A stretch of 64,000 bases of DNA. Origin: Bacteroidetes bacterium 37-13 (GTDB lineage: Bacteria; Bacteroidota; Bacteroidia; Chitinophagales; LD1). This document shows positions 1 to 64,000 of this stretch, one piece after another; position 1 is the stretch's first letter; each line of letters starts with the position of its first letter. The stretch covers positions 1 to 64,000 of the forward strand of contig MKTC01000010.1 in the NCBI GenBank assembly GCA_001897535.1, read 5' to 3'. The notes under the pieces were generated by a model. That model ran no database searches and was not told the origin of the DNA. It saw only the letters and a list, made by a program, of their open reading frames with translations. A program made the position numbers and the translations under genes.

Positions 1-1
1 A

Positions 2-193
2 AAACATATTCTTTGGAAAGTATTCAACCGTTGGGGCGAACTCGTTTTCCAATCTGATGACTTCAACATTGGTTGGGACGGTATGTTCAAAAGCAGCCCG
101 CAACCTGCAGGTGTATATGTTTACACCATGGATGTTACTTTCCAAAATAAAGTGGTGAAACATTACAAAGGAAGTATATCGTTGATTAGATAG
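2..193 (+). CDS. C-terminal end of a gliding-motility/T9SS-type surface protein (partial)
   Basis: Open from the left edge of the window; only the last 63 residues are present. They read KVFNRWGELVFQS, then GWDG, then PAGVYVYTM, ending in KGSISLIR. This is the pattern of the 'gliding motility-associated C-terminal domain' (CHU_C/T9SS type B sorting domain), a beta-sandwich tag that directs large adhesin-like proteins through the type IX secretion system to the cell surface. The passenger part lies outside the window, so its function is unknown. The stop codon sits inside the left arm of a strong inverted repeat that probably ends the transcript. The family call is confident; nothing can be said about the cargo. 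Confidence 0.85.
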   Translation, partial: KHILWKVFNRWGELVFQSDDFNIGWDGMFKSSPQPAGVYVYTMDVTFQNKVVKHYKGSISLIR

Positions 194-231
194 TTTCCAA
201 TATTTTTAAAAGGAATATTGGAAACTATCTA
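187..231. terminator. 18-bp perfect inverted repeat between convergent genes
   Basis: Arms at 187-204 and 214-231 are exact reverse complements, separated by 9 nt. The hairpin lies between the end of the surface-protein gene (+) and the end of rpoD (-), so it can serve both strands. There is no strong T-run on either side, which is a weakness of the terminator call. The TAG stop of the upstream gene is part of the stem. Confidence 0.55.
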
Positions 232-304
232 ATGTAAACAACAAACCCAGATTCTACATAAAATTTATATGCAAAATCTAGGCTTAATTATGTTGGTATT
301 TTAC

Positions 305-1162
305 TTACCCCAAAAGGGAGTCCAATAAATTTGGATTAGTATGTTGTTTAAGTTTTTGCATGGAGCGCTCTTTAATTTGGCGTACCCTTTCGCGGGTTAA
401 GCCATATTGCTGACCAATTTCCTCCAATGTTTTTGGCTCTTTTCCATTCAGCCCGAAATAATTGGTAAGCACTTCCACTTCGCGCTCGTTTAAGTGTGCA
501 AAAAGTGAAAACAATTCTGCCTCAGCGCTTTTCTTAATATAACTCTGTTCGGGAGTCATATCTTCGCTGTTAGAAAGTGTTTCCGCCAAACTGGATCCCT
601 CGGAAAATCTAGAATCTGTAGAAACCGTAGGCATGTTATTATTAAAATAATCATTCACATCATCTTTGCTCATGCCAACATGTTCAGCAAGTTCATCAAT
701 GCTTGGTTCGCGTTGGTATTGCTGCTCAAACGACTGAAAAGCACGATTGATTTTTGTGAATGTTCCCACTTTATTTATCGGAACTCGAATGATGCGCGAT
801 TGCTCAATTATAGCTTGCATTATTGCTTGCCTAATCCACCAAACGGCATACGATATAAATTTAAAACCTTTGGTTTCGTCAAATTTTTTGGCTGCCCGAA
901 TTAAGCCTAAGTTGCCCTCATTTATTAAATCGCTTAGCGGCAATCCTTGATTTTGATATTGTTTCGCAACGCTTACCACAAACCTAAGGTTGGAATTTAC
1001 TAAGGTTTCTAATGCGTCTAAATCGTCTTCTTTAATTCGCTGGGCTAAATCTGCTTCTTGTTGAGGCGTGAGAATATCGCTTTTGCCAATTTCTGACAAA
1101 TACTTTTCTACGCACTCACTATCGCGCTGGGTAATTTGGTTAGTAAGTTTTAGTGCTTTCAT
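305..1162 (-). CDS. rpoD: Primary sigma factor RpoD (sigma-70, short Bacteroidota type)
   Basis: At 285 residues this is the compact housekeeping sigma of Bacteroidota, lacking the long region 1.1 and the non-conserved insert of E. coli sigma-70. Region 1.2 spans about residues 16-46. Region 2 spans about 50-125 (core binding, -10 recognition; INEGNLGLIRAAKKFD, then ISYAVWWIRQAI). Region 3 spans about 130-210. Region 4 is C-terminal with the helix-turn-helix TLEEIGQQYGLTRERVRQI, which reads the -33 element. It starts at ATG and is transcribed alone, converging on the surface-protein gene. The promoters found elsewhere in the window (TTTG-N19-TAnnTTTG) are the kind this sigma is known to read. 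No distinct promoter was seen in the 146 bp between it and the divergent desulfurase gene. Confidence 0.96.
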   Translation of the reverse strand: MKALKLTNQITQRDSECVEKYLSEIGKSDILTPQQEADLAQRIKEDDLDALETLVNSNLRFVVSVAKQYQNQGLPLSDLINEGNLGLIRAAKKFDETKGFKFISYAVWWIRQAIMQAIIEQSRIIRVPINKVGTFTKINRAFQSFEQQYQREPSIDELAEHVGMSKDDVNDYFNNNMPTVSTDSRFSEGSSLAETLSNSEDMTPEQSYIKKSAEAELFSLFAHLNEREVEVLTNYFGLNGKEPKTLEEIGQQYGLTRERVRQIKERSMQKLKQHTNPNLLDSLLG

Positions 1163-1308
1163 TAAATAGGATTTTCAAGTTTTTCTAAAGTTCTTGTGGT
1201 ATTACGTTTTTTTATGCCTGAATGTTTCATTGGGGATTGACAAAAAGTAATTATTGTTTATGATATTAGCCGCCTCAAATACATTTAGGTAATTTTGAGA
1301 ATTACATT

Positions 1309-2460
1309 ATGGAGCATATTTATTTAGATAATGCGGCTACCACACCATTAGATAAAAGCGTTTTAGAAGAAATGTTGCCTTATTTAACCGAGTATTTTGG
1401 CAACCCGAGTTCGGTTCATTTTTTTGGAAGAAGACCAAAGGCGGCAATAGAGAAAGCCCGCAAAACTGTGGCGCATTATTTGAACGCTTCCACAGCCGAA
1501 ATTTTCTTCACCAGCGGTGGTACCGAAAGTAATAATACTGCATTAAACATGGCAGTTCGCTCTTTGGGTGTGAAACGAATTGTTTCAACCAAAATTGAAC
1601 ACGATTGCGTTTTAAACACTACGCGCAATTTAGCAATGCAAGGCACAGAAGTGGTATATTTGAAAGTGGACAAATTGGGCAATATAGATTTGGGTGAATT
1701 GGAAAACCTATTGCAGCAAAACAAACCAACATTGGTAAGTATTATGCACGTGAATAACGAAATTGGAACTATTGCCGACTTACAAGCTATTTCAAATTTA
1801 TGCGAAACTTACAAAGCCTATTTGCATAGCGACACAGTGCAAAGCATCGCTTACTTTCCATTCAATTTGCAAACTTTAAAAGTTCACTTTCTTAGTGGTT
1901 CTGCACATAAATTTCACGGTCCAAAAGGCGTAGGCTTTTTGTACATAAATGGAGATGCAAGAGTAAAGCCATTTATTTTCGGTGGCGGACAAGAAAGAAA
2001 TATGCGTGCAGGAACAGAGAATGTAGCTTCAATAGTTGGGCTTGGCAAAGCACTCAAAATGGCGAAGCAAGAACAAGAAACATCGTTAGCACACTTTAGC
2101 TTTTTGCGCAATGAAATGAAAAAACAACTTCGCGAAAAAATTAAAGATGTTGAGTTTATTGAAAGTGAGCCAAATTGCTTTCAAAAAATATTGAGTGTAT
2201 CGCTGCCTCCACATGAAAATAGCGATATGATTTTAATAAACTTAGATATTGCAAAAGTGGCGGCAAGTGGCGGCAGTGCTTGCTCTTCAGGCACAGAGCG
2301 CGGAAGCCATGTTTTAGATGTAATTGGCGTGGAAAAAGACAGAAGAACCATTCGCTTTTCGTTTTCTAAGTTTAATACTTTAGAAGACGTGAAAGCAGCA
2401 GTGAATGCTTTGGCTGCACTTTTTCAAGAGAGAGATATTGTACACAAACAAACAGTTTAA
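1309..2460 (+). CDS. Cysteine desulfurase (IscS/NifS family)
   Basis: A PLP enzyme that takes sulfur from cysteine, giving alanine and a protein persulfide for Fe-S clusters or tRNA thiolation. The 383-residue length fits the family. The PLP lysine is in SAHKFHGPKG (Lys201), and the persulfide cysteine is in GGSACSSGT (Cys325), in the short-loop NifS-like arrangement. Upstream, TAATTTTG at 1290-1297 is a good -7 element but no convincing -33 precedes it, so the leader would be very short. It is the first gene of a tight + group with waaA (2-nt gap), a repeat protein and pyrD. NifS, IscS or an accessory desulfurase cannot be told apart, because no scaffold gene is adjacent; an IscA-type protein lies about 50 kb away. 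Confidence 0.93.
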   Translation: MEHIYLDNAATTPLDKSVLEEMLPYLTEYFGNPSSVHFFGRRPKAAIEKARKTVAHYLNASTAEIFFTSGGTESNNTALNMAVRSLGVKRIVSTKIEHDCVLNTTRNLAMQGTEVVYLKVDKLGNIDLGELENLLQQNKPTLVSIMHVNNEIGTIADLQAISNLCETYKAYLHSDTVQSIAYFPFNLQTLKVHFLSGSAHKFHGPKGVGFLYINGDARVKPFIFGGGQERNMRAGTENVASIVGLGKALKMAKQEQETSLAHFSFLRNEMKKQLREKIKDVEFIESEPNCFQKILSVSLPPHENSDMILINLDIAKVAASGGSACSSGTERGSHVLDVIGVEKDRRTIRFSFSKFNTLEDVKAAVNALAALFQERDIVHKQTV

Positions 2461-2462
2461 GC

Positions 2463-3716
2463 TTGCATTGGATTTCAATTACGGTTTACAATTTTGCAAT
2501 TTCTCTGTATGGATTAATTGCAAGAGTTGCCTCATTGTTTTCGTTAAAAGCAAGGCTATGGGCTGTTGGCAGAGCTAAAACTGAAAAGCGAATAAGGAAT
2601 TTTCATGTTACAGCATCTAAAAATAGAGTTTGGTTTCATTGCAGTTCTTTAGGTGAATTTGAGCAAGCGCAACCTTTAATAGAAAAGGTAAAAAATGAGT
2701 TAGAAGATTGTGTTATTTATCTTAGTTTTTTCTCACCTTCCGGCTACGAACAAGTGAAGAAAAAAGAAGTTGCAGATTTTATATTTTACTTGCCCATTGA
2801 CACTCAAAAAAATGCTGCGTTTCTTGTTGAGCATCTTCAGCCAACTTTAGTTTTTTGGACTAAATATGATTTTTTCTATCACCATTTAAACGCATTGAAA
2901 GAACAAAAAACTCCTTTGGTTTTATACTCTGCGAGGTTTCTGTCAAATCAAATTTTCTTTAAGCCTTGGGGATATTTGCATCGCGAAATGCTCCAAACTT
3001 TTACCCGCATTTTTGTGCAAGACGAAAATTCAAAAACATTGTTGAATGAAATTGCAATTTCTTCTGAAATAGCAGCAGATACTCGATTTGATAGAGTTGT
3101 AAAATTAGCAAATACCGAATTTAAAGATGAAATTGTGGAGCAATTTATTCAACAAGAAAAATATATTTGGATTGCAGGAAGCACTTGGGAAAAAGATGAA
3201 GAAATTCTGGCAGAAGCGTTTTCAACTAAAGAAAGCTTCAAACTCATCATTGCACCACATCAAATTGATAAGCCACATTTAGACAGTATTGAAAATCATT
3301 TCAAGAACCATTATTTAGAAGTTGCTTTTTATACAGAATTTAAAGCCGAAGATGTAAGCAAAAAAATTTTAGTAATTGATAATATCGGAATGCTTTCAAA
3401 GCTATATCGCTATGCAAAAATTTGCTATGTTGGCGGAGGTTTTGGAGCAGGAATTCATAATGTTTTAGAGGCTGTGGTTTATGGCAAACCGGTTGTGTTT
3501 GGAACGCATTACCATAAGAGTTTAGAGAGTGTAATACTTCTTAAAAATAGCATCGCATTTTCTATTTCAAATTCGAAAGAATTGTTACAAACAGAAAGTG
3601 ATTTAAACAATGAAAACAAGTTGCAATCAATTGAAAATACTGCCCTAAAATATATTAAAAACAACAGTGGAGGAACCAATAAAATATTCAACTATGCAAA
3701 GCGATTCTGTAAATAA
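2463..3716 (+). CDS. waaA: 3-deoxy-D-manno-octulosonic acid (Kdo) transferase
   Basis: Transfers Kdo from CMP-Kdo to lipid A at the inner face of the cytoplasmic membrane. At 417 residues it fits GT30 enzymes. The N-terminal hydrophobic stretch (about 5-25) precedes the typical WFHCSSLGEFEQAQPL region, and the C-terminal Rossmann half carries YVGGGFGAGIHNVLEA and GKPVVFG, the nucleotide-sugar site. The start is TTG at 2463, two bases after the desulfurase stop; no ATG exists near the conserved N-terminus, so TTG is accepted. The 3' end overlaps the next gene by 23 bp, suggesting translational coupling. Its presence indicates a Kdo-containing lipooligosaccharide. Confidence 0.87.
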   Translation: MHWISITVYNFAISLYGLIARVASLFSLKARLWAVGRAKTEKRIRNFHVTASKNRVWFHCSSLGEFEQAQPLIEKVKNELEDCVIYLSFFSPSGYEQVKKKEVADFIFYLPIDTQKNAAFLVEHLQPTLVFWTKYDFFYHHLNALKEQKTPLVLYSARFLSNQIFFKPWGYLHREMLQTFTRIFVQDENSKTLLNEIAISSEIAADTRFDRVVKLANTEFKDEIVEQFIQQEKYIWIAGSTWEKDEEILAEAFSTKESFKLIIAPHQIDKPHLDSIENHFKNHYLEVAFYTEFKAEDVSKKILVIDNIGMLSKLYRYAKICYVGGGFGAGIHNVLEAVVYGKPVVFGTHYHKSLESVILLKNSIAFSISNSKELLQTESDLNNENKLQSIENTALKYIKNNSGGTNKIFNYAKRFCK

Positions 3717-4797
3717 ATTTTTAGTTTTTCTTGTTCTTTGGTACATTGTAATATCTGTAAAAGCACAGTATTTAGCACCTTACAGCGACTTCAACAATAT
3801 TCAATATGTTTTTAACGATGGGCAAACCTTCAAAGTAGAACCTCAGCCGTTTCGCAGCTTTAGAGTTGGCAAAAAAGTAATTGCTTATGTGCCTCAAAAC
3901 GATAGGTTAAAAATCTTTTATCAAGGGCAAACCTATAATGCTTCACCCATAATTCCGGAATATTATGTTACCGATAATTTGTTTGTGTTTCGCAACTTAA
4001 ACAGCATAAAAGTTTTATGGGAAAATGAATTTAAACAAGTAGAATTTCAATTTAGAGAAGGTACAGATAAAATGTGGGTGAGCGATAGCTTAATTGCTTG
4101 GACAAATCCGTTTAGAGAAACCAATGTCTTTTACAACGGTGTGATACGAAAAATTGATGATATAAATTTTGATGAAGGCAAAGCGAAAATTGGTGATAAC
4201 ATTTTTGCTTACACAGATATTTCAGGAAATTTCAAAGTGTTTTACAGAGGTAAAATGCAAGTGCTCGAAAATTATATTCCTGACGATTTTTATGTGGATA
4301 GAGATATTGTGAGCTACTTGGATTACCAAGGCAATTGGAAGTTTTTTTATTTCGGACAAACATTTGAAACCAATATAAATAATGTGGTAAAAGTGTTTCC
4401 ATGCGAGCGTAAATTCGTTTTTATTTCAAGATTAAATGAGTTTAGTGTATGGGAAAACAACGAGGAAAAAGTTTTGCTAAGTTATGCTCCGGCAACCGTT
4501 CAAGTAAAAGAAAACATGATAGTGTATGCCGATAATGGCAGAAACTTTTATTCCTATTACAACGGCAAAACTACTTGGGTAGAGCGCTATGTGCCAACTA
4601 AGTGGGAAATAGATAACGATATTTTAGTTTACAAAGACATCAACGGAAGATTAAAAGGCGTTTACTACGGAAAAGAAGTAGAAGTGAGCGACCAAATTGT
4701 ACGCGAGTTCAATTTATACAACGAGGTAGTTACATACTCTCTACAACCCTACGAAACTAAAATTTGGTGCAAAGAAAAAACCTATACATACCGATAA
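3694..4797 (+). CDS. Secreted repeat protein of unknown function (probable beta-propeller)
   Basis: I do not recognise a named family. From ATG 3694 the protein is 367 residues, with an N-terminal hydrophobic signal (LVFLVLWYIVISVKA-Q) compatible with export. The rest consists of about seven or eight repeats of roughly 41-45 residues that share a pattern like 'DNIxAYxDxxGxFKVFYxGK', best seen in the central part (KVFYRGK, KFFYFGQ, YSYYNGK, KGVYYGK). Short beta-strand repeats of this number suggest a propeller, which is inference. A GTG nine codons earlier is possible, but the ATG gives a cleaner signal peptide. It overlaps waaA by 23 bp and ends 2 nt before pyrD, so it is co-transcribed with envelope and pyrimidine genes. 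Confidence 0.7.
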   Translation: MQSDSVNKFLVFLVLWYIVISVKAQYLAPYSDFNNIQYVFNDGQTFKVEPQPFRSFRVGKKVIAYVPQNDRLKIFYQGQTYNASPIIPEYYVTDNLFVFRNLNSIKVLWENEFKQVEFQFREGTDKMWVSDSLIAWTNPFRETNVFYNGVIRKIDDINFDEGKAKIGDNIFAYTDISGNFKVFYRGKMQVLENYIPDDFYVDRDIVSYLDYQGNWKFFYFGQTFETNINNVVKVFPCERKFVFISRLNEFSVWENNEEKVLLSYAPATVQVKENMIVYADNGRNFYSYYNGKTTWVERYVPTKWEIDNDILVYKDINGRLKGVYYGKEVEVSDQIVREFNLYNEVVTYSLQPYETKIWCKEKTYTYR

Positions 4798-4799
4798 AC

Positions 4800-5831
4800 A
4801 TGTACGATATTCTAAAGCAATTTCTCTTTAAAATGGATGCTGAAACGGCACACCATTTTACCATTCAAATGCTGCAAATTTTCCAAGATAAACCTAAGCT
4901 ATTGCAGCTTGCATTTCCTAAACCGCTACTCGATGAATCACTAAAACGCGAAGTATTTGGCTTGCAGTTTTCTAACCCTGTTGGGTTAGCTGCCGGTTTA
5001 GATAAAAATGCGGAAGTAATTGATGGCATGGCAGGGCTCGGTTTTGGCTTTGTGGAAATTGGAACAATTACACCAAAACCACAACCTGGAAATGATAAAC
5101 CGCGTTTGTTTAGACTAATAAATGATGAGGCAATTATTAACCGAATGGGATTTAATAATGTTGGCGCAGATTTAGCAGCAGCAAGGCTCAGCCGTAGAAG
5201 AACAAATGTGATTGTTGGCGCAAACATTGGTAAAAATAAAGTTACGGCAAATGAAGATGCTTTTCGCGATTACGAAATTTGCTTCAATACTTTGTTTGAT
5301 TCTGCCGACTATTTTGTAGTAAATGTGAGTTCACCAAATACGCCCGGATTGCGCGCTTTGCAAGACAAAGATTCACTCTCTAAAATTCTTTCTTCGCTTC
5401 AAAATATAAATACAGGGAAACCAAAACCAAAACCACTTTTATTAAAAATAGCACCAGATTTAACCCAAGAACAAATTCAAGATGTGGCAGAAGTGGCGAA
5501 AGCTACATTGCTAAACGGAATTATTGCAACCAACACTACTATTGCCAGAACAGGCTTATCAATTCCAACTTCGGAAGTTGAAAAAATTGGAGCCGGAGGT
5601 TTAAGCGGAAAGCCACTTACACAACATTCAACAGAAATTATTAAGCAACTAATTGCTTCGCTAAAAGCTGAGGATTACAACATTCCGGTAGTTGGTGTTG
5701 GCGGTATAATGACAGCGAGTGATGCTAAAGAAAAATTTGATGCCGGTGCTGCATTGGTACAGCTTTATTCAGGTTTTATTTTTAAAGGACCACAGCTTAT
5801 TAAGGATATAAATTTAATGATGCGGAGCTAA
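4800..5831 (+). CDS. pyrD: Dihydroorotate dehydrogenase (quinone), class 2
   Basis: Oxidises dihydroorotate to orotate in UMP synthesis, passing electrons through FMN to the membrane quinone pool. From ATG 4800 it is 343 residues, the normal class 2 length, and the N-terminal helical segment that docks to the membrane is present (MYDILKQFLFKMDAETAHHF). Motifs in order: NPVGLAAGLDKNAE, GFVEIGTITPKPQPGN, NRMGFNN, and VNVSSPNTPGLR with the catalytic serine of class 2, then GVGGI near the C-terminus for the FMN phosphate. An in-frame TTG 12 codons upstream would overlap the previous gene and is rejected. pyrC, the preceding pathway step, is at 47.3-48.6 kb. Confidence 0.96.
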   Translation: MYDILKQFLFKMDAETAHHFTIQMLQIFQDKPKLLQLAFPKPLLDESLKREVFGLQFSNPVGLAAGLDKNAEVIDGMAGLGFGFVEIGTITPKPQPGNDKPRLFRLINDEAIINRMGFNNVGADLAAARLSRRRTNVIVGANIGKNKVTANEDAFRDYEICFNTLFDSADYFVVNVSSPNTPGLRALQDKDSLSKILSSLQNINTGKPKPKPLLLKIAPDLTQEQIQDVAEVAKATLLNGIIATNTTIARTGLSIPTSEVEKIGAGGLSGKPLTQHSTEIIKQLIASLKAEDYNIPVVGVGGIMTASDAKEKFDAGAALVQLYSGFIFKGPQLIKDINLMMRS

Positions 5832-5947
5832 TTATTTTTACTCAAAATTTATAGTATCTACAATGCAATACCATTGTTCAATACTATTGTAAATGTTACC
5901 AATACACCAAAATGTATTGAAAAACATTCCATAACATTGCAGCGGAA

Positions 5948-6952
5948 ATGAGTATAAAAAATAGAATAGAATTATTGGATAAAATTGGGCAAAAGCTATC
6001 AGCAATGCCCGAAACACAAGCTATAATTAGCGAAGCAGCAAAACAAAATACATGGTTTACTCCTGAATTTTCGCAAAGCAGCATATCGGCAATTTGTACT
6101 GAGTTTTTACAAGCAGAAAAGTTAAGCGCATGGCTTAAACCTTATTTTATTGAAGATAATTTTAAGCTCAATAAAACTGTAGGCATTATTGCTGCGGGAA
6201 ATGTGCCATTGGTTGGCTTTCACGATTTTTTGTGTTGTTATATTTTGGGCGTTTCTGCACAGTTTAAATTAAGTTCAAAAGATACGCTGCTCACACGCTT
6301 TGTAATTCAGCAAATATTAAATGAAGATAAAGCCTATGCACAACAATTTTCTTTTGTAGAAAAACTGCAAAATTTTGATGCTGTTATTGCCACCGGAAGC
6401 GCTTCTTCCAACAGATATTTTGAACATTATTTCAGCAAATATCCAAACATACTTCGCAGCAATAGGGTTTCGGTTGCAGTGCTAAATGGCAATGAAACAG
6501 CACAAGATTTGCAAATGCTGGCAAATGATATTTTCCAATACTTCGGCTTGGGTTGCAGAAATATAGCTAAGCTTTTTATTCCTGATAGTTTTGATACCGC
6601 TAAACTGTTTGAAAATTTTTCAGCTTACAGTTGGCTGCATCAAAATTCAAACTTCATGAATAATTACGATTACAATCGCACCATTCTCTTGATGAATAAA
6701 ACGCCTCACCAAGCAAACGACTTTGTGATGTTGCAAGAAAACACCGATTTACATTCTCCAATTGCTACGTTATATTTTGAACGTTACACAGATTTTTCAG
6801 AGGTTGAAAAAAAGTTGAATGTACAGCAAAATCAAATTCAATGCGTGGTTGGTTTACAAAGTGGAATGATTCCATTTGGTAAAGCACAGCAACCAACTTT
6901 AAGCGATTATGCTGATGGAAAAGATACCATTGGATTTCTGCTTGGGTTGTAA
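5948..6952 (+). CDS. LuxC-like acyl-CoA reductase
   Basis: Resembles the acyl-CoA reductase (LuxC, PF05893) superfamily, which forms fatty aldehydes from acyl-CoA via an acyl-cysteine intermediate. Visible landmarks are GIIAAGNVPLVGFHDFLC (nucleotide-binding loop), VIATGSASSNRYFEHYF, RSNRVSVAVLNG, and FGLGCRNI, which places a cysteine where the family's nucleophile lies. At 334 residues it is shorter than Vibrio LuxC (about 480). No LuxD, LuxE or luciferase genes are nearby, so light production is not implied; a role in lipid or aldehyde metabolism is more likely. It converges on the TetR gene with a 4-bp gap. The physiological substrate is unknown. Confidence 0.78.
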   Translation: MSIKNRIELLDKIGQKLSAMPETQAIISEAAKQNTWFTPEFSQSSISAICTEFLQAEKLSAWLKPYFIEDNFKLNKTVGIIAAGNVPLVGFHDFLCCYILGVSAQFKLSSKDTLLTRFVIQQILNEDKAYAQQFSFVEKLQNFDAVIATGSASSNRYFEHYFSKYPNILRSNRVSVAVLNGNETAQDLQMLANDIFQYFGLGCRNIAKLFIPDSFDTAKLFENFSAYSWLHQNSNFMNNYDYNRTILLMNKTPHQANDFVMLQENTDLHSPIATLYFERYTDFSEVEKKLNVQQNQIQCVVGLQSGMIPFGKAQQPTLSDYADGKDTIGFLLGL

Positions 6953-6956
6953 AAAT

Positions 6957-7556
6957 CTATACAATTGAGTCGCTTAATTTCTCTTGCTTTTCAGTAGATT
7001 TTTCGATGCGTGAAAGCAAGCGTTTGTGTGTGTTTTTAATATAACTTTTATCGTTAAAAACACGCGACATCATTATACTTCCTTCCACTTCTGCCACACT
7101 TCTTTCTGCTAATTCATTAGCAATTTCTTCAGCATATTTATCAGCATAAATATGTTTAATAGCATTAAAAAAATCTTGAAAAAACTCTCGAATTATTGGG
7201 TTGAATTCCGGGATTACTAAAGCACTTTCTACACCCATATTGCCATACATTTTTCCGGTTGAAGCATCAAAAAAAATCTTCTCCGAAGCCTTCATCATAT
7301 TCTTAAATCGTTGGTTGGCCGGAATATTTTCTTCGTATGCTTTTGCAAAAACCTCTACTTTAAAGTATTGATGCACATAGCGAATTACCTTTTCCATCAA
7401 CTCTTCTTTGCTTTTAAAATAATGGTAAAGACTTCCCTTTAAAATGCCACACGCTTTTGCAATATCGCTCATGCTGGTGCTGTGGAAACTCCGCTGGCGG
7501 AATAGAATCAGCGATTGGATAATAATATATTGCTCATCAACCTTTTGCTTAGGCAT
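6957..7556 (-). CDS. TetR/AcrR family transcriptional regulator
   Basis: 199 residues. The N-terminal helix-turn-helix is typical of TetR (about residues 20-60: SMSDIAKACGILKGSLYHYF, then KSKEELMEKVI), followed by an all-helical ligand-binding domain with no recognisable ligand signature. It starts at ATG 7556. Just upstream lies a palindrome, CAAACG-CT-CGTTTG, overlapping the -33 box of its own promoter, so the protein very probably represses itself. Its neighbours are the convergent acyl-CoA reductase and infC. Many TetR proteins beside acyl-CoA genes sense acyl-CoA or fatty acids, but that is inference here. The 3' ends of this gene and the reductase almost touch. Confidence 0.92.
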   Translation of the reverse strand: MPKQKVDEQYIIIQSLILFRQRSFHSTSMSDIAKACGILKGSLYHYFKSKEELMEKVIRYVHQYFKVEVFAKAYEENIPANQRFKNMMKASEKIFFDASTGKMYGNMGVESALVIPEFNPIIREFFQDFFNAIKHIYADKYAEEIANELAERSVAEVEGSIMMSRVFNDKSYIKNTHKRLLSRIEKSTEKQEKLSDSIV

Positions 7557-7575
7557 ATTTTTCCTTATTGAAAAT

Positions 7576-7615
7576 CAAAGATAAAAAATTACCAAACTTA
7601 TCAAACGCTCGTTTG
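7576..7615 (-). promoter_or_regulatory. Promoter and overlapping operator of the TetR gene
   Basis: On the minus strand, TATCTTTG (7583-7576) matches the Bacteroidota -7 box. A TTTG -33 box lies 18 nt upstream at 7605-7602. The -33 box forms one end of the 14-bp palindrome CAAACGCTCGTTTG (7602-7615), perfect apart from the two centre bases. A dimeric repressor on this palindrome would block sigma binding. The start codon is at 7556. Confidence 0.65.
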
Positions 7616-7641
7616 GGAAAATAAAAATTTGAGTATAAAAA

Positions 7642-7671
7642 AATCCCATTAGGCAGATACCAAATGGGATT
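7642..7671 (-). terminator. Rho-independent terminator of infC
   Basis: Arms AATCCCATT (7642-7650) and AATGGGATT (7663-7671) form a 9-bp stem. On the minus strand it is followed by seven T (7643-7637). It lies 20 bp past the infC stop, so infC ends here without rpmI and rplT. Confidence 0.8.
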
Positions 7672-7691
7672 CTATTTCAACTTTAAAAATA

Positions 7692-8246
7692 CTATTTTTT
7701 CTTTTTAGGAGTTAAAGTCATCATCATGCGCTTTCCTTCCAAAGCAGGCATTTGTTCAACCGTAGCAACATCTTCAAGGCGTTTTGCAAATTGAAGCAAT
7801 AGCAACTCTCCTCTTTCTTTAAACACAATTGCTCTACCTCTAAACATCAACACTGCTTTCACTTTGTTTCCTTCTTTAAGGAACGTTTCAGCGTGTTTTG
7901 ATTTAAACTCAACATCGTGTTCATCAGTATTTGCCGTAAAGCGAATTTCCTTTATCTGTACTTTTACAGCTTTAGACTTAATCTCTTTTTCTTTCTTCTT
8001 CTTTTCGTAAAGAAACTTATTGTAATCGGTAATTTTACAAACAGGAGGCACCGCATTTGGCGAAATCTCCACCAAATCTAAACCCATATCCAAAGCCATA
8101 GCCACAGCTTCTCTGGTGCTGTAAACTTTGGGTTCAATGTTATCGCCCACCACACGCACTTCAGGAGCGATTATTTTGTCATTAATTCTGTGTTCCGCTT
8201 CTTTTTTAATTGGTCCTCTAAACCGAGGTCTTGTAGGTAAACTCAA
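7692..8246 (-). CDS. infC: Translation initiation factor IF-3
   Basis: Binds the 30S subunit, prevents premature 50S joining and checks start-codon pairing. Conserved blocks are [48 protein letters not shown] and the C-terminal [12 protein letters not shown]. No ATG lies near the N-terminus. TTG at 8246 gives [12 protein letters not shown] and a 184-residue protein, the usual length. ATT at 8270 is an alternative that recalls the AUU start used for autocontrol in enterobacteria. TTG at 8309 lies inside the candidate promoter and is rejected. Downstream is a terminator, not rpmI-rplT, which normally follow. The family call is certain; the start is not. Confidence 0.93.
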
Positions 8247-8279
8247 AGGCTGAAAATTGTTTTGTGAAATAAATTTTTG

Positions 8280-8310
8280 CAAATGAACAAACCTTAACTT
8301 GAAATTCAAA
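8280..8310 (-). promoter_or_regulatory. Candidate infC promoter
   Basis: Minus strand: TTTG (8310-8307), 19 nt, TTCATTTG (8287-8280), one base off TAnnTTTG. Expected start of transcription is near 8273, which leaves a leader of about 27 nt before TTG 8246. Its upstream half overlaps the divergent promoter of the SDR gene. Confidence 0.5.
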
Positions 8311-8328
8311 AAAAGAAATGAAGTTTTG
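8298..8328 (+). promoter_or_regulatory. Candidate promoter of the SDR operon
   Basis: TTG at 8299-8301, 19 nt, AAGTTTTG at 8321-8328 (one mismatch to the -7 consensus). Expected transcription start is near 8335, which makes ATG 8348 the start codon and excludes ATG 8318. It overlaps the infC promoter over 8298-8310. Confidence 0.4.
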
Positions 8329-8347
8329 CAAATTAAATGTTGAAAAC

Positions 8348-9124
8348 ATGAAGCAATTTAACGAAAAGTGGGTGCTTATTACCGGAGCCACCTCAGGATT
8401 TGGCAAAGCAATAGCAGAAATATTTGCAGAAAACGGAGCAAACTTGATTTTAACCGGAAGGCGTGCCGGCAGATTGGAAGTAAGCAAAGAAGTGCTGAAA
8501 GAAAAATTTGGAATTGAAATATTAACCTACTGTTTCGACATTACTGAACGCAGCCAAGTTATAGTGATGGCAAACGATTTGCAAGAAAGAGATATTGTGC
8601 CCGATATACTTGTAAACAATGCCGGATTAGCTGCCGGAAAAGATAAAATTTACGAAGGTATTTTTAGTGATTGGGAACAAATGATTGATACCAACGTGAA
8701 AGGTTTGCTTTACGTAACGCGAACAATTTTACCGATGATGATTGAGCGAAACAGCGGTCACATCATCAATATTGGCAGCACAGCCGGACATTCGGTTTAT
8801 CCCGAAGGCAATGTTTACAATGCCACAAAATTTGCCGTAAAAGCGCTTACAGAAGCTATGAATATTGATTTAGTAGGAACCAACCTTCGCTGCTGTTCTA
8901 TTGACCCTGGCGCTGCCGAAACAGAATTTTCTTTAGTGCGTTTTCACGGTGATGCGCTCAAAGCAAAACGTGTTTACGAAGGCTACAAACCACTATCTGC
9001 AAAAGATGTGGCAGACGCTGTTTTGTATGTTTGCTCCACGCCTCCACACGTAAATATTACCAACATGATAATTTGCCCAACTGCACAGCGCAATGCCTAT
9101 GTTTGGGGGAAAGAAAAGCGATAA
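8348..9124 (+). CDS. Short-chain dehydrogenase/reductase, YdfG-like
   Basis: NAD(P)-dependent oxidoreductase of the classical SDR type. From ATG 8348 (258 residues) the first strand leads directly into the cofactor loop TGATSGFG, then NNAG. The catalytic set is the Ser in [12 protein letters not shown] with Tyr and Lys in [12 protein letters not shown]-like [11 protein letters not shown] follows. The arginine/lysine-rich first turn (LTGRRAGR) suggests NADP. The C-terminal [17 protein letters not shown] resembles YdfG, which reduces 3-hydroxy-acid and serine-type substrates. ATG 8318 would fall within the probable promoter. It leads a + operon with a lipoprotein, holA and a metal-receptor-like gene. 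The substrate is unproven. Confidence 0.88.
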
Positions 9125-9168
9125 ACCTAACCGTAATTTTTCACTATCATTGCTACAAATTCTCAACT

Positions 9169-9639
9169 ATGGCAAAAAGATTTTTCATTTTGTGTTTGCT
9201 TGCAATTGCAACCTTTCAATCTTGTAAAAAAGAAGAAGATACCGATGATTTTGTAACCATGAATATTAGTGGTACAGCTTGGCAAAGCAGCGAAAGCCAA
9301 TCATTGATAAATAGAACTTCGCAACTGCTAAGCGTTACAGCCAATAACGGAAAAGGAGTTTTAACCATTACTATTCCGGGAGCAGATAGCGTTGGCACTT
9401 TCAATTTAGTACTTTCTGACGGCACTCCAGGGCTCACATTTTTAGATAAAATACGAAGCACAACTAAACTCTATTCTATTTCAAATTCATTCACTAAATC
9501 GCATGGCACACTTAGCATTTCAAAAATAAATTCAGGTAATAACTCATCGTTTTTTGCCGAAGGAACTTTTTCAGGAGTGGCTTACTACAGCAGCACCGAT
9601 TCTATTGTGATAACAAACGGAACTTTTCAAGAAATTTAA
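9169..9639 (+). CDS. Small lipoprotein of unknown function
   Basis: 156 residues from ATG 9169. The N-terminus is MAKRFFILCLLAIATFQSC-KKEED: a short basic end, a hydrophobic core and a cysteine suited to lipid attachment, followed by a charged KKEEDTDD stretch that in Bacteroidota resembles the lipoprotein surface-export pattern. The mature part, starting near MNISGTAWQS, is predicted beta-rich with alternating Thr/Ser and hydrophobic residues. It resembles the many small Bacteroidota lipoproteins that lack a named activity, and I cannot assign a family. It lies between the SDR (44-nt gap) and holA (11-nt gap), so co-transcription is likely. Confidence 0.7.
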   Translation: MAKRFFILCLLAIATFQSCKKEEDTDDFVTMNISGTAWQSSESQSLINRTSQLLSVTANNGKGVLTITIPGADSVGTFNLVLSDGTPGLTFLDKIRSTTKLYSISNSFTKSHGTLSISKINSGNNSSFFAEGTFSGVAYYSSTDSIVITNGTFQEI

Positions 9640-9650
9640 ACAAAATAGTT

Positions 9651-10721
9651 TTGGCAAAAACACAATCAGACACATCATTTGAGGGAATTGCAGCCAACAT
9701 AAAAGCAAAAAGTTTTTTACCGCTTTACTGCTTTTGTGGAGAAGAACCATACTTTGTTGATAGCCTTACCGATTTAGTTGAGCAATATGCGCTCAACGAT
9801 ATGGAAAAGGCATTTAATCAAACTATTGTTTATGGCAAAGATGTGAATGTGAGAACCATTATTGAAGCAGCGAGCCGTCCACCAATGATGGCAGAGCGAC
9901 AACTGGTAATTGTAAAAGAAGCACAAGGCTTGGAGCTAAAAAAGGAAGATGACCAAACCGCTTTGCTCAACTACTTTAAACGCCCGATTACCTCAACCGT
10001 TTTGGTATTTGCCTTTAAAAATACTTCGCCCGATAAACGCAAATCAGTTTGGAAAGAACTTGCAAAAGGTAATGGCTTTTTTGAAAGCAAAGCACTTTAC
10101 GAAAATCAAGTTGCACCTTTTATTAGAAAATTCACAACCGATAGAAAGTTAAATATAGAAGAACCGGCAGTAGAACTTTTGGTAGAAAGCACCGGAACCA
10201 GCCTAAGCAAAGTAATAAATGAACTAAGCAAAGTGGTGCTAAATAAAACAGCAGGAGGCACAATTACTGTAAAAGATATTGAAACAGAGGTTGGCATTTC
10301 TAAAGAATTTAGTGTGTTTGAACTCAGCAATGCCTTAGCTAAAAAAGATGCTGAACGAGCATTTAAAATCGCCTACTTCTTAGCTAAATCTAAGAACAAT
10401 CCATTTGTGGTTACAGTCGCAAGTTTATATTCTTTCTTTGCTAAAATTTATTTGGCACACGCTCAACCCAATGCCGATGACAGAACTTTGGCATCATTGC
10501 TAAAGGTAAATCCATACTTTGTGAAAGACTACAAAGAAGCGGTGCGCAATTATCCATTTGAGCAAGTAGTAACAATTCTAAAATTACTGAACGAATACGA
10601 CTTGCGAAGCAAAGGCGTTGGCGGCACAGCAAACACCACCGAAGGCGAACTGCTTCGCGAATTGGTGTACCGGATTATTACAGAGAAAAAAACTGCGCTG
10701 GCAGTAGAGTTTTCTGAATAA
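9651..10721 (+). CDS. holA: DNA polymerase III subunit delta
   Basis: Delta opens the beta sliding clamp as part of the clamp loader. At 356 residues it has the family's three-domain plan: an N-terminal Rossmann-like part with FLPLYCFCGEEPYFVDSL, a middle helical lid beginning near LVESTGTSLSKVINELSK, and a C-terminal collar domain with LLRELVYRI near the end. There is no functional Walker A motif, as expected for delta. The start is TTG at 9651, giving MAKTQSDTSF; no ATG is nearby, and the 11-nt gap from the lipoprotein stop leaves little alternative. It is co-transcribed with the SDR group and a metal-receptor-like gene 12 nt downstream. The annotation is confident despite usually low identity between delta homologues. 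Confidence 0.9.
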   Translation: MAKTQSDTSFEGIAANIKAKSFLPLYCFCGEEPYFVDSLTDLVEQYALNDMEKAFNQTIVYGKDVNVRTIIEAASRPPMMAERQLVIVKEAQGLELKKEDDQTALLNYFKRPITSTVLVFAFKNTSPDKRKSVWKELAKGNGFFESKALYENQVAPFIRKFTTDRKLNIEEPAVELLVESTGTSLSKVINELSKVVLNKTAGGTITVKDIETEVGISKEFSVFELSNALAKKDAERAFKIAYFLAKSKNNPFVVTVASLYSFFAKIYLAHAQPNADDRTLASLLKVNPYFVKDYKEAVRNYPFEQVVTILKLLNEYDLRSKGVGGTANTTEGELLRELVYRIITEKKTALAVEFSE

Positions 10722-10733
10722 ATCAACTGCTCA

Positions 10734-11531
10734 ATGTTACATTTCACAGACCATTTGCAGAGCAAAATTAAACTCCAAAATTTTCCAAAAAGGATAGTTT
10801 CTTTAGTGCCATCGCAAACCGAATTACTTTGCGATTTAGGTTTAGAAAATGAAGTGGTTGGCATCACTCGATTTTGTGTTCATCCTAAAAAATGGCGCAG
10901 CACAAAAGCAATAATTGGAGGTACGAAAAATTTTGATTTTGAGGCAATTGAAAAACTCCAACCCGATTTAATTATTGGCAACAAAGAAGAAAACTATCAA
11001 GAAGGAATAACTCGATTACAGCAGAAATTCCCTGTTTGGATGAGCGATATTTACAACATAGATGATACACTCAAAACCATAACCGATATTGGAAATATCT
11101 GTAACCGAAAACAAGAAGCAAAAATCTTATCAAATGAAATTTTAAGCGAAAAACAGAAATTTAAAACCCAAAATTATAATCTGTTTAAAGATAAAACAGC
11201 AGCCTATTTTATTTGGAAAAAGCCATACATGGTAGCTGCATCAAACACATTTATCAATGCAATGCTAAGAGAATTCGGCATCAAAAATTTATTTGAAAAT
11301 TTTGAGCGCTATCCTGAATTTACCCAAAATGAACTACAAAAATACCTACCTGATTTTGTATTTCTTTCTTCCGAACCTTACCAATTTACAGAAAAGCATT
11401 TTCAGGAATTTCAAACTATTTTTCCTAATGCTAAAATCGTGTTAGTTGATGGTGAAATGTTTAGCTGGTACGGCTCTCGAATAAAACAATCGTACAAATA
11501 CTTTAAGGAACTTAGCCAAAAACTATTGTAG
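10734..11531 (+). CDS. Cytosolic helical-backbone metal receptor (BtuF-like, no signal peptide)
   Basis: 265 residues with the fold signature of periplasmic B12/iron-siderophore binders: PKRIVSLVPSQTELLCDLGL at the N-terminal lobe, VVGITRFCVHP, GGTKNFDFEAIEKLQPDLII, and a C-terminal lobe with PDFVFLSSEPYQF. Unlike BtuF there is no signal peptide or lipobox: from ATG 10734 the domain starts after about 15 polar residues. It therefore looks cytoplasmic. No permease or ATPase lies beside it; the complete B12 importer at 38.6-45.4 kb has its own BtuF. Leaderless proteins of this type are known in Bacteroidota, but their role is not established to my knowledge. Corrinoid or metal-chelate binding is an inference from fold. 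Last gene of the holA operon. Confidence 0.8.
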   Translation: MLHFTDHLQSKIKLQNFPKRIVSLVPSQTELLCDLGLENEVVGITRFCVHPKKWRSTKAIIGGTKNFDFEAIEKLQPDLIIGNKEENYQEGITRLQQKFPVWMSDIYNIDDTLKTITDIGNICNRKQEAKILSNEILSEKQKFKTQNYNLFKDKTAAYFIWKKPYMVAASNTFINAMLREFGIKNLFENFERYPEFTQNELQKYLPDFVFLSSEPYQFTEKHFQEFQTIFPNAKIVLVDGEMFSWYGSRIKQSYKYFKELSQKLL

Positions 11532-11534
11532 GTT

Positions 11535-11643
11535 TAATACCGATTGGATATTCGTAATAGTCCAATTACATTGTCCTAAACGACTATCACATCGGCATTA
11601 TACAATATATTATTGGACTAATTTATAAATCAATTTGGTATAA
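11535..11643. repeat. MITE-like element with imperfect terminal inverted repeats
   Basis: A roughly 109-bp stretch whose ends are imperfect inverted repeats of about 34 nt. The left arm is 11535-11569 (contains ATACCGATTGGAT and TAGTCCAATTA). The right arm is 11610-11643 (contains TTATTGGACTAAT and CAATTTGGTATAA). The shared cores are ATACC(G/A) and TAGTCCAAT. It has no coding capacity. The form suggests a non-autonomous mobile repeat or a large RNA hairpin. It sits just after a stop codon and before a bidirectional terminator. No second copy was seen in this window. Confidence 0.45.
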
Positions 11644-11653
11644 GACAAATAAA

Positions 11654-11679
11654 AAAGGCTACCATTGCTGATAGCCTTT
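11654..11679. terminator. Bidirectional terminator between the holA operon and rpoC
   Basis: AAAGGCTA (11654-11661) and TAGCCTTT (11672-11679) pair over 8 bp. On the plus strand it is followed by ATA and eight T. On the minus strand it runs into TTTTTTATTTG. It can end the metal-receptor gene (+) and rpoC (-). Confidence 0.8.
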
Positions 11680-11704
11680 ATATTTTTTTTAAGTAAGTTA
11701 AGTG

Positions 11705-14700
11705 TTATCCAATCAACTCAACACCGCTTTCTTGCACATCTTGCGTTTGTTTTTCTACGCGTTCCATATCTTCTTTAGAAGCAACAAATATTTTAGAGAA
11801 TTTTCTTAAACCCGTTCCTGCAGGAATTCTGTGTCCCACAATAACGTTTTCTTTTAATCCTTCTAAATAATCTTGGCGAGCTGCAATAGAAGAAGTACTT
11901 AATACTTTGGTTGTTTCTTGGAACGAAGCCGCAGAAATCCATGAAGCAGTACTTAATGAAGCACGAGTGATACCTTGCAATTTAGGAGTAGCTGTTGCGG
12001 GAATGGCATCTCTAAATTCAACTAACTTTTTATCGTTACGTTTCAATAAAGAGTTTTCTTCGCGCACTTTACGTAAGGTTACAATTTGTCCTTGGTTTAG
12101 TGTTTCAGAATCACCCGCTTCTGTTACAACTTTCTTATCAAATAATTGGTCGTTAGCATCTAACAAATTGAATTTCTCAACTTGTTCGCCTTCCAAGAAT
12201 TTGGTATCTCCGGCATCTTCAATAATCATTTTGTTCATCATTTGGCGAACGATTACTTCTATATGCTTATCGTTGATTTTTATACCTTGAAGGCGATAAA
12301 CATCTTGAATTTCATTTACCAAATATTCTTGAACTGCAAATGGTCCTTTAATATTCAAAATATCAGTAGGCGTAATTGCACCGTCAGAAACCGGAGTTCC
12401 TGCGCGTACAAAATCTTGCTCTTGAACTAATATTTGTTTAGAAAGTGGCACTAAATATTTTACTATTTCACCGTCTTTGCTTTCGATAATTACTTCTCTG
12501 TTACCGCGTTTGATACCACCAAATCTAACCACGCCATCAATTTCAGCTACTGAAGCCGGGTTACTTGGATTTCTTGCTTCAAACAACTCGGTAACACGTG
12601 GAAGACCTCCGGTAATATCTTTTACTTTACCTGTTACACGTGGAATTTTAGCAAGTATTTGACCTGGTTTCACTGTTTCACCATTTTCAATTGAAAGGTG
12701 CGCTCCCACAGGTAAGCTATAATTTTTCCAATCTTTTCCGCTTTCAACTACAATAGTTGGTGCTTTGGTTTTGTCTTTTGTTTCTGTAATTACTTTCTCG
12801 TGGTGGCCTGTTTGTTCGTCCATTTCATCACGGTAAGTTACGTTGGCAATAATGTTTTCAAAACGAATTTTACCATTTACTTCAGAAACAATAACGTTGT
12901 TATACGGATCCCATCTGCAAATTTCATCGCCTTTGCCTACTTTTTGTCCATCTTTAAAGCTAATTATAGAGCCATAAGGAACGTGTGCTACTTGCAATAT
13001 TTTGTCGCTTTCCGGCTTCACAATTCTTAATTCGCCCGTTCTACCAATTACAATAGTTTGTTTTTCACCATTTTCATCGGTAGCAGCTATTACACGAACT
13101 CCGTCCAATTGAAGCACACCATCAAAGTTTGCTCTCAATTTAGATTCTGAAGTACCTAAGCTGGCGATACCACCCACGTGGAAGGTACGTAGTGTAAGCT
13201 GTGTTCCAGGTTCCCCGATTGATTGTGCAGCAATAATTCCAACTGAATCGCCTTCTTCTGCCACACGGTTGGTAGCTAAGTTTCTTCCGTAGCATTTTAC
13301 ACAAGCGCCTTTGCGAGCTTCGCAAGTAAGCACCGAGCGAACTTCTACAGTTTCAAGTCCTGAACTTTCAACCAATTTAGCTTCAACTTCGTTAATATGT
13401 GTACCTGCTGCTACTAACAATTCGTCAGTTTCAGGGTGGAAAATATCAACCAAAGATGAACGTCCTAATATTCTATCAGAAAGAGATTCAACAATTTCGT
13501 CTCCATTTTTAATTGCACTTACAGCAATACCTCTTAATGTACCGCAATCTTCTTCTGTGATTACCACATCTTGCGCCACATCTACCAATCTTCTGGTTAA
13601 GTAACCTGCATCGGCAGTTTTTAAAGCTGTATCCGAAAGACCTTTACGCGCACCGTGTGTAGAGATAAAGTACTCCAATACGCTCAAGCCTTCTTTAAAG
13701 TTTGCAAGAATCGGGTTCTCGATAACCTCCGCTCCTGTTGTGCCGGCTTTACGCGGTTTAGCCATCAAACCTCTCATTCCCGAAAGCTGCTTAATCTGCT
13801 GCTTAGAACCTCTCGCACCTGAATCCAGCATCATGAAAATACTATTGAAACCTTGACGGTCTTTAGTAATTTGATTCATGAGTTTGATAGTAAGTTGGTT
13901 ATCGGCATGTGTCCAAATATCAACTACTTGGTTAAAACGTTCTTTGTCGGTAATTAAACCCATTTGGTAGCTATCAGTAATTTCATCTACCTTTTCTTGA
14001 GCTTGTGCTACTAATTTTTCTTTTTCGTTTGGCACTAACACGTCACTAATATTAAAGCTCAATCCTCCTTTAAATGAGAAGAAGAAACCTAAGCGTTTAA
14101 TATCATCTAAGAATTTCGCAGTAGTAGGAATATCCGTTTTCGCTAAGATATTTCCGATTACATTCTTCAACTCTTTTTTACCAAGTAATTTGTTTACGTA
14201 GCCAATTTTTTCAGGTACTACTTGGTTCAAAATAATTCTACCTAAAGTAGTTTCTAAAACTTTATATTTAGCTTCGTTATTTTCAACTACTCTCACACGG
14301 CATTTCACAACTGCATTTAGTTCTACTTTCTTTTCGTTGAAAGCAATAACAGCTTCTTCTGCTCCGTAGAAAGTTAAACCTTCACCTTTCACTTTTTCAG
14401 TTTCGGTGCTTAGTTTAGACTTGGTCATGTAGTACAAACCCAACACCATGTCTTGTGAAGGAAGTGTGATTGGTGTACCGTTTTGTGGGTTCAAAATATT
14501 GTGAGAAGCCAACATTAGCATTTGAGCTTCTAAAACCGCAGCGTTTCCAAGTGGAACGTGAACCGCCATTTGGTCACCGTCAAAGTCTGCGTTGAATGCA
14601 CTACATACCAATGGGTGCAGTTGAATCGCTTTTCCTTCAATCAATTTAGGCAAGAAAGCTTGAATTGAAAGTCTGTGAAGCGTTGGGGCACGGTTTAATA

Positions 14701-16042
14701 AAATTGGGTGCCCTTTCAATACGTTTTCAAGAATATCCCAAATAATTGGCTCTTTTTTATCTACTAATTTCTTAGCGCTTTTTACTGTTTTCACAATACC
14801 GCGCTCAGTAAGTTTTCTAATAATAAATGGTTTGAATAATTCGGCAGCCATATCTTTTGGCAAACCGCACTCGTGCAATTTTAATTCAGGACCAACTACA
14901 ATTACCGAACGACCAGAGTAATCAACACGTTTACCTAAAAGGTTTTGACGGAAACGTCCTTGTTTTCCTTTAAGCACATCGCTTAACGATTTCAATTGGC
15001 GACCACCTTCTGCTTTTACGGCATTTGATTTACGAGAGTTATCGAAAAGTGAATCTACCGCTTCTTGCAACATGCGTTTTTCGTTACGCAAAATCACTTC
15101 AGGAGCTTTAATTTCGTGCAATCGCTTTAAACGGTTGTTACGAATAATTACTCTTCTATATAAATCGTTTAAGTCTGAAGATGCGAAACGTCCGCCATCT
15201 AATGGCACTAACGGGCGCAATTCCGGTGGAATAACCGGCAAATGCTGAACTACCATCCATTCAGGGCGGTTTTCAATATGTTCATTTGCTTCTCTAAAAG
15301 CTTCTACCACGCTCAAGCGCTTTAAAGCTTCGCTCTTACGCTGGCGCGAAGTTTCATTCGCAGCAGCATGGCGCAATTGGTAACTTAACTCATCTAAATT
15401 GATGCGACTTAATAATTCTTTTACTGCTTCAGCACCCATTTTTGCTACAAACTTGTTTGGATCTGTATCTTCAAGTTGGTAGTTGTTTTTCATGCTTTCA
15501 TTGTCGAAAACAGAAAGATATTCTTCTTCAGTAAGTAAATCTAAGTAAGCTAATTGGCGCTCCTCCTCTCCTTTTTCAGTTTGAAGCATCACACCGTTTG
15601 ATGTATTTCCCGGTTGAATTACAACATAACGCTCGTAATAAATAACGCTTTCTAATTTCTTAGAACCCATTCCTAACAAATAACCAATTTTATTAGGCAA
15701 GCTCTTAAAATACCAAATATGCACAATAGGCACAGTAAGGTTAATATGCCCCATGCGCTCTCTGCGCACTTTCTTTTCGGTAACTTCTACTCCACAACGG
15801 TCGCAAACTATACCTTTGTATCTAATGCGCTTGTATTTACCGCAGTAGCATTCGTAATCTTTGGTAGGTCCGAATACTCTTTCGCAAAACAAACCTTCCA
15901 TTTCGGGTTTGTAAGTTCTGTAGTTTATCGTTTCGGGTTTTTTAATTTCACCGTGGCTTCTGTCCAATACCGAATCTGGACTTGCCAACATAATAGTGAT
16001 TTTTGAAAAGTTAGAATTTAGCCGATTTTCTTTTTTAGCCAT
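11705..16042 (-). CDS. rpoC: RNA polymerase subunit beta'
   Basis: The 1445-residue catalytic large subunit. The N-terminal zinc ribbon has Cys65, Cys67, Cys80 and Cys83. The active-site loop NADFDGD at residues 484-490 chelates the catalytic magnesium. The second zinc site follows [14 protein letters not shown], and the bridge/trigger region includes [16 protein letters not shown]. The gene is intact, starts at ATG 16042 and ends 26 bp from a bidirectional terminator. The striking point is position: rpoB, its near-universal upstream partner, ends 12.2 kb away with genes on both strands between. rpoC therefore needs its own promoter, and a candidate lies at 16176-16207. Stoichiometry with RpoB must be set without co-transcription. 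Confidence 0.98.
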
Positions 16043-16175
16043 GTATTGGAGATTAAATTTAGTTCAATCGTCTCATTTAAAACAAAGTATATAATTACAG
16101 CAAAATCCTTGCTGCGCTTAGCTTTTAAACCGTAAAAATGATTAAAAAATTATACACTTCGCTCAAAGAGAGGCG

Positions 16176-16207
16176 CAAAGATATACTAACACAACATATT
16201 TTCCAAA
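16176..16207 (-). promoter_or_regulatory. Candidate private promoter of rpoC
   Basis: Minus strand: TTTG (16207-16204), 20 nt, TATCTTTG (16183-16176), a full match to the -7 consensus with a spacer one longer than usual. The expected leader is about 125 nt. No other good match was seen between rpoC and bshB1. It supports rpoC as a separate transcription unit. Confidence 0.5.
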
Positions 16208-16319
16208 AAATACGCTCTTTTCTACTCTAAATAAAAGCCAATACCAAACAAGGTGTTTTGTAGCGTTGTTGCACTTTAACACATTTTCGCACTTTCCGGA
16301 CTTAGTTGTTGCAAATGCT

Positions 16320-16473
16320 AATTATCCCAGATTTTGTCGTAGAAATTTAAGCGAGATGAAATACTGCAAAACTGCGATAAAGGCATAATGAATTATGTTT
16401 TTTGAACAGTTGAAGCAGATATAAAGTAGTATTTTATCGTAGCAAAGAATCTACTGCGCAATCTGGGATTATT
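16320..16473. repeat. 154-bp MITE-like element with 23-bp imperfect terminal inverted repeats
   Basis: The left end 16320-16342 (AATTATCCCAGATT, then GTCGTAG) and right end 16451-16473 (CTACTGCGCAATCTGGGATT, then ATT) are inverted copies matching at about 18 of 23 positions. The inside has no gene. The right end covers the stop codon of bshB1. With 16043-16319 it fills the 426-bp gap between rpoC and bshB1. A non-autonomous transposable element is the simplest reading. A long-hairpin RNA or terminator for bshB1 is the alternative. Confidence 0.45.
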
Positions 16474-17185
16474 CGATATTAAAAATATCTTTCACCAATG
16501 GCAAACGGTAAGCCTTAAAACCTTCGGCATAAGTTGTGCCGCTTGGAGTACCAAAATGAATTGCTCTTGCTTTCACAAATTCTAAAAACTCCGGAGAAGA
16601 AATAAAAGTTTGCGTTCCATCTTGCTCCGGATTGTAAAATTGAGTTTTGTATGCTGCCACAGCTTCCATTTTTTGCGCAAATGAATTTGAAATATCCACT
16701 ACAAAATCAGGTTCCACATTTAAAGCCTGAATGTAACTGTAAGCAACTTTGGGGCGAAAACTTTGCTGCGCTTTGCCGTCTAAACCGGTTTCAATTTTAG
16801 ACAAGCCTGAAAGAAAAACAGCATCACGAACCAAAGCACAAGCTCTGCCGTGATCCGGATGGCGGTCGAAAGGCGCATTCATAAAAACTATTTCAGGTTG
16901 ATACTTTCTTATCACCTTTATCACTTCCAAAACATGGGCATTATCGTGCTGAAAAAATCCATCTTTAAATCCTAAATTTTCTCGAACCGAAATACCCAGA
17001 ATTTTTGCTGCAGCTGCGGCTTCTGCTTCGCGTGTTTCGGCAGTGCCGCGCGTGCCCAATTCGCCTTGCGTTAAATCTAAAATGCCAACCTTATTTCCTT
17101 TTAAAATTTGATTGATTAAAGTACCGCCACAGCCCAATTCCACATCATCAGGATGAACACCAACTGCAAGAATATCTAACTTCAT
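16469..17185 (-). CDS. bshB1: Bacillithiol biosynthesis deacetylase BshB1
   Basis: Removes the acetyl group from N-acetylglucosaminyl-malate, the middle step of bacillithiol synthesis, the low-molecular-weight thiol used by Bacteroidota and Firmicutes in place of glutathione. The 238-residue protein is a LmbE/PIG-L zinc hydrolase: AVGVHPDDVELGCGGT carries the His-Pro-Asp-Asp metal motif, and FDRHPDHGRA holds the second His set. TQGELGTRGTAETREAEA is typical of BshB1. It starts at ATG 17185. The last codons and stop fall within the right end of a MITE-like repeat, so the final residues may have been replaced by the insertion, though the length is normal. bshA and bshC are not in this window. 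Confidence 0.94.
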   Translation of the reverse strand: MKLDILAVGVHPDDVELGCGGTLINQILKGNKVGILDLTQGELGTRGTAETREAEAAAAAKILGISVRENLGFKDGFFQHDNAHVLEVIKVIRKYQPEIVFMNAPFDRHPDHGRACALVRDAVFLSGLSKIETGLDGKAQQSFRPKVAYSYIQALNVEPDFVVDISNSFAQKMEAVAAYKTQFYNPEQDGTQTFISSPEFLEFVKARAIHFGTPSGTTYAEGFKAYRLPLVKDIFNIE

Positions 17186-17302
17186 TTCTTTTAGATTAAC
17201 TTTAAAATTTCTACCACAAAATCTGCTTATCCATTAAAATCTTCTAAAACAAAAATAATCTCGTTTTAATTTTAATTTATTTGTTGCAAATAAAGCGTAC
17301 TC

Positions 17303-18877
17303 GTGCCTAAATATTTGAAAATTATTCTTCTGCTAACAGTTTTTGTATTCAGTATTTTACTTGCACTAAAATTCTGGAATAAAGAAAGCTACGCAGAAAA
17401 AGCGCTTCATCTCTTAAATTCCAAATTTGGAAAAGAAACTGTTACAAATGGCAGCGATACGCACTCGATGAACCAAACCGAGTTGCTGAAACTTTATTAC
17501 CTGCAACACAAACAAGCTTTAATTGCAGAAGACAATGCAAAGAAAACACTTGAAAAAAATTTGCTGCTTAGAATGTTGCAATATGCTGATAGCCTTGGTT
17601 TAGACTCTAAAGATTATCACGAAAAATATTTAAAAAATTTTGAAAGCCATTTAAACAATCCAAACTACAGCTACGAAGAAAATTTGGTGCAAACCGAAGT
17701 AGTATTTGCAGATGCAGCTATCTCGTTTTTATTTGATGTTGCTTATGGAAAAGATATTCCTGAATTGGAATACAACGGCATAAAACCTTTTATTGATAGC
17801 GCACGAATCACCAATGCTTTGCAGCAAGTAATTTCAACCAAGCAGTGGCACAATGTTTTAGATACACTTGAACCCAAAATTCCCGAATACGTAAAACTGA
17901 AAAACTACTACAATTACTTGCGAATATATATTGAAAACAATCCTCAAATTGACACTTTAAAATGCACTGCCGAAAACAATTCTATTGTAACAAAAAAACT
18001 CTTCGCGCTACAATTCGCTACAGAAAATACAACTCAAGATTCCACATTCTATAATGCACTTATTCAGTTTCAAACTTCCATTGGAATTGTGCCAAGTGGT
18101 AAATTAGATAAGCGCACTTTAGAAGAACTCAACACTCCACTTTCATTTAGAGTTCAACAACTAAAACAAAGCCTCAACTGCTGGCGCTGGACGGGCAGAG
18201 TGGCAGAAAAAAAATTTATTTTAGTAAATATTCCTGCGGCTACTTTGCGGATAGTGCAGCGTGATTCTACTTCCGAAATAAATATGCGTGTAATAGTTGG
18301 CAAAGAACAAACCCGAACACCAATTTTTACAGCCTATATTTCTAAAATTGTAACTTATCCGTATTGGTTTCCTACTTATAATATTGCTTCAAAAGAAATT
18401 CTACCAAAGGTAAAAAAAGACATTTCGTACTTAGCCAAAAACGATTTTGCGGTATTGGATAAAAAAGGGAATGAAGTAGATCCGGCAAGCATAAACTGGC
18501 AAAACATTTCGCCACGAAATCTACCTTATACTTTTAGACAAGGAACAGGCTGCGACAATTCGCTTGGCGTGATGAAATTTGACTTAAACAGCCCTTTCAG
18601 CATTTATTTACACGATACCAACAGACGCGATTTATTTACTAAAAATGATAGACATTTGAGCCACGGCTGCGTGCGTTTGGAGAAACCGTTTTTATTGGCA
18701 AGTATTCTCTTGGGCGATTCGGTAAACACTGCTTACTTAAACGAATGTTTAAAGAACGAAAAACCGCGCGATATAAAGCTACCGCAGAAATTTCCGGTAT
18801 TGCTCTTTTACCTCACAGCCGATATAAACCAACAAGGCAAACTGCAATTTTTTAAAGATGTGTATAAGAAAATTTAA
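17303..18877 (+). CDS. L,D-transpeptidase with peptidoglycan-binding domain (YcbB/LdtD-like)
   Basis: 524 residues. An N-terminal signal anchor (KIILLLTVFVFSILLALKF) places the enzyme in the periplasm. A PG-binding-like segment (FQTSIGIVPSGKLDKRTLEE) precedes a YkuD domain with the active-site region from HDTNRRDLF to SHGCVRLEKP, where the cysteine is the nucleophile. Such enzymes make 3-3 cross-links or attach lipoproteins to peptidoglycan and are insensitive to most penicillins. The start is GTG at 17303; no ATG is nearby. It is followed after 126 bp by the PurF-type gene, with no gene in the gap. Confidence 0.92.
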   Translation: MPKYLKIILLLTVFVFSILLALKFWNKESYAEKALHLLNSKFGKETVTNGSDTHSMNQTELLKLYYLQHKQALIAEDNAKKTLEKNLLLRMLQYADSLGLDSKDYHEKYLKNFESHLNNPNYSYEENLVQTEVVFADAAISFLFDVAYGKDIPELEYNGIKPFIDSARITNALQQVISTKQWHNVLDTLEPKIPEYVKLKNYYNYLRIYIENNPQIDTLKCTAENNSIVTKKLFALQFATENTTQDSTFYNALIQFQTSIGIVPSGKLDKRTLEELNTPLSFRVQQLKQSLNCWRWTGRVAEKKFILVNIPAATLRIVQRDSTSEINMRVIVGKEQTRTPIFTAYISKIVTYPYWFPTYNIASKEILPKVKKDISYLAKNDFAVLDKKGNEVDPASINWQNISPRNLPYTFRQGTGCDNSLGVMKFDLNSPFSIYLHDTNRRDLFTKNDRHLSHGCVRLEKPFLLASILLGDSVNTAYLNECLKNEKPRDIKLPQKFPVLLFYLTADINQQGKLQFFKDVYKKI

Positions 18878-19003
18878 GTATGCTTTTACTCATAAAATCC
18901 AACTATACCAAAGCAGGTTTTGAACAAATTAAGAACATACTTCTGTTATTTTTCCAAAACCATTATTTTCATGGAAAGTATTTCATAAATTTGCAATCGC
19001 TAT

Positions 19004-20902
19004 ATGAGCGATATAATAAAGCACGAGTGCGGCATAGCACTTATTCGGTTGCTAAAACCTTTAGAATATTACGTTGAAAAATACCGAACCATAGCTTACG
19101 GCTTAAACAAGTTGTATTTGCTAATGGAAAAACAACACAACAGAGGGCAAGATGGCGCAGGCGTTGGCGTTATTAAAATTGATCCACCAATGGGAATTCA
19201 GTTTTTTAACCGCAGCCTTTCTACCAAAACTCAACCCATTGTAGATATTTTCGACCGCGTATTTGCTACCTTTCCTAAAGGAAGAAAACCTTTGGAAAAT
19301 CCTACGGCAGAAGCAGCATGGAACAAGGAAAATGTACCGTTTGTTGGCGAGCTACTGCTCGGGCATTTGCGCTATGGCACTTTTGGCAAAAATAGCGACA
19401 GCTATTGCCATCCATTTTTCCGCGAAAACAACTGGATAACCAGAAATTTAGCATTGGCAGGAAACTTTAATTTAACCAATGTTGAAGAGCTATTCGCCAA
19501 TTTAATAGAACTTGGTCAGCACCCACGCGAACACAGCGACACGGTTACTGTAATGGAAAAAATCGGTCATTTTTTAGATACCGAAGTGCAAACACTTTTC
19601 GACCATTACCATAATCAAGGTTACAACAATAGAGAAACAACCAATTTTATTGCACAAGATTTAGATGTTGCAAGAATTTTGCAGCGCAGCGCCAAAGATT
19701 TTGATGGCGGCTATGTAATGGCAGGAATGCTCGGGCATGGCGATGCATTTGTGCTTCGCGACCCAAATGGAATAAGACCGGCTTACTACTATTGCGATGA
19801 TGAAGTGGCAGTAGTTGCTAGCGAGCGTCCTGCAATACAAACTACTTTTAATGTTCACTACGATAGCATAAAAGAAATTCAACCCGGAAGCGCCATTATT
19901 ATTAAGAAAGATGGCAGAGTAAAGCACACACCAATTTTAGAACCTAAGGAAAGAAAAAGTTGTAGTTTCGAGCGAATTTATTTTAGCCGCGGTTCAGATT
20001 TTGAAATTTACAACGAAAGAAAAGAATTAGGCAGAACGCTTAGCGAAACTGTTTTAAAAGCAGTAAACTACGATTTTGAAAACACCGTATTTTCATTTAT
20101 TCCAAACACGGCAGAAGTAGCGTTTTATGGCTTAGTAAAAGGCGCAGAAGACTTTTTGAACCAATATAAAACCGATAAAATTGCAGCCAATCCAAACATG
20201 CCGAGCGAAGAGTTAAACAGACTCTTAAAACTAAGACCGCGCGTAGAAAAAATTGCGGTAAAAGATGTAAAAATGCGCACTTTCATTACCGATGATGCCA
20301 GCCGCGATGAAATGGTGAGCCATGTTTATGACATTACTTATGGCAGCGTAGTCCCAAACACCGATACTTTAGTAGTAATTGACGATTCCATTGTACGCGG
20401 CACCACACTTCAAAAAAGTATTCTTTCTATTTTAGACAGATTAAGTCCGAAAAAAATAATTATCGTTTCTTCTGCTCCGCAAATTCGCTATCCCGATTGC
20501 TATGGAATAGACATGAGCCGAATGAATGATTTTATAGCCTTTAGAGCCTTAATTGCCAAGCTCAAAGAAGATAAAAAAGAGCATTTAATAAATGAAGTTT
20601 ACGAAATGTGTAAACAAGATGAAGACAAGCCGCTTCACCAGATTGAAAACCATGTAAAGAAACTATACAAGCAATATACTGCCGAAGAAATAAGCCAAAA
20701 AATTTCTGAAATTGTGCGGCCACAGCAGATATTTGCCGATGTGCAAGTAATTTTCCAAACTATAGAAAATTTACACCAAGCATGTCCTAAAAATAAAGGC
20801 GATTGGTACTTTACCGGCAACTACCCTACTCCGGGCGGAAACCGAGTGGTAAACAAAGCCTTTATGAATTTTGTTGAAGGGAATAATAATAGAGCATATT
20901 GA
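19004..20902 (+). CDS. Long PurF-type glutamine amidophosphoribosyltransferase
   Basis: 632 residues. An N-terminal class II glutaminase begins after a short propeptide-like MSDIIKHE; Cys9 in HECGIALI would be the nucleophile once that segment is removed, as in Bacillus PurF. RGQDGAGVGV and LGHLRYGT follow. The phosphoribosyltransferase part has the PRPP loop VVIDDSIVRGTTLQKS. Standard PurF is about 470-500 residues; this one has extra glutaminase inserts and a C-terminal extension of roughly 110 residues. Bacteroidota commonly carry such a long paralogue besides ordinary PurF, so its role in the first step of purine synthesis should not be assumed. TAAATTTG at 18986-18993 is a good -7 box, implying a nearly leaderless mRNA at ATG 19004. 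Confidence 0.85.
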   Translation: MSDIIKHECGIALIRLLKPLEYYVEKYRTIAYGLNKLYLLMEKQHNRGQDGAGVGVIKIDPPMGIQFFNRSLSTKTQPIVDIFDRVFATFPKGRKPLENPTAEAAWNKENVPFVGELLLGHLRYGTFGKNSDSYCHPFFRENNWITRNLALAGNFNLTNVEELFANLIELGQHPREHSDTVTVMEKIGHFLDTEVQTLFDHYHNQGYNNRETTNFIAQDLDVARILQRSAKDFDGGYVMAGMLGHGDAFVLRDPNGIRPAYYYCDDEVAVVASERPAIQTTFNVHYDSIKEIQPGSAIIIKKDGRVKHTPILEPKERKSCSFERIYFSRGSDFEIYNERKELGRTLSETVLKAVNYDFENTVFSFIPNTAEVAFYGLVKGAEDFLNQYKTDKIAANPNMPSEELNRLLKLRPRVEKIAVKDVKMRTFITDDASRDEMVSHVYDITYGSVVPNTDTLVVIDDSIVRGTTLQKSILSILDRLSPKKIIIVSSAPQIRYPDCYGIDMSRMNDFIAFRALIAKLKEDKKEHLINEVYEMCKQDEDKPLHQIENHVKKLYKQYTAEEISQKISEIVRPQQIFADVQVIFQTIENLHQACPKNKGDWYFTGNYPTPGGNRVVNKAFMNFVEGNNNRAY

Positions 20903-21087
20903 ATTTTTAATGTGCAAATGAGAGAAGTGAAAAGTTAAGCAATTTCTATTTGCCCATCGCTCACGGCTCAAAACTCAAAACTGTTTTCTTAATTCTTGGC
21001 TCTTGGTTCTAACTTCTATCCTTCCATCTCACTTTCAATCTATCATGAATAGTTCGTATTTCAGCTAAACATTTACTTTTGCACCCA

Positions 21088-22752
21088 ATGAGTAGAATTT
21101 TACTGTTGCTTAAAGCTTGTTCATTCAGCCTTTTTGCAGATGCACAGGGCTTTTTTTCCGGTTCATTTCAATCAAATACTAACTTTTTCATTCGCGATAC
21201 CGCCATTGGCGCAGCTAATTTGCCACACTACGACAATTACAAAGTAGGAACTGATGCTTGGCTAAACTTAAACTACAACAACGAAAAATATGGGCTCGAA
21301 ATTGGTGCGCGTGTAGATTTTCTATACAACACTATTTTATGGGTTCCAACCAACCCGCAAACCAACGGAGGTTTAGGAATAGTTTACATCAAAAAGAAAG
21401 TAAAAGATGTAACCATCACCGGAGGTTATTTCTACGACCAAATAGCATCAGGAATTATTTACCGCAGTTGGGAAGAGCGCCCACTCGGAATAGACAATGC
21501 GCTGCTTGGAGCAAGAGTGCAATACGATTTTAAAGACTATTTAAAGGTGAAAGCATTTTCGGGAGTGCAAAAAAATCGCTTTACTATTTACAAACAACTT
21601 ATTACCGGTTTTAATGCCGAAGGAAATGCGAATATTAAAGACAAAGTTACTCTGCAACCGGGCGTTGGTTTTATTAACCGATCTATGGATAAAGAAAGCA
21701 TGGAAATGCTTGTGAGTAGAATTGAAACCTTAGACTCTACACAGCGCTTTGTGCCAAAATTTAATGTTTACGCACTCACCTTTTACAATACACTCACAGC
21801 CGGTAATTTTTCTTGGTACATCGAAGGTGCTTTTAAGACTCGCGAGGCAGTGCGTGGCTACAACGATATACTTTACAACAAACCCGGAAATATCATTTAT
21901 ACCACTTTAAATTATTCGCAAAAAGGTTTAGGCGTTTCGCTTTCGTTTAAACGTACAGAATATTTCTCAATGCGCATTTCGCCCAACGATTACAATGCAC
22001 AAGGTATTTTTCAAGGCTTAATGAATTTTCTTCCGCCACTTAGTAAGCAACACTCGCTTCGCTTGCCTGCGCGCTATTTTGCACCTTCGCAAGACCAGCA
22101 AGAATTGGCATTTGGGGCAGATATAAATTATTCACCCAACAAAAAAATGTCGTTCAACTTTAATGGTTCTTACATTCGAGATAATGTGAAAGGCACAGCT
22201 GTGGTTGAAGCAAAATTAAAGGACACAGATACCACACTTTCTCCTGTTCGCAATTTCTTTGCCGAAGGTTTTGTGAGTGGCATTTTTAAACCCATAAAAA
22301 ACTTTGAAATTGAAGTTGGATTTCAATACGTGCGCTACAACCGTTTGCTTTATTTAAACGAAGGAAATATTGCCGTTGATGCCTACACACCATTCACAGA
22401 AATAAGCTATCGTTTCAACCGAAAAATGAGTGTTCGCATGGAATTGCAATACCAACACGTAACTAAAGATTTTGGGCAATGGATTTATGGCTTACTCGAA
22501 TTTAATGTTGCCCCGCGTTGGAGTGTAGCCGTTAGCGATATGTGGAATTTTAAACCCAATCCCGATAATCCCGTGCCATCTGCACGAAAAGGAAATCACT
22601 ACTATTCGGCATTTCTTGCATTTACACACCATGCACACCGCTTTAGCATCAACTACGTAAAACAAGTTGAAGGAATTGTTTGTACAGGAGGCGTTTGCCG
22701 TTTTGAACCCGCCTTTAGTGGAGTAAAAGTTGCCATCACTTCAACTTTCTAA
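21088..22752 (+). CDS. DUF6029 outer-membrane beta-barrel-like protein
   Basis: 554 residues from ATG 21088. A signal peptide (RILLLLKACSFSLFADA-Q) is followed by long runs of alternating hydrophobic/polar residues with frequent aromatic strand ends, as in outer-membrane barrels. The C-terminal signature INYVKQVEGIVCTGGVCRFE and final VAITSTF match the DUF6029 family of Bacteroidota as I know it. Function is not established. TACTTTTG at 21074-21081 is a strong -7 box whose start of transcription would fall almost on the ATG, so the message is nearly leaderless and the in-frame TTG at 21079 is excluded. The 185 bp before it hold nothing else I can name. Confidence 0.82.
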   Translation: MSRILLLLKACSFSLFADAQGFFSGSFQSNTNFFIRDTAIGAANLPHYDNYKVGTDAWLNLNYNNEKYGLEIGARVDFLYNTILWVPTNPQTNGGLGIVYIKKKVKDVTITGGYFYDQIASGIIYRSWEERPLGIDNALLGARVQYDFKDYLKVKAFSGVQKNRFTIYKQLITGFNAEGNANIKDKVTLQPGVGFINRSMDKESMEMLVSRIETLDSTQRFVPKFNVYALTFYNTLTAGNFSWYIEGAFKTREAVRGYNDILYNKPGNIIYTTLNYSQKGLGVSLSFKRTEYFSMRISPNDYNAQGIFQGLMNFLPPLSKQHSLRLPARYFAPSQDQQELAFGADINYSPNKKMSFNFNGSYIRDNVKGTAVVEAKLKDTDTTLSPVRNFFAEGFVSGIFKPIKNFEIEVGFQYVRYNRLLYLNEGNIAVDAYTPFTEISYRFNRKMSVRMELQYQHVTKDFGQWIYGLLEFNVAPRWSVAVSDMWNFKPNPDNPVPSARKGNHYYSAFLAFTHHAHRFSINYVKQVEGIVCTGGVCRFEPAFSGVKVAITSTF

Positions 22753-22858
22753 AAGAAGTTGCTATTCACTTTTAGTTCACTTATTTCACACCGTTGATTT
22801 ATTGTATCAAATTTAAAAAAGGTAAATAATATATTTACCCCGTAAAAACGTATTAAAC

Positions 22859-24088
22859 ATGGCAGAAGCAATCCGCTTAGGACGAATGACAGACACAATG
22901 GAAGAAGGTTTTGTAGCAGAAATTTCTGTAAAAGTTGGCGATACTATTAAAGTTGGCGACACCATTGCAGAAGTAGAAACCGATAAAGCCACCTTACCGC
23001 TCGAATCATATTTTGCAGGCGAAATATTACACTTACAAGCCAAAAAAGGCGACTCACTTAAAATTGGCGACCTTATTGCCGTTGTTGGAAAAAAAGGAGA
23101 GAAATATGATAACTTATTAACTGCAGCTTCAACCGAAAAACCTGCTACTCCGGTAGAAGAAAAACCTAAAACAGTTGCTGCAACTACAACTGAAAAAGTA
23201 ACTACTCAAGTAGCTACACCATTAGCTAATACAGCAACAAACGATGACCGAGTAAAAGCAAGTCCGCTTGCAAAAAAAATAGCCGAAGAAAAAGGTATTG
23301 ATATTCGCACTGTGAAAGGCAGCGGAGAAGATGGCAGAATTGTGAAACGCGATTTAGAATCTTTTGTTCCTGTGGCAACGGCTACAGTAAAACCTTTCTC
23401 TGGCAAAGAATCGTTTACCGAAGTTCGTGTTTCGCAAATGCGCAAAACCATTGCGAAAAGGCTCAGCGATAGTTTTTTCACAGCTCCACATTTTTACCTT
23501 ACTGCCGATATTGCAATGGATAAAGCGGTGAAATTCCGCACAGAAATAAATGCTGTAAGCGAGCAAAAAATCAGCTTCAACGATTTAGTTGTGAAAGCTG
23601 TTGCATTGGCACTTCGCGAAAATCCCGCAGTAAATGTAAATTGGCAAGGCGATACCATTCGCTTTAACCAACACATTCACATTGGCGTTGCCGTAGCGGT
23701 TGAGGAAGGTTTAGTAGTTCCTGTGGTGCGCTTTGCTGATGCAAAAAACATAGGCGATATTTCTACTGAAACCAAAGCGCTTGCACAAAAAGCTTCAAGC
23801 AAAAAACTATTGCCGGAAGATATGCAAGGGAACACTTTCACCATTTCAAATCTTGGAATGTTTGGCATCGAAGAATTTACTGCTATTATCAACGCACCAG
23901 ACGCTTGCATTCTTTCGGTTGGTGCTTTGCGCGATGAAGTTGCATTTGTGAACGAGCAAGTTCAACCTGTAAAGCGAATGAAAGTTACTTTAGGCTGCGA
24001 CCACCGCGCTGTTGATGGCGCTGTTGGTGCTAAATTTTTGCAATCAGTTCGCAAATTTTTAGAAGAACCAATGAGAATGGTTTTGTAA
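22859..24088 (+). CDS. Dihydrolipoamide acyltransferase (E2 of a 2-oxoacid dehydrogenase)
   Basis: Core of a pyruvate- or 2-oxoacid-dehydrogenase complex, passing acyl groups from lipoyl arms to CoA. 409 residues in three parts: one lipoyl domain with Lys43 in VETDKATLPLE, a Thr/Ala/Pro-rich linker, an E3-binding domain (VKASPLAKKIAEEKGID, then GEDGRIVKRDLE), and a catalytic domain ending in DHRAVDG. The first strand (LGRMTDTMEEGF) is most like pyruvate E2. E1 and E3 genes are not adjacent, and only one lipoyl domain is present, shorter than the common Bacteroidota pyruvate E2. A small hairpin GGTAAAT/ATTTACC precedes the ATG. The substrate is inferred, probably pyruvate. Confidence 0.92.
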   Translation: MAEAIRLGRMTDTMEEGFVAEISVKVGDTIKVGDTIAEVETDKATLPLESYFAGEILHLQAKKGDSLKIGDLIAVVGKKGEKYDNLLTAASTEKPATPVEEKPKTVAATTTEKVTTQVATPLANTATNDDRVKASPLAKKIAEEKGIDIRTVKGSGEDGRIVKRDLESFVPVATATVKPFSGKESFTEVRVSQMRKTIAKRLSDSFFTAPHFYLTADIAMDKAVKFRTEINAVSEQKISFNDLVVKAVALALRENPAVNVNWQGDTIRFNQHIHIGVAVAVEEGLVVPVVRFADAKNIGDISTETKALAQKASSKKLLPEDMQGNTFTISNLGMFGIEEFTAIINAPDACILSVGALRDEVAFVNEQVQPVKRMKVTLGCDHRAVDGAVGAKFLQSVRKFLEEPMRMVL

Positions 24089-24097
24089 TACTATTTC

Positions 24098-24904
24098 TCA
24101 CGCCCAAGCGGCAAGCCCATAAAGTAAAATAATACTTTCTAATACCACATTAAACTTGCTTGAAGCATCATTTGGTTTGGCTCTTAAAATAATAAAAGCA
24201 GAGAGCACCAACAGTAAAAGTCTAATGATTGTGGTGTGTAAATTTGGATTTACAATTACTAAAACAACGGCACAACAAGAAAGCAAAAATAGTACGAGCG
24301 CTTTTAATTTTGTTTCGCCTTCCGAAATATAAAACGAGCGGTGATGCTCCGCTGTATCTAAAGCTGCATCGCGCAAATCGAACGATAAGCTAAGTGCCGC
24401 AATGAGAAAAAATACTTGCAAAAATAACCCCAGCACATGAGGCAAATCGTAAATACCACTTGGAAAAGCCACTGTTGCTAAACTCCAATTTGCTCCAACC
24501 ACAAAGTGTTTTAGCCAATAAATATCGCGCAAGCGTTTGCCATCTTTTCGCAAAGTAATAGGAATAAAATACAAGAAAGTAAGCACTCCTGTAAATACCA
24601 TTACCACTTCATTTTGCCAACCTAAGCGATGGTTCAGTAAAAGAAAAAGGCTTAGCCCAACCACAGCCGCTCCCACCAAAAACATAGAAGTAAGCGCAAC
24701 CGATTTTGGCATTTTAGCAGCCGACTCGTTGCTGTGTTTAAAAATTAAGCGAGAGCGCATTGCCAAGTACGCTAAAACGGTGAGCAAGCCCGAAAACAAG
24801 GCAATTCGCCAAGTTTCGGCCAATGGTTTTCCCATTACAGAAAGTGTGTTTAGTGTTAAACTAAATGCACCGGCAGCAAGCAGTAATAAATTTAACCAAA
24901 ACAA
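24098..24904 (-). CDS. UbiA-like integral membrane protein, divergent
   Basis: 268 residues with about eight hydrophobic segments. The C-terminal half has SFDLRDAALD, which fits the second Asp-rich motif of UbiA prenyltransferases (DxxxD), and RDIYWLKHFVVGANWSLATV resembles the helix that follows the first motif in Bacteroidota UbiA-like proteins. The first NDxxDxxxD motif, needed to hold the prenyl diphosphate, is not visible. Either it is a catalytically altered relative, or the substrate site differs. It starts at ATG 24904 and converges on the E2 gene with a 9-bp gap. A proper UbiA enzyme with both motifs lies at 49.2-50.1 kb. Confidence 0.6.
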   Translation of the reverse strand: MFWLNLLLLAAGAFSLTLNTLSVMGKPLAETWRIALFSGLLTVLAYLAMRSRLIFKHSNESAAKMPKSVALTSMFLVGAAVVGLSLFLLLNHRLGWQNEVVMVFTGVLTFLYFIPITLRKDGKRLRDIYWLKHFVVGANWSLATVAFPSGIYDLPHVLGLFLQVFFLIAALSLSFDLRDAALDTAEHHRSFYISEGETKLKALVLFLLSCCAVVLVIVNPNLHTTIIRLLLLVLSAFIILRAKPNDASSKFNVVLESIILLYGLAAWA

Positions 24905-25009
24905 ATACAGCTATTTTGTTTTTGTGAATTTCAGTTTGAAAGTACCATTTACAAAACTCTAATAAAATGTTTAAAGAAAATTAACCCGAGTGAATGCAAT
25001 AAGCACAAA

Positions 25010-25777
25010 TTAATTCGCACCTTTCAGCAGTTTCATATTCAGCAGATGCTCCAACTTTTTATAAGGTACAAGCAAATCGTATGGACCTTTTGCATACGGC
25101 TGAATTTCATAAATATTAAAATGGAAAACCACACCTTCTTTGGTGAAATGAAAATTATCGTTCAGGCGAAAAATTCCATCTTCAAAAAAGAAACCTTCGT
25201 CAGTTAAGTTGTCGTAAGCGCTTAATTGCTCCGATTCTCTAAACACAGCTTCGGCAATTTTTATCACTTGAAAAGTATCTGCCGGTTCATTCAAAAAATC
25301 GGCTAACCAAAGCAATTTAAACGGCTTTAAGCGATAGTGATTAAATTGAGTAAAATAATTGCCGTGAGCGCCTCCCGTAAAGCTTGCTTCATCGTAGCGA
25401 ATCGTTACCATATTTTTGAAAACAGTATCCACACTCACTTGCTTATCCAGCATCCAAGTAATGCCCGATTCCGGAAATTCTTCTTGTGCCGAATGATAAA
25501 CCGATATAAATTCTTTAGCAGTTTTCTCCGGTGTATAAATCACAAAACTATCGTTGAAGTATGAAGCGCCAACTAATTCCAGCGTTATTTTATTTAGTGT
25601 ATCAGCCGCTGTTCCTTTAAATTCTAAATAGCGAATAGTGGCGTTGGTGCAAGATTCTGTTTTGCATGTATCGTCTTTCACAAACACTTCTTTGTTGCTA
25701 TAAGTAAGTTTTGAAACCGAATTATTGCAACTCCAAAACAGCAAACTCAATCCTAAAACAAACCCTACCTTTTTCAT
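25010..25777 (-). CDS. DUF3298/RsiV-like lipoprotein
   Basis: 255 residues. The N-terminus KVGFVLGLSLLFWSC-NN is a lipoprotein signal. The body shows the order DUF4163-like (TLNKITLELVGASYFNDSF) then DUF3298 with the hallmark SFTGGAHGNYFTQFNHYRL and a C-terminal EIQPYAKGPYDLLVPYKKL. This extracytoplasmic module is also found in the anti-sigma factor RsiV, where it binds lysozyme; here there is no anti-sigma part or transmembrane anchor, so the molecular role is unknown. It starts 31 nt after the tRNA-Arg gene on the same strand with no visible terminator between, so both may share a transcript. The 105 bp beyond its stop contain nothing recognisable. Confidence 0.82.
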   Translation of the reverse strand: MKKVGFVLGLSLLFWSCNNSVSKLTYSNKEVFVKDDTCKTESCTNATIRYLEFKGTAADTLNKITLELVGASYFNDSFVIYTPEKTAKEFISVYHSAQEEFPESGITWMLDKQVSVDTVFKNMVTIRYDEASFTGGAHGNYFTQFNHYRLKPFKLLWLADFLNEPADTFQVIKIAEAVFRESEQLSAYDNLTDEGFFFEDGIFRLNDNFHFTKEGVVFHFNIYEIQPYAKGPYDLLVPYKKLEHLLNMKLLKGAN

Positions 25778-25808
25778 ACTTAAATTACTGCTTTGCTTTA
25801 TTGTTTTG

Positions 25809-25880
25809 TGGTCTCAGCGGGAATCGAACCCACATCAAAAGTTTAGGAAACTTCTATTCTATCCGTTGAACTATGAGACC
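25809..25880 (-). tRNA. tRNA-Arg (anticodon CCT)
   Basis: Complete cloverleaf on the minus strand: acceptor GGTCTCA/TGAGACC; D stem GTTC/GAAT; anticodon stem GAAGT/ACTTT around loop TTCCTAA (anticodon CCT, reads AGG); T arm GTGGG-TTCGATT-CCCGC; discriminator A. The 3' CCA is not encoded. It lies between the esterase gene terminator and the DUF3298 lipoprotein. Confidence 0.95.
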
Positions 25881-25905
25881 GGTAAAAAATTCAGCGCGAA
25901 AATAA

Positions 25906-25933
25906 AAAACCCGCACAAAGTTGCGCGGGTTTT
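25906..25933 (-). terminator. Terminator after the tandem esterase gene
   Basis: AAAACCCGC (25906-25914) pairs with GCGGGTTTT (25925-25933), a GC-rich 9-bp stem. On the minus strand it is followed by a T-run (TTTTTTATTTT). It lies 21 bp past the stop codon and 25 bp before the tRNA-Arg gene. Confidence 0.82.
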
Positions 25934-25954
25934 ATCTCGTTTTACAAACTGCGT

Positions 25955-28087
25955 TTACTTCACAATCACTCTTGAAATTGCTTTGGTAATTCCATTTGTA
26001 GAAACTCTTACCACATAAACACCAAAAGCTGAATTGCTTAAATTTAGTGTAGTAATATTATTTTTTAAAGATGTAGTATTTACTAATTGTCCCATTTGGT
26101 TAAACACTTCAGCTACTGTTCCATTTTCAAACTTATCTGTTCTAATATTGAATGTTCCGCTATTTGGATTTGGATAAATCGCTAATGAGTAACTTCCGTT
26201 TATTTCAGAAATGCCAGTTATTGGACCAGCATCAGGGAATTGGCTACACACCATTGGGTATAAGAAATTACGCGCCAAAGTATCAATATCAGCCATCTTA
26301 GCTTCATCGCTATCCCAAGGGCAATGGTCATCACCGGGGAATGTTTTCAACTCGTGGCGAATATTACGTGCAGTTAAAGCAGTATCCATGCTTCCAGAAC
26401 CATACAAAGTAACTAATGTGAAAGAATTATATGGCGGTAAACGATACACTTGATTATGGTAATAAGGTACTGTGCGGTCTGCATCTCCATGTGCCATAAA
26501 AATCGGAACTCCGGTTGGAGCTATCCACGAAGTTTGGTTAATACCACCTGCTAAAGATACAACAGCTTGTACTTTTGAGGTGTAGCCCGGATTTCCGCTA
26601 TTTCCTTCTAATCCACCATTTGCCAACATTGTATCGCGCACATAACTTGGCAACACATTTAAATCATCAATATAAGCGTAATGTACAGAAAGAATTGCTC
26701 CGGCAGAATTTCCACCGATAAACATAAAGTTTGTATCAATTTTGTAAGTATTAGTAGTAGCTGCATCTTTTGAAAAATAACGCATAGCTGCTTTTGCATC
26801 AGAAATAGCCCATATTACTTCGCGCAACATTTTGGTTGAATCTACCAAATCGGTAAGTTGTGCCAATCTGTAATCAATAGAAGCAGTTACATAACCGCGT
26901 TTTGCAAAAGCCTTTTTGAAATAATTTACTGAGGCATCAGAAGCTTTATCTCCTGCTGTAAAGCCTCCACCGTGTGCTAATAGTAATAATGGTCTGCGGC
27001 TTGAAGTATCATTTTTAGGAAAGAAAATATCCATTTTGTTTTTATCGCTTCGTACATTGGTATATTCTACCTCTACGCTGTCAATTTCAAACATTTCATC
27101 TCTAAATCTTGCAGTGGTGCAATTGGTTGGGGTTCCAATATTCATATCGCTGCACAACCTTCTATATAAAAATGTTTTTGTAAGTGCATCTACTTGTCCA
27201 AATTTGGTAGCATTTCCTTCCCAAGGCACGTGTCCATCACCAGGGAAAATTAAAACATCGTTATCAATTCCTAAGTGCAAAACACGCGGTTGCATGGCAC
27301 CTGTGCCACAAAGTGTAACCGGAGTTATTCCGTTTTGTGCATTGGCGCAGTAGTATGGCACCACCGCATCAGCATCGCCATGAAAACTAACCATAGGAAC
27401 ATTTCCCGAGCTAATCCAACTTGTGTCGTTTATTCCACCTGCTAAGTTTACAATAGCATTTATTTTTGAAGAGTAACCTGGATTTCCGCTATTTCCTTCA
27501 AAACCGCCATTGTTATTAAGTGCTGTTTTAATATCATTATTGGTAACTTCATTTACACTATCAATATAGCCTAAGTGAACAAATAGAACTGCTCCCGCAG
27601 AATTACCACCGCCATAAATCAAATTAGGATTGATGCGGTATGTATTTGCTCCTGCAGCATCTTGTCTAAAGTAGCGAACTGCAGCTTTGCCATCGCTAAT
27701 TGCTTTTATTACCACATTAAATGCCGAATTAGCTTGCAACATATCTAACATTCCTCCCAAACGATAATCAATAGATGCTGTAACATAACCTCTCTTTGCA
27801 AAGTTCTTAGCAAGCGCTGTAACTGTGCCTTCTGTGCGATCGCCACGAACAAAACTTCCGCCATGCGCAAAAATAATTACCGGACGCTGCGAAGCCGTAT
27901 CGCCTTGAGGTTGGTAAATAGTCATCATTTGGTTGGTTGTAGAATATACAACGCTCACCGTGTCCACATTGGAAAATACATCATCAATATACCTGCCACT
28001 GCCGCTACAGAGTTGAGCAGAACTTGCGGTAAAAGCTAATGCTCCCACTGTTGCTCCAAGCCATTTTAGTCTTGTAAAAAGTTTCAT
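25955..28087 (-). CDS. Tandem two-domain alpha/beta-hydrolase (esterase) with T9SS sorting domain
   Basis: 710 residues: signal peptide (1 to about 24), two consecutive esterase/lipase-like domains, and a C-terminal T9SS type A sorting domain (about 635-710, starting YPNPNSGTFN). Copy 1 (about 40-310) has the oxyanion HGGSF, nucleophile Ser163 in GGGNSAGA, acid HGDAD and base His286 (PGDGH). Copy 2 (about 335-615) has HGGGF, Ser461 in GGNSAGA, HGDAD and His588 (PGDDH). Both triads look intact, with the serines 298 residues apart, and long blocks are identical between copies (RGYVTASIDYRL, EGNSGNPGY), so it is an internal duplication. The enzyme is probably secreted to the surface; the fold suggests esters such as feruloyl or acetyl groups, unproven. 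Rho-independent terminators bracket it. Confidence 0.85.
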   Translation of the reverse strand: MKLFTRLKWLGATVGALAFTASSAQLCSGSGRYIDDVFSNVDTVSVVYSTTNQMMTIYQPQGDTASQRPVIIFAHGGSFVRGDRTEGTVTALAKNFAKRGYVTASIDYRLGGMLDMLQANSAFNVVIKAISDGKAAVRYFRQDAAGANTYRINPNLIYGGGNSAGAVLFVHLGYIDSVNEVTNNDIKTALNNNGGFEGNSGNPGYSSKINAIVNLAGGINDTSWISSGNVPMVSFHGDADAVVPYYCANAQNGITPVTLCGTGAMQPRVLHLGIDNDVLIFPGDGHVPWEGNATKFGQVDALTKTFLYRRLCSDMNIGTPTNCTTARFRDEMFEIDSVEVEYTNVRSDKNKMDIFFPKNDTSSRRPLLLLAHGGGFTAGDKASDASVNYFKKAFAKRGYVTASIDYRLAQLTDLVDSTKMLREVIWAISDAKAAMRYFSKDAATTNTYKIDTNFMFIGGNSAGAILSVHYAYIDDLNVLPSYVRDTMLANGGLEGNSGNPGYTSKVQAVVSLAGGINQTSWIAPTGVPIFMAHGDADRTVPYYHNQVYRLPPYNSFTLVTLYGSGSMDTALTARNIRHELKTFPGDDHCPWDSDEAKMADIDTLARNFLYPMVCSQFPDAGPITGISEINGSYSLAIYPNPNSGTFNIRTDKFENGTVAEVFNQMGQLVNTTSLKNNITTLNLSNSAFGVYVVRVSTNGITKAISRVIVK

Positions 28088-28200
28088 TTGTTACATTGTT
28101 TTATTGGGTGGTGAAAGTATGATTTTATTGAAAATACCAAATATTATTTCTGAAAATATTTCAAAAGAGAGTGCCCACTTTTGGCTAAACCGTAAACAAA

Positions 28201-28228
28201 AAAAAGCAACCCGAATGAGTTGCTTTTT
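28201..28228 (-). terminator. Terminator of rpoB
   Basis: AAAAAGCAAC (28201-28210) pairs with GTTGCTTTTT (28219-28228), a perfect 10-bp stem with an 8-nt loop. On the minus strand it runs into further T. It lies 22 bp after the rpoB stop and shows that the rplL-rpoB transcript ends here without rpoC. Confidence 0.85.
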
Positions 28229-28250
28229 GTTTTTGTAAAGTACGTATTTT

Positions 28251-31200
28251 TTAATCGAATTTTAAATCTAATGCTAAACCACGCAATTCATGAACCAATA
28301 CATTGAAAGATTCCGGCATGTTTGGCTCAGGGATATTGTCGCCTTTCACAATAGCTTCATAAGCTTTTGCTCTACCAACAATATCATCAGACTTCACAGT
28401 AAGTAATTCTTGCAAAATATTTGATGCACCATAAGCTTCAAGTGCCCAAACTTCCATTTCACCAAAACGCTGGCCGCCAAATTGCGCTTTACCGCCCAAT
28501 GGTTGTTGTGTGATGAGTGAGTAAGGACCTGTAGAACGTGCGTGCATTTTATCATCAACCATGTGTATAAGCTTAATCATGTAGATTACACCCACAGTTG
28601 TTCTTTGGTCAAAACGCTCTCCGGTCTCACCATCGTAAAGGTAAGTAGAACCATATTCAGGTAAATCAGCTTTTTTAATGTACTCAGAAACTTCTTCTAA
28701 TGAAGCACCATCAAAAATTGGCGTTCCGAATTTTAAACCTAATTTTAAGCCAGCCCAACCCAATACGGTTTCATAAATTTGACCAAGGTTCATACGCGAA
28801 GGTACGCCCAGTGGGTTCAAAACAATATCAACCGGAGTTCCATCTTCTAAGAAAGGCATGTCTTCTTGGCGAACAATACGGGCAACAATACCTTTGTTTC
28901 CGTGGCGACCTGCCATTTTATCTCCTACTTTCAACTTACGTTTCTTAGCAAGGTAAACTTTGGCTAATTTCAATACTCCGCTTGGTAGTTCATCACCAAT
29001 GCTAATATTGAATTTCTCTCTCTTATAGCGACCGGTTTCTTCATTTATGCGAAGTGTGTAATTGTGAATAATCAACTTCACTAAATGGTTAGTGTCGTCT
29101 TCTTTCGTCCACTTTAAAGCATCAATGTTTGTGTAATCAAGAGATTCCAAAACTTTAGAAGTGAATTTTGTTCCTTTAGAAACAACTTCTTCTTTGAAAG
29201 AATTGTAAACTCCGTTGCTCACTTTCCCGCTTAAAACGGTCATCAACTTTTCAATTAAAACATCTTTAATCTCAGCAGTTTTCTTACCAAAATCTTTATC
29301 TAATTTCTCTAATAAAGTTTTTTCGCGAGTTTTAGATGTTTTGTCCTTTTTAGCGCGAGCAAAAAGTTTTTTATTGATAACAGTTCCTTCTACTGAAGGT
29401 GGTACTTTCAATGAAGCATCTTTTACATCACCTGCTTTATCACCAAAGATTGCTCTTAATAGTTTTTCTTCCGGAGTTGGGTCGCTTTCGCCTTTAGGTG
29501 TAATTTTACCAATTAAAATATCGCCTTCTTTCACGTGCGCTCCAACGCGGATAATTCCATTATCATCTAAGTCTTTAGTAGCTTCTTCTGCCACGTTTGG
29601 TATATCCGGTGTAAGTTCTTCTTCTCCTAATTTAGTATCGCGAATTTCTAACTCAAATTCTTCAACGTGAATTGAAGTGAATACATCATCGCGCACAACT
29701 CTTTCTGAAATTACAATCGCATCTTCAAAGTTGTAACCTTTCCACGGCATGAACGCCACTTTAAGGTTTGAACCTAATGCCAACTCTCCTTTTTCTGTTG
29801 CAAAACCTTCGCACAATACTTGCCCTGCTACCACACGTTGTCCTTTTCGAACTAACGGCTTTAAGTTGATACAAGTACTTTGGTTAGTTTTTAAGAATTT
29901 AGAAAGGTTATAGGTTTTCTTATCGTCTTTAAAGCTAACTAATTGCTCTTCTTGAGTGCGGTCGTAGCGAATAATAATTTGATTTGCATCAACATATTCT
30001 ACCACACCGTTTCCTTCTGCATTCACCAAGTTATTAGAATCGTGTGCTACTTTAGCTTCTAATCCTGTACCAACAATTGGCGCTTGAGGGCGCAATAATG
30101 GCACCGCTTGACGTTGCATGTTTGAACCCATCAATGCACGGTTAGCGTCATTATGCTCCAAGAAAGGAATTAACGATGCGCTTACACCCACAATTTGGTT
30201 TGGTGCAACATCAATAAACTGTACTTCTTCCGGTGTAGTGATAGGAAAATCACCTTGGAAACGAGCTTTTACTTTATCAGTGCTTATTGTTCCGTTCTTT
30301 TCAATATCTGTTTTTGCTTGAGCAATGGTGTAGTTATCTTCTTCTTCAGCAGAAAGGAATTGAACTGCACCGTTCATATCTACTTTGCCATTTGTTACTT
30401 TGCGATATGGTGTTTCAATAAAGCCCATTGCATTCACCTTTGCATGTGTACACAAAGTTGAAATCAAACCAATGTTTGGACCTTCCGGAGTTTCGATAGT
30501 ACACAAGCGACCGTAGTGGCTGTAGTGTACGTCTCTTACTTCAAAACCTGCACGCTCACGACTTAAACCACCGGGACCTAAAGCCGAAACTCTACGCTTG
30601 TTGGTAATTTCTGCCAACGGGTTGGTTTGGTCTAAGAACTGCGAAAGTTGTGAAGTACCAAAGAATGAGTTGATTACTGAAGAAAGTGTTCTTGCATTAA
30701 TCAAGTCAATTGGCGTAAACACTTCATTATCACGCACGTTCATACGTTCACGGATAGTTCTTGCCATTCTGGCTAAACCTACTCCAAATTGAGAATATAA
30801 CTGCTCGCCCACTGTGCGCACTCTTCTGTTGCTCAAATGGTCAATATCGTCAATTTCCGCTTTTTGGTTAGATAAGTTCACCAAATATTTAACAATCGAG
30901 ATAATATCTTGTTTTGTTAAAACGCGAACATCCATTGCGGTGTCGTGTTCTAACTTTTTGTTCACTTTGTATCTACCTACTTCACCTAAATCGTAACGCT
31001 TATCGCTAAAGAATAACTTCTCAATAATACCACGAGCAGTTTCTTCGTCTGGTGGATCTGAACCACGCAACTGGCGATAAATATGACTCAAAGCTTCTAC
31101 TTCAGAGTTTGAAGTATCCTTCTGTAACGTATTGAAAATGATTGAGTAATCAGCCTCTACCGATTCTTTATGTACAAACAAAGTTTTGGCTCCGCTATCT

Positions 31201-32069
31201 ACAATTAACTCAATATTGTCATCGGTAATTATGGTATCACGCTCCAACAAAACTTCATTACGTTCGATAGAAACTACCTCACCGGTATCTTCATCAACGA
31301 AGTCTTCCATCCAAGTTTTAAGAACACGCGCAGCTAATTTTCTACCAATTGCTTTGCTTGCATCTTTCTTAGTTTTCAATTCGATTTCATCAGCCAAATC
31401 GAAGAGTTTAAGAATATCTTTATCCGTATCGTAACCTACAGCTCTTAACAACATTGTAACCGGAAATTTCTTCTTACGGTCAATGTAAGCATACATTACG
31501 TTATTGATATCGGTTGCAAATTCCATCCATGCTCCTTTAAAAGGAATAACCCTTGCAGAATAAATCTTAGTTCCATTCGGGTGAAGGCTTTGACCGAAAA
31601 ATACACCAGGAGAGCGGTGAAGTTGGCTCACAACTACGCGCTCGGCACCGTTAATAATAAAAGTACCTTTTGGTGTGATGTATGGTATGTTTCCTAAGAA
31701 AACGTCTTGAACAATAGTTTTAAAATCTATGTGTTCAGGATCATTACAGCTTAGTCTTAATTTCGCTTTTAATGGAACGCAGTAAGTTAATCCGCGTTCA
31801 ATACATTCATCAATGCTGTAGCGTGGTGGATCTACAAAGTAGTCCAAAAACTCTAGCAAAAATATACCTCTGGAATCTGTTATTGGAAAGTTTTCAGAAA
31901 AAACTGTCCAAAGTCCCTCTTTAGAGCGGTTGTCGGCAGTAGTTTCTAATTGAACAAATTCGCGAAACGAGGCAAGTTGAATATCTAATAGGTTTGGTTG
32001 CTCATCCAGAACTCTTACTTTTCCAAAGCTAATTCTTTTCTGGATTTCTTGGTTGCTCTTTTCAGCCAT
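28251..32069 (-). CDS. rpoB: RNA polymerase subunit beta
   Basis: 1272 residues, full length and uninterrupted. Recognisable blocks include the rifampicin region ([18 protein letters not shown], then [13 protein letters not shown], then [19 protein letters not shown]), the catalytic-face stretch [27 protein letters not shown], and the C-terminal clamp segment [20 protein letters not shown]. It starts at ATG 32069, 182 bp after rplL, and is probably transcribed with it. A strong terminator follows directly. rpoC does not follow: the next gene is a secreted esterase, and rpoC lies 12.2 kb downstream. rplJ, rplA and rplK, the usual upstream partners, are absent too. The rifampicin pocket residues look wild type (Gln, Asp, His and Ser positions present). 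Confidence 0.98.
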
Positions 32070-32142
32070 ATAATATTTGAAAGATTGAAAATGCTGTTTT
32101 AATTATTTTGCTGCCACACTCACTTTTTCAGCCTTACACTGA

Positions 32143-32233
32143 TGTTTATTAAACTTTGGGAGCACTACACTTAAATATTTTGTTTAATAAACAGGATAAG
32201 GCATGGCTTTAACAAAGTAAAAACCATGCCTTA
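32143..32233 (-). promoter_or_regulatory. Two hairpins in the rplL-rpoB intergenic region
   Basis: TAAGGCATGG (32197-32206) pairs with CCATGCCTTA (32224-32233), a 10-bp stem with a 17-nt loop and no T-run. TGTTTATTAAA (32143-32153) pairs with TTTAATAAACA (32183-32193), an 11-bp stem. Together they fill most of the 182-bp gap. They may attenuate or process the transcript between abundant L7/L12 and the less abundant beta subunit, as happens in this interval in other bacteria. That role is inferred. Confidence 0.5.
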
Positions 32234-32251
32234 ATAATTGTTTGTTATAGT

Positions 32252-32626
32252 TTACTTAACTTCAACTTCAGCACCTACTTCTTCCAATTTTTTCTTTAAA
32301 TCTTCAGCTGTAGCTTTGTCAGTTTTTTCTTTAACTGCTTTAGGAGCGCCATCTACTAAATCTTTAGCTTCTTTTAAGCCAAGGCCTGTAAGGTCTTTAA
32401 CTACTTTCACTACGTTTAATTTTTGAGCGCCTGCGCTTTTCAAAATTACATCGAATTCTGTTTGTTCAGCAACTGCAGCAGCACCACCTGCAGCAGGAGC
32501 AGCAACTGCAACTGCAGCAGCAGCCGGTTCGATACCGTAATCTGCTTTTAAAATGTTTGCAAGTTCTTGAACGTCTTTTACTGTTAAGCTTACTAATGTT
32601 TCAGCTAATTGCTTTAAATCTGCCAT
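32252..32626 (-). CDS. rplL: 50S ribosomal protein L7/L12
   Basis: 124 residues. The N-terminal dimerisation helices ([19 protein letters not shown]) are followed by an alanine-rich hinge ([14 protein letters not shown]) and the C-terminal factor-binding domain ([20 protein letters not shown], then [16 protein letters not shown]). It forms the flexible stalk that recruits elongation factors. rplJ (L10), which anchors the stalk and nearly always precedes rplL, is missing: upstream is a 305-bp gap and then pnp. A promoter at 32796-32826 gives a leader of about 160 nt. Downstream it is followed by rpoB. Confidence 0.97.
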
Positions 32627-32795
32627 TTTTTTTTACCGTTTAATTGTTTGTTTAAGAGATAATATTGATTTTGTATTTTGTTCGTTACTAAATATTTAAA
32701 AAATTTATTGCACTCACAATGCTTTTTATGATTTAACTAATTGATAAAGAACAATTTACGAAACCGTTTGGAAGCCCTTTCGGAAAACGGGAGCG

Positions 32796-32826
32796 CAAAT
32801 ATACAAATTATGCGTGTTTTTTCAAT
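32796..32826 (-). promoter_or_regulatory. Promoter of the rplL-rpoB unit, with 5' leader hairpin
   Basis: Minus strand: ATTG (32826-32823), exactly 19 nt, TATATTTG (32803-32796), a full -7 match. Just after the expected start (near 32789) the leader can fold as CGTTT/AAACG (within 32764-32790). The rest of the 305-bp gap (32627-32931) holds this leader and a possible weak pnp terminator (stem 32862-32870 with 32904-32912). No gene is visible there. Confidence 0.6.
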
Positions 32827-32931
32827 AAATTTACTTGTAAAGTGTAATATTTTTAAGTTGTGTTGCTTTAAAACTTGAAACTCCTTGATAAAGCTACATT
32901 TTCTAAAGCAACTTCCACTTAAATTTTAACG

Positions 32932-35070
32932 CTAATTTTCATTTGCCGTTTCTTGAAGCAATGCTTTTCTGCTTAGTTTAAATTTTCCTGTTTTAGGCTC
33001 AACTCCAAGCAATTTAACTTTCACAACTTCATTTTCTTTAAATATGCCATCCATGTTTTCAAGTCTTTTATTGCTTATTTCAGAGATGTGCAACAAGCCT
33101 TGTTTGCCAGGTAAAAATTCAACAAAAGCGCCATAAGGCATAATGCTTTTCACGGTTGCTTCATATACTTTTCCTACTTCCGGAACGGCTACAATACCTG
33201 CAATCCATTTTTGGGCAGCATCTAAACCGTCTTTGTTTGGAGAGAAAATTTCTACTTTTCCTTTGTTTCCAACTTCTTCGATAGTAATTGTGGTTCCTGT
33301 TACAGCTTGAATTTCTTGAATTACTTTACCTCCTGTGCCAATAACTGCACCGATAAATTCTTTCTCAATTTCCATTACCACTACTCTTGGAGCATTTGGT
33401 TTGTAGTCTTCGCGTGGCGCACTTAAAGTTTCGGTTAATTTGCCCAAAATATGTAATCTGCCGCGTTTTGCTTGCTCCAATGCTTCCATAAGGATTGCTT
33501 GGCTAAGTCCATCAATTTTAATGTCCATTTGGCAAGCTGTAATTCCATCTTGAGTGCCGCAAACTTTAAAATCCATATCACCCAAGTGGTCTTCATCTCC
33601 AAGAATATCAGAAAGAATTGAATAATTGCCTTCTTTATCTGTAACCAAACCCATGGCGATACCGCTTACAGGTTTTTTAATTTTTACACCTGCATCCATA
33701 AGTGCTAAAGTTCCGGCACAAACTGTTGCCATACTTGAAGAACCATTTGATTCTAAAATATCACTCACTACGCGAATGCTGTAAGGAGAATCGCTTGGCA
33801 CTACTACTTGCAAAGCGCGAAGTGCTAAATTTCCGTGTCCAATTTCTCTGCGTCCTGTGCCGCGTGGTACTCTTGCTTCTCCGGTGCTGTAGCCAGGGAA
33901 GTTATAGTTTAGCATAAACTTCTTTTCTTCGTTTATCACAACGCCATCAACCATTTGTTGGTCTAATTTCGTACCTAAAGTAACGGTTGAAAGTGATTGT
34001 GTTTCGCCTCTGGTAAAAATAGCTGAGCCGTGTGCACCAGGTAAGTAATCTACTTCTGTCCAAATTGGGCGAACTTCGTCCATTTTTCTACCATCAAGAC
34101 GTTTTTTGGCAGTAAGCATTACTTTGCGAACAGCTTCTTTTTCTACTTTGTGATAGTATTGACCGATTAGCCAACTATCTTCTTTTGCTTTCTCCTCTCC
34201 TACTTCTGCTATGTATTGAGCTACAAACTCATCTTTTACGGCAGCAAATTTATCGCCTCTAGCGTGCTTATCTGCTAAGCCTTCTCCAGCAATAGCTGCA
34301 CATTTATCAAATGTAGCATTCCACACTTTTGCTTTTAAATCTTCGTTGTGTTTTTCGTGGCTGTAAGTGCGTTTTGTTTGTGTTCCTGTTTCTGCTTCTA
34401 ATTCGCGAATTACTTTGATGTGTGATTTAATAACGTTATGTGCAAAAGCAATAGCTTCCACCATATCGGCTTCGCTCACTTCTTTCATTTCGCCTTCTAC
34501 CATCAAAATGTTTTCTGCGGTAGCGGCAACAATCATGTCTATATCAGTTTCAGCAGATTCTACAACACTCTTCTTTGGGTTAATTACCAATTTGCCGTTT
34601 ACTCTTGCCACGCGAACTTCGCTCACCGGCTCAGAAAAAGGAATGGTAGAAACCGCTAAAGCCGAAGATGCAGCCAAACATGCCAAAGCATCAGGCAATT
34701 CATCAGCATCGGCCGAAATAAGCTGTAGCATGACTACCACGTTTGCGTGAAAATCATCTGGGAAAAGTGGACGTAAAGCTCTATCAACCAAACGGCTCAC
34801 CAAAATTTCGTGCTCGTAAGGTCTTCCTTCACGCTTAAAAAAGCCTCCAGGAAACTTACCCAAAGCGGCAAAGCTTTCGCGGTATTCAACCGTAAGTGGC
34901 ATAAAATCTACGCCTTCTTTGGCATCTTTATCTGCACAAGCGGTTGCCAAAATCATGGTATTCCCGTATTTCACCACCACGCTGCCATCAGCTTGTTTGG
35001 CTAATTTACCGGTTTCAATTTCTACTAAGCGACCATCGCCTAAATCAACAGTTTTTTTAATAATGTTCAT
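32932..35070 (-). CDS. pnp: Polyribonucleotide nucleotidyltransferase (PNPase)
   Basis: 3'-5' phosphorolytic exoribonuclease and RNA-degradation core. 712 residues: two RNase PH-like domains (first from about residue 10; second from about 325 with [20 protein letters not shown] and [15 protein letters not shown], the active site), a helical domain between them, a KH domain ([20 protein letters not shown]) and a C-terminal S1 domain ([20 protein letters not shown]). It starts at ATG 35070. It follows rpsO on the same strand, the canonical rpsO-pnp order, with 247 bp between them that include a terminator-like hairpin. In enterobacteria PNPase controls its own message through this leader; whether that holds here is unknown. 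One of few conserved informational gene pairs in the window. Confidence 0.97.
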
Positions 35071-35281
35071 CCTATTTTATTGTTTTAATTATTTCTAACT
35101 TGAAAAAAATGGTAGCTGCGGTAAGAAATTGTGCGGCTTCCGTTTTTAAATGCGACCAAAAAGAGGTGCGGCCGCAAAGGTGAGTTTTGGTTGTTTTTTT
35201 AGTTACTTTATTGTTTTCTATTCGCTTCAGGGCAGAAACCTCTTCTGCTGCCACTGCTCATCCAATTTGTTTCTAAAAATG

Positions 35282-35308
35282 AAAATGGTTGGATAAACCA
35301 ACCATTTT
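35282..35308 (-). terminator. Terminator/attenuator between rpsO and pnp
   Basis: AAAATGGTTGG (35282-35292) pairs perfectly with CCAACCATTTT (35298-35308) around a 5-nt loop. On the minus strand it is followed by TTTTCATTTTT. It lies 9 bp past the rpsO stop, so it either ends rpsO transcripts or acts as a partial read-through signal to pnp. Confidence 0.8.
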
Positions 35309-35317
35309 CTATTTCGA

Positions 35318-35587
35318 TTATTTACGAATGCCTAATTTTTCGATTAGAGAACGATAACCGTTAAGGTCATTTCTCATCAGGTAATTTAACAGTCTTCTGC
35401 GTTTACCTACTAACATCAATAAGGCACGAGTGTTTGCGTGGTCTTTTTTGTTTGTTTTTAGATGCTCGCTAATGTGGTTAATGCGATGTGTAAAAAGAGC
35501 GATTTGCCCTTCTGTAGAACCTGTGTTTGTTGCTTTTCCACCAAATTCTTTGAAAATGTTTTCTTTTATTTCTTTAGTTGCTTGCAT
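35318..35587 (-). CDS. rpsO: 30S ribosomal protein S15
   Basis: 89 residues, the standard length. NTGSTEGQIALFTHRINHISEH is cut here to its key part GSTEGQIALFTHRI, followed by LKTNKKDHANTRALL and the C-terminal RRRLLNYLMRNDLNGYRSLI, all typical of S15, an early 16S-binding protein of the central domain. It starts at ATG 35587. A well-formed promoter lies 21 bp upstream, and a terminator lies directly after the gene. pnp follows on the same strand. Confidence 0.97.
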   Translation of the reverse strand: MQATKEIKENIFKEFGGKATNTGSTEGQIALFTHRINHISEHLKTNKKDHANTRALLMLVGKRRRLLNYLMRNDLNGYRSLIEKLGIRK

Positions 35588-35607
35588 AATACTCGTAAAA
35601 TGAGGCG

Positions 35608-35638
35608 CGAATATAGTAAGGTTTTATAGTTTTCCAAA
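35608..35638 (-). promoter_or_regulatory. rpsO: rpsO promoter
   Basis: Minus strand: TTTG (35638-35635), exactly 19 nt, TATATTCG (35615-35608), one mismatch to TAnnTTTG. The start of transcription would be close to 35601, leaving a leader of about 14 nt before the ATG. Confidence 0.6.
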
Positions 35639-35843
35639 AGAAGTATCTAAAATGTTTGCAATCTTGGTTTTTGTTGGAGTTTTTATTGATTAGTTTTCTT
35701 GCTACACGTTCAAGGTTTGTTTAACCCAATGTTGTGCATGGACTTATCATACTTTGAATTTAAGGTGCAAATCTCTTAACTTTTTCGCCCACTCAAAAGT
35801 AGGAACTTAAATTTCGTAATTCATCTAAAATATACACCAGCAA

Positions 35844-35874
35844 TTTGGCTATTAGGCGCAATGAAATACCTTTG
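35844..35874 (+). promoter_or_regulatory. Promoter of the unknown gene at 35914
   Basis: TTTG (35844-35847), exactly 19 nt, TACCTTTG (35867-35874): a complete match to the Bacteroidota consensus. The expected start is near 35881, giving a leader of about 33 nt. Between this and the rpsO promoter (35639-35843) no gene or clear structure is seen in the 326-bp gap. Confidence 0.7.
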
Positions 35875-35913
35875 AAAGTTCATTTCTTTATTAAAAAATT
35901 GAATTTAGCATAA

Positions 35914-36903
35914 ATGGAAACCTTGAAACTTTTTGCACCTTTTGAAAATGCCAATTTTGATGATAACACTTGCTTTTTAACCGGAGAAGATATTTCAGAC
36001 AGCAACAATAATTTAACCGTTTTTCCTAAGTGGGTAATGGAAAAATATGGCTACAAAGAACAATCTTTTAAAATGATGGATAATGTAACTTCCATTAAGT
36101 ACAAAGATTTAAAGCTGCCTTGTTCGCAAACTGTAAAAACTGCATTTAATGAGTTAGACGCAGCTATAGAAAATGCTTTTACCAATGGTTATTCCGATGT
36201 AAATTCACTAAGTGAGCAGCAGCTTTTTTTGTGGATGGGCAGAATGGTTTATGGTGTTTTGTATCACGATTTGCTTTTAGAAAAGAAGAAAAAAGCAGAA
36301 GGAGAATTTTCCGTTTCGCTACGCTTGAAAGAGCGATTTGGCTTGTTTCATTTAATGCTGCAATCCATTATTTCACCCATTAGTTTTGGAAAATTAAAAC
36401 CTTGGAGTATTGCCATAGTGAAACTGAAATATTCAAAAGATATTTTTAATTATCGCGATGATACCATCAATTTAATGTTTACACTAGGCATGAACGGCTT
36501 TGGAATTGTTGCCAGTTTGCAAGATAATGGCGCTGTACTGAATGAACACAAAACTTTACTTAAAAAAATTGGAGACTCAGAATTGCACCCTGTTCAGTTC
36601 GAAGAATTGTGCGCTCGCTTTATTTACTCAAAATATTTATTGCAATATAAGCCGCAATATAAAGTTGAACACAACGAAAGCACTATGTTAATTGAATCTT
36701 TGCCGATTACTGTTACTGATAATCGTCCAATTTTTGCTAAGTGGGACGACAATATGTTTGCGCAAGTTTTGGCAGAATATTGGAAACCGTGGGGCTTAAC
36801 CAAGAAAGAAATTATACAATTTCCAAATGCACCAATCAGCTATTTAGAAAATGAACGCACTTACGATTTTGTAGAGCCCGAAAGTATTAGTTTGCCATTT
36901 TAG
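35914..36903 (+). CDS. Protein of unknown function with an HNH-like N-terminal motif
   Basis: 329 residues, no signal peptide, so probably cytoplasmic. I do not recognise a family. The N-terminus DDNTCFLTGEDI followed by LTVFPKWVMEKYGY recalls the treble-clef start of small HNH-type proteins (Cys-x-x-Cys, then HVFPKWL), but the second cysteine and the histidine are missing, so nuclease activity is doubtful. The rest is mixed alpha/beta with no repeats: a helical block LFLWMGRMVYGVLYHDLLLEKKKK, trimmed in sense to its core WMGRMVYGVLYHDLL, then LMLQSIISPISFGKLKPWSI. It has its own perfect promoter and a strong terminator shared with rplQ, so it is a stand-alone, probably well-expressed gene. 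Confidence 0.65.
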   Translation: METLKLFAPFENANFDDNTCFLTGEDISDSNNNLTVFPKWVMEKYGYKEQSFKMMDNVTSIKYKDLKLPCSQTVKTAFNELDAAIENAFTNGYSDVNSLSEQQLFLWMGRMVYGVLYHDLLLEKKKKAEGEFSVSLRLKERFGLFHLMLQSIISPISFGKLKPWSIAIVKLKYSKDIFNYRDDTINLMFTLGMNGFGIVASLQDNGAVLNEHKTLLKKIGDSELHPVQFEELCARFIYSKYLLQYKPQYKVEHNESTMLIESLPITVTDNRPIFAKWDDNMFAQVLAEYWKPWGLTKKEIIQFPNAPISYLENERTYDFVEPESISLPF

Positions 36904-36911
36904 ACAAAACA

Positions 36912-36940
36912 AAAAAGCCACTTTTAGAAAGTGGCTTTTT
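36912..36940. terminator. Bidirectional terminator between gene 35914 and rplQ
   Basis: AAAAAGCCACTTT (36912-36924) pairs perfectly with AAAGTGGCTTTTT (36928-36940) around a 3-nt loop. T-rich tails lie on both strands. It ends the unknown gene (+) and the rpoA-rplQ unit (-). Confidence 0.88.
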
Positions 36941-36959
36941 AATTACTTTGAGTATATTT

Positions 36960-37421
36960 TTATTCTGCTGATTCGCCTTCGGCTTTTTTCTTAGCAGAAC
37001 TTCTTCTTGTACGTTTTTTAGGCTCAGCAGATTTTCCTGCATTTTTATTTTGAGTGTAAATTTCGTTGAAATCTACTAACTCAATCATTGCCATTTCAGC
37101 AGCATCACCAGCGCGGAAACCGGTTTTAATAATTCTTGTGTATCCACCCGGGCGTTCGCCTACTTTACCTGCTACTGTTCCAAATAATTCTTTTATTGCT
37201 TCTTTGCTTTGCAAGTAACTGAATACTGTTCTGCGATTGTGTGTATCGTCAGTTTTAGCTTTAGTAATAAGTGGTTCAACATAACCGCGCAAAGCTTTTG
37301 CCTTAGCAAGCGTAGTAAAAATACGCTTGTGTTCAATTAAAGAATTTGCAAGGTTCATCATTAAAGCATGGCGGTGAGCCGCTTTTCTACCTAAATTGTT
37401 TACTTTATCTCCGTGCCTCAT
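36960..37421 (-). CDS. rplQ: 50S ribosomal protein L17
   Basis: 153 residues. The N-terminal signature [20 protein letters not shown] and the conserved [20 protein letters not shown] identify L17; [20 protein letters not shown] follows. The C-terminus is extended by a Lys/Arg/Ser-rich tail ending in [10 protein letters not shown], as is usual in Bacteroidota. It lies 29 bp after rpoA on the same strand, the ancestral rpoA-rplQ order, and is followed by a strong terminator. No other member of the alpha operon (rpsM, rpsK, rpsD) is present. Confidence 0.97.
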
Positions 37422-37450
37422 TATATAATGATTTTAAATTTGTTCTTTTT

Positions 37451-38446
37451 TTATTCTTCGTCTAATCTTAATTTGCTTAAATCCATTCCAAAGCTCAAGC
37501 CTTTCTCGTGTAAAAGTGCTTCAATTTCTACCAAACTCTTCTTACCGAAGTTACGGAACTTCAATAAATCGTTTGTATTGAAAGAAACCAACTCTTCCAA
37601 GCTGTTTATTTTAGCTGCTTTCAAACAGTTGAATGCACGAACGCTTAAATCCAAATCTTCCAAAGAAGTTTTTAGCAATTTACGCAAATGCAATACTTGC
37701 TCATCAACTACATCATGCTCAACTGCAGTAGGCGTATCAAAAGAAATATGCTCGTCAGTAATCAACATTAGGTGCTGAATTAAAATACGTGATGCTTCTT
37801 TTACAGCTTCTTCCGGATGAATTGTTCCATCGGTAGTGATATCTAAAATCAATTTTTCGAAATCCACACGCTGCTCAACACGGAAAGGTTCAACAGTGTA
37901 TTTTACATTTCTAATTGGTGTATAAATAGCATCAGTAGCAATGTAACCAATAGGTAATTCTCTTGCTGTGCTTTCATCAGCAGGAACATAACCTCTTCCT
38001 TTAGTAATAGTTAATTCTAATTCTAAAGTTACAGATGGCTCTAAATTGCAAATCACTAAATCAGGATTCATTACATGGTAAACACTAGTGAATTTTTCAA
38101 TTGCACCTGCTTGGAATGTTTCAGAACCTTTAATAGAAATATATACTTTTTCGTTTTGGCTTTCTTCGTCCAATACTTTTTTAAGACGAACTTGCTTTAA
38201 GTTTAAAACGATTTCGGTTACATCTTCAATTACACCTTTAATAGTAGAAAACTCATGATCTACGCCTGAAATTTTCACACCTGAAATTGCATAACCTTCT
38301 AATGAAGAAAGCAATACTCTGCGTAAAGCGTTACCAATAGTAACACCGAAGCCTGGCTCTAATGGTTTAAATTCAAATGTTCCTTCGAAGTCTGTAGACT
38401 TTTGAAGCGATATTTTATCTGGCTTTTGAAACGTTAAAATGCCCAT
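37451..38446 (-). CDS. rpoA: RNA polymerase subunit alpha
   Basis: 331 residues from ATG 38446, the normal alpha length. The N-terminal assembly domain carries [20 protein letters not shown], then [16 protein letters not shown]; the C-terminal domain, which contacts UP elements and activators, carries [20 protein letters not shown], then [16 protein letters not shown]. An upstream in-frame start at 38605 would add 53 residues, but a perfect promoter lies between (38476-38506), so that extension is rejected. Upstream on the same strand is the ATPase gene of the B12 importer, 170 bp away without a strong terminator, an unusual neighbour: rpsD normally precedes rpoA. rplQ follows after 29 bp. 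Confidence 0.97.
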
Positions 38447-38475
38447 ATTTTGGTTAGATTTTACAATAAGGGCTG

Positions 38476-38506
38476 CAAAAGTAGCAGAAACATTTAAAAA
38501 CACAAA
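38476..38506 (-). promoter_or_regulatory. rpoA: rpoA-rplQ promoter
   Basis: Minus strand: TTTG (38506-38503), exactly 19 nt, TACTTTTG (38483-38476) followed by CAG: a complete consensus match. Expected start of transcription is near 38469, about 23 nt before ATG 38446. It lets rpoA be expressed independently of the B12 operon and decides the start codon. Confidence 0.78.
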
Positions 38507-38616
38507 TAAATAATTCGATACAAATGCAGAAAACACCACTAATTTACTCGCATAAGCGCTTTCAAAGGCTGTACCATAACTATTTTTTTTGTTAAAAATT
38601 CTCAACAGCGATAAAG

Positions 38617-39309
38617 CTACGCTATAAGCAGTGCTTTTGCCTCTTCCGATTTTGCGGTAATGCTAAGTTTTTGATTTTCATTTACGATCCACCATTGTTG
38701 GCAGTTTTGAAATGCCACTTCAATATCGTGTGTGGAAACGATAATGATTTTGTTTTCAGTTTCCGCTATTTTGCGCAAATATGAAAACACAAATGCTTTG
38801 TTCTTGTAATCTAAAAAAGCGGTTGGTTCATCTAATAATAAAATTGGCGTTGCTTGAACTAAAGCTCGCGCAATTATTGATTTTTGCCGTTCGCCATCAC
38901 TAATTTCAGAGAGTTGTTTTTGGGCAATCTTTTCCATTTCAAGTTGCGAAATCACATTTTGAGTTTCGGCTGAATTACTTTGAACACTAAAGCCGGTTTC
39001 AAAACGATGCCTTCCTAATTGAATAAATTCTTGAACGGTCATAAACGAAATGGCATCTCTTTCAGTTCCGGCAATCGTAATTGCAGCAGCTTTCTTTTCT
39101 ATTGAAAATTGGTGTAAGTTTTTCCCTGCAACATTTACTGAACCGTGAAGCGGAGGAATAATTCCTGCAATAGTTTTAAGCAAAGTGCTTTTGCCAATGC
39201 CATTCGCGCCAAGCAAACCAATTAAACAACCATGTTCAATTTTAACTTGTATATTTTCAAGCAAAGTTTTGTTGCCATAGCCAATAGAAAGCTGCTTTAA
39301 TTCCAACAC
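38617..39309 (-). CDS. btuD: ABC transporter ATPase of the B12 importer (BtuD-like)
   Basis: 230 residues, starting at GTG 39309 ([12 protein letters not shown]), whose G is shared with the TAG stop of the permease gene: a one-base overlap, strong evidence for coupling. Walker A is GANGIGKST, the signature region is [13 protein letters not shown] (a variant of LSGGQ with SDGER), and Walker B is [12 protein letters not shown], followed by the switch His in VSTHD. It powers import through the FecCD/BtuC-type permease. The assignment to cobalamin rather than siderophore comes from the upstream riboswitch and BtuB/BtuG-like genes. It is the last gene of the operon, with rpoA following after 170 bp. 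Confidence 0.88.
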
Positions 39310-40337
39310 TATGCAAAAGTTGTTTTTTTGAATAAAATATAAATAACAAAAGGCGCACCAAGCAGTGAAGTAACAATGTTTAGCGGCAAAACCATATCGC
39401 TGCCGGGCACTGAAGAAATAATATTGCAAATGCAACAAACAATAGCGCCAACAATAATACTAGACATCATGAGCACAAATGTGTTTGAGGTTTTTAAAAC
39501 GCTACGACAAATGTGGGGCACTGCTAGACCTACAAAGGCAACAGGCCCACAAAAGGCAGTTACCGAGCCAACCAAAATAGCTGTAGAAAGAATAATTTTA
39601 CGTTTAACTTTATTTACTTCCACACCAACTGTTTCAGCAAATACTTCACCGCCAAGTAGCGCTTGCATCGGCTTTATGAGCGAAATACTCAATGCTAAAC
39701 CAATGGCGCAGCCTGCATATAAAATTTTCACTTCGTGAAGTGTGATATTTCTAAAACTTGCAAAGCCCCACAACACAAATTTCTGCAATTCCTCTTTGCC
39801 AGAAAATGCTTGAAGTAATTCAACCAAAGCGCTTATGGCGCTGCCAATCATTAAACCAATAATGAGTAACGAAACACTTTGCCGAACAGATAATGAAATT
39901 AAAAAGATGAGTAAAAAAACTAAAGCCGTACCCACAGCGGCTGCTACTGCAATGCTAAATGGCATATTGAGCCAATGCGCTAAAAAACTCTGTTGAGGTA
40001 GAAAATGTAAACCCATCAACACTAGCGCCACACCTAAACTTGCGCCTGCACTTATCCCTAAAATATAAGGTCCGGCAATCGGGTTGCGAAACATTATTTG
40101 CATTTGCAATCCGCTCACCGAAAGTGCTGCACCAGCAACTACCGCTGCCAAAGCTCCTGGCAATCGGTTCTTTAAAATTATTGTTTGATAGAGCGACTCA
40201 TCAGAATTTCCGGTAAGTATTTCAAAAATAACTTTGGGAGAAATATTCACCGAACCAATAAACAACTGCATTAGGAAAACTATTGGCAAAAGTACCAACA
40301 ATAGTAATAAAAACTTAGTGTGTTTAACGTCTATCAT
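39309..40337 (-). CDS. btuC: ABC transporter permease of the B12 importer (BtuC-like, FecCD family)
   Basis: 342 residues with about nine to ten membrane segments. FecCD hallmarks are RLPGALAAVVAGAALSVSGL, then NPIAGPYILGISAGASLGV, and the cytoplasmic coupling region near GPVAFVGLAVPHICR. It forms the inner-membrane channel as a homodimer. It starts at ATG 40337, overlapping the end of the binding-protein gene by 14 bp, and its stop overlaps the ATPase start by one base. FecCD permeases also serve iron-siderophore uptake; operon context favours cobalamin. Confidence 0.88.
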   Translation of the reverse strand: MIDVKHTKFLLLLLVLLPIVFLMQLFIGSVNISPKVIFEILTGNSDESLYQTIILKNRLPGALAAVVAGAALSVSGLQMQIMFRNPIAGPYILGISAGASLGVALVLMGLHFLPQQSFLAHWLNMPFSIAVAAAVGTALVFLLIFLISLSVRQSVSLLIIGLMIGSAISALVELLQAFSGKEELQKFVLWGFASFRNITLHEVKILYAGCAIGLALSISLIKPMQALLGGEVFAETVGVEVNKVKRKIILSTAILVGSVTAFCGPVAFVGLAVPHICRSVLKTSNTFVLMMSSIIVGAIVCCICNIISSVPGSDMVLPLNIVTSLLGAPFVIYILFKKTTFA

Positions 40338-41457
40338 TTTCTAACTTTTGATAGTACATCAATTGATAATTTGGTAACAGCTCCGGGTGAAAAATGCGAA
40401 TTAAATCTTTCAATACAATATTTGGCTTTGCAACTCCTGTTTCCCAGAAAGCATTACCGCCACCAGCATTTTCCATTCTATTATTATTAAACACCTCTCC
40501 TGCTTTAAACGCTTTAAATAGTTGAAATTTACTGTCTTGCGCACCAATTTCTTTCAAATTTTTAGCGCTATTTGGATTTAGCCAAATTGGTGCTTGCGCT
40601 GCGCGAGCAAACACTGCTTCAAAATCTAAATTTAATGTTCTGGAAGAAGTATCATTTTTCCACAAATAATTTCCTCCGGCATTATCAATAAATTTAGCAA
40701 AATAACTTTTGCCCGATGGCATATACCAAATTTCTTTCCAAGGCAAATTACAAAACACATCAGGCTTTTGCACAACACCTTTTGCCATTTCACTCAGCTG
40801 CAAATATTCCTGTTCAACCTCACTAAAAACACTATCTGCCAAAGCTTCTCTATCATAAAAAGCTGCAATCATCTTCACCCATTCAGCACGAGCTAAAGGA
40901 TGAATTTCATTGTAATCGTTTACTAAAACAATTTTCAATCCTAAAGATTTTAATTTCGGCAAACTGCTATTGCCTTCTGTAAAACTATATGCAAAAACCA
41001 ACGAAGGCTGAAGCGACAAAATTTTCTCTTCGTTTATGCCGTTGTAATTTCCAATAGTTTGTGTTTTGCCGGAAGAAATATTTGCATGAACATTTTTATT
41101 AAAAATTCTTTCTGCATCACTCACTGCAATTATAGAATCAATTAAATTTAGTTCTTGCAGAAAACCTATTTGAGTAGTGGAAAGGCTCACATTTTTTCGA
41201 ACTGGCGCTTGAATAAATGTGGCATTATCAGGAACACTTTTCTTATTATTAGCAATGATGTAGTTTTCTATAACTTGTGTGGTGTCGTAAGCATTTCTTA
41301 CATGAATAATTTTATGGTCTTTAAATACTTCTATCCAAAAACCTTGCGCATACTTCGGGCGAATAATTTTAGTTGGCGTATCAGCAATTTCAGTTTTCTG
41401 AACTGCCGAATTACACGCGCTTAACAACAACAATAAGTAGAAAAAATACTTCGTCAT
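40324..41457 (-). CDS. btuF: Periplasmic cobalamin-binding lipoprotein (BtuF-like)
   Basis: 377 residues from ATG 41457; a TTG three codons earlier overlaps the upstream stop and is less likely. The signal KYFFYLLLLLSAC-N ends in a lipobox, so the protein is anchored, probably to the periplasmic face of a membrane. The helical-backbone receptor fold is shown by STTQIGFLQELNLIDSIIAV, then EKILSLQPSLVFAYSF, and LKSLGLKIVLVNDYNEIHP. The tail NPNSAKNLKEIGAQ belongs to the second lobe. It hands substrate to the BtuCD-like importer encoded next. The one-nucleotide gap to the BtuG-like gene and 14-bp overlap with the permease show a single operon. It is longer than E. coli BtuF (266 residues). Confidence 0.86.
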   Translation of the reverse strand: MTKYFFYLLLLLSACNSAVQKTEIADTPTKIIRPKYAQGFWIEVFKDHKIIHVRNAYDTTQVIENYIIANNKKSVPDNATFIQAPVRKNVSLSTTQIGFLQELNLIDSIIAVSDAERIFNKNVHANISSGKTQTIGNYNGINEEKILSLQPSLVFAYSFTEGNSSLPKLKSLGLKIVLVNDYNEIHPLARAEWVKMIAAFYDREALADSVFSEVEQEYLQLSEMAKGVVQKPDVFCNLPWKEIWYMPSGKSYFAKFIDNAGGNYLWKNDTSSRTLNLDFEAVFARAAQAPIWLNPNSAKNLKEIGAQDSKFQLFKAFKAGEVFNNNRMENAGGGNAFWETGVAKPNIVLKDLIRIFHPELLPNYQLMYYQKLENDRR

Positions 41458-41458
41458 T

Positions 41459-42499
41459 TTATTCAAAAATGAAACTATTTGTAATAATTCCTGTTTTAAA
41501 AGTTTGAATTAAATCGCCATTTGCTTTGTATCTAAAAACAGAAGAAGACTGCACATAATCTACCGCATCAGAAACATATATTTCATCACTCAAAGGATTG
41601 ATATTCAGTGCATATAAATTGCGATTATTACCACTAATAAATGCAGAAGCAGGAAGCGCACCTACATCTGCAATCATTCTAAACACGCCATTATTCAACC
41701 AATACAATTCATTTTTACCGGCATTGCTTCGCAAAGCAAACGGGCTGCTGCCGTTCATAAACTCCCATGTTTTCACAACACTTTTGGTAGTTGCATCTAC
41801 ACAAACCAATTTGGCATTAGAAGTACTGCTATGTTCACACATTACATAAATATATTTACCTATTTGTGCTAAACTATTTGGCTCAGAAGGCAAAGAAATT
41901 GTTTGCAAAATTTTGTTTGTAGAAGCATCTATTACCAACAAATTCGCAACATAAGTTCCATTCAATCGCGCGCGTTGAGTAATAAAAATATTATTATCTA
42001 TCTGTGCCATTTGCTCTGTCCAACCTTGTGCAGAAATAGTATCGAGTAAAGTGCCAATTGCAGGATTGATTACCCAAATTTTATTAGCATAAAGTTCGGT
42101 AACAAAAGCTTTGTTCGCAGAAACAAAATGCAAATAGCGCGGTGAGCTTCCGGTGAGTGAAATCGTGTATAATTCCTTATAGTTATCAGTATTCACCACC
42201 ACAATTTTTGCTGAATTATTTACAACAGTAAAAAGTTGTTTATCTCGAACTACTGCTGTTTGAGCCACATCGCCCATTTTTTTATTGTTTGCAGTTTCAT
42301 AAACGTTTTTAAACACCGTTTGCGAATCAGGAAAATAAACATCTAAAGATGAATTTCCGAACTGAAAGTTTCCTTCGTTTACAATCCAAACTTTCTTAGC
42401 AACACTATTTGGAAGTTCACTTTTATCGGGCATTTTTTCGCACGAGGTCCAAAGCGTTGCTATTGAAAATAATACAACAATCGAAAAAATATATTTCAT
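41459..42499 (-). CDS. btuG: BtuG-like surface lipoprotein, beta-propeller (YncE/DUF5074 type)
   Basis: 346 residues. The N-terminus IFSIVVLFSIATLWTSC-EK is a lipoprotein signal. The mature part has propeller blades of the YncE kind: KVWIVNEGNFQFGNSSLDVY, ETANNKKMGDVAQTAVVRD, then repeats such as KIVVVNTDNYKELYTISL and KIWVINPAIGTLLDTI. Proteins of this form (BtuG in gut Bacteroides) cap the BtuB channel and catch cobalamin with very high affinity; that is known for the family, while here it rests on fold, position beside BtuB and riboswitch control. It overlaps the btuB stop region by 4 bp. A plain YncE-like protein of other use is the alternative, made unlikely by context. Confidence 0.82.
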   Translation of the reverse strand: MKYIFSIVVLFSIATLWTSCEKMPDKSELPNSVAKKVWIVNEGNFQFGNSSLDVYFPDSQTVFKNVYETANNKKMGDVAQTAVVRDKQLFTVVNNSAKIVVVNTDNYKELYTISLTGSSPRYLHFVSANKAFVTELYANKIWVINPAIGTLLDTISAQGWTEQMAQIDNNIFITQRARLNGTYVANLLVIDASTNKILQTISLPSEPNSLAQIGKYIYVMCEHSSTSNAKLVCVDATTKSVVKTWEFMNGSSPFALRSNAGKNELYWLNNGVFRMIADVGALPASAFISGNNRNLYALNINPLSDEIYVSDAVDYVQSSSVFRYKANGDLIQTFKTGIITNSFIFE

Positions 42500-44373
42500 A
42501 ATTTAATACTTAAAGTTCCTTCAAAATTTCGGGGAGGCATTGGCATTTGAGCTACATCTTGGTAAAAAACATTACCTAAATTATTCACTCTAAAAGCAAA
42601 CTGTAATGCCGATTTAGAGAATGTGAGCACTTTAGAAAATTCAATATCAAAAATAGAATATGGTGCAAGCGCATCGCTATTATCGGTACTGATGTAGCGC
42701 AAGCCTGTGTAGCGATAATACATTGCAGCTTTAAAACCATAATAGCTTATCGCCAAAGCACTCGAAACGCGATGCAAAGGCACATAAATCACTTGTTTTC
42801 CAACAGCATCATCATTGGTGAATACCGATTTCGTTTGCGTTGAACGTGTGAAACTATAACTCACATTTCCGGTAATATTAAAATGCGGAACCAACGATTG
42901 AGGCAAAGAAAAAGTTGCTGAAACTTCAACGCCTCTTGCAAAAACACTCTTGAGGTTTTGAGGTCGCCAGTTACCTGAATAGTCTGGTGTCCATTGAATT
43001 TGATTGTTTATCCAAGTATAAAAGGTTGCAGCCGAAAAACTAATCTGCGATTTCCATTTATAGCTAAAAGTGACATCGGTATTCCAACTATTTTCAGGCA
43101 GTAAATTTTTTGAACCGCTGTTTAGCCAAAATAAATCGTTAAAAGTTGGAAAGCGAAAACTGCGCTTACCCGTAACTTCCAAGCCAACAAAATGCGACTT
43201 TACTTTTCTTGAAAAAGCAGCAGAAACAAAAGGCATAAACGGAGATTGTTTTTGATTCATAAACTCCTGCCGCAAACCTGCTGCAAAATTGAAACCTTGC
43301 CGCAAACTATAACTCACCTTACTCGAAAAGCCATACAAAACGCGCTGGTGTTCACTTTCGTAACCTGCACTTTGCGCTTTTTCATAATCGGAAAATGCAT
43401 TCACTTCAATAATAAAATACTTAATACGATAATTAAAATTAAAGGAGTTTCGCCATGCGTGTGTGATGCTTTTATCATTTGTGAGCAACTGATAATTGTT
43501 ATATTGCAAAGCATCACGCAAATAAGCAGTTGTGAAATTGAGTCGCATTTTTTGCTTAGTATATTTCCAACGCAGCATTGTTCGCACGGCATTATCATTT
43601 TGAAAAGCTTTGCTGCTCTGTTGCAAAAGTGTAGGCGGAATTTGCCTTTGCGATTGATTATACCACGCAAAAATTTCTACTTCATTTCTTGCATTTATTA
43701 AATAATTCAGTTGTTGAAAAAATGCCCATTGCAAAACTTCTGCATTGGTTTGTTTGCTCTTTTCCTCATTTTTTAAAATTGGAAAATTGTTATCTGATTT
43801 CAACAATGCAACTTTTGAAGCAGCGCGAATTTTCTTGTTTCCATAGCTCACATTCATATTCGTTTGCAGCAAGCCAAAACTTCCGGCACGTATGCTGCCT
43901 TCAAAATGCGTAGCTGCTTCGGGCAATGAATTATTAAGTAAGATATTACTGCCGATTGCTGTATTTAATTGATTAAATTGAATACCGATACTGTTGTGAA
44001 AACCAACATTCAACAAGGCAAAATCGCTTTGCCCAAGCATGGGCGAATTTATTTTTATGCCGTTCCAAAGCACTTCGGTTTGCGAAGTGGTGGTGCCGCG
44101 CACAGCAACCGTAGTGAGTTGTCCATTGCCATAGTTTTTTAGATAAATGCTTGAAATTTCATTGAGCAAATCCGGCAAACGTTTGCCTGCATAATTCTCT
44201 AAACGCTCAAAGCGATGTTGTGAAGTATTTGCAGGTGTTTTGCTATCTGTAACTATAATTTCTTTTAGTTCTAAAGTATCATCAAAAACACTTGAATTTT
44301 GGGCAAAACAACTCACCGAACTCACTACCAAAATGATAGTAAACGTAACAGTTGCTGTTTTACCCAAAAACAT
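42496..44373 (-). CDS. btuB: TonB-dependent cobalamin receptor (BtuB-like)
   Basis: 625 residues: signal peptide ending near SCFAQ, then the TonB-box-like stretch LELKEIIVTDSK, a plug domain (RLPDLLNEISSIYLKNYG, then LTTVAVRGTTTSQTEVLWNG) and a C-terminal 22-strand barrel ending in NFEGTLSIKL. It imports a ligand across the outer membrane using the proton motive force via TonB. Its length is close to E. coli BtuB (about 610), far shorter than SusC-type receptors, which fits a cobalamin channel. It overlaps the BtuG-like gene by 4 bp and follows the DUF4465 gene by 1 bp, all downstream of the cobalamin riboswitch. Confidence 0.9.
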   Translation of the reverse strand: MFLGKTATVTFTIILVVSSVSCFAQNSSVFDDTLELKEIIVTDSKTPANTSQHRFERLENYAGKRLPDLLNEISSIYLKNYGNGQLTTVAVRGTTTSQTEVLWNGIKINSPMLGQSDFALLNVGFHNSIGIQFNQLNTAIGSNILLNNSLPEAATHFEGSIRAGSFGLLQTNMNVSYGNKKIRAASKVALLKSDNNFPILKNEEKSKQTNAEVLQWAFFQQLNYLINARNEVEIFAWYNQSQRQIPPTLLQQSSKAFQNDNAVRTMLRWKYTKQKMRLNFTTAYLRDALQYNNYQLLTNDKSITHAWRNSFNFNYRIKYFIIEVNAFSDYEKAQSAGYESEHQRVLYGFSSKVSYSLRQGFNFAAGLRQEFMNQKQSPFMPFVSAAFSRKVKSHFVGLEVTGKRSFRFPTFNDLFWLNSGSKNLLPENSWNTDVTFSYKWKSQISFSAATFYTWINNQIQWTPDYSGNWRPQNLKSVFARGVEVSATFSLPQSLVPHFNITGNVSYSFTRSTQTKSVFTNDDAVGKQVIYVPLHRVSSALAISYYGFKAAMYYRYTGLRYISTDNSDALAPYSIFDIEFSKVLTFSKSALQFAFRVNNLGNVFYQDVAQMPMPPRNFEGTLSIKL

Positions 44374-44374
44374 T

Positions 44375-45352
44375 TTAGTAAACGTTTAGCTTAACTGTTT
44401 GCAATGAATTTTTAGAGCGAATTGTAGCAAAGTAAATTCCCTGCAACAAGCCATCGGTTGAAATGGCCGCTTGCTTTTTCTTTACAAAACTTTCTGTTTT
44501 TACCACTGCACCATTTATTGCAGAAACAGTAACTGAAAAATCTTTAGACTCAGTTAATTCTACATTAAAAAGCTGACCTGCTGCAATTGGATTTGGATAA
44601 ACACTTGCGTTGATATTTTCAACTTCATTAAGCGCTGTTATACCATCATAAAATGTAAAATTATCCATTGCAAAATATACCGGAGTATTTATTCCTAAAG
44701 AACCTGTATCACTTGAAGTGTATTGAAAACTCAAACTATCTATATTGCCCAAAGCTGCTAAATTCACCCAAGCCCAATCGCTTAAAATGTAATCTTGAGT
44801 AGAGTCAGCAAATCTATAATCGGCTAAATAGAAATTTACAGTATCAGTCTTTTGAGTTCCGTTTAAATAGCCCTTCACGGTAACATAAAAATAATCTGAA
44901 TCGGTTCCGTTTGTCCCTCCAAATTTTTTCGCAAAACCATCACCATCTTTCATACTTAAATAAGCATAAGTTGTATTAGTAATGTAAAATCCCTTTACAT
45001 TTTTTCCTGCTGCATTTCCACTTAGTTTTATGCTCCCCGAACCGTAGTTTACTGCGTAGGTTGAGCTGCTATAACCGCTTCCAGTAATAGCACTATATTG
45101 ATTTGAAAAGCCAGGAGTAACAATATCTTGTTTACTTGAAGGCACAAAACCATTGCCCCAATAACCACCGTAAGCAGTATCCCAAAAAGAATGAAAATAA
45201 ACTAGCGAATCGCCAAAGCCACCGTTTAAATTTTTAGAAGAGGTAAAAGAGTCAGCCGCTACAGATAAATTTTCAAAAGTGTAAACAACTTGTGCGTTTA
45301 CAGAAAAAGAGAAAGTGCAAATAGCACTAAGAAAAAGGTAAATTTTGTTCAT
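44375..45352 (-). CDS. DUF4465 surface protein with T9SS sorting domain, first gene of the B12 operon
   Basis: 325 residues. A signal peptide (IYLFLSAICTFSFSVNA-Q) is followed by a DUF4465 domain (about 25-235), with YWGNGFVPSSKQD, NQYSAITGSG and a C-terminal VYFAMDNFTFYDG, then a T9SS type A sorting domain (about 250-325: SVYPNPIAAGQLFNVEL). It is therefore probably sent to the cell surface. It is directly controlled by the cobalamin riboswitch and lies 1 bp from btuB. DUF4465 proteins recur in cobalamin loci of Bacteroidota, where some surface accessory proteins bind B12; the T9SS tag in place of a lipoprotein anchor is notable. A B12-binding role is inferred, not shown. Confidence 0.85.
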   Translation of the reverse strand: MNKIYLFLSAICTFSFSVNAQVVYTFENLSVAADSFTSSKNLNGGFGDSLVYFHSFWDTAYGGYWGNGFVPSSKQDIVTPGFSNQYSAITGSGYSSSTYAVNYGSGSIKLSGNAAGKNVKGFYITNTTYAYLSMKDGDGFAKKFGGTNGTDSDYFYVTVKGYLNGTQKTDTVNFYLADYRFADSTQDYILSDWAWVNLAALGNIDSLSFQYTSSDTGSLGINTPVYFAMDNFTFYDGITALNEVENINASVYPNPIAAGQLFNVELTESKDFSVTVSAINGAVVKTESFVKKKQAAISTDGLLQGIYFATIRSKNSLQTVKLNVY

Positions 45353-45479
45353 GTTTTAAACACGTTTTTAAATGATGAAAAAATCACCTTCGATAGGAAA
45401 ATAGGAAACACCAAATTGTCCGGTTCAATATGGTATCACACCTAACTTTTCTTCCCGAAAGTTTGAATGTTTGTTTTGC

Positions 45480-45680
45480 TATGGCAGGTCTTCTGGCTCA
45501 CCGATTTTGATTTTCCTTCCCATCGCGCTATTGGCAACAGTGGATTAGATTAAATCTTATTTCTTTCAAAAAAAATGAAAGAAATTCGGCTTACAGCAGC
45601 GGGAACTGCCTCCGACTTTCACGGAGTTCCCTTTTAATTCATTTCAGCTTTCGCTTACATTTTGAAACCGCAGCGGTGCA
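45480..45680 (-). promoter_or_regulatory. Cobalamin (B12) riboswitch
   Basis: Minus-strand RNA with the conserved blocks of the class: near the 5' end AGCGAAAGCTGAAATGAATT, GGGAACTCCGTG, then GGCAGTTCCCGCTGCTGTAA with GCC following, CCACTGTTGCCAATAGCGCG, GGGAAGG, and the B12 box at the 3' end GAGCCAGAAGACCTGCC (ending at 45484). It sits about 130 nt upstream of the DUF4465-btuBGFCD operon. Bound cobalamin should switch the operon off. In the leader a 9-bp hairpin with one mismatch (45410-45418 with 45426-45434) may be part of the expression platform. The promoter upstream is not clear (TCTATTTG at 45686-45679 is the best -7-like match). Confidence 0.95.
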
Positions 45681-45767
45681 AATAGAACTGTTTTGTTTTG
45701 AATTAAAAAACAAAAATGTTTAAATGGATTATGTACTGAATTAAAAATTCAATTTAATTGTACACAG

Positions 45768-46244
45768 ATGAATCCGAGATTTGAAACTATCCTTGAAAAG
45801 AAACTGATTGGAAACAAGTCAACCATGAGTTTTGCCAATTACAAAATTGGTGAATTATGGAAAATATTTATGCCTAAACGCCATTCAATTAAAAACAATT
45901 TAAACAGCGATTTAATTTCACTAACAATTTACCCTCCTAATTTTTTTACAGAATTTGAACCTACGCGAGCATTTGAAAAATGGGCTGTAATTGAAGTTTC
46001 AGATTTTGAAAACACTTCTACCGATTTTGAAAAGCTAATACTGCCAAGTGGACTTTATGCGGTTTTCAACTATAAAGGTTCAAGTAATGACAATTCAATT
46101 TTCAAATATATAATGCAGTCTTGGCTGCCTGATTCAAATTATCAATTAGATAACAGACCACACTTTGAAGTTTTAGGAAGTAAATACAAAAACAACGATC
46201 CATTATCGGAAGAAGAAATTTGGATTCCAATAAGAGAAAAGTAG
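45768..46244 (+). CDS. GyrI-like/effector-binding domain protein
   Basis: 158 residues, no signal peptide and no DNA-binding domain. The sequence fits the GyrI-like small-molecule-binding family (also the C-terminal domain of AraC-type regulators such as Rob and BmrR): FETILEKKLIGNKSTMSFA at the start, FEKLILPSGLYAVFNYKG in the middle and the characteristic end HFEVLGSKY, then SEEEIWIPI. Stand-alone members bind hydrophobic cations or, in GyrI, gyrase; the ligand here is unknown. It is transcribed away from the B12 riboswitch and converges on galE with a 7-bp gap. Link to B12 uptake is not implied beyond proximity. Confidence 0.82.
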   Translation: MNPRFETILEKKLIGNKSTMSFANYKIGELWKIFMPKRHSIKNNLNSDLISLTIYPPNFFTEFEPTRAFEKWAVIEVSDFENTSTDFEKLILPSGLYAVFNYKGSSNDNSIFKYIMQSWLPDSNYQLDNRPHFEVLGSKYKNNDPLSEEEIWIPIREK

Positions 46245-46251
46245 TGCTAAA

Positions 46252-47259
46252 CTATTCTTGCTTCTGCTCCCAATTCCAAGCTGTGAGCATCATATTGTCT
46301 AAATCGCGCTTAGGAGTCCAACCTAAAAGATTTTTAGCCTTATTATTATTTGCGTAAATTGAAACCACATCTCCTTCCCTACGCGGTGCATTTTGGTAAT
46401 TCAATTTTAAGCCCGAAACTTTTTCAAAACTATTGATAGCTTCTAAAACCGTTACGCCATTTCCCGTTCCTAAATTAAAAATATCGCAAGGCAAAGTTTG
46501 TTTTTCTGCAACCAAATATTGAATTGCTTTGGTGTGTGCATGTGCAATATCCATTACGTGAATATAATCGCGAACACAAGTGCCATCGCGGGTTGGATAA
46601 TCGGTTCCCATCACGCTAAACGATTTGAATTTACCCGCTGCAAAGCCTGTAATTCGTGGTACAACAGCCGTTACCACCACAGTTGGCAATTCTCCAATCA
46701 ATGCACTTTCGTGTGCCCCAACCGGATTAAAATAGCGCAGCAACACAAACTTAGAAGCACTTTTCTGCGCCACTTCTTCAATTATATTTTCTCCTAATTG
46801 CTTGGTATGCGCGTAAGGACTTTCGGCTTTTTCAAAAGGTGTTTCTTCTGTTACAGGAAGTTCTTTTGTATTTCCATAAACCGAACAAGAAGAAGAAAAA
46901 ACAAAATGCTTCACCTTAAATTCTTCAGTGAGTTTAAGCAAATTAAGTAGAGAAGTAAGATTATTATGATAATACTTTAATGGATTCTCAACTGATTCCG
47001 GTACACTTTTGAATGCCGCAAAATGAATAATGCCGTCAAATTTTTCAGCTTCAAAAATTTGTTTCACAACTTCATAATTACATAAATCAATGCTGTAATT
47101 CTTTATTTCTTTCTGTACAATTTTTTCAACTCCTTGTATGGCACTTTCGTGAGAATTAAAACACGCATCAATGCTCACCACATCAAAACCATTTTCAACT
47201 AAATCTACAATAGTGTGCGAGCCAATATATCCGCAGCCTCCGGTAACTAATATTTTCAT
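46252..47259 (-). CDS. galE: UDP-glucose 4-epimerase
   Basis: Interconverts UDP-glucose and UDP-galactose using bound NAD, feeding galactose use and surface glycans. 335 residues, an extended SDR: cofactor loop TGGCGYIGSH, catalytic SSSCSVYG with the Ser, and Tyr149-x-x-x-Lys153 in SPYAHTKQLGE. The substrate loop includes RYFNPVGAHESALIGE, and RDYIHVMDIAHAH is typical of GalE. It starts at ATG 47259. It is the last gene of a minus-strand run (pyrC 6 nt upstream). No other galactose genes are near, so lipopolysaccharide or capsule synthesis is the more likely use. Confidence 0.95.
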   Translation of the reverse strand: MKILVTGGCGYIGSHTIVDLVENGFDVVSIDACFNSHESAIQGVEKIVQKEIKNYSIDLCNYEVVKQIFEAEKFDGIIHFAAFKSVPESVENPLKYYHNNLTSLLNLLKLTEEFKVKHFVFSSSCSVYGNTKELPVTEETPFEKAESPYAHTKQLGENIIEEVAQKSASKFVLLRYFNPVGAHESALIGELPTVVVTAVVPRITGFAAGKFKSFSVMGTDYPTRDGTCVRDYIHVMDIAHAHTKAIQYLVAEKQTLPCDIFNLGTGNGVTVLEAINSFEKVSGLKLNYQNAPRREGDVVSIYANNNKAKNLLGWTPKRDLDNMMLTAWNWEQKQE

Positions 47260-47265
47260 TTTCTT

Positions 47266-48600
47266 TTATTTATCAAACAGTAAACGTTGTCCTTTTTGAG
47301 TTTCGTTAAACACATCATTATCGTAAACACAATTTCCATTTACGAATGTTTGCAGTACTTTTCCTTTAAAAGTTTCACCTTCAAAAGGACTCCAACCGCA
47401 CTTGTAATAAATGTTTTCTCGCGTTACTTTCCATTCTTTCTCCAAATCTAACAATGCTAAATCTGCGAAATAACCTTCGCGCAAATAACCACGCTCTTTT
47501 ACCTTAAAACATTCCGCAACAGCATGGCAACCTTTCTGCACAATCTGTGCCAAAGAAATTTTCCCTTCATCATACAAACGCAGCATCACATTTAGCGAAT
47601 GCTGAACTAATGGAACTCCGGCAGGTGCCGTATTGTAATGCTCGTTTTTTTCTTCGAGTGTATGCGGTGCGTGGTCAGTAGCGAAAACATCAATAGTGCC
47701 ATCTAAAAGCGCTTTAAGCAATTCAGGTTTGTGGTGCTTATCTTTTATGGCAGGATTGCATTTTATTTTATTTCCAAATTGCGCATAATCATCAGCAGAA
47801 AAAAGTAGATGATGTACACAAACTTCTGCCGTAATTCGTTTTTCACTCAAAGGAATTTTATTGGTAAACAAAGCCAATTCTTCATCTGTGGTGATGTGCA
47901 AAATATGCAATCGCGTGTTATGCTTTTTTGCCAATGCAACTGCTGCTGAAGAAGACAAAAAACATACTTCTTCATTCCTAATAATAGGGTGAAAAGAAGC
48001 GTCTAACTTATCGCCATATTTAGCTTCGTATTCCGCTTTGCGTTGGCGCACAGAAGGTTCATGCTCGCAGTGTGTAGCAATTAAATGTTGGGTTGAAGAA
48101 AACACCTTCTCCAAAATTGCAGTATCATCAACCAGCATGTTTCCCGTGCTGCTTCCCATGAAAATTTTTAAGCCGCAAACATTGTGCAAAGGCGTTTTCA
48201 TTACCTCCTCAAAATTGTCGTTGCTCACGCCCATATAAAATGAAAAATTCGCTAATGATTTATTGGCTGCTATACTATATTTTTCTTCTAATAATTCTTG
48301 TGTGAGCGTTGCCGGTTTCACATTTGGCATTTCCATAAAAGTAGTTACACCACCAGCAACAGCAGCACGCGCTTCCGTATAAATCTCTGCTTTGTGCGTT
48401 AAGCCCGGTTCGCGAAAATGTACTTGGTCATCAATTAAACCGGGAATTAAATATTTGCCTTCGGCATTTACTTCTTGCACATTAAATTGCACTTCAAAAC
48501 TACTATCAATGCGCTCTATTCTTTCGCCCTTCACAAGCACATCGGCAGTAAAAATTTTGCCTTCGTTTACTAAAGTTGCATTTCTAAAAATTGTTGTCAT
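47266..48600 (-). CDS. pyrC: Dihydroorotase
   Basis: Closes carbamoyl-aspartate to dihydroorotate, the third step of pyrimidine synthesis. 444 residues, metal-dependent amidohydrolase of the longer (class I) type. DDQVHFREPGLTHKAEI carries the first metal His pair (as Asp-x-His-x-Arg form), AAVAGGVTTFMEMPNV follows, then LHILHITTDEELALF and the catalytic Asp in FATDHAPHTLEEK. The C-terminal barrel closes with VFVNGNCVYDND-like QTFVNGNCVYD. It starts at ATG 48600 and overlaps maf by 4 bp. Product goes to PyrD, encoded at 4.8 kb. The related hydantoinase/allantoinase families are less fitting because of the HFREPG motif. Confidence 0.94.
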   Translation of the reverse strand: MTTIFRNATLVNEGKIFTADVLVKGERIERIDSSFEVQFNVQEVNAEGKYLIPGLIDDQVHFREPGLTHKAEIYTEARAAVAGGVTTFMEMPNVKPATLTQELLEEKYSIAANKSLANFSFYMGVSNDNFEEVMKTPLHNVCGLKIFMGSSTGNMLVDDTAILEKVFSSTQHLIATHCEHEPSVRQRKAEYEAKYGDKLDASFHPIIRNEEVCFLSSSAAVALAKKHNTRLHILHITTDEELALFTNKIPLSEKRITAEVCVHHLLFSADDYAQFGNKIKCNPAIKDKHHKPELLKALLDGTIDVFATDHAPHTLEEKNEHYNTAPAGVPLVQHSLNVMLRLYDEGKISLAQIVQKGCHAVAECFKVKERGYLREGYFADLALLDLEKEWKVTRENIYYKCGWSPFEGETFKGKVLQTFVNGNCVYDNDVFNETQKGQRLLFDK

Positions 48601-49175
48601 CTGTTACTTAGTTTAAATCCAAATTCGCTTACCAATACTTGATATACTTTATTCACAGGTAAACCTACCACATTAAAATAATCTCCTTTAAATTCTTTTA
48701 TACCCACAGCGCCAATCCATTCTTGGCAAGCATAGCTTCCTGCCTTATCAAATGGTTTAAAATTAGTTACATAGTATTCAATTTCCTGTGAAGAAAGTTT
48801 ATTAAATGTTACCAAAGTGCTCACCGAAAAACCTACTTCTTTCTCTTTTGAAAATATAAAAACTCCGGTAATTACTTCATGTGTTTTTCCGCTTAACTTT
48901 TGTAGCATTTCAACTGCTTCCTCATGCGATTTTGGCTTCTCAAAAATTTCACCATTCAGAATTACAATCGTATCTGCACCAATCACAATTTCACTTGTTA
49001 TTTCTGCTTCAAATGCTTTAGCTTTTAATTTTGCCAAGTATAATGAAATTGCGCTTGCAGCGGTATTTTCAGGATGAACTTCTTCTATGTTTTTTGAGCG
49101 TACTTCAAATGGTATTTTTGCCATCGAAAGCAACTCTTTTCTGCGTGGTGAATTTGAAGCTAAAATTATTTTCAT
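48597..49175 (-). CDS. maf: Maf-type nucleoside triphosphate pyrophosphatase
   Basis: 192 residues. LASNSPRRKELLSM is the phosphate-binding N-terminal signature, VIGADTIVILNGEIFEKP holds the catalytic Asp region, and YVTNFKPFDKAGSYACQEWI is the substrate-facing C-terminal motif. Maf enzymes hydrolyse dTTP, UTP or modified nucleotides to monophosphates and are thought to clean the nucleotide pool or influence septation. It lies 1 nt after the prenyltransferase gene and overlaps pyrC by 4 bp. The order DUF2520 - prenyltransferase - Maf is widely conserved in Bacteroidota. Confidence 0.93.
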   Translation of the reverse strand: MKIILASNSPRRKELLSMAKIPFEVRSKNIEEVHPENTAASAISLYLAKLKAKAFEAEITSEIVIGADTIVILNGEIFEKPKSHEEAVEMLQKLSGKTHEVITGVFIFSKEKEVGFSVSTLVTFNKLSSQEIEYYVTNFKPFDKAGSYACQEWIGAVGIKEFKGDYFNVVGLPVNKVYQVLVSEFGFKLSNR

Positions 49176-49176
49176 A

Positions 49177-50109
49177 TTACAGCTTAGAAAACAGATAAAA
49201 AACAGGAATTGTTGCTACACCAAAAACCATAATTACTTTCAGCATCACACTTTGCACGCGATAGTCAGTTTTATTTCTTGCCACAAAAAGCGGGAACAAA
49301 TTTATGAGCAACGGAAATTGTAAAAACAACATGGCATACCAAAAATTATTCTTTAATCCTGTTTGCCAATATACATACATCACTACCCCAATTCCAATCA
49401 TCAAAATTAGCTGTATAACACCTGCAATGATGCTAGAAGTTCTCGTTCCCAACCAAACAGGCAGCGTGTGATATTTGTAAGCAATATCAGCTTCTGCATC
49501 TTCTAAATCCTTCACAATTTCGCGTACCAAAGTGATTACAAATGCAAAAAGTGCATAGCCTTTCATTTGCGTGAGAATAAAATATTTTGCTTCAGGTGCT
49601 ATATGCTTTTCTACAAGTTGAACCTCGAATAATACAGGCAACAAAAACACCAAAGCACATAAACCTGCAACAATTGCATTGCCTACCAAAGCATATTTTT
49701 TAAGTGTAACCGAATACTGCCAAAGCAGCAATACACTTATTAAAAACACATTTGCTAACTTTAAATTCCCAACAGAATACGCCAGCCATAGCCCAATTCC
49801 TACACCTAAAACATTTAAAAACACAATTAAATATGGCGCAAAGTTTATCGAAATAGCTTTCCCTAAAATCACGTTTTGGGGTTTATACTTTTCATCTTGA
49901 GAAAGGTCAAGAAAATCATTTATCACATTGCCGCCAGCCATAATTAGCATAACACTGAGTGCTAGCAACCACACTTGCAAATGGCTGAGCGTTGGTGCAA
50001 TTCCAATCACCGGCACAATAATAAAATATTGAAAAAGTAAGAGCGAGCCTCCGGCAACCAACAAATTTAGCCACCTAATAAGTTTAAAAAAGGCAATTAT
50101 TTTATGCAT
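49177..50109 (-). CDS. UbiA-family prenyltransferase, GGGP geranylgeranyltransferase-like
   Basis: 310 residues from ATG 50109; a TTG five codons before is less likely. About eight membrane helices. Both Asp-rich motifs are present: NVINDFLDLSQD (NDxxDxxxD) and VKDLEDAEAD (DxxxD), holding Mg and prenyl diphosphate. Bacteroidota proteins of this type are usually annotated as geranylgeranylglycerol-phosphate geranylgeranyltransferase, an archaeal-type ether-lipid enzyme, but the true bacterial product is uncertain; quinone or heme side-chain synthesis is the main alternative. It is cotranscribed with Maf (1-nt gap); the DUF2520 gene is 63 nt upstream. Confidence 0.85.
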   Translation of the reverse strand: MHKIIAFFKLIRWLNLLVAGGSLLLFQYFIIVPVIGIAPTLSHLQVWLLALSVMLIMAGGNVINDFLDLSQDEKYKPQNVILGKAISINFAPYLIVFLNVLGVGIGLWLAYSVGNLKLANVFLISVLLLWQYSVTLKKYALVGNAIVAGLCALVFLLPVLFEVQLVEKHIAPEAKYFILTQMKGYALFAFVITLVREIVKDLEDAEADIAYKYHTLPVWLGTRTSSIIAGVIQLILMIGIGVVMYVYWQTGLKNNFWYAMLFLQFPLLINLFPLFVARNKTDYRVQSVMLKVIMVFGVATIPVFYLFSKL

Positions 50110-50172
50110 AATATTTAGCAGCAAGGTTAAGACGTAAATTCCGTTTCGCGAAAAGAAAAATTAAGTCTTAGG

Positions 50173-50946
50173 TTATTCCTGAATTTCGCGTGAACGCAAA
50201 ATGCTTTCAGTGAGAATCGAATAAATTTTTGTTAGCTCTTCGTGCGAAGAGAGCAACTTCAAATGTTCTTCAATTGTAAACATATCCTTTCGCGCAGCAG
50301 GTCCGGTTTGCAATTTAGCTGGCGAAGTGTGCTGAACATTTTGTGCCGACTGTGCCAAAAGCGGTCGCAAAATATCTAAAGAAGAATGATGCTCCGAAAG
50401 TAAATTTTCTGCCAACTCATAGAGATGATTGGTGAAATTATTAGCAAATACCGCAGCTACGTGAATGTATTGCCGTTGCAATTCACTTACTTGATGAACA
50501 TTTTTAGATAATTCTAATGCTAAGTTCTGCAACGCTTGAGTTGTTGTATCATTACTGCCTTCAACTAAAAAAGGAATATTTTCAAACGGAATTTCCATGC
50601 CTTTTTTCATGGTTTGCAAGGGATAAAAAATTCCAAAATTAGGGCTACAATTTTCTAATAAATTTTTAGACCTAAAGCCGGAAGTGTGTGCCACAATAGC
50701 TTCAGTTTTAAATCCTGAAACAGCAATTTCCTGTATGGCATCATCTTTCACACAAAACAAAATCAATTCACTTTCCACATCAATATTTTGCAACAAAAAA
50801 TTTGGAACAGCATTTACTTCTTCTGCAAGTGCAATAGCGGTTTGTTCGTTTCTTCCGGTAATTTGCAGAATTTTATTTCCGCTCTGTTTTAGCTTATGCG
50901 CCAAATGCCAAGCCATATTGCCGCTTCCGATAATGGAAATATTCAT
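50173..50946 (-). CDS. Rossmann-like and DUF2520 domain protein
   Basis: 257 residues. The N-terminal half is an NAD(P)-binding Rossmann fold starting ISIIGSGNMAWHLAHKL, resembling pyrroline-5-carboxylate reductase and 6-phosphogluconate dehydrogenases. The C-terminal half (from about 130) is the helical DUF2520 domain, with HVAAVFANNFTNHLYELAE and TGPAARKDMFTIEEHL. Likely an oxidoreductase of unknown substrate; the family is conserved in Bacteroidota next to Maf and the UbiA-type enzyme, which suggests but does not prove a shared pathway. It starts at ATG 50946, and the IscA-type gene lies 31 nt upstream on the same strand. Confidence 0.88.
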   Translation of the reverse strand: MNISIIGSGNMAWHLAHKLKQSGNKILQITGRNEQTAIALAEEVNAVPNFLLQNIDVESELILFCVKDDAIQEIAVSGFKTEAIVAHTSGFRSKNLLENCSPNFGIFYPLQTMKKGMEIPFENIPFLVEGSNDTTTQALQNLALELSKNVHQVSELQRQYIHVAAVFANNFTNHLYELAENLLSEHHSSLDILRPLLAQSAQNVQHTSPAKLQTGPAARKDMFTIEEHLKLLSSHEELTKIYSILTESILRSREIQE

Positions 50947-50977
50947 AGCGCTAAAATAACAGTGTTTTTATGTATTG

Positions 50978-51304
50978 CTACACTGCAAAACTATCGCCAC
51001 AAGCGCAAGTGCGCGAGGCATTTGGGTTGCTAAAATGAAAACCTTTGCCATTTAGCCCATCGGTGAACTCCAAAGTGGTGTTGCACACATACAAAAAACT
51101 ACGCAAATCAGTAACCAATTTTATACCTTTATCCTCAAAAATTTGGTCATCGGGCTGCAACTTATCATCAAGCTCCATATTGTAGCTTAAACCTGAGCAG
51201 CCGCCACCTTGCACACTCACGCGCACAAAATGCTTTTCAGCTTTTTGTTCGCTTTGCATAATGTTTTTTATTTTTTCGCTCGCAGCTTCAGAAATGTACA
51301 ACAT
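50978..51304 (-). CDS. A-type iron-sulfur carrier (IscA/SufA/ErpA family)
   Basis: 108 residues, full length. The three cysteines that hold the cluster are Cys36 in GGGCSGLSYNMELD and Cys100/Cys102 in the C-terminal CACGDSFAV. It receives Fe-S clusters from a scaffold and passes them to client enzymes. It starts at ATG 51304. It is the probable first gene of the minus-strand run down to galE. Which of IscA, SufA or ErpA it represents cannot be decided; no isc or suf operon lies in the window, the cysteine desulfurase being at 1.3 kb. Confidence 0.94.
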   Translation of the reverse strand: MLYISEAASEKIKNIMQSEQKAEKHFVRVSVQGGGCSGLSYNMELDDKLQPDDQIFEDKGIKLVTDLRSFLYVCNTTLEFTDGLNGKGFHFSNPNASRTCACGDSFAV

Positions 51305-51326
51305 AGTTTTTCAATCTTTGTGGCTA

Positions 51327-51357
51327 CAAAAGTACGGAACAATATTTTTTAAACGAA
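51327..51357 (-). promoter_or_regulatory. Candidate promoter of the IscA-type gene
   Basis: Minus strand: TTCG (51357-51354, one mismatch to TTTG), 19 nt, TACTTTTG (51334-51327), a complete -7 match. Leader of about 16 nt to ATG 51304. This would also drive the following genes down to galE. Confidence 0.45.
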
Positions 51358-51371
51358 ATTGAATAAGTTAA

Positions 51372-51770
51372 ATGAATAAAATTGAGCACATCGGAATTGC
51401 CGTAAAAGATATAACGCAAGCAAATAGTATTTATACCAAACTACTGGCAACCGAACCTTACAAAACTGAAAAGGTAGAAACAGAAGCTGTGGAAACTTCT
51501 TTTTTTAAAATTGGTGAAAGCAAAATTGAGTTGCTACAAGCCACTTCACCCGAAAGTGCTATTTTTAAATATATTGAAAAAAGAGGCGAAGGTATTCACC
51601 ACATTGCTTTTGCAGTTGAAAATATTGAATCGGAAATTGAGCGATTAAAAGCAGAAGGTTTTCAGCCAATAAGTGAAAAGCCTAAACGCGGAGCCGATAA
51701 TAAATTAGTTTTCTTCTTTCACCCCAAAAGCGCCAATGGCGTTTTAATTGAGCTCTGTCAAGAAATATAA
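51372..51770 (+). CDS. mce: Methylmalonyl-CoA epimerase
   Basis: 132 residues, the usual size of this vicinal-oxygen-chelate enzyme. IEHIGIAVKDITQANSIY opens the first half with a metal-binding His; GEGIHHIAFAVENIESEI holds the second; the last metal ligand is the Glu in GVLIELCQE. It interconverts (2R)- and (2S)-methylmalonyl-CoA between propionyl-CoA carboxylation and the B12-dependent mutase. That links functionally, though not by operon, to the B12 uptake locus 6 kb away. The stop codon abuts the stop of the convergent gene with no gap. Confidence 0.94.
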   Translation: MNKIEHIGIAVKDITQANSIYTKLLATEPYKTEKVETEAVETSFFKIGESKIELLQATSPESAIFKYIEKRGEGIHHIAFAVENIESEIERLKAEGFQPISEKPKRGADNKLVFFFHPKSANGVLIELCQEI

Positions 51771-52925
51771 TTAGGCATTGCTTTCCACTTGGTGAAAAGG
51801 ATTTCTAAAAACAAAATTTTTAGGCTTTACGGCTGCGGCTAATGGTTTAATAATAAACGAATTCACCATACCGTTTTTGTGTTTCAACATACCGGAAACT
51901 TCACGCGGAACTGCGCCAACGGTACTTTTAATTTCAGGAGCGGTTCTGCCGAAATGTAACTGCGCAAATTTTCTTTCAATACCGCAATCTACCATATCGT
52001 ATAACATTCGCTGATACGTGGAATGTTCTTTGTTTACTTCGTAATCTAAGCCAATATAATGTACTTCACCTTTGTTTATATTGCAGTAAAGCGAATTAAA
52101 GCCAATTAGTTTTTCATCAAGAAAATATCCAAAAATCATGTAGCGCTCGCTATAAATTTTCTTTTGCTCGGTAAAAAAACCTTTTTGAAGCTCAATTAAA
52201 TTGAACTGCGATTTTGAAATTGTATTGTGATAAAGCGTTTGAATTTCATCTTCTAAACTTGAAATTTCTTCAATCGATAAATTTTTTCGCACCAAAGTTT
52301 TGCTCATAGAAATACACTTTTTAGCGCGAACTCTATACTTTGAGCTCAAAGTCGAAAGGTAATCTTTAAAGCAGCTCCACTCCGGCTTTAAGTGCATTAT
52401 CATATCCGGCTCTTCATAAATAGGGTGAAAACTACTTTGTAGAAAATTCCGTTTTAATTCGGTATCGCTTTCGTATAAATCTGTCATTAAAAACGCGCTA
52501 ACCTTGCTTTCTTTTAAAATAGTATTTACAGTTTTTAAATATGCTTCGGCAATTGCTTCAGAGTTTAAATCCTTTCTAAAAAACATTCCCTTTTCCCCTG
52601 TCATCAGCAAATTTCCACCTACCATTAAATTCATGTTTAGCAAAGGAAGTGCCAAAGATTTTAGCGTGTTTGTAAAAGCATTTTCTGCGTGGTAACTGCT
52701 TAACTGCGTTCCTTTAAAATATACTATCTGGAAATAACAAACGCCCACCAATTCATTATTTTGCTCCACAAGCACATAGCGAAATGCAATTCTGCCCGCT
52801 TGGTTTTCTTCCAATTGTTTTAGATAGTTAAAACTGTGCATCAAATTGGTTTCGGGCACAAAATTCTGCCATTTATTAAACGGAAGTTGGGTTACTGAAT
52901 TAAAAATTTCAGCAGTAAGTGGCAT
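51771..52925 (-). CDS. GNAT/FemAB-like acyltransferase
   Basis: 384 residues from ATG 52925; 13 further in-frame codons upstream are poorly supported. No signal peptide or membrane segment. The protein has the double-GNAT layout of the FemAB/BioF2-like acetyltransferases (PF13480 type): LMHSFNYLKQLEENQAGRIA early, YLSTLSSKYRVRAKKCISMS in the middle, and a C-terminal acyl-donor half with LIGFNSLYCNINKGEVHYIG, GLDYEVNKEHSTYQRMLYDM and RKFAQLHFGRTAPEIKSTVG. FemAB relatives add amino acids to cell-wall precursors and others acylate lipids or sugars; the substrate is unknown. It converges on mce with zero gap. Confidence 0.75.
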   Translation of the reverse strand: MPLTAEIFNSVTQLPFNKWQNFVPETNLMHSFNYLKQLEENQAGRIAFRYVLVEQNNELVGVCYFQIVYFKGTQLSSYHAENAFTNTLKSLALPLLNMNLMVGGNLLMTGEKGMFFRKDLNSEAIAEAYLKTVNTILKESKVSAFLMTDLYESDTELKRNFLQSSFHPIYEEPDMIMHLKPEWSCFKDYLSTLSSKYRVRAKKCISMSKTLVRKNLSIEEISSLEDEIQTLYHNTISKSQFNLIELQKGFFTEQKKIYSERYMIFGYFLDEKLIGFNSLYCNINKGEVHYIGLDYEVNKEHSTYQRMLYDMVDCGIERKFAQLHFGRTAPEIKSTVGAVPREVSGMLKHKNGMVNSFIIKPLAAAVKPKNFVFRNPFHQVESNA

Positions 52926-53139
52926 AGAAATTGAAACTGATGTACAAAGCGAAACACTAAACATTTTGGCAAATAAAGTACAAGACGAAAGATATTTAAT
53001 AATATTTTATGCATCTTTAGTTATCATAACAATCTCACTGAGTTTTTGAGCCAACAACAAAGTTTTAGCTTGCGGAAATTCGCCAATAAAAGAATTTCGC
53101 TTTATTTGCAACCGCTTAGCGGAAACGACAGCAACTTTT

Positions 53140-54660
53140 ATGGAGAACGCAACTAAGGAAAATATAAATTTAATATTCGGCTTAAAGGTGAAAGAACTGC
53201 GAACTGCCCGCAACTATTCGCTTCAAGAGTTGAGCGAAAAAAGCGGAATTTCTGTTTCTTACTTAAATGAAATTGAGAAAGGGAAAAAATATCCGAAAAC
53301 CGAAAAAATTTCAGATTTAGCAAAAGCCTTAGAAGTTCCTTACGACCAATTAGTTTCCTTAAAACTCGGAAAAACGCTTTCGCCTGTTGGGCAAATTTTA
53401 AACCTTGATATTTTAAATGAGTTGCCTTTTGAAACTTTCGGAATTGACCGCAATTTGCTTACGGGAATTATTGCCAATGCACCATTAAAAATTGCAGCTT
53501 TAGTAAACACGCTTTACGAAATTGCCCGCAACTACAACCTTAAACAAGAGCATTTTTACTTTGCCGCATTGCGCTCATATCAAGAGCTGAACGATAATTA
53601 TTTTGATGACATTGAATTTGCAGCCGAGCGCTTTAAAAATGAATTTAGTTTTCATTGCGAGCCGCCTGTTTCTACCACGCTTTATGTGCAAATGCTGCAA
53701 GAAAAATTTGGCTATAAAATTTCTGCCACCAATTTTGATGGTTACGAACCACTAAAAAACTTCCGTAGTATTTTTATTCGAGATACTAAAAAAACGAAAG
53801 AAGAAACTAAAAATCATCTTCTATTTTTTAATGGCAAACTTACCGACCAACAGCGCACGTTTCTGTTTGGTCGCGAACTTGGTTTTAGCTTTCTTGAACT
53901 CGAAAAACGTCCATCAACCACACCTTGGTTAAAAGTGGAAAGTTTCGACCATGTGCTAAATAATTTTAAAGCTTCGTATTTTGCGCAATGCTTGCATATC
54001 AACGCCTTGTTGTTTAAAAACGATATTGAAGCACTTTTTAATGAGCCGGAATGGAGTGAAGATTTAATCTTGAAATTACTGGAAAAATATCAGGCCTCAC
54101 CCGAAATGCTATTCCAAAGAATTACCAATTTGCTTCCAAAATTTTTTGGTATCAACGAGTTATTTTTTATCCGCTACAGCAGTAAAAAGCCTGAAAAACA
54201 TTTGAAAGAAATTTCAAAGGAATTGCATTTGAGCCGGCACAAAGAAAACTTTGAAGCAAGGCAAGCAGAGCAACATTTTCAGCGTTGGATAACCGCTTCA
54301 ATTATCAATTTTCTAAAAGAAAAAAACTCAACCGGTTCAGCAGAAAATATTGCCGAAAGCAAAAACTCCGAAGTGTTGGCGCTTATTGCAAGCCACCCCG
54401 ATGGAAACGACTATTTTGTAATTTCAATTTTGCGCCCAATGCCCGAATTGAATAACAACTCTAATAGTGTAACTATAGGATTTCAAATTACCGATGCCCT
54501 AAAAAAGAGAATTGCATTTCTAAACGATAAAAAACTGCGCGAAAATGGCGCTTTGCTTGGCACTTATCAATTTAATTCTGCCGAAGTAAACATGTTGGAA
54601 GAAAAGCAAAAAGTAATAGAGGCTTTTAATGCTTTTGTAGAAAAACAAAATTCAATTTAG
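53140..54660 (+). CDS. XRE-family regulator with degenerate ImmA/IrrE-like domain
   Basis: 506 residues. An N-terminal Cro/CI helix-turn-helix (about 13-70: VKELRTARNYSLQELSEKSG, then ISVSYLNEIEKGKKYP) is followed by an IrrE/ImmA-like domain (about 200-320) and a C-terminal sensor-like half resembling short-chain acyl-CoA regulators (DUF2083 group). Where the peptidase HExxH should stand, the sequence is LFGRELGFSFLELE: both zinc-binding histidines are replaced (Gly-Arg-Glu-Leu-Gly-Phe), so proteolysis is not expected. Related proteins (RamB/PrpC-like) control acetate or propionate metabolism in response to acyl-CoA; that role is only an inference here, though mce lies close by. TTTATTTG at 53101-53108 is a near -7 match. 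Confidence 0.82.
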   Translation: MENATKENINLIFGLKVKELRTARNYSLQELSEKSGISVSYLNEIEKGKKYPKTEKISDLAKALEVPYDQLVSLKLGKTLSPVGQILNLDILNELPFETFGIDRNLLTGIIANAPLKIAALVNTLYEIARNYNLKQEHFYFAALRSYQELNDNYFDDIEFAAERFKNEFSFHCEPPVSTTLYVQMLQEKFGYKISATNFDGYEPLKNFRSIFIRDTKKTKEETKNHLLFFNGKLTDQQRTFLFGRELGFSFLELEKRPSTTPWLKVESFDHVLNNFKASYFAQCLHINALLFKNDIEALFNEPEWSEDLILKLLEKYQASPEMLFQRITNLLPKFFGINELFFIRYSSKKPEKHLKEISKELHLSRHKENFEARQAEQHFQRWITASIINFLKEKNSTGSAENIAESKNSEVLALIASHPDGNDYFVISILRPMPELNNNSNSVTIGFQITDALKKRIAFLNDKKLRENGALLGTYQFNSAEVNMLEEKQKVIEAFNAFVEKQNSI

Positions 54661-54663
54661 TTT

Positions 54664-55206
54664 TTATGTTGTTGCCAGTTTCAAGAGTGCATTTACGGTA
54701 TTCCAGTTTCGGGTAGTTGCTGTTGTTTTTAATTTACTTTCTAAAAAAGTATTGGTGAGTTTTGTTTGTCCATAGCCATTGGGGCAATATAAATATGCTG
54801 CATCAGTTGTAAATTCCACATCTTCATCTACTGATTTTTTCATCAGTACATCTTCCAAATTACACAATGCAGGCACACCGGAAAAAAACGTAACATGAAA
54901 GAACTCCGGCTTTTTGCTTTGCCTATTACTGAAAGGATTTTTGTTGATGATAGTTTCTAAATGTGCGGCTGTCAATACAATTACAGGAACATCAAAACCA
55001 AACTTATTTTTAATTGCAAGAGAAATAGCAGCTTGCATCTTAAAGCAATCTTTTTCTTTTGTTGAAAAAACCACATTTCCACTTTGGAGGTATGTTTTTA
55101 CATTTTCAAAATGTAATTCTTCGAGCATTTCTTGCAAAAGCTTCATTTTAATTAACTTTTGTCCACTCACATTTATACCTCTCAGCATTGCAATAAACAT
55201 TCCCAT
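54664..55206 (-). CDS. DUF1697 domain protein
   Basis: 180 residues, cytoplasmic. MFIAMLRGINVSGQKLIKM, then LHFENVKTYLQSGNVVFSTK, are the conserved N-terminal part of DUF1697 (ferredoxin-like duplicated fold), and TKLTNTFLESKL, then TTRNWNTVNALLKLA, the C-terminal part. The family is common in bacteria and has no established activity. It starts at ATG 55206 (a second Met two codons later is equally possible) and converges on the regulator gene with a 3-bp gap. Codon usage and composition look like the neighbours. Confidence 0.88.
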   Translation of the reverse strand: MGMFIAMLRGINVSGQKLIKMKLLQEMLEELHFENVKTYLQSGNVVFSTKEKDCFKMQAAISLAIKNKFGFDVPVIVLTAAHLETIINKNPFSNRQSKKPEFFHVTFFSGVPALCNLEDVLMKKSVDEDVEFTTDAAYLYCPNGYGQTKLTNTFLESKLKTTATTRNWNTVNALLKLATT

Positions 55207-55237
55207 AAACCCTAATTTCTAATTAATAGGTAAAGAG

Positions 55238-56572
55238 TTAAATCTTAGTAACTACCAAATAATTTCCTTGAATACGAAGCACTTTCACTTCTGTTCCAGA
55301 TGAAATAAAATCACCTTCCGAAATCACTTCAAGTCTTTCGTTATTTATAGTCGCTTTTCCAGCAGGTCGCAAGTCTGTGATTGTTTTTCCACTTGCGCCA
55401 ACCAAGTTTTTAAGCGTATTTTCTTGCACCGAAAATCCTTTGTGCGAAGACAGATTATCTTTTGGTGCTAATTTTTCAAAGAAAGGCGAATTGAAAAGTT
55501 GCTGCCCGAATGCAACCAACAAAATAAGTGGCGTAATCATAGCAATTACAACCATAAAAAACGAACGACCAATTTCATCGGTACTTACAAACGAAAAATC
55601 AAAATTCACGTTACGCAACATTGCAAGTGCTAAGCCGCTGATGGTTAAAACAATTCCACTAATTCCCGCTAATCCAAAACCCGGAATCACAAAAATTTCA
55701 GCTAAAATCAAAACTATGCCGATTGCAAAAGCTATAATTTCCCAGTTTGCCGCTAAGCCCTCTAAATATAATGGCGCAAAATAAAGCGCAGCCGCAAGCA
55801 AACTCACCGCAGCCGGAAAAAGCGTTCCCGGAGCTTTAAATTCAAAATATAAACCACCAAAAATGAGCAATAATAAAACACCCGAAACTGCCGGATTTAT
55901 CAGCCACATAATCACGCTCTCAGTTAAATTAGATTGGTGATTTACCAAAGTAGGATTATCGGGCAAACGGCTCAGAATTTCATTTACATTTTCAGCTTTA
56001 GCATTGCAAAAACCATATTTCAATGCCTCATCTGTAGTTAAAGTTACAATTTTACCTTTTTCTTTTATGCCTTCAATTTCTAAACTTTCATCAGTCATTC
56101 CTTCGGCAATTAAAGGGTTTCTGCCTGTTTCTTCAGCTGTGGCGCGCATTTTTTTGCGCATGTAGCTTTGGTATTTTTCAGGCATTAGTTCACCACTTTG
56201 ATTCACCACACTTGCCGCTCCAATAGTTGCGCCTGATGCCATGTAGATACTGTCGCATGCAATAGAAATAAGCGCACCAGCACTTGCCGCATTGTTTTTA
56301 ATAAATACCAAAGTTGGAATTTTTGAACGAAGCAACATAGTGCGAATTTTGTCGGCATCGTCCACCAAACCACCGTAAGTATCTAACTGAACCAAAATAT
56401 ATTTTGCATTTCTGCGCTCAGCATCTTTAATAGCATTTTCTGTTAAGCGTGTAACCGATGGCGAAATTTCACTTTGTATCGTAAAGCTATAAACGATATT
56501 TTCGGCACGTGTGTGCAATGAAATACACAAAGTGAACAAAATGGTGGTTAAGAGCGTATAAGAGAATTGCAT
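55238..56572 (-). CDS. NfeD-family membrane serine protease
   Basis: 444 residues: a signal peptide, then a ClpP-like periplasmic protease domain (about 25-220) with VQLDTYGGLVDDADKIRTML and NNAASAGALISIACDSIYM (the catalytic serine is in ASAGA), then about four to five membrane helices (LLLIFGGLYFEF onward), and a soluble C-terminal OB-like NfeD domain (about 380-444: GASGKTITDLRPAGKATINN). NfeD works with SPFH/stomatin partners in membrane quality control, cleaving hydrophobic stretches of stomatin in archaea. No stomatin gene is adjacent here. It starts at ATG 56572, divergent from the LysM gene. Confidence 0.9.
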   Translation of the reverse strand: MQFSYTLLTTILFTLCISLHTRAENIVYSFTIQSEISPSVTRLTENAIKDAERRNAKYILVQLDTYGGLVDDADKIRTMLLRSKIPTLVFIKNNAASAGALISIACDSIYMASGATIGAASVVNQSGELMPEKYQSYMRKKMRATAEETGRNPLIAEGMTDESLEIEGIKEKGKIVTLTTDEALKYGFCNAKAENVNEILSRLPDNPTLVNHQSNLTESVIMWLINPAVSGVLLLLIFGGLYFEFKAPGTLFPAAVSLLAAALYFAPLYLEGLAANWEIIAFAIGIVLILAEIFVIPGFGLAGISGIVLTISGLALAMLRNVNFDFSFVSTDEIGRSFFMVVIAMITPLILLVAFGQQLFNSPFFEKLAPKDNLSSHKGFSVQENTLKNLVGASGKTITDLRPAGKATINNERLEVISEGDFISSGTEVKVLRIQGNYLVVTKI

Positions 56573-56618
56573 AACTACTTTTTGTAAAACTACATTTGTA
56601 CTTTAATAAAACAAATTG

Positions 56619-58154
56619 ATGCTGCGGAATATTTGGACATTGTTGTTGGTGAGCGCATTTTGCTTTAGTTCTTCAGGGAAACAAATCTTTGAATGTTATA
56701 CGCATGTGGTTCAAGCAGATGAAACACTTTATCGCCTATCGGTAAAATACAAGATAAAAGTTTCCGAAATTTTAGCTGCAAATTCCGAGATTGGCAAAAG
56801 CTTAACTATCCATACCGGGCAGCGCATTTGTATTCCAAGATATGTAACCTCCGCCTCTCCTACTGCAAAAACTAAGGTTGAAGAAATAGAAACACCTAAA
56901 GCTTCACCAGCAATTACCAATCCAATAAAAGAAGGAAATTCTTATGTGCATATTGTACAAAAGGGAGAAAGCTTTTACAACATCTGCAAGCAGTATGATA
57001 TTTTGGCTTACGATTTAATTTCCGCAAATAATTTATCCAATACTATTGTTACAGAAAATCAAAAACTAATACTTCCAGCCACTGCACTTATTAAAGGTTT
57101 AAACGAAAATGAACCGCGCCATAAAATTTCGCCAATAGTTGAAATGACTGAAATTGAATCGAAGAATAATTTAGCTCAAACCAATTCAATTCAAACAAGT
57201 GATGTAAGTAAAATGGGCGTTCACAAAGTGAGCATTGGCGATACTTATTACAATATTACACAGCGCTATGGAATGAATCCTGAAGAGTTGAAAAACTTAA
57301 ATAACTTATCAAATTCTGTAATTAGGTTAGACCAAGAACTAAAAATTATTAACCGAAAAGCGCCTGAACAAGCAAAAGAAGAATCTGAAAAAATTCCCGA
57401 ACAAGCTGTAGTAATTGATATTGCAAAAGAAGTGGCAAAGCGCGAAAAAGAAAAGGAGACTGATGTAACCCAAACAGTAACTACAAAAAAAGAAACGAAG
57501 AAAACTAAAGGTAAAAAGGAGAAAGGAAAACAAGACGAAGAGCAAGCGCGACTTGATTTAATTGAAACAGCAAAAACACAAGAAAAAACACAAACTTCAA
57601 GTACTAAAGCAGAAGATTTTACTTTAGAAACTAAAGAAACAACAATAGAAAACAATGCAGAAAAACCATTGCTTAAAAAAGAAAAAAACATAGAAACAGC
57701 TTTAGCTGAACCACCCAAAAAGAGCGAAACAATTACTGAGCCAACTCCAATTAAAGAAGAATTACCAGCAACCGCTCAAAAAGAAATGGAGGCAGATGTA
57801 GAAATAAAAAAAGAAATACTTAAACCAAAGCCCGTACTAAGTTTCTCCGAAGAATATGCTGATGAGTTTTTGAAAAAATCCGGCAACCAAAATCTAAAAA
57901 TTACCAAGCAAAGAGGCTTAGCTGAAACCTCCGATAAAATTGTAGGAAATGAATATTTAGCTTTTTGCAATAGTTGCGCTCCCGGCACGGTAGTAAAAAT
58001 CACAAACCTTATGAGCAAACGCTCTGTTTATGTAAAAGTATTGGGCAAATCGCAAGGAAATTCAATGCTCACAGTTTCTTCAAAACTTGCCACACAGTTA
58101 GATATTTTAGGCAACGATTTTCTGGTAGAAGTTTCAACTTTTACTAAAAACTAA
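56619..58154 (+). CDS. Secreted protein with three LysM domains and a double-psi barrel-like C-terminus
   Basis: 511 residues from ATG 56619. A signal peptide (IWTLLLVSAFCFSSSG) leads into three LysM repeats: about 25-75 (THVVQADETLYRLSVKYKI), 110-155 (VHIVQKGESFYNICKQYDIL), 195-245 (VHKVSIGDTYYNITQRYGM). These bind peptidoglycan glycan chains. A roughly 165-residue Lys/Glu/Thr-rich linker follows, then a C-terminal domain (about 415-511: CAPGTVVKITNLMSKRSVYV, then KVLGKSQGNSMLTVSSKLAT) resembling the RlpA-like double-psi barrel of Bacteroidota LysM proteins. No catalytic residue set for a hydrolase is visible; a septal or envelope scaffold role is inferred. Possible promoter: TTG (56567-56569), 21 nt, TACATTTG (56591-56598). 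It precedes ligA by 47 bp. Confidence 0.85.
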   Translation: MLRNIWTLLLVSAFCFSSSGKQIFECYTHVVQADETLYRLSVKYKIKVSEILAANSEIGKSLTIHTGQRICIPRYVTSASPTAKTKVEEIETPKASPAITNPIKEGNSYVHIVQKGESFYNICKQYDILAYDLISANNLSNTIVTENQKLILPATALIKGLNENEPRHKISPIVEMTEIESKNNLAQTNSIQTSDVSKMGVHKVSIGDTYYNITQRYGMNPEELKNLNNLSNSVIRLDQELKIINRKAPEQAKEESEKIPEQAVVIDIAKEVAKREKEKETDVTQTVTTKKETKKTKGKKEKGKQDEEQARLDLIETAKTQEKTQTSSTKAEDFTLETKETTIENNAEKPLLKKEKNIETALAEPPKKSETITEPTPIKEELPATAQKEMEADVEIKKEILKPKPVLSFSEEYADEFLKKSGNQNLKITKQRGLAETSDKIVGNEYLAFCNSCAPGTVVKITNLMSKRSVYVKVLGKSQGNSMLTVSSKLATQLDILGNDFLVEVSTFTKN

Positions 58155-58201
58155 AATAGCATTGCGCTTTTGTTACTTTCATTCCTTTAAATTTTAATAG
58201 C

Positions 58202-60301
58202 ATGTTTTCTATTGAAGAACAGCAACATTTATTGCAACTCACCAAAAAGTTATTAGAAAAAAGTGAATGGCAAGCAAATAGCGAAACTGTTAGCAATTTA
58301 CGCACTGTAATTAAGTTTCACGATTGGTGCTACTACGTTTTAAGCGAACAAAAAATCACCGACTTCGATTACGATTTCCTTTTTTCAAAACTAAAAGAAT
58401 TAGAAAAATTCAATCCAACCTTAGTAACAGAAGATAGCCCAACACAGCGTGTAGCGAGAGGTTTAACCGAAAATTTTGAAACCGTTACACATCTCACTTC
58501 CATGCTTTCGCTCGAAAACAGCTACAACGAAGCCGACTTGCTTGAGTTTGATAGGCGTGTAAAAGATTTAGTTGGCGAAGCACAAATTCAATATTGTGTG
58601 GAACCAAAATTTGATGGCGCAAGCATTGCTTTAGTTTACGAAAACAATCGCTTGGTTCGTGCAGCCACACGAGGCGATGGCACTGTTGGCGAAGACATCA
58701 CCAACAATGCAAAAGCACTTGCAAGCATTCCGCTTACAGCAAATTTTTCTTCATTCGGAATTAGCAAAATTGAGATAAGAGGTGAAGTGATAATTAAGCG
58801 CGATGTATTTGAAAAAATGAATGAACAACGCGCTGTTTTAGGTGAAAAAACATTTCAAAATCCGCGCAACACAGCTTCGGGTTCGCTGCGCTTAAAAAAT
58901 CCTGAAGAAGTTAGAAATAGACGTTTAGAAGCTATTTTATACCACGTGAGTTTTGCAGAAGATTCAAACGGAAATAATTTAGCTCTTTCAACTCTAAAAA
59001 GCCATTACCACTGCATAGAAATATTGATGAATTGTGGCTTTGTAACACCGCTACATGAGCTTAAACTTTGCAATTCAGTTCAAGAAATTTTAAATTTTCT
59101 ACACATCTGGAACGAGAAAAGAAATCACTTTAATATTGATACTGATGGCATGGTGCTAAAGGTAAATTCACTGGCGCAGCAAAATAAATGTGGTAGCACA
59201 TCACACCATCCGCGCTGGGCAATGGCTTACAAGTTTGCAGCAAAACGCGCAGAAAGTAAATTGCTAAAAGTTGAGTTTCAAGTTGGCAGAACAGGTGCTA
59301 TAACTCCGGTAGCAAAAATAGAACCTGTGCCATTGGCAGGTGTTACCATTTCTTCAATTTCGCTGCACAATGAAGATTTCATAAAGGAAAAAGATATTCG
59401 GCTGTGCGATACCGTAATTGTGGAGCGAGCGGGCGAAGTTATTCCTTACATAGTTGGCTCCGTTAAAAAATTGCGTACAGGCAAAGAGATATTTATTGAG
59501 TTTCCAAAAAATTGTCCATCGTGCAACACGCCTTTGGTGAAACCCGAAGAAGAAGCCGTTTGGCGCTGCGACAATGCCGATTGCCCTGCACAAACCGAAG
59601 AGCGCACCATACATTTTGCCAGCAAAGACGCAATGGATATTGAAGGCTTAGGCAGAAGTATTGTGATAGATTTTATTGAGCGAAAATTTATTCAGAATAT
59701 AGAAAATATTTATAGCCTTCCGTACCAAGAAATTTTAGATTTAGAAGGTTGGGGGAAAAAATCCGTTGAAAATTTACAAGCCGGAATTGAAACTTCTAAA
59801 AATCAACCACTGTGGCGACTTATCAATGCTTTAGGAATTAGATTGGTTGGCGTTTCTACTTCCAAAGATTTGGCATCACACTTAAACAACATTTTTGAGC
59901 TCTCAGAAAAAAATACTGAATGGCTCACCAACATTGAAGGTATTGGCCCTAAAGTAGCGCAAAGTATTGTAGATTTCTTTTCAAATAAATCAAATGTAGA
60001 ACTGCTCCATCACTTAAAAGCAATTGGCGTAAATACTGAAAACAGAGTTGAAGATGCATTGAGTAAAAACAATAAATTAGAAGGTAAAACATTCCTGTTT
60101 ACTGGTAGTTTGCAAAAATTCACCCGCGATAGAGCAAAGCAATTAGTAGAAGAAAACGGAGGAAAACTGCTCAGCAGCGTTTCAGCAAACTTAAACTTTT
60201 TAGTAGTTGGCAAAGATGCCGGAAGCAAATTAACCAAAGCTCAAAAAATAGATTCCATTCAAATAATTGATGAAGATTCTTTTTTAAAAATGGTGGAGTA
60301 A
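58202..60301 (+). CDS. ligA: NAD-dependent DNA ligase
   Basis: Joins Okazaki fragments and repair nicks using NAD. 699 residues, canonical order: N-terminal Ia domain, adenylation domain with Lys136 in CVEPKFDGAS, OB fold, the four-Cys zinc finger (CPSCNTPL, then WRCDNADCPAQ), helix-hairpin-helix repeats (IEGLGRSIVIDFIE, LEGWGKKSVENLQ, IEGIGPKVAQSI), and a C-terminal BRCT domain from about residue 625 (LEGKTFLFTGSLQKFTRDRA). It starts at ATG 58202 and is followed by a bidirectional terminator. All active-site features are intact. Confidence 0.98.
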   Translation: MFSIEEQQHLLQLTKKLLEKSEWQANSETVSNLRTVIKFHDWCYYVLSEQKITDFDYDFLFSKLKELEKFNPTLVTEDSPTQRVARGLTENFETVTHLTSMLSLENSYNEADLLEFDRRVKDLVGEAQIQYCVEPKFDGASIALVYENNRLVRAATRGDGTVGEDITNNAKALASIPLTANFSSFGISKIEIRGEVIIKRDVFEKMNEQRAVLGEKTFQNPRNTASGSLRLKNPEEVRNRRLEAILYHVSFAEDSNGNNLALSTLKSHYHCIEILMNCGFVTPLHELKLCNSVQEILNFLHIWNEKRNHFNIDTDGMVLKVNSLAQQNKCGSTSHHPRWAMAYKFAAKRAESKLLKVEFQVGRTGAITPVAKIEPVPLAGVTISSISLHNEDFIKEKDIRLCDTVIVERAGEVIPYIVGSVKKLRTGKEIFIEFPKNCPSCNTPLVKPEEEAVWRCDNADCPAQTEERTIHFASKDAMDIEGLGRSIVIDFIERKFIQNIENIYSLPYQEILDLEGWGKKSVENLQAGIETSKNQPLWRLINALGIRLVGVSTSKDLASHLNNIFELSEKNTEWLTNIEGIGPKVAQSIVDFFSNKSNVELLHHLKAIGVNTENRVEDALSKNNKLEGKTFLFTGSLQKFTRDRAKQLVEENGGKLLSSVSANLNFLVVGKDAGSKLTKAQKIDSIQIIDEDSFLKMVE

Positions 60302-60309
60302 ATTCAACA

Positions 60310-60341
60310 AAAAAGAGAGACTCTTTCAAGCCTCTCTTTTT
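60310..60341. terminator. Bidirectional terminator between ligA and doxX
   Basis: AAAAAGAGAG (60310-60319) pairs with CTCTCTTTTT (60332-60341), a 10-bp stem with a 12-nt loop and T-runs in both directions. It ends ligA (+) and the DoxX gene (-). Confidence 0.8.
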
Positions 60342-60358
60342 CCGTATCAACAAAGAAA

Positions 60359-60781
60359 TTATTTGCCTTTGTTTAGCATCATGCTATCTATTGAAAAAGC
60401 ACCGCCACCGGTAAAAAACAATGCAACATAAGATGCTAAATAGAAAATGCGCGGCTCCAATATCATAAAGCCATCACCAACCATAAATGCGTGAAAGCTA
60501 AAAATAACAAGGAAATTCCCAATCAGAATTATAGTTGCCATTCGCGTAAATAAACCAAGCGCCAAAAGCATGGCACAAACGCCTTCTGCAAATGTTGCCA
60601 GATAAAAAGAGAAAGTGGAGCCAATACCAATTGGATCCATAAATTGTATTTCCTGACCGGAAAATACAGTAGTTAGTTTTTCAAAACCGTGCCCGTAAAG
60701 TAGCACTAAGCTAAAAGTTAAGCGGAAAATCAAAATGCCAATGTCCTTACCTAACTTCCAATCGCTGAATAAAAAACTCAT
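60359..60781 (-). CDS. DoxX-family membrane protein
   Basis: 140 residues with four membrane helices. Typical DoxX stretches are IFRLTFSLVLLYGHGFEKL at the start, TFAEGVCAMLLALGLFTRMA in the middle and FSFHAFMVGDGFMILEPRI, then LASYVALFFTGGGAFSID, at the end. DoxX proteins have varied roles, from subunits of an archaeal terminal oxidase to thiosulfate:quinone oxidoreductase and stress proteins; none can be chosen here. It starts at ATG 60781. Upstream TACATTTG (60825-60818) is a good -7 box but lacks a clear -33. The 161 bp to the kinase gene contain nothing else. Confidence 0.9.
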   Translation of the reverse strand: MSFLFSDWKLGKDIGILIFRLTFSLVLLYGHGFEKLTTVFSGQEIQFMDPIGIGSTFSFYLATFAEGVCAMLLALGLFTRMATIILIGNFLVIFSFHAFMVGDGFMILEPRIFYLASYVALFFTGGGAFSIDSMMLNKGK

Positions 60782-60942
60782 AGTAGTTAAATTTTAAACC
60801 TTTGGAATATTCCTTTTCAAATGTAACTAAATATTTATTTAAAATACATCGTTTCTAACAATGTTTAATACTAAAAACCTATGCTAACTTGACTAAATGT
60901 ACTTTGGATTTTATATTACGCCAATAAATAATTCTTTCGACC

Positions 60943-62316
60943 TTGGAAAGCGCGAACAACATTTTCTTTTTTGATAGAAGCTCCGGCAATACCTTGCCTG
61001 ATGCAAAGGTGTTGGAGTTTGCTCTTCAATTTGCAGATGTTGGCGTATTGGTCTTGAACAAACAGAATGAGATTCTTTATTCAAATGATTTTTTTTACGC
61101 TGTTACGCGCCACATTGGATTAAAAAAGAAACTGCAAGCACTGTTTGCCTTTGAAACAGTGAGCGAAGAAAATGAAACCTCACAGTTTGTATTGAACAAT
61201 GAAAAGTTGATTATTCAAACTGCATTAGTGAAGTGGCAAAATGAAGCTGCTGCACTATTTTTATTACGCAAAGAAAGAATTGCAAAATCCACTTCTGCCG
61301 AATTGCATTTAGCAGAAGTAATTGTTCAAAATATTCAATTGCCGGTTTTACTATTTAAAAACAATTTATTAGTTACCGCAAATTCTCTTGCCATAGATTT
61401 ATTGAGCATTAAAACAGAAGATTTTAAAAGCAGTTGTTTTGAATTTTTCTTTGAAGGGACTAAAAAGAACAACAGCAAAAAATCGGTTGAAAGTATCTTC
61501 CAAACAAAGTATTTACAAATTGCGCTTGGCAAAAACAAAACTAAGCACGACATAGTTTCAAGCAATATTCTTTTAGATGAAGAGCAATTTTGCATTGTTC
61601 AAATTTTACCCGAAAATATTGCTAAGGAGAATTTAGAACACAATAGCTCAAAGTTTAATTCGCACGATTTAATCACGATGGCTTCGCACGATTTGCGCGA
61701 GCCCGTGCGAACCATTGCAAACTTTTCGCATCTCACGATTGACAAATTAAAAAAAGGTAAAAATAAACAAGCGTTAGAATATGCTGTAATTACCAATAAT
61801 GCAGCATTAGGAATGGATAAGCTTTTAAGCGATTTAAAATTATTGATTGAAATAAATGATAGTGCAGTCGAAGCACAAAAAGTAAATGCAGAAGCCGCAG
61901 CAAAGGCAGCAGTGGCAGAGGTTTCTAAACTTTACAACAGTAAACTTTTTGAAGTAAAAATGCATGGTTTAAGTGAGGTGAAAGCCAATGAAAAACTACT
62001 CATTAAACTCTTTATAATTTTATTAGATAACGCAATAAAATTTAAACGAGAAGAAAAATCCACAATTCAAATTATTGGTGAAAAGCATAATGAAAAAGTG
62101 CTTTTGTGTGTAAAAGACAACGGTATTGGAATTTCTCGCAAACACCATAAAAAAGTATTTGAACCATTTGAGCGCTTAAACCGAGTTGATGTTTATCCCG
62201 GAAATGGTTTAGGCTTGGCTATTGCAAAGAAAATAATAGAAAAACTACACGGAGAAATTAGTATAGAATCCATTCTATATGGTGGCACAAGTGTGTATAT
62301 TGAATTGCCTCTTTAG
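60943..62316 (+). CDS. Cytoplasmic PAS-type sensor histidine kinase
   Basis: 457 residues, no membrane segment. Two PAS-like regions (about 28-110: FADVGVLVLNKQNEILYSND; about 125-220: NIQLPVLLFKNNLLVTANSL) precede a HisKA domain with phosphoaccepting His249 in MASHDLREPVRTIANFS and a HATPase domain: N box LLDNAIKFKRE, G1 VKDNGIGIS, F box VFEPFERLN, G2 GNGLGLAIAKKIIEKLHG. The start is TTG at 60943; no ATG exists within the first 60 codons. No response regulator is adjacent, so this is an orphan kinase whose partner and signal are unknown. It converges on the membrane-protein gene with a 12-bp gap. Confidence 0.9.
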   Translation: MESANNIFFFDRSSGNTLPDAKVLEFALQFADVGVLVLNKQNEILYSNDFFYAVTRHIGLKKKLQALFAFETVSEENETSQFVLNNEKLIIQTALVKWQNEAAALFLLRKERIAKSTSAELHLAEVIVQNIQLPVLLFKNNLLVTANSLAIDLLSIKTEDFKSSCFEFFFEGTKKNNSKKSVESIFQTKYLQIALGKNKTKHDIVSSNILLDEEQFCIVQILPENIAKENLEHNSSKFNSHDLITMASHDLREPVRTIANFSHLTIDKLKKGKNKQALEYAVITNNAALGMDKLLSDLKLLIEINDSAVEAQKVNAEAAAKAAVAEVSKLYNSKLFEVKMHGLSEVKANEKLLIKLFIILLDNAIKFKREEKSTIQIIGEKHNEKVLLCVKDNGIGISRKHHKKVFEPFERLNRVDVYPGNGLGLAIAKKIIEKLHGEISIESILYGGTSVYIELPL

Positions 62317-62328
62317 CATCTATTCATC

Positions 62329-63735
62329 TCACTCTTCGCTCCACAAATAATTTTCAATTAAGGCAAAAAACTGTATTACTCTTTCTGTAACTGCTGCCTG
62401 AAAAAGTATGATTGGCATAAAGCAGAACAAGCCGCGCTTAAATGAACTTTCCATAAGAGATTGCAAAGTTGCTTCTTGAAGTTTTTCATCTATCAATAAA
62501 AAAATAAGCGTATAAAAAAACAACGCAACAGCAAAGTAAAGCAACGTAAAACCCCATTGTTTAAAGAACGATTTTACAGAAAATAATAAAAGCAAAATAG
62601 CAACAATAAATACAACGCCATACAAGAAATAACCTGGAGCACTATCTCCTGTTTGTCCTGTTCCAAAATATGCCCAAAAATAAGATGCAGTTAATTTTAT
62701 TTTTTGCATAGTGATAACACTACCAGAACCAAAACGCTCTGCTGGTGAAAGTTCCAAGCTATACTTTACATACAAGCTCCAAACTAAAAACGAGCTAATT
62801 ACTGAAAGCGAATAGTACAAAATCGGCTTCCAACTTTTAGTTTTCAAAAAATAGATAAATACTAAGAGTCCGCCTGCTGCGGCAAAAGCAACCAAATCTT
62901 GCCTTAGCCAAAGTGAAAAGAAAATGCCTAATGCCGCCACTTTAAAATAATTAAAGTCATTTTCCTTATACCACACAAAAAGCGGAAGCGTTGCCATTGC
63001 GATATATGCAGTGGAAGGCAAATTGCTTAAAAGCAATGCCGCATGTGAAAAAAATTCTGGTGCCCAAGCTAAAACTAAAGTAAAAATTGCAACTCCAAAA
63101 CTGCTTAAATAGCGTTTAGTAATAAAGAAGAAAATAAGCAACGAACTTACATAATACAGCAGCGAAAGAATCTTCGGATTTTCGCCACCATACAAATAAA
63201 CGTATGCAATACTGCAAGGAAAAAGTGGTGGATAAATACCACCTGCACCTTGCAATTTTACATCGTAAAGCGACACATGAATTTTACCTTCTATGGCATA
63301 CCAAATTCCCAATTTATCGAATGTGCCAATGGCATCGTGCTCGGTTGTGGGCCAAAACATTGACTTTACTGCAATAAGATAAAACAAGCCACCAATTACC
63401 AACCAAACCAATAGTGAACCGGCATTAAAATTTTCTTTTTGAAAGCTAATTGCTGCTTTTAAATCGCGTTTAAAATCATCGAACTTATAGCTTCTAATTT
63501 TATTAAAATCGCTTAGCGCAATAGTGAAAACTAAATTAACTACGGTGAGAATGGGCTGCGAAAATTGAAAATTAAAAACATCTAAAACAAACATCCACAA
63601 ACTTTGCAAGCCTAAGCCAATTAGTAGTGAATAGACTAACTTTTCAGCAAAACTGCTTTTAAATTTCAGCTTTTCCAAAAGAACCCAACCCGAACCGGTT
63701 GCTAATAATAAACCCCAAAGCAGACTTACATTCAC
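62329..63735 (-). CDS. Multi-spanning membrane protein, probable glycosyltransferase-like (GT39/GT-C type)
   Basis: 468 residues from GTG 63735 (MNVSLLWGLLLA) with about 11-13 hydrophobic segments. An early loop (WPTTEHDAIGTFDKLGIWYA) contains Glu-His-Asp of the kind seen in the first extracytoplasmic loop of GT-C glycosyltransferases, where an acidic residue is catalytic, followed by YPPLFPCSIAYVYLYGG and WAPEFFSHAALLLSNLPSTA, both common in the dolichyl-phosphate-mannose-type (GT39/PMT-like) fold. The class is inferred and the sugar donor unknown. The longer in-frame start at 63906 would overlap the divergent gene at 63829 and adds a non-hydrophobic Cys/Asn-rich leader unlike the family, so it is rejected. 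Confidence 0.7.
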   Translation of the reverse strand: MNVSLLWGLLLATGSGWVLLEKLKFKSSFAEKLVYSLLIGLGLQSLWMFVLDVFNFQFSQPILTVVNLVFTIALSDFNKIRSYKFDDFKRDLKAAISFQKENFNAGSLLVWLVIGGLFYLIAVKSMFWPTTEHDAIGTFDKLGIWYAIEGKIHVSLYDVKLQGAGGIYPPLFPCSIAYVYLYGGENPKILSLLYYVSSLLIFFFITKRYLSSFGVAIFTLVLAWAPEFFSHAALLLSNLPSTAYIAMATLPLFVWYKENDFNYFKVAALGIFFSLWLRQDLVAFAAAGGLLVFIYFLKTKSWKPILYYSLSVISSFLVWSLYVKYSLELSPAERFGSGSVITMQKIKLTASYFWAYFGTGQTGDSAPGYFLYGVVFIVAILLLLFSVKSFFKQWGFTLLYFAVALFFYTLIFLLIDEKLQEATLQSLMESSFKRGLFCFMPIILFQAAVTERVIQFFALIENYLWSEE

Positions 63736-63828
63736 AATGGTGAAAATGAAAAAAGAAATTGAAATTACAAGAGCAAGATTGTAACATTCAGCGTTTGGTT
63801 TCGTATGGTAATAAAAAACTAAACTGAA

Positions 63829-64000
63829 ATGGAAGCCACATTTAAAAGCATTGAATTTGTAAGAAAAAGAGAAGATTGTAAAATTGTAATTGCAGCATTT
63901 CACCAAAAAGCCAAAACTGCGGTAGTGAAGAAAAACTACAAGCTATATCAATCTGTTTTGCAAACCGTTATACTTGGGCATTTGCCTGACTTGCTTTTGC
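63829..64000 (+). CDS. Partial gene of unknown function at the right edge
   Basis: Starts at ATG 63829 and is open for 57 codons to the window end. The sequence begins MEATFKSIEFVRKREDCKIV and includes KTAVVKKNYKLYQSVLQTVI. It is positively charged at first, with no signal peptide. Not enough remains to recognise a family. It is divergent from the membrane-protein gene across 93 bp in which no clear promoter is seen. It is listed because the frame is open to the edge and it has an ATG, but it may not be real. Confidence 0.4.
   Translation, partial: MEATFKSIEFVRKREDCKIVIAAFHQKAKTAVVKKNYKLYQSVLQTVILGHLPDLLL

Follow-up and report, generated by a model that had tools for sequence, protein, structure and literature searches.

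A gene for two homologous esterase domains ahead of a single T9SS sorting domain in Bacteroidetes bacterium 37-13

The stretch of DNA analysed here (the window; 64,000 nucleotides, positions 1 to 64,000 of contig MKTC01000010.1) carries on its minus strand, at 25955..28087, a whole gene (P0001) for a two-domain, T9SS-tagged esterase of 710 residues with an ATG start. An earlier note, made from the letters alone, had described an esterase with a T9SS tag at this place, with one sorting domain after both halves, and the 710-residue reading frame agrees with that description. All coordinates given below for parts of this gene are on the minus strand. Residues 1–24 (28016..28087) resemble a signal peptide when the sequence is read by eye, and the putative cleavage between A24 and Q25 agrees with the Q-rule described for the cutting of Bacteroidetes signal peptides (PMC10653852). 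The N-terminal esterase domain (residues 25–312; 27152..28015) was delimited by its matches to BD-FAE, Abhydrolase_3 and COesterase and by its place in the domain tree. It is followed by a linker (residues 313–322; 27122..27151) that is unconserved, with one of eight aligned residues identical between the two genomes that carry the fusion. The C-terminal esterase domain (residues 323–614; 26246..27121) was placed by the tree and by its best BD-FAE stretch, 352–517, and a second short linker joins it to the T9SS type A sorting domain (residues 637–710; 25958..26179).

The Pfam family BD-FAE (PF20434), which is common to both halves, matched the protein with 152.5 bits against a cut-off of 26.8, in four stretches that span both halves. 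The sorting domain was recognized by Por_Secre_tail of Pfam (PF18962; residues 637–709, 46.7 bits, cut-off 27) and by TIGR04183 of NCBIfam (41.6 bits, cut-off 23). The same genome contains sprA, a gene of the T9SS translocon (SprA, TIGR04189; 2446 bits, cut-off 200).

Each half holds the motifs that the earlier note had listed: HGG at residues 75 and 372, GNSAG at 161 and 459, and HGD at 236 and 533. The four catalytic residues that it had named (S163, H286, S461 and H588) are all present, and D240 and D537 complete the two triads as the acids. In the N domain the triad consists of the nucleophile Ser163 within GNSAG (27599..27601), the acid Asp240 within HGDAD (27368..27370) and the base His286 (27230..27232); in the C domain, the family alignment assigns these roles to Ser461 (26705..26707), Asp537 (26477..26479) and His588 (26324..26326). 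Both triads are intact, and each of the three columns is kept in 76 of the 77 family domains.

The sole exception in these columns is another T9SS-type protein of this genome, a paralog (L003:1294-2793, plus strand; G000:C6:127683-128441). It reads GTNSG and HGIEE in place of the usual motifs and has no His, and it is likely to be a non-catalytic esterase homologue.

A profile built from 28 of the domains matched the crystal chain 6XYC of BD-FAE (PDB 6TKX and 6XYC; PMC8165983) with an E-value of 6.9e-18, over a part of that domain (positions 14–201 and 197–228 of 292), so that the HMMER alignment stops short of His269 of BD-FAE. Ser128 and Asp237, which are among the catalytic residues given for BD-FAE (PMC8165983), fall in the columns of S163/S461 and D240/D537, respectively. 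When single sequences were searched against the PDB, the best match was the CE part of a bifunctional GH43–CE protein (6MLY; E 8.9e-9), where the partner domain is a glycoside hydrolase, unlike the esterase partner found here. An alpha/beta-hydrolase fold would be expected for both halves on grounds of homology; AlphaFold runs on the halves, each aligned only with its partner half (two-row alignments), gave unusable models (pLDDT 29.8 and 28.0).

When the two halves were aligned with each other, 135 of 281 aligned positions were identical (48%). The Smith–Waterman score was 673, compared with a mean of 36 (sd 5.6, maximum 58) for 300 shuffles of one half. Hence the likeness of the halves is not due to chance, and they are homologous, as the earlier note had supposed. 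At the 135 shared residues the same codon is used 70 times, where 66 would be expected by chance; this lack of an excess indicates that the split between the halves is old. Recent gene conversion between the halves was considered and rejected, since there is no excess of synonymous matches and most diagnostic columns argue otherwise: at columns where L013 and L014 (two single-domain relatives described below) agree with each other and differ from the N halves, the C halves mostly follow L013 and L014 or show a third state. The block GYVTASIDYRL is identical in both halves of this genome and differs in the C half of the other fusion, and there may have been a small, old gene-conversion tract.

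The two-domain form was found in only two carriers, this genome and one congener. Including the genome studied here, full-length matches over 710 residues numbered two among 99 relatives, and the two-domain form occurred in two of 30 genomes of the family and in at least two of 396 genomes of the order, with few candidates scored per genome. In the fetched loci, two of the 77 family ORFs have two domains. The other 75 have one; thus the single-domain relatives that the earlier note had proposed to look for do exist. Those of the same family of bacteria (L013–L041 and others) are T9SS-tagged BD-FAE-type esterases with the same domain, leader and tail and a single catalytic domain, and are 50–56% identical to one half. 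A protein search of genome contigs returned a single weak match, in a Hydrogenedentota MAG (L042; 23% identity). No homologous two-domain BD-FAE-type protein appeared in titles or abstract openings on tandem or duplicated esterase domains, a partial coverage that makes this weak evidence of absence from print.

The fusion gene lies between rpoB and a tRNA-Arg gene in this genome; in the congener it lies elsewhere than behind rpoB. A terminator scan found hairpin-like sites on the minus strand in the gap between rpoB and the esterase gene (28201..28228) and just downstream of the latter (25906..25933), among seven such sites in the region compared with 2.5 expected. The hairpin behind rpoB makes it likely that the esterase gene forms a transcription unit of its own. 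In relatives, a single-domain T9SS esterase gene stands directly behind metG (methionine-tRNA ligase) in 15 of the 19 genomes searched (L108–L121, L124, L127), a proportion that is no survey, as these genomes were partly chosen for carrying such genes. The metG–esterase pair is absent from both fusion genomes and also from G019 and G085. A function based on operon membership was set aside, as the conserved neighbour in relatives, metG, is a housekeeping gene, and the neighbour here is rpoB, with a hairpin between; such neighbours say nothing on the substrate.

BD-FAE itself is a single-domain enzyme whose gene stands among those for the breakdown of xylan (PMC8165983), whereas the protein described here has two domains and a T9SS tail, and its locus lies between rpoB and a tRNA gene. 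The genome has no match to GH10 or GH43, so that a BD-FAE-like role on xylan is not supported. Nor does the gene lie in a xylan utilisation locus, the neighbours being rpoB and tRNA-Arg.

The ancestry of the halves was examined in a tree of 77 domain rows, from which two rows, the weak match L007 (34 bits) and L070_m4192, a fragment at a contig edge, had been dropped beforehand. Of the matches among the relatives, it covers those retrieved as loci; L009–L011, L030, L034, L039 and L042 were left out, being duplicates, rpoC or the weak match in the Hydrogenedentota MAG, and L105, L106 and L128–L130 stood outside the analysis. A chosen subset of 48 rows, and a set of 47 rows without L082, were also used. 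The C halves grouped with the single-domain proteins L013 and L014 at 100/100 in both the 77-row and the 48-row tree. L013 belongs to a different genus of the same family, L014 to a different family of the order; both are complete single-domain proteins, each with its own N-terminal leader and C-terminal tail. The N halves grouped with a different single-domain set, at 97/94 in the 77-row tree and 87/95 in the 48-row tree. When the four halves were constrained to one clade, the tree was 109 log units worse and was rejected (AU p 6.9e-5), as it was with the reduced sets (p 2.5e-4 for 48 rows, 2.7e-6 for 47 rows). The test did not reject a clade in which L013 and L014 join the four halves (p 0.15, and 0.21 in the 47-row set; p 0.09 when L082 was added). 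The AU tests thus place the split between N and C before that of the C halves from L013 and L014, and it is likely that the ancestors of the halves were already two genes before they were joined. Of the proposal in the earlier note that gene duplication and fusion produced the protein, the homology of the halves stands, and a single local event is not supported, given the rejection of the four-half clade; a looser form, in which the duplication is ancestral to L013 and L014 as well, is not rejected.

L082, a single-domain gene from a third genome of the genus, fell within the C clade at 98/93; its placement with the N halves was not rejected (p 0.10), and the gene lies directly behind metG, like the N-type genes.

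The sorting domains were also compared. The tail of the fusion scored 51 against that of L013 (rank 62 of 75) and 47 against that of L014 (rank 67 of 75), and it scored higher against many N-type tails. An N-like tail would fit a domain insertion or an internal duplication better than an end-to-end fusion. However, tails diverge very fast (those of L013 and L014 share 12 of 59 aligned residues), so that the comparison decides little on the route of fusion, and it was dropped as evidence on that point because it is too noisy. The pair L013 and L014 is itself of some note, the catalytic domains being close while the families differ and the tails are as far apart as stated; this may reflect horizontal transfer accompanied by an exchange of the sorting domain.

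Between this genome and its congener, whose fusion gene (L012) has the same 710-residue frame, the N and C domains are 81% identical each and the sorting domain 57%; residues 1–24, at 42% identity, are the second-least conserved coding part. The dN/dS values were 0.08 for the N domain, 0.12 for the C domain and 0.26 for the sorting domain, ratios that are rough because dS between the two genes is above 1 (1.2–1.9), with synonymous sites near saturation. Rough as the ratios are, both halves are under purifying selection and neither looks to be decaying; both are thus probably catalytically active. An extra Cys pair, C247/C260, is found in the N half, and in 37 of the 77 domains in all, and is absent from the C halves and from L013 and L014. 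Compared with the N half, the C half carries a five-residue insert, and next to its acid it has Arg538-Thr539 in place of the Ala-Val of the N half. These differences, together with the missing Cys pair, suggest that the two halves may differ in specificity.

We favour, with reasonable though far from full confidence, the reading that the gene encodes a carboxylic-ester hydrolase, secreted or at the cell surface, that has two working sites per chain and arose by the joining of two diverged single-domain T9SS esterases. Its surface location and catalytic activity, like its substrate and any synergy, are predictions from sequence, and so is the bifunctional or avidity-enhanced character that the earlier note proposed. 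Sec would export the protein and its single C-terminal T9SS domain would take it across the outer membrane, where each domain would cut esters by a Ser-His-Asp mechanism with an HGG oxyanion hole. One partner would have been a single-domain T9SS esterase of the usual metG-linked kind, and the other a member of the rarer kind that now occurs singly as L013 and L014; the joining would have cost the former its sorting domain and the latter its signal peptide. A fuller version goes further, and we hold it tentatively, at somewhat less than an even chance: the joined enzymes would be homologous T9SS esterases that had long diverged, one being of a type that circulates horizontally, the two sites may be complementary or cooperate on one surface polymer, and the ancestral metG-linked enzyme may have been replaced in one branch of the genus.

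An artefact of assembly, or a frameshift joining tandem genes, would make the two-domain form spurious. In its favour, some relatives (L059, L068, L069 and L070) carry single-domain copies in tandem. In L059, however, both copies come with a leader and a tail of their own and are separated by two stops, whereas the frame described here has no internal stop and its internal copy lacks both leader and sorting domain. Moreover, the congener has the same 710-residue frame, 76% identical and in a different neighbourhood on a contig of 768 kb, so that this explanation is in practice refuted. Internal duplication of the catalytic domain (SP-E-CTD to SP-E-E-CTD), with the C module later becoming L013 and L014, is a more serious competitor, and one we consider unlikely. 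The six-row clade that it calls for is not rejected, which leaves room for an older duplication within the lineage, with C-type singles lost to others; the resemblance of the fusion tail to N-type tails and the one short linker between the domains also agree with it. Against this, the C module would have had to acquire both a signal peptide and a sorting domain anew in L013 and L014, the best tree keeps the groups apart, and no synonymous similarity remains between the halves.

One half could be a non-catalytic or weakly catalytic partner with a role in binding or stability despite its triad, which we judge slightly less probable again than internal duplication. That the family can produce a degenerate member is seen from the paralog L003, which lacks Ser, Asp and His, and the C half is without C247/C260. 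The latter point loses weight because 39 of the 77 domains have no Cys pair altogether and nearly all of these have an intact triad; in the protein itself both triads, the HGG motifs and the surrounding residues are intact, and the constraint on the halves is similar.

Two esterase domains in one chain are also known from Bacteroidetes in the fused CE6–CE1 acetyl-feruloyl esterases of Bacteroides ovatus and Flavobacterium johnsoniae, where both domains are reported to be active, with intramolecular synergy in the B. ovatus fusion (PMC7110780). The CE6 and CE1 domains belong to different CE families, whereas the two domains here are 48% identical and belong to the same Pfam family. Two homologous, intact esterase domains under one T9SS tag seem to be uncommon in the group (two of the 77 family ORFs), and we regard the protein as a common enzyme in an unusual form, rather than as a new kind of system; the general view of secretion or catalysis is unchanged by it. 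As each half has intact single-domain relatives, the fused pair can be compared cleanly with its parts, and such a comparison bears on whether linking esterases alters specificity or synergy, a point already put to the test with the non-homologous CE6–CE1 fusions (PMC7110780).

Some observations concern the surroundings of the gene. Just downstream of it, at 25808-25880 (minus strand), lies a tRNA-Arg (CCT), and the window has no other tRNA; the congener also has a tRNA-Arg (CCT), some 5 kb past rpoB (L102). The genes rpoC (11705-16042) and rpoB (28251-32069), both on the minus strand, are separated by about 12 kb that holds genes on either strand. They are adjacent in five genomes of the same family (G006, G009, G011, G026 and G029) and about 86 kb apart in G017; in G002 they are on different contigs, with no rpoC within 11 kb downstream of rpoB. 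The rpoBC operon seems to have been split in the family, perhaps more than once, and nothing on such a split appeared in literature titles or abstract openings. Upstream (32252-35070), rplL precedes rpoB in the usual order. The gene upstream of rplL (32932-35070) codes for 712 residues and looks, by eye, like polynucleotide phosphorylase and not rplJ.

Follow-up and report, generated by a model that had tools for sequence, protein, structure and literature searches.

A putative BtuJ-type vitamin B12 capture protein with a predicted type IX secretion route in a riboswitch-led uptake operon of a Bacteroidota bacterium

The analysed stretch of DNA (the window, 64,000 nucleotides of contig MKTC01000010.1 of Bacteroidetes bacterium 37-13) carries a corrinoid import operon whose first gene very probably encodes a BtuJ-type capture protein exported by the type IX secretion system (T9SS) and passing B12 on to BtuG-BtuB-BtuF-BtuCD, with a riboswitch controlling the operon. 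Computational support comes from the operon, the riboswitch, the protein family, its fold, a mostly kept ligand pocket, the C-terminal tail, the T9SS genes of the host and the recurrence of the arrangement in related genomes. This type of btu operon and DUF4465 as a B12-binding family are already known. The T9SS export route for a class of DUF4465 proteins appears to be unreported in the literature searched. On the minus strand the following features were found in the order riboswitch, DUF4465 with T9SS tail, BtuB, BtuG, BtuF, BtuC and BtuD:

45466..45687, minus strand: cobalamin riboswitch aptamer (RF00174; cmscan 90.6 bits, gathering score 31.5, E 4.1e-21)
45444..45463 (approximate), minus strand: candidate L13-type kissing hairpin AACUUUCGGGAAGAAAAGUU of the expression platform (recurrence of the CGGG loop in related leaders)
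44375..45352, minus strand: DUF4465 (BtuJ-family) protein, 325 aa (PF14717 171.5 bits, gathering score 25; TIGR04183, Por_Secre_tail, 39.6 bits, cut-off 23)
42496..44373, minus strand: btuB, TonB-dependent B12 transporter (Plug domain; PDB 8p98_A E 6.5e-41)
41459..42499, minus strand: btuG, DUF5074 beta-propeller surface lipoprotein (PF16819 71.8 bits, gathering score 27.2; 8p97_B E 1.5e-55; lipobox-like WTSC)
40324..41466, minus strand: btuF, corrinoid-binding protein with lipobox LSAC (Peripla_BP_2 83.7 bits; E. coli BtuF 1n2z E 2e-5)
39309..40337, minus strand: btuC, permease (FecCD 232 bits; BtuC model 164 bits, cut-off 334)
38617..39309, minus strand: btuD, ATPase, GTG start at 39309, stop at 38617 (ABC_tran 100.8 bits)

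The first-pass annotation had described a complete, riboswitch-led B12 uptake operon with genes overlapping or 1 nt apart, and cmscan, the domain matches and the coordinates bear this out. Its end coordinate of 45680 was 7 nt short, as the riboswitch reaches 45687. From the DUF4465 gene to btuD, successive spacings are a gap of 1 nt, an overlap of 4 nt, a gap of 1 nt (or an overlap of 8 nt, depending on the start codon), an overlap of 14 nt and an overlap of 1 nt. For btuF the listed start is TTG, with an ATG at 41457 as another possibility. The operon is flanked by the rpoA gene on one side and on the other by a gene for a GyrI-like/Cass2 small-molecule-binding domain (45768-46244), which is divergent from the riboswitch and which nothing ties to the B12 system. 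The nearest solved relatives of BtuB and BtuG are both partners of the BtuB-BtuG complexes of B. theta (8p97, 8p98). The NCBIfam models for BtuB, BtuC, BtuD and BtuF all scored under their own cut-offs on the operon proteins; the top NCBIfam match of btuD was a corrinoid ABC ATPase, likewise under cut-off. Two further genomes of this genus keep the gene order (79% and 54% identity of the DUF4465 domain). Model scores and this conserved order together rule out a chance assembly. Compared to btu operon 2 of B. theta (BtuJ2-BtuH2-BtuL-BtuG2-BtuB2-BtuF-BtuC-BtuD-BtuX), the set of cobamide-uptake genes is nearly the same; however, BtuH and BtuL are missing from the window operon, and a putatively BtuH-like, T9SS-tailed protein is encoded unlinked elsewhere in the genome.

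The genome of the window (3.12 Mb, 43 contigs) contains a single cobalamin riboswitch, at the head of the btu operon, and a single DUF4465 domain, within it. A leader of 113 nt separates the aptamer from the first ATG. The hairpin directly behind the aptamer (window ~45444-45463) exposes the loop CGGGAA, which complements the UUCCCG of a loop in the aptamer, and is a candidate kissing-loop partner of the expression platform. A hairpin with a CGGG loop was found in 42/72 related leaders versus 2% of shuffles. Folding of the leader was no stronger than that of shuffled sequences (z -0.92), and neither a terminator nor a Shine-Dalgarno switch was found in it. By its predicted riboswitch the operon would be repressed by B12. 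B12-dependent functions encoded in the genome include MetH, the methionine synthase, and the C-terminal domain of a methylmalonyl-CoA mutase. Synthesis of B12 was probed by one gene, cobB, whose profile had no match in the window genome and matched in 10/14 control genomes. Since metH and the mutase domain are present and cobB was not found, the organism uses B12 and probably imports it. The host furthermore possesses the T9SS sortase PorU (1258 bits) and the translocon protein SprA (2446 bits), with approximately 126 matches to type A tails genome-wide.

The DUF4465 protein consists of a Sec signal (residues ~1-20), a jelly-roll domain (~20-237) and a T9SS type A tail (251-322). Its AlphaFold2 model reached a mean pLDDT of 93.9 and superimposed on BtuJ1 with bound cyanocobalamin (9qpm) with a Z of 26.9 and an rmsd of 2.0 over 207 residues; further structural matches were 9hmu (Z 25.3) and 9i2l (Z 23.0), all in agreement with the augmented beta-jelly-roll fold. 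In B. theta, the lipoproteins BtuJ1 and BtuJ2 bind B12 with high affinity and load extracellular vesicles with it (PMC12751083). B12 binding was also shown for another six DUF4465 proteins that diverge widely, namely D5EK51, Pan, Fluta, 656, Cylst and Halo (PMC13398666), which brings the published binders to eight (PMC13398666, PMC12751083). In BtuJ1 the vitamin is held by W78, Y97, Y146 and Y245 (PMC12751083); these align with W65, F82, Y129 and Y226 of the window protein, so that three of the four mapped aromatic residues are identical and only Y97 is exchanged, for F82. Y129 is the tyrosine of the DE helix, while Y226 belongs to the NTP-Y motif of the HI loop, which is kept as NTPVYF. In an alignment of 74 rows (the window protein and its relatives) the W65 position was W in 72, the F82 position F or Y in 66, the Y129 position Y in 68 and the Y226 position Y in 58 and F in 15, with the N-T-P motif nearly invariant. 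Sequence and model thus suggest that the window protein binds cobalamin. Binding of B12 by DUF4465, raised as a possibility in the first-pass annotation, is no novelty, as the family was published as B12-binding in 2025-2026.

What sets the window protein apart from BtuJ1 and BtuJ2 is its address. Family (DUF4465, IPR027828), fold, most of the mapped pocket and a riboswitch-led cobalamin operon with btuB and btuG are shared; however, BtuJ1 and BtuJ2 are lipoproteins enriched in extracellular vesicles, while the window protein combines a Sec signal, MNKIYLFLSAICTFSFSVNAQ, with a T9SS type A tail. This signal has no lipobox, which places the protein outside the narrow sense of BtuJ1/BtuJ2 as lipoproteins. 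Besides TIGR04183, PF18962 also recognised the tail (36.3 bits, cut-off 27). The last 80 residues fold like the C-terminal domains (CTDs) of T9SS cargo, with mirolase (8qb1, Z 12.0) and translocon-bound NucA (8glk, Z 11.4) as matches. The window protein shares with these two its CTD fold and, judged by the family model, its kind of tail, but their cargo domains are enzymes, whereas that of the window protein is a predicted vitamin-binding domain. Delivery by the T9SS, as proposed beforehand, is therefore a predicted route supported by the tail, the CTD fold and the T9SS machinery of the host. More than 70% of the DUF4465 family were predicted to be lipoproteins and the rest to carry periplasmic targeting signals (PMC13398666). 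That study demonstrated B12 binding for members of the same family and is silent on the T9SS; neither T9SS nor type IX occurs in the main text of PMC12751083 or PMC13398666. Among open-access papers in PubMed Central none was found that connects the type IX system to either BtuG or cobalamin riboswitches. One of the published binders, Fluta (F2I9N3) from Fluviicola taffensis, may itself be a T9SS-tailed DUF4465 protein.

In order to follow the arrangement across genomes, a single scan of GTDB genomes was used, which yielded 553 relatives, of which the best 80 were kept as loci. These represent the neighbourhood of the window protein in sequence space, a biased sample, and the counts are therefore not frequencies for the DUF4465 family. 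TIGR04183 matched 74/74 scanned proteins (the window protein and 73 relatives from the best 80 of 553), and the remaining uncut relatives among these 80 likewise carried the tail according to a local tail profile. With a covariance model derived from 15 aptamers, a cobalamin riboswitch was detected upstream on the same strand in 76/80 of these best loci; the co-occurrence of DUF4465-T9SS proteins with cobalamin riboswitches, set in advance as one test of the proposal, was thus found. Rfam itself reported the riboswitch in 14/14 sampled loci, once weakly. Many loci in which the covariance model recognised it had been missed when the core of the riboswitch was sought by regular expression. Three of the loci lacking it are cut by the contig end (L054, L071, L097) and one is a real miss: in L064, the only such related locus, the upstream region is uncut and btuB precedes DUF4465, yet no cobalamin riboswitch was found. 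Two plans were found, riboswitch-DUF4465-(X)-btuB/btuG and riboswitch-btuB-DUF4465-(X)-btuG, with X a second T9SS-tailed protein. DUF4465 was present in 92/396 genomes of the order of the window and in 119/295 genomes of a second order. In four loci of this second order (L107, L111, L116, L119) DUF4465 is embedded in large T9SS-tailed proteins with frames of at least ~860 residues.

Considering the DUF4465 proteins of all loci fetched, 138 had a tail without lipobox, 26 a lipobox without tail, 13 neither (among them several cut-off proteins or lipoboxes missed by the pattern) and 3 both, the latter by a crude pattern. Lipoprotein forms were partly sought out on purpose, therefore only the near-exclusion of tail and lipobox across these ~180 proteins matters and not their ratio. 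The T9SS tail in place of a lipoprotein signal, pointed out as a new angle in the first-pass annotation, was confirmed; in this clade, however, most DUF4465 proteins have the T9SS form, and the window protein is no oddity. In the four SprA-less genomes G238, G230, G402 and G615 DUF4465 always occurred as lipoprotein; lipoprotein forms were also found in SprA-bearing genomes. A fifth genome (G519, 82% complete) had no SprA, yet a T9SS-tailed DUF4465, and another (G643) had a T9SS-tailed DUF4465 with a weak SprA match only and no full one. BtuG carried a T9SS tail in 0/42 cases; a lipobox was recognised by pattern in 37 of these and by visual inspection in the remaining five. The tail is therefore a feature of the capture proteins and does not extend to the operon as a whole. 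In L225, L227, L228 and L231 (genomes G410, G560, G523, G652) DUF4465 is a lipoprotein while the nearby X keeps its T9SS tail; both anchors can thus serve one locus. Repeated independent switching of the anchor was considered, with parsimony counting 5 changes, but is not claimed, because just 1 of these is required by well-supported branches and the underlying tree was quickly made.

Protein X accompanies DUF4465 in 45/80 loci (best 80 of 553) and is fused to it in 5 of them; fusions in both domain orders were seen (L029, L058, L074, L091, L101, L221; L224, L229). X has ~330 aa and no Pfam domain besides the T9SS tail. A looser lipobox pattern flagged many T9SS-tailed X proteins, and these flags were excluded. 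The core of its model (pLDDT 87.4) matched residues 392-660 of 8blw_B, B. theta BtuG1, with a Z of 11.5 and an rmsd of 3.4 over 168 residues at 15% identity. As this stretch sits behind the BtuG1 propeller and the protein was named BtuGH (PMC12751083), X probably binds B12 in the manner of BtuH. With 15% identity and no X-BtuGH link by sequence profiles, we treat this as a lead only; when X was compared by sequence with solved structures, the tail alone matched. Generic beta-sandwich enzymes, suggested by plain Foldseek matches of low TM-score, were set aside, the BtuGH match having come only from structural re-alignment. The X of the window genome (G000:C23:33033-33677, minus strand; L203/L232) is unlinked to the operon, has no riboswitch nearby and lies close to glmU-like nucleotidyltransferase and gltX look-alikes, named by eye. 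In a genome of the same genus (G691, L233) X is likewise unlinked.

When B12 is scarce, the riboswitch would permit expression of the entire corrinoid import operon. The DUF4465 protein would cross the inner membrane via Sec, its C-terminal tail would be recognised at the T9SS translocon (SprA, PorV), and after export PorU would cleave the tail, whereupon the protein would either be fixed to lipopolysaccharide at the surface or set free. The loops of the jelly-roll may then catch extracellular B12 and hand it over to BtuG, the lid of BtuB, from which it would pass via BtuB and BtuF to BtuCD and inward. The type IX pathway would in this way take the place of the lipid anchor used by gut Bacteroides.

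T9SS cargo can be released as well as attached, and the exported DUF4465 protein may act as a diffusing B12 catcher that is recovered later. Such a role would resemble that of vesicle-borne BtuJ in B. theta, where BtuJ-bearing vesicles deliver B12 to cells (PMC12751083). A freed protein would, however, be shared with neighbours, while BtuG and BtuB of the same operon stand ready at the surface; judging from sequence, we regard release as possible though on the unlikely side. It is improbable that the main ligand is a corrinoid other than B12 or another tetrapyrrole. Variation within the family is greatest in the pocket loops on the N-terminal side, which may matter for the lower ligand (PMC13398666), and Y97 is replaced, but the riboswitch and the Btu context, together with the retained W65, Y129, Y226 and NTP motif, point to cobalamin. 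Very remote is a periplasmic protein with a plain Ig-like C-terminal domain. The fold of the tail domain is common to many proteins, and periplasmic signals were given to the non-lipoprotein DUF4465 proteins (PMC13398666); against this, both tail models exceed their cut-offs, the nearest folds are genuine T9SS CTDs, the host has a T9SS, and a tail hardly ever occurs together with a lipobox.

We therefore favour the T9SS-exported capture protein feeding BtuG and BtuB, and for many Bacteroidota the likeliest interpretation is that the T9SS replaces the lipid anchor of the outer B12-capture proteins. A bolder version, which we hold to be unlikely, is that in much of the phylum the T9SS, in place of a lipid anchor, serves an outer capture layer made up of BtuJ-type and BtuH-like proteins, in some cases as fusions, and that part of this layer is released, diffuses, binds B12 and is recovered later. 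Scarcity of B12 shapes microbial communities, and the known capture proteins of Bacteroidota were described as lipoproteins of gut species. The window genome offers a clean case with one riboswitch, one DUF4465 protein and one complete operon. If the route holds for many environmental Bacteroidota, the published split into lipoproteins and periplasmic proteins would misplace a large DUF4465 class, the T9SS would gain a role in vitamin uptake, and the question would be raised whether captured B12 is kept on the cell or shared.
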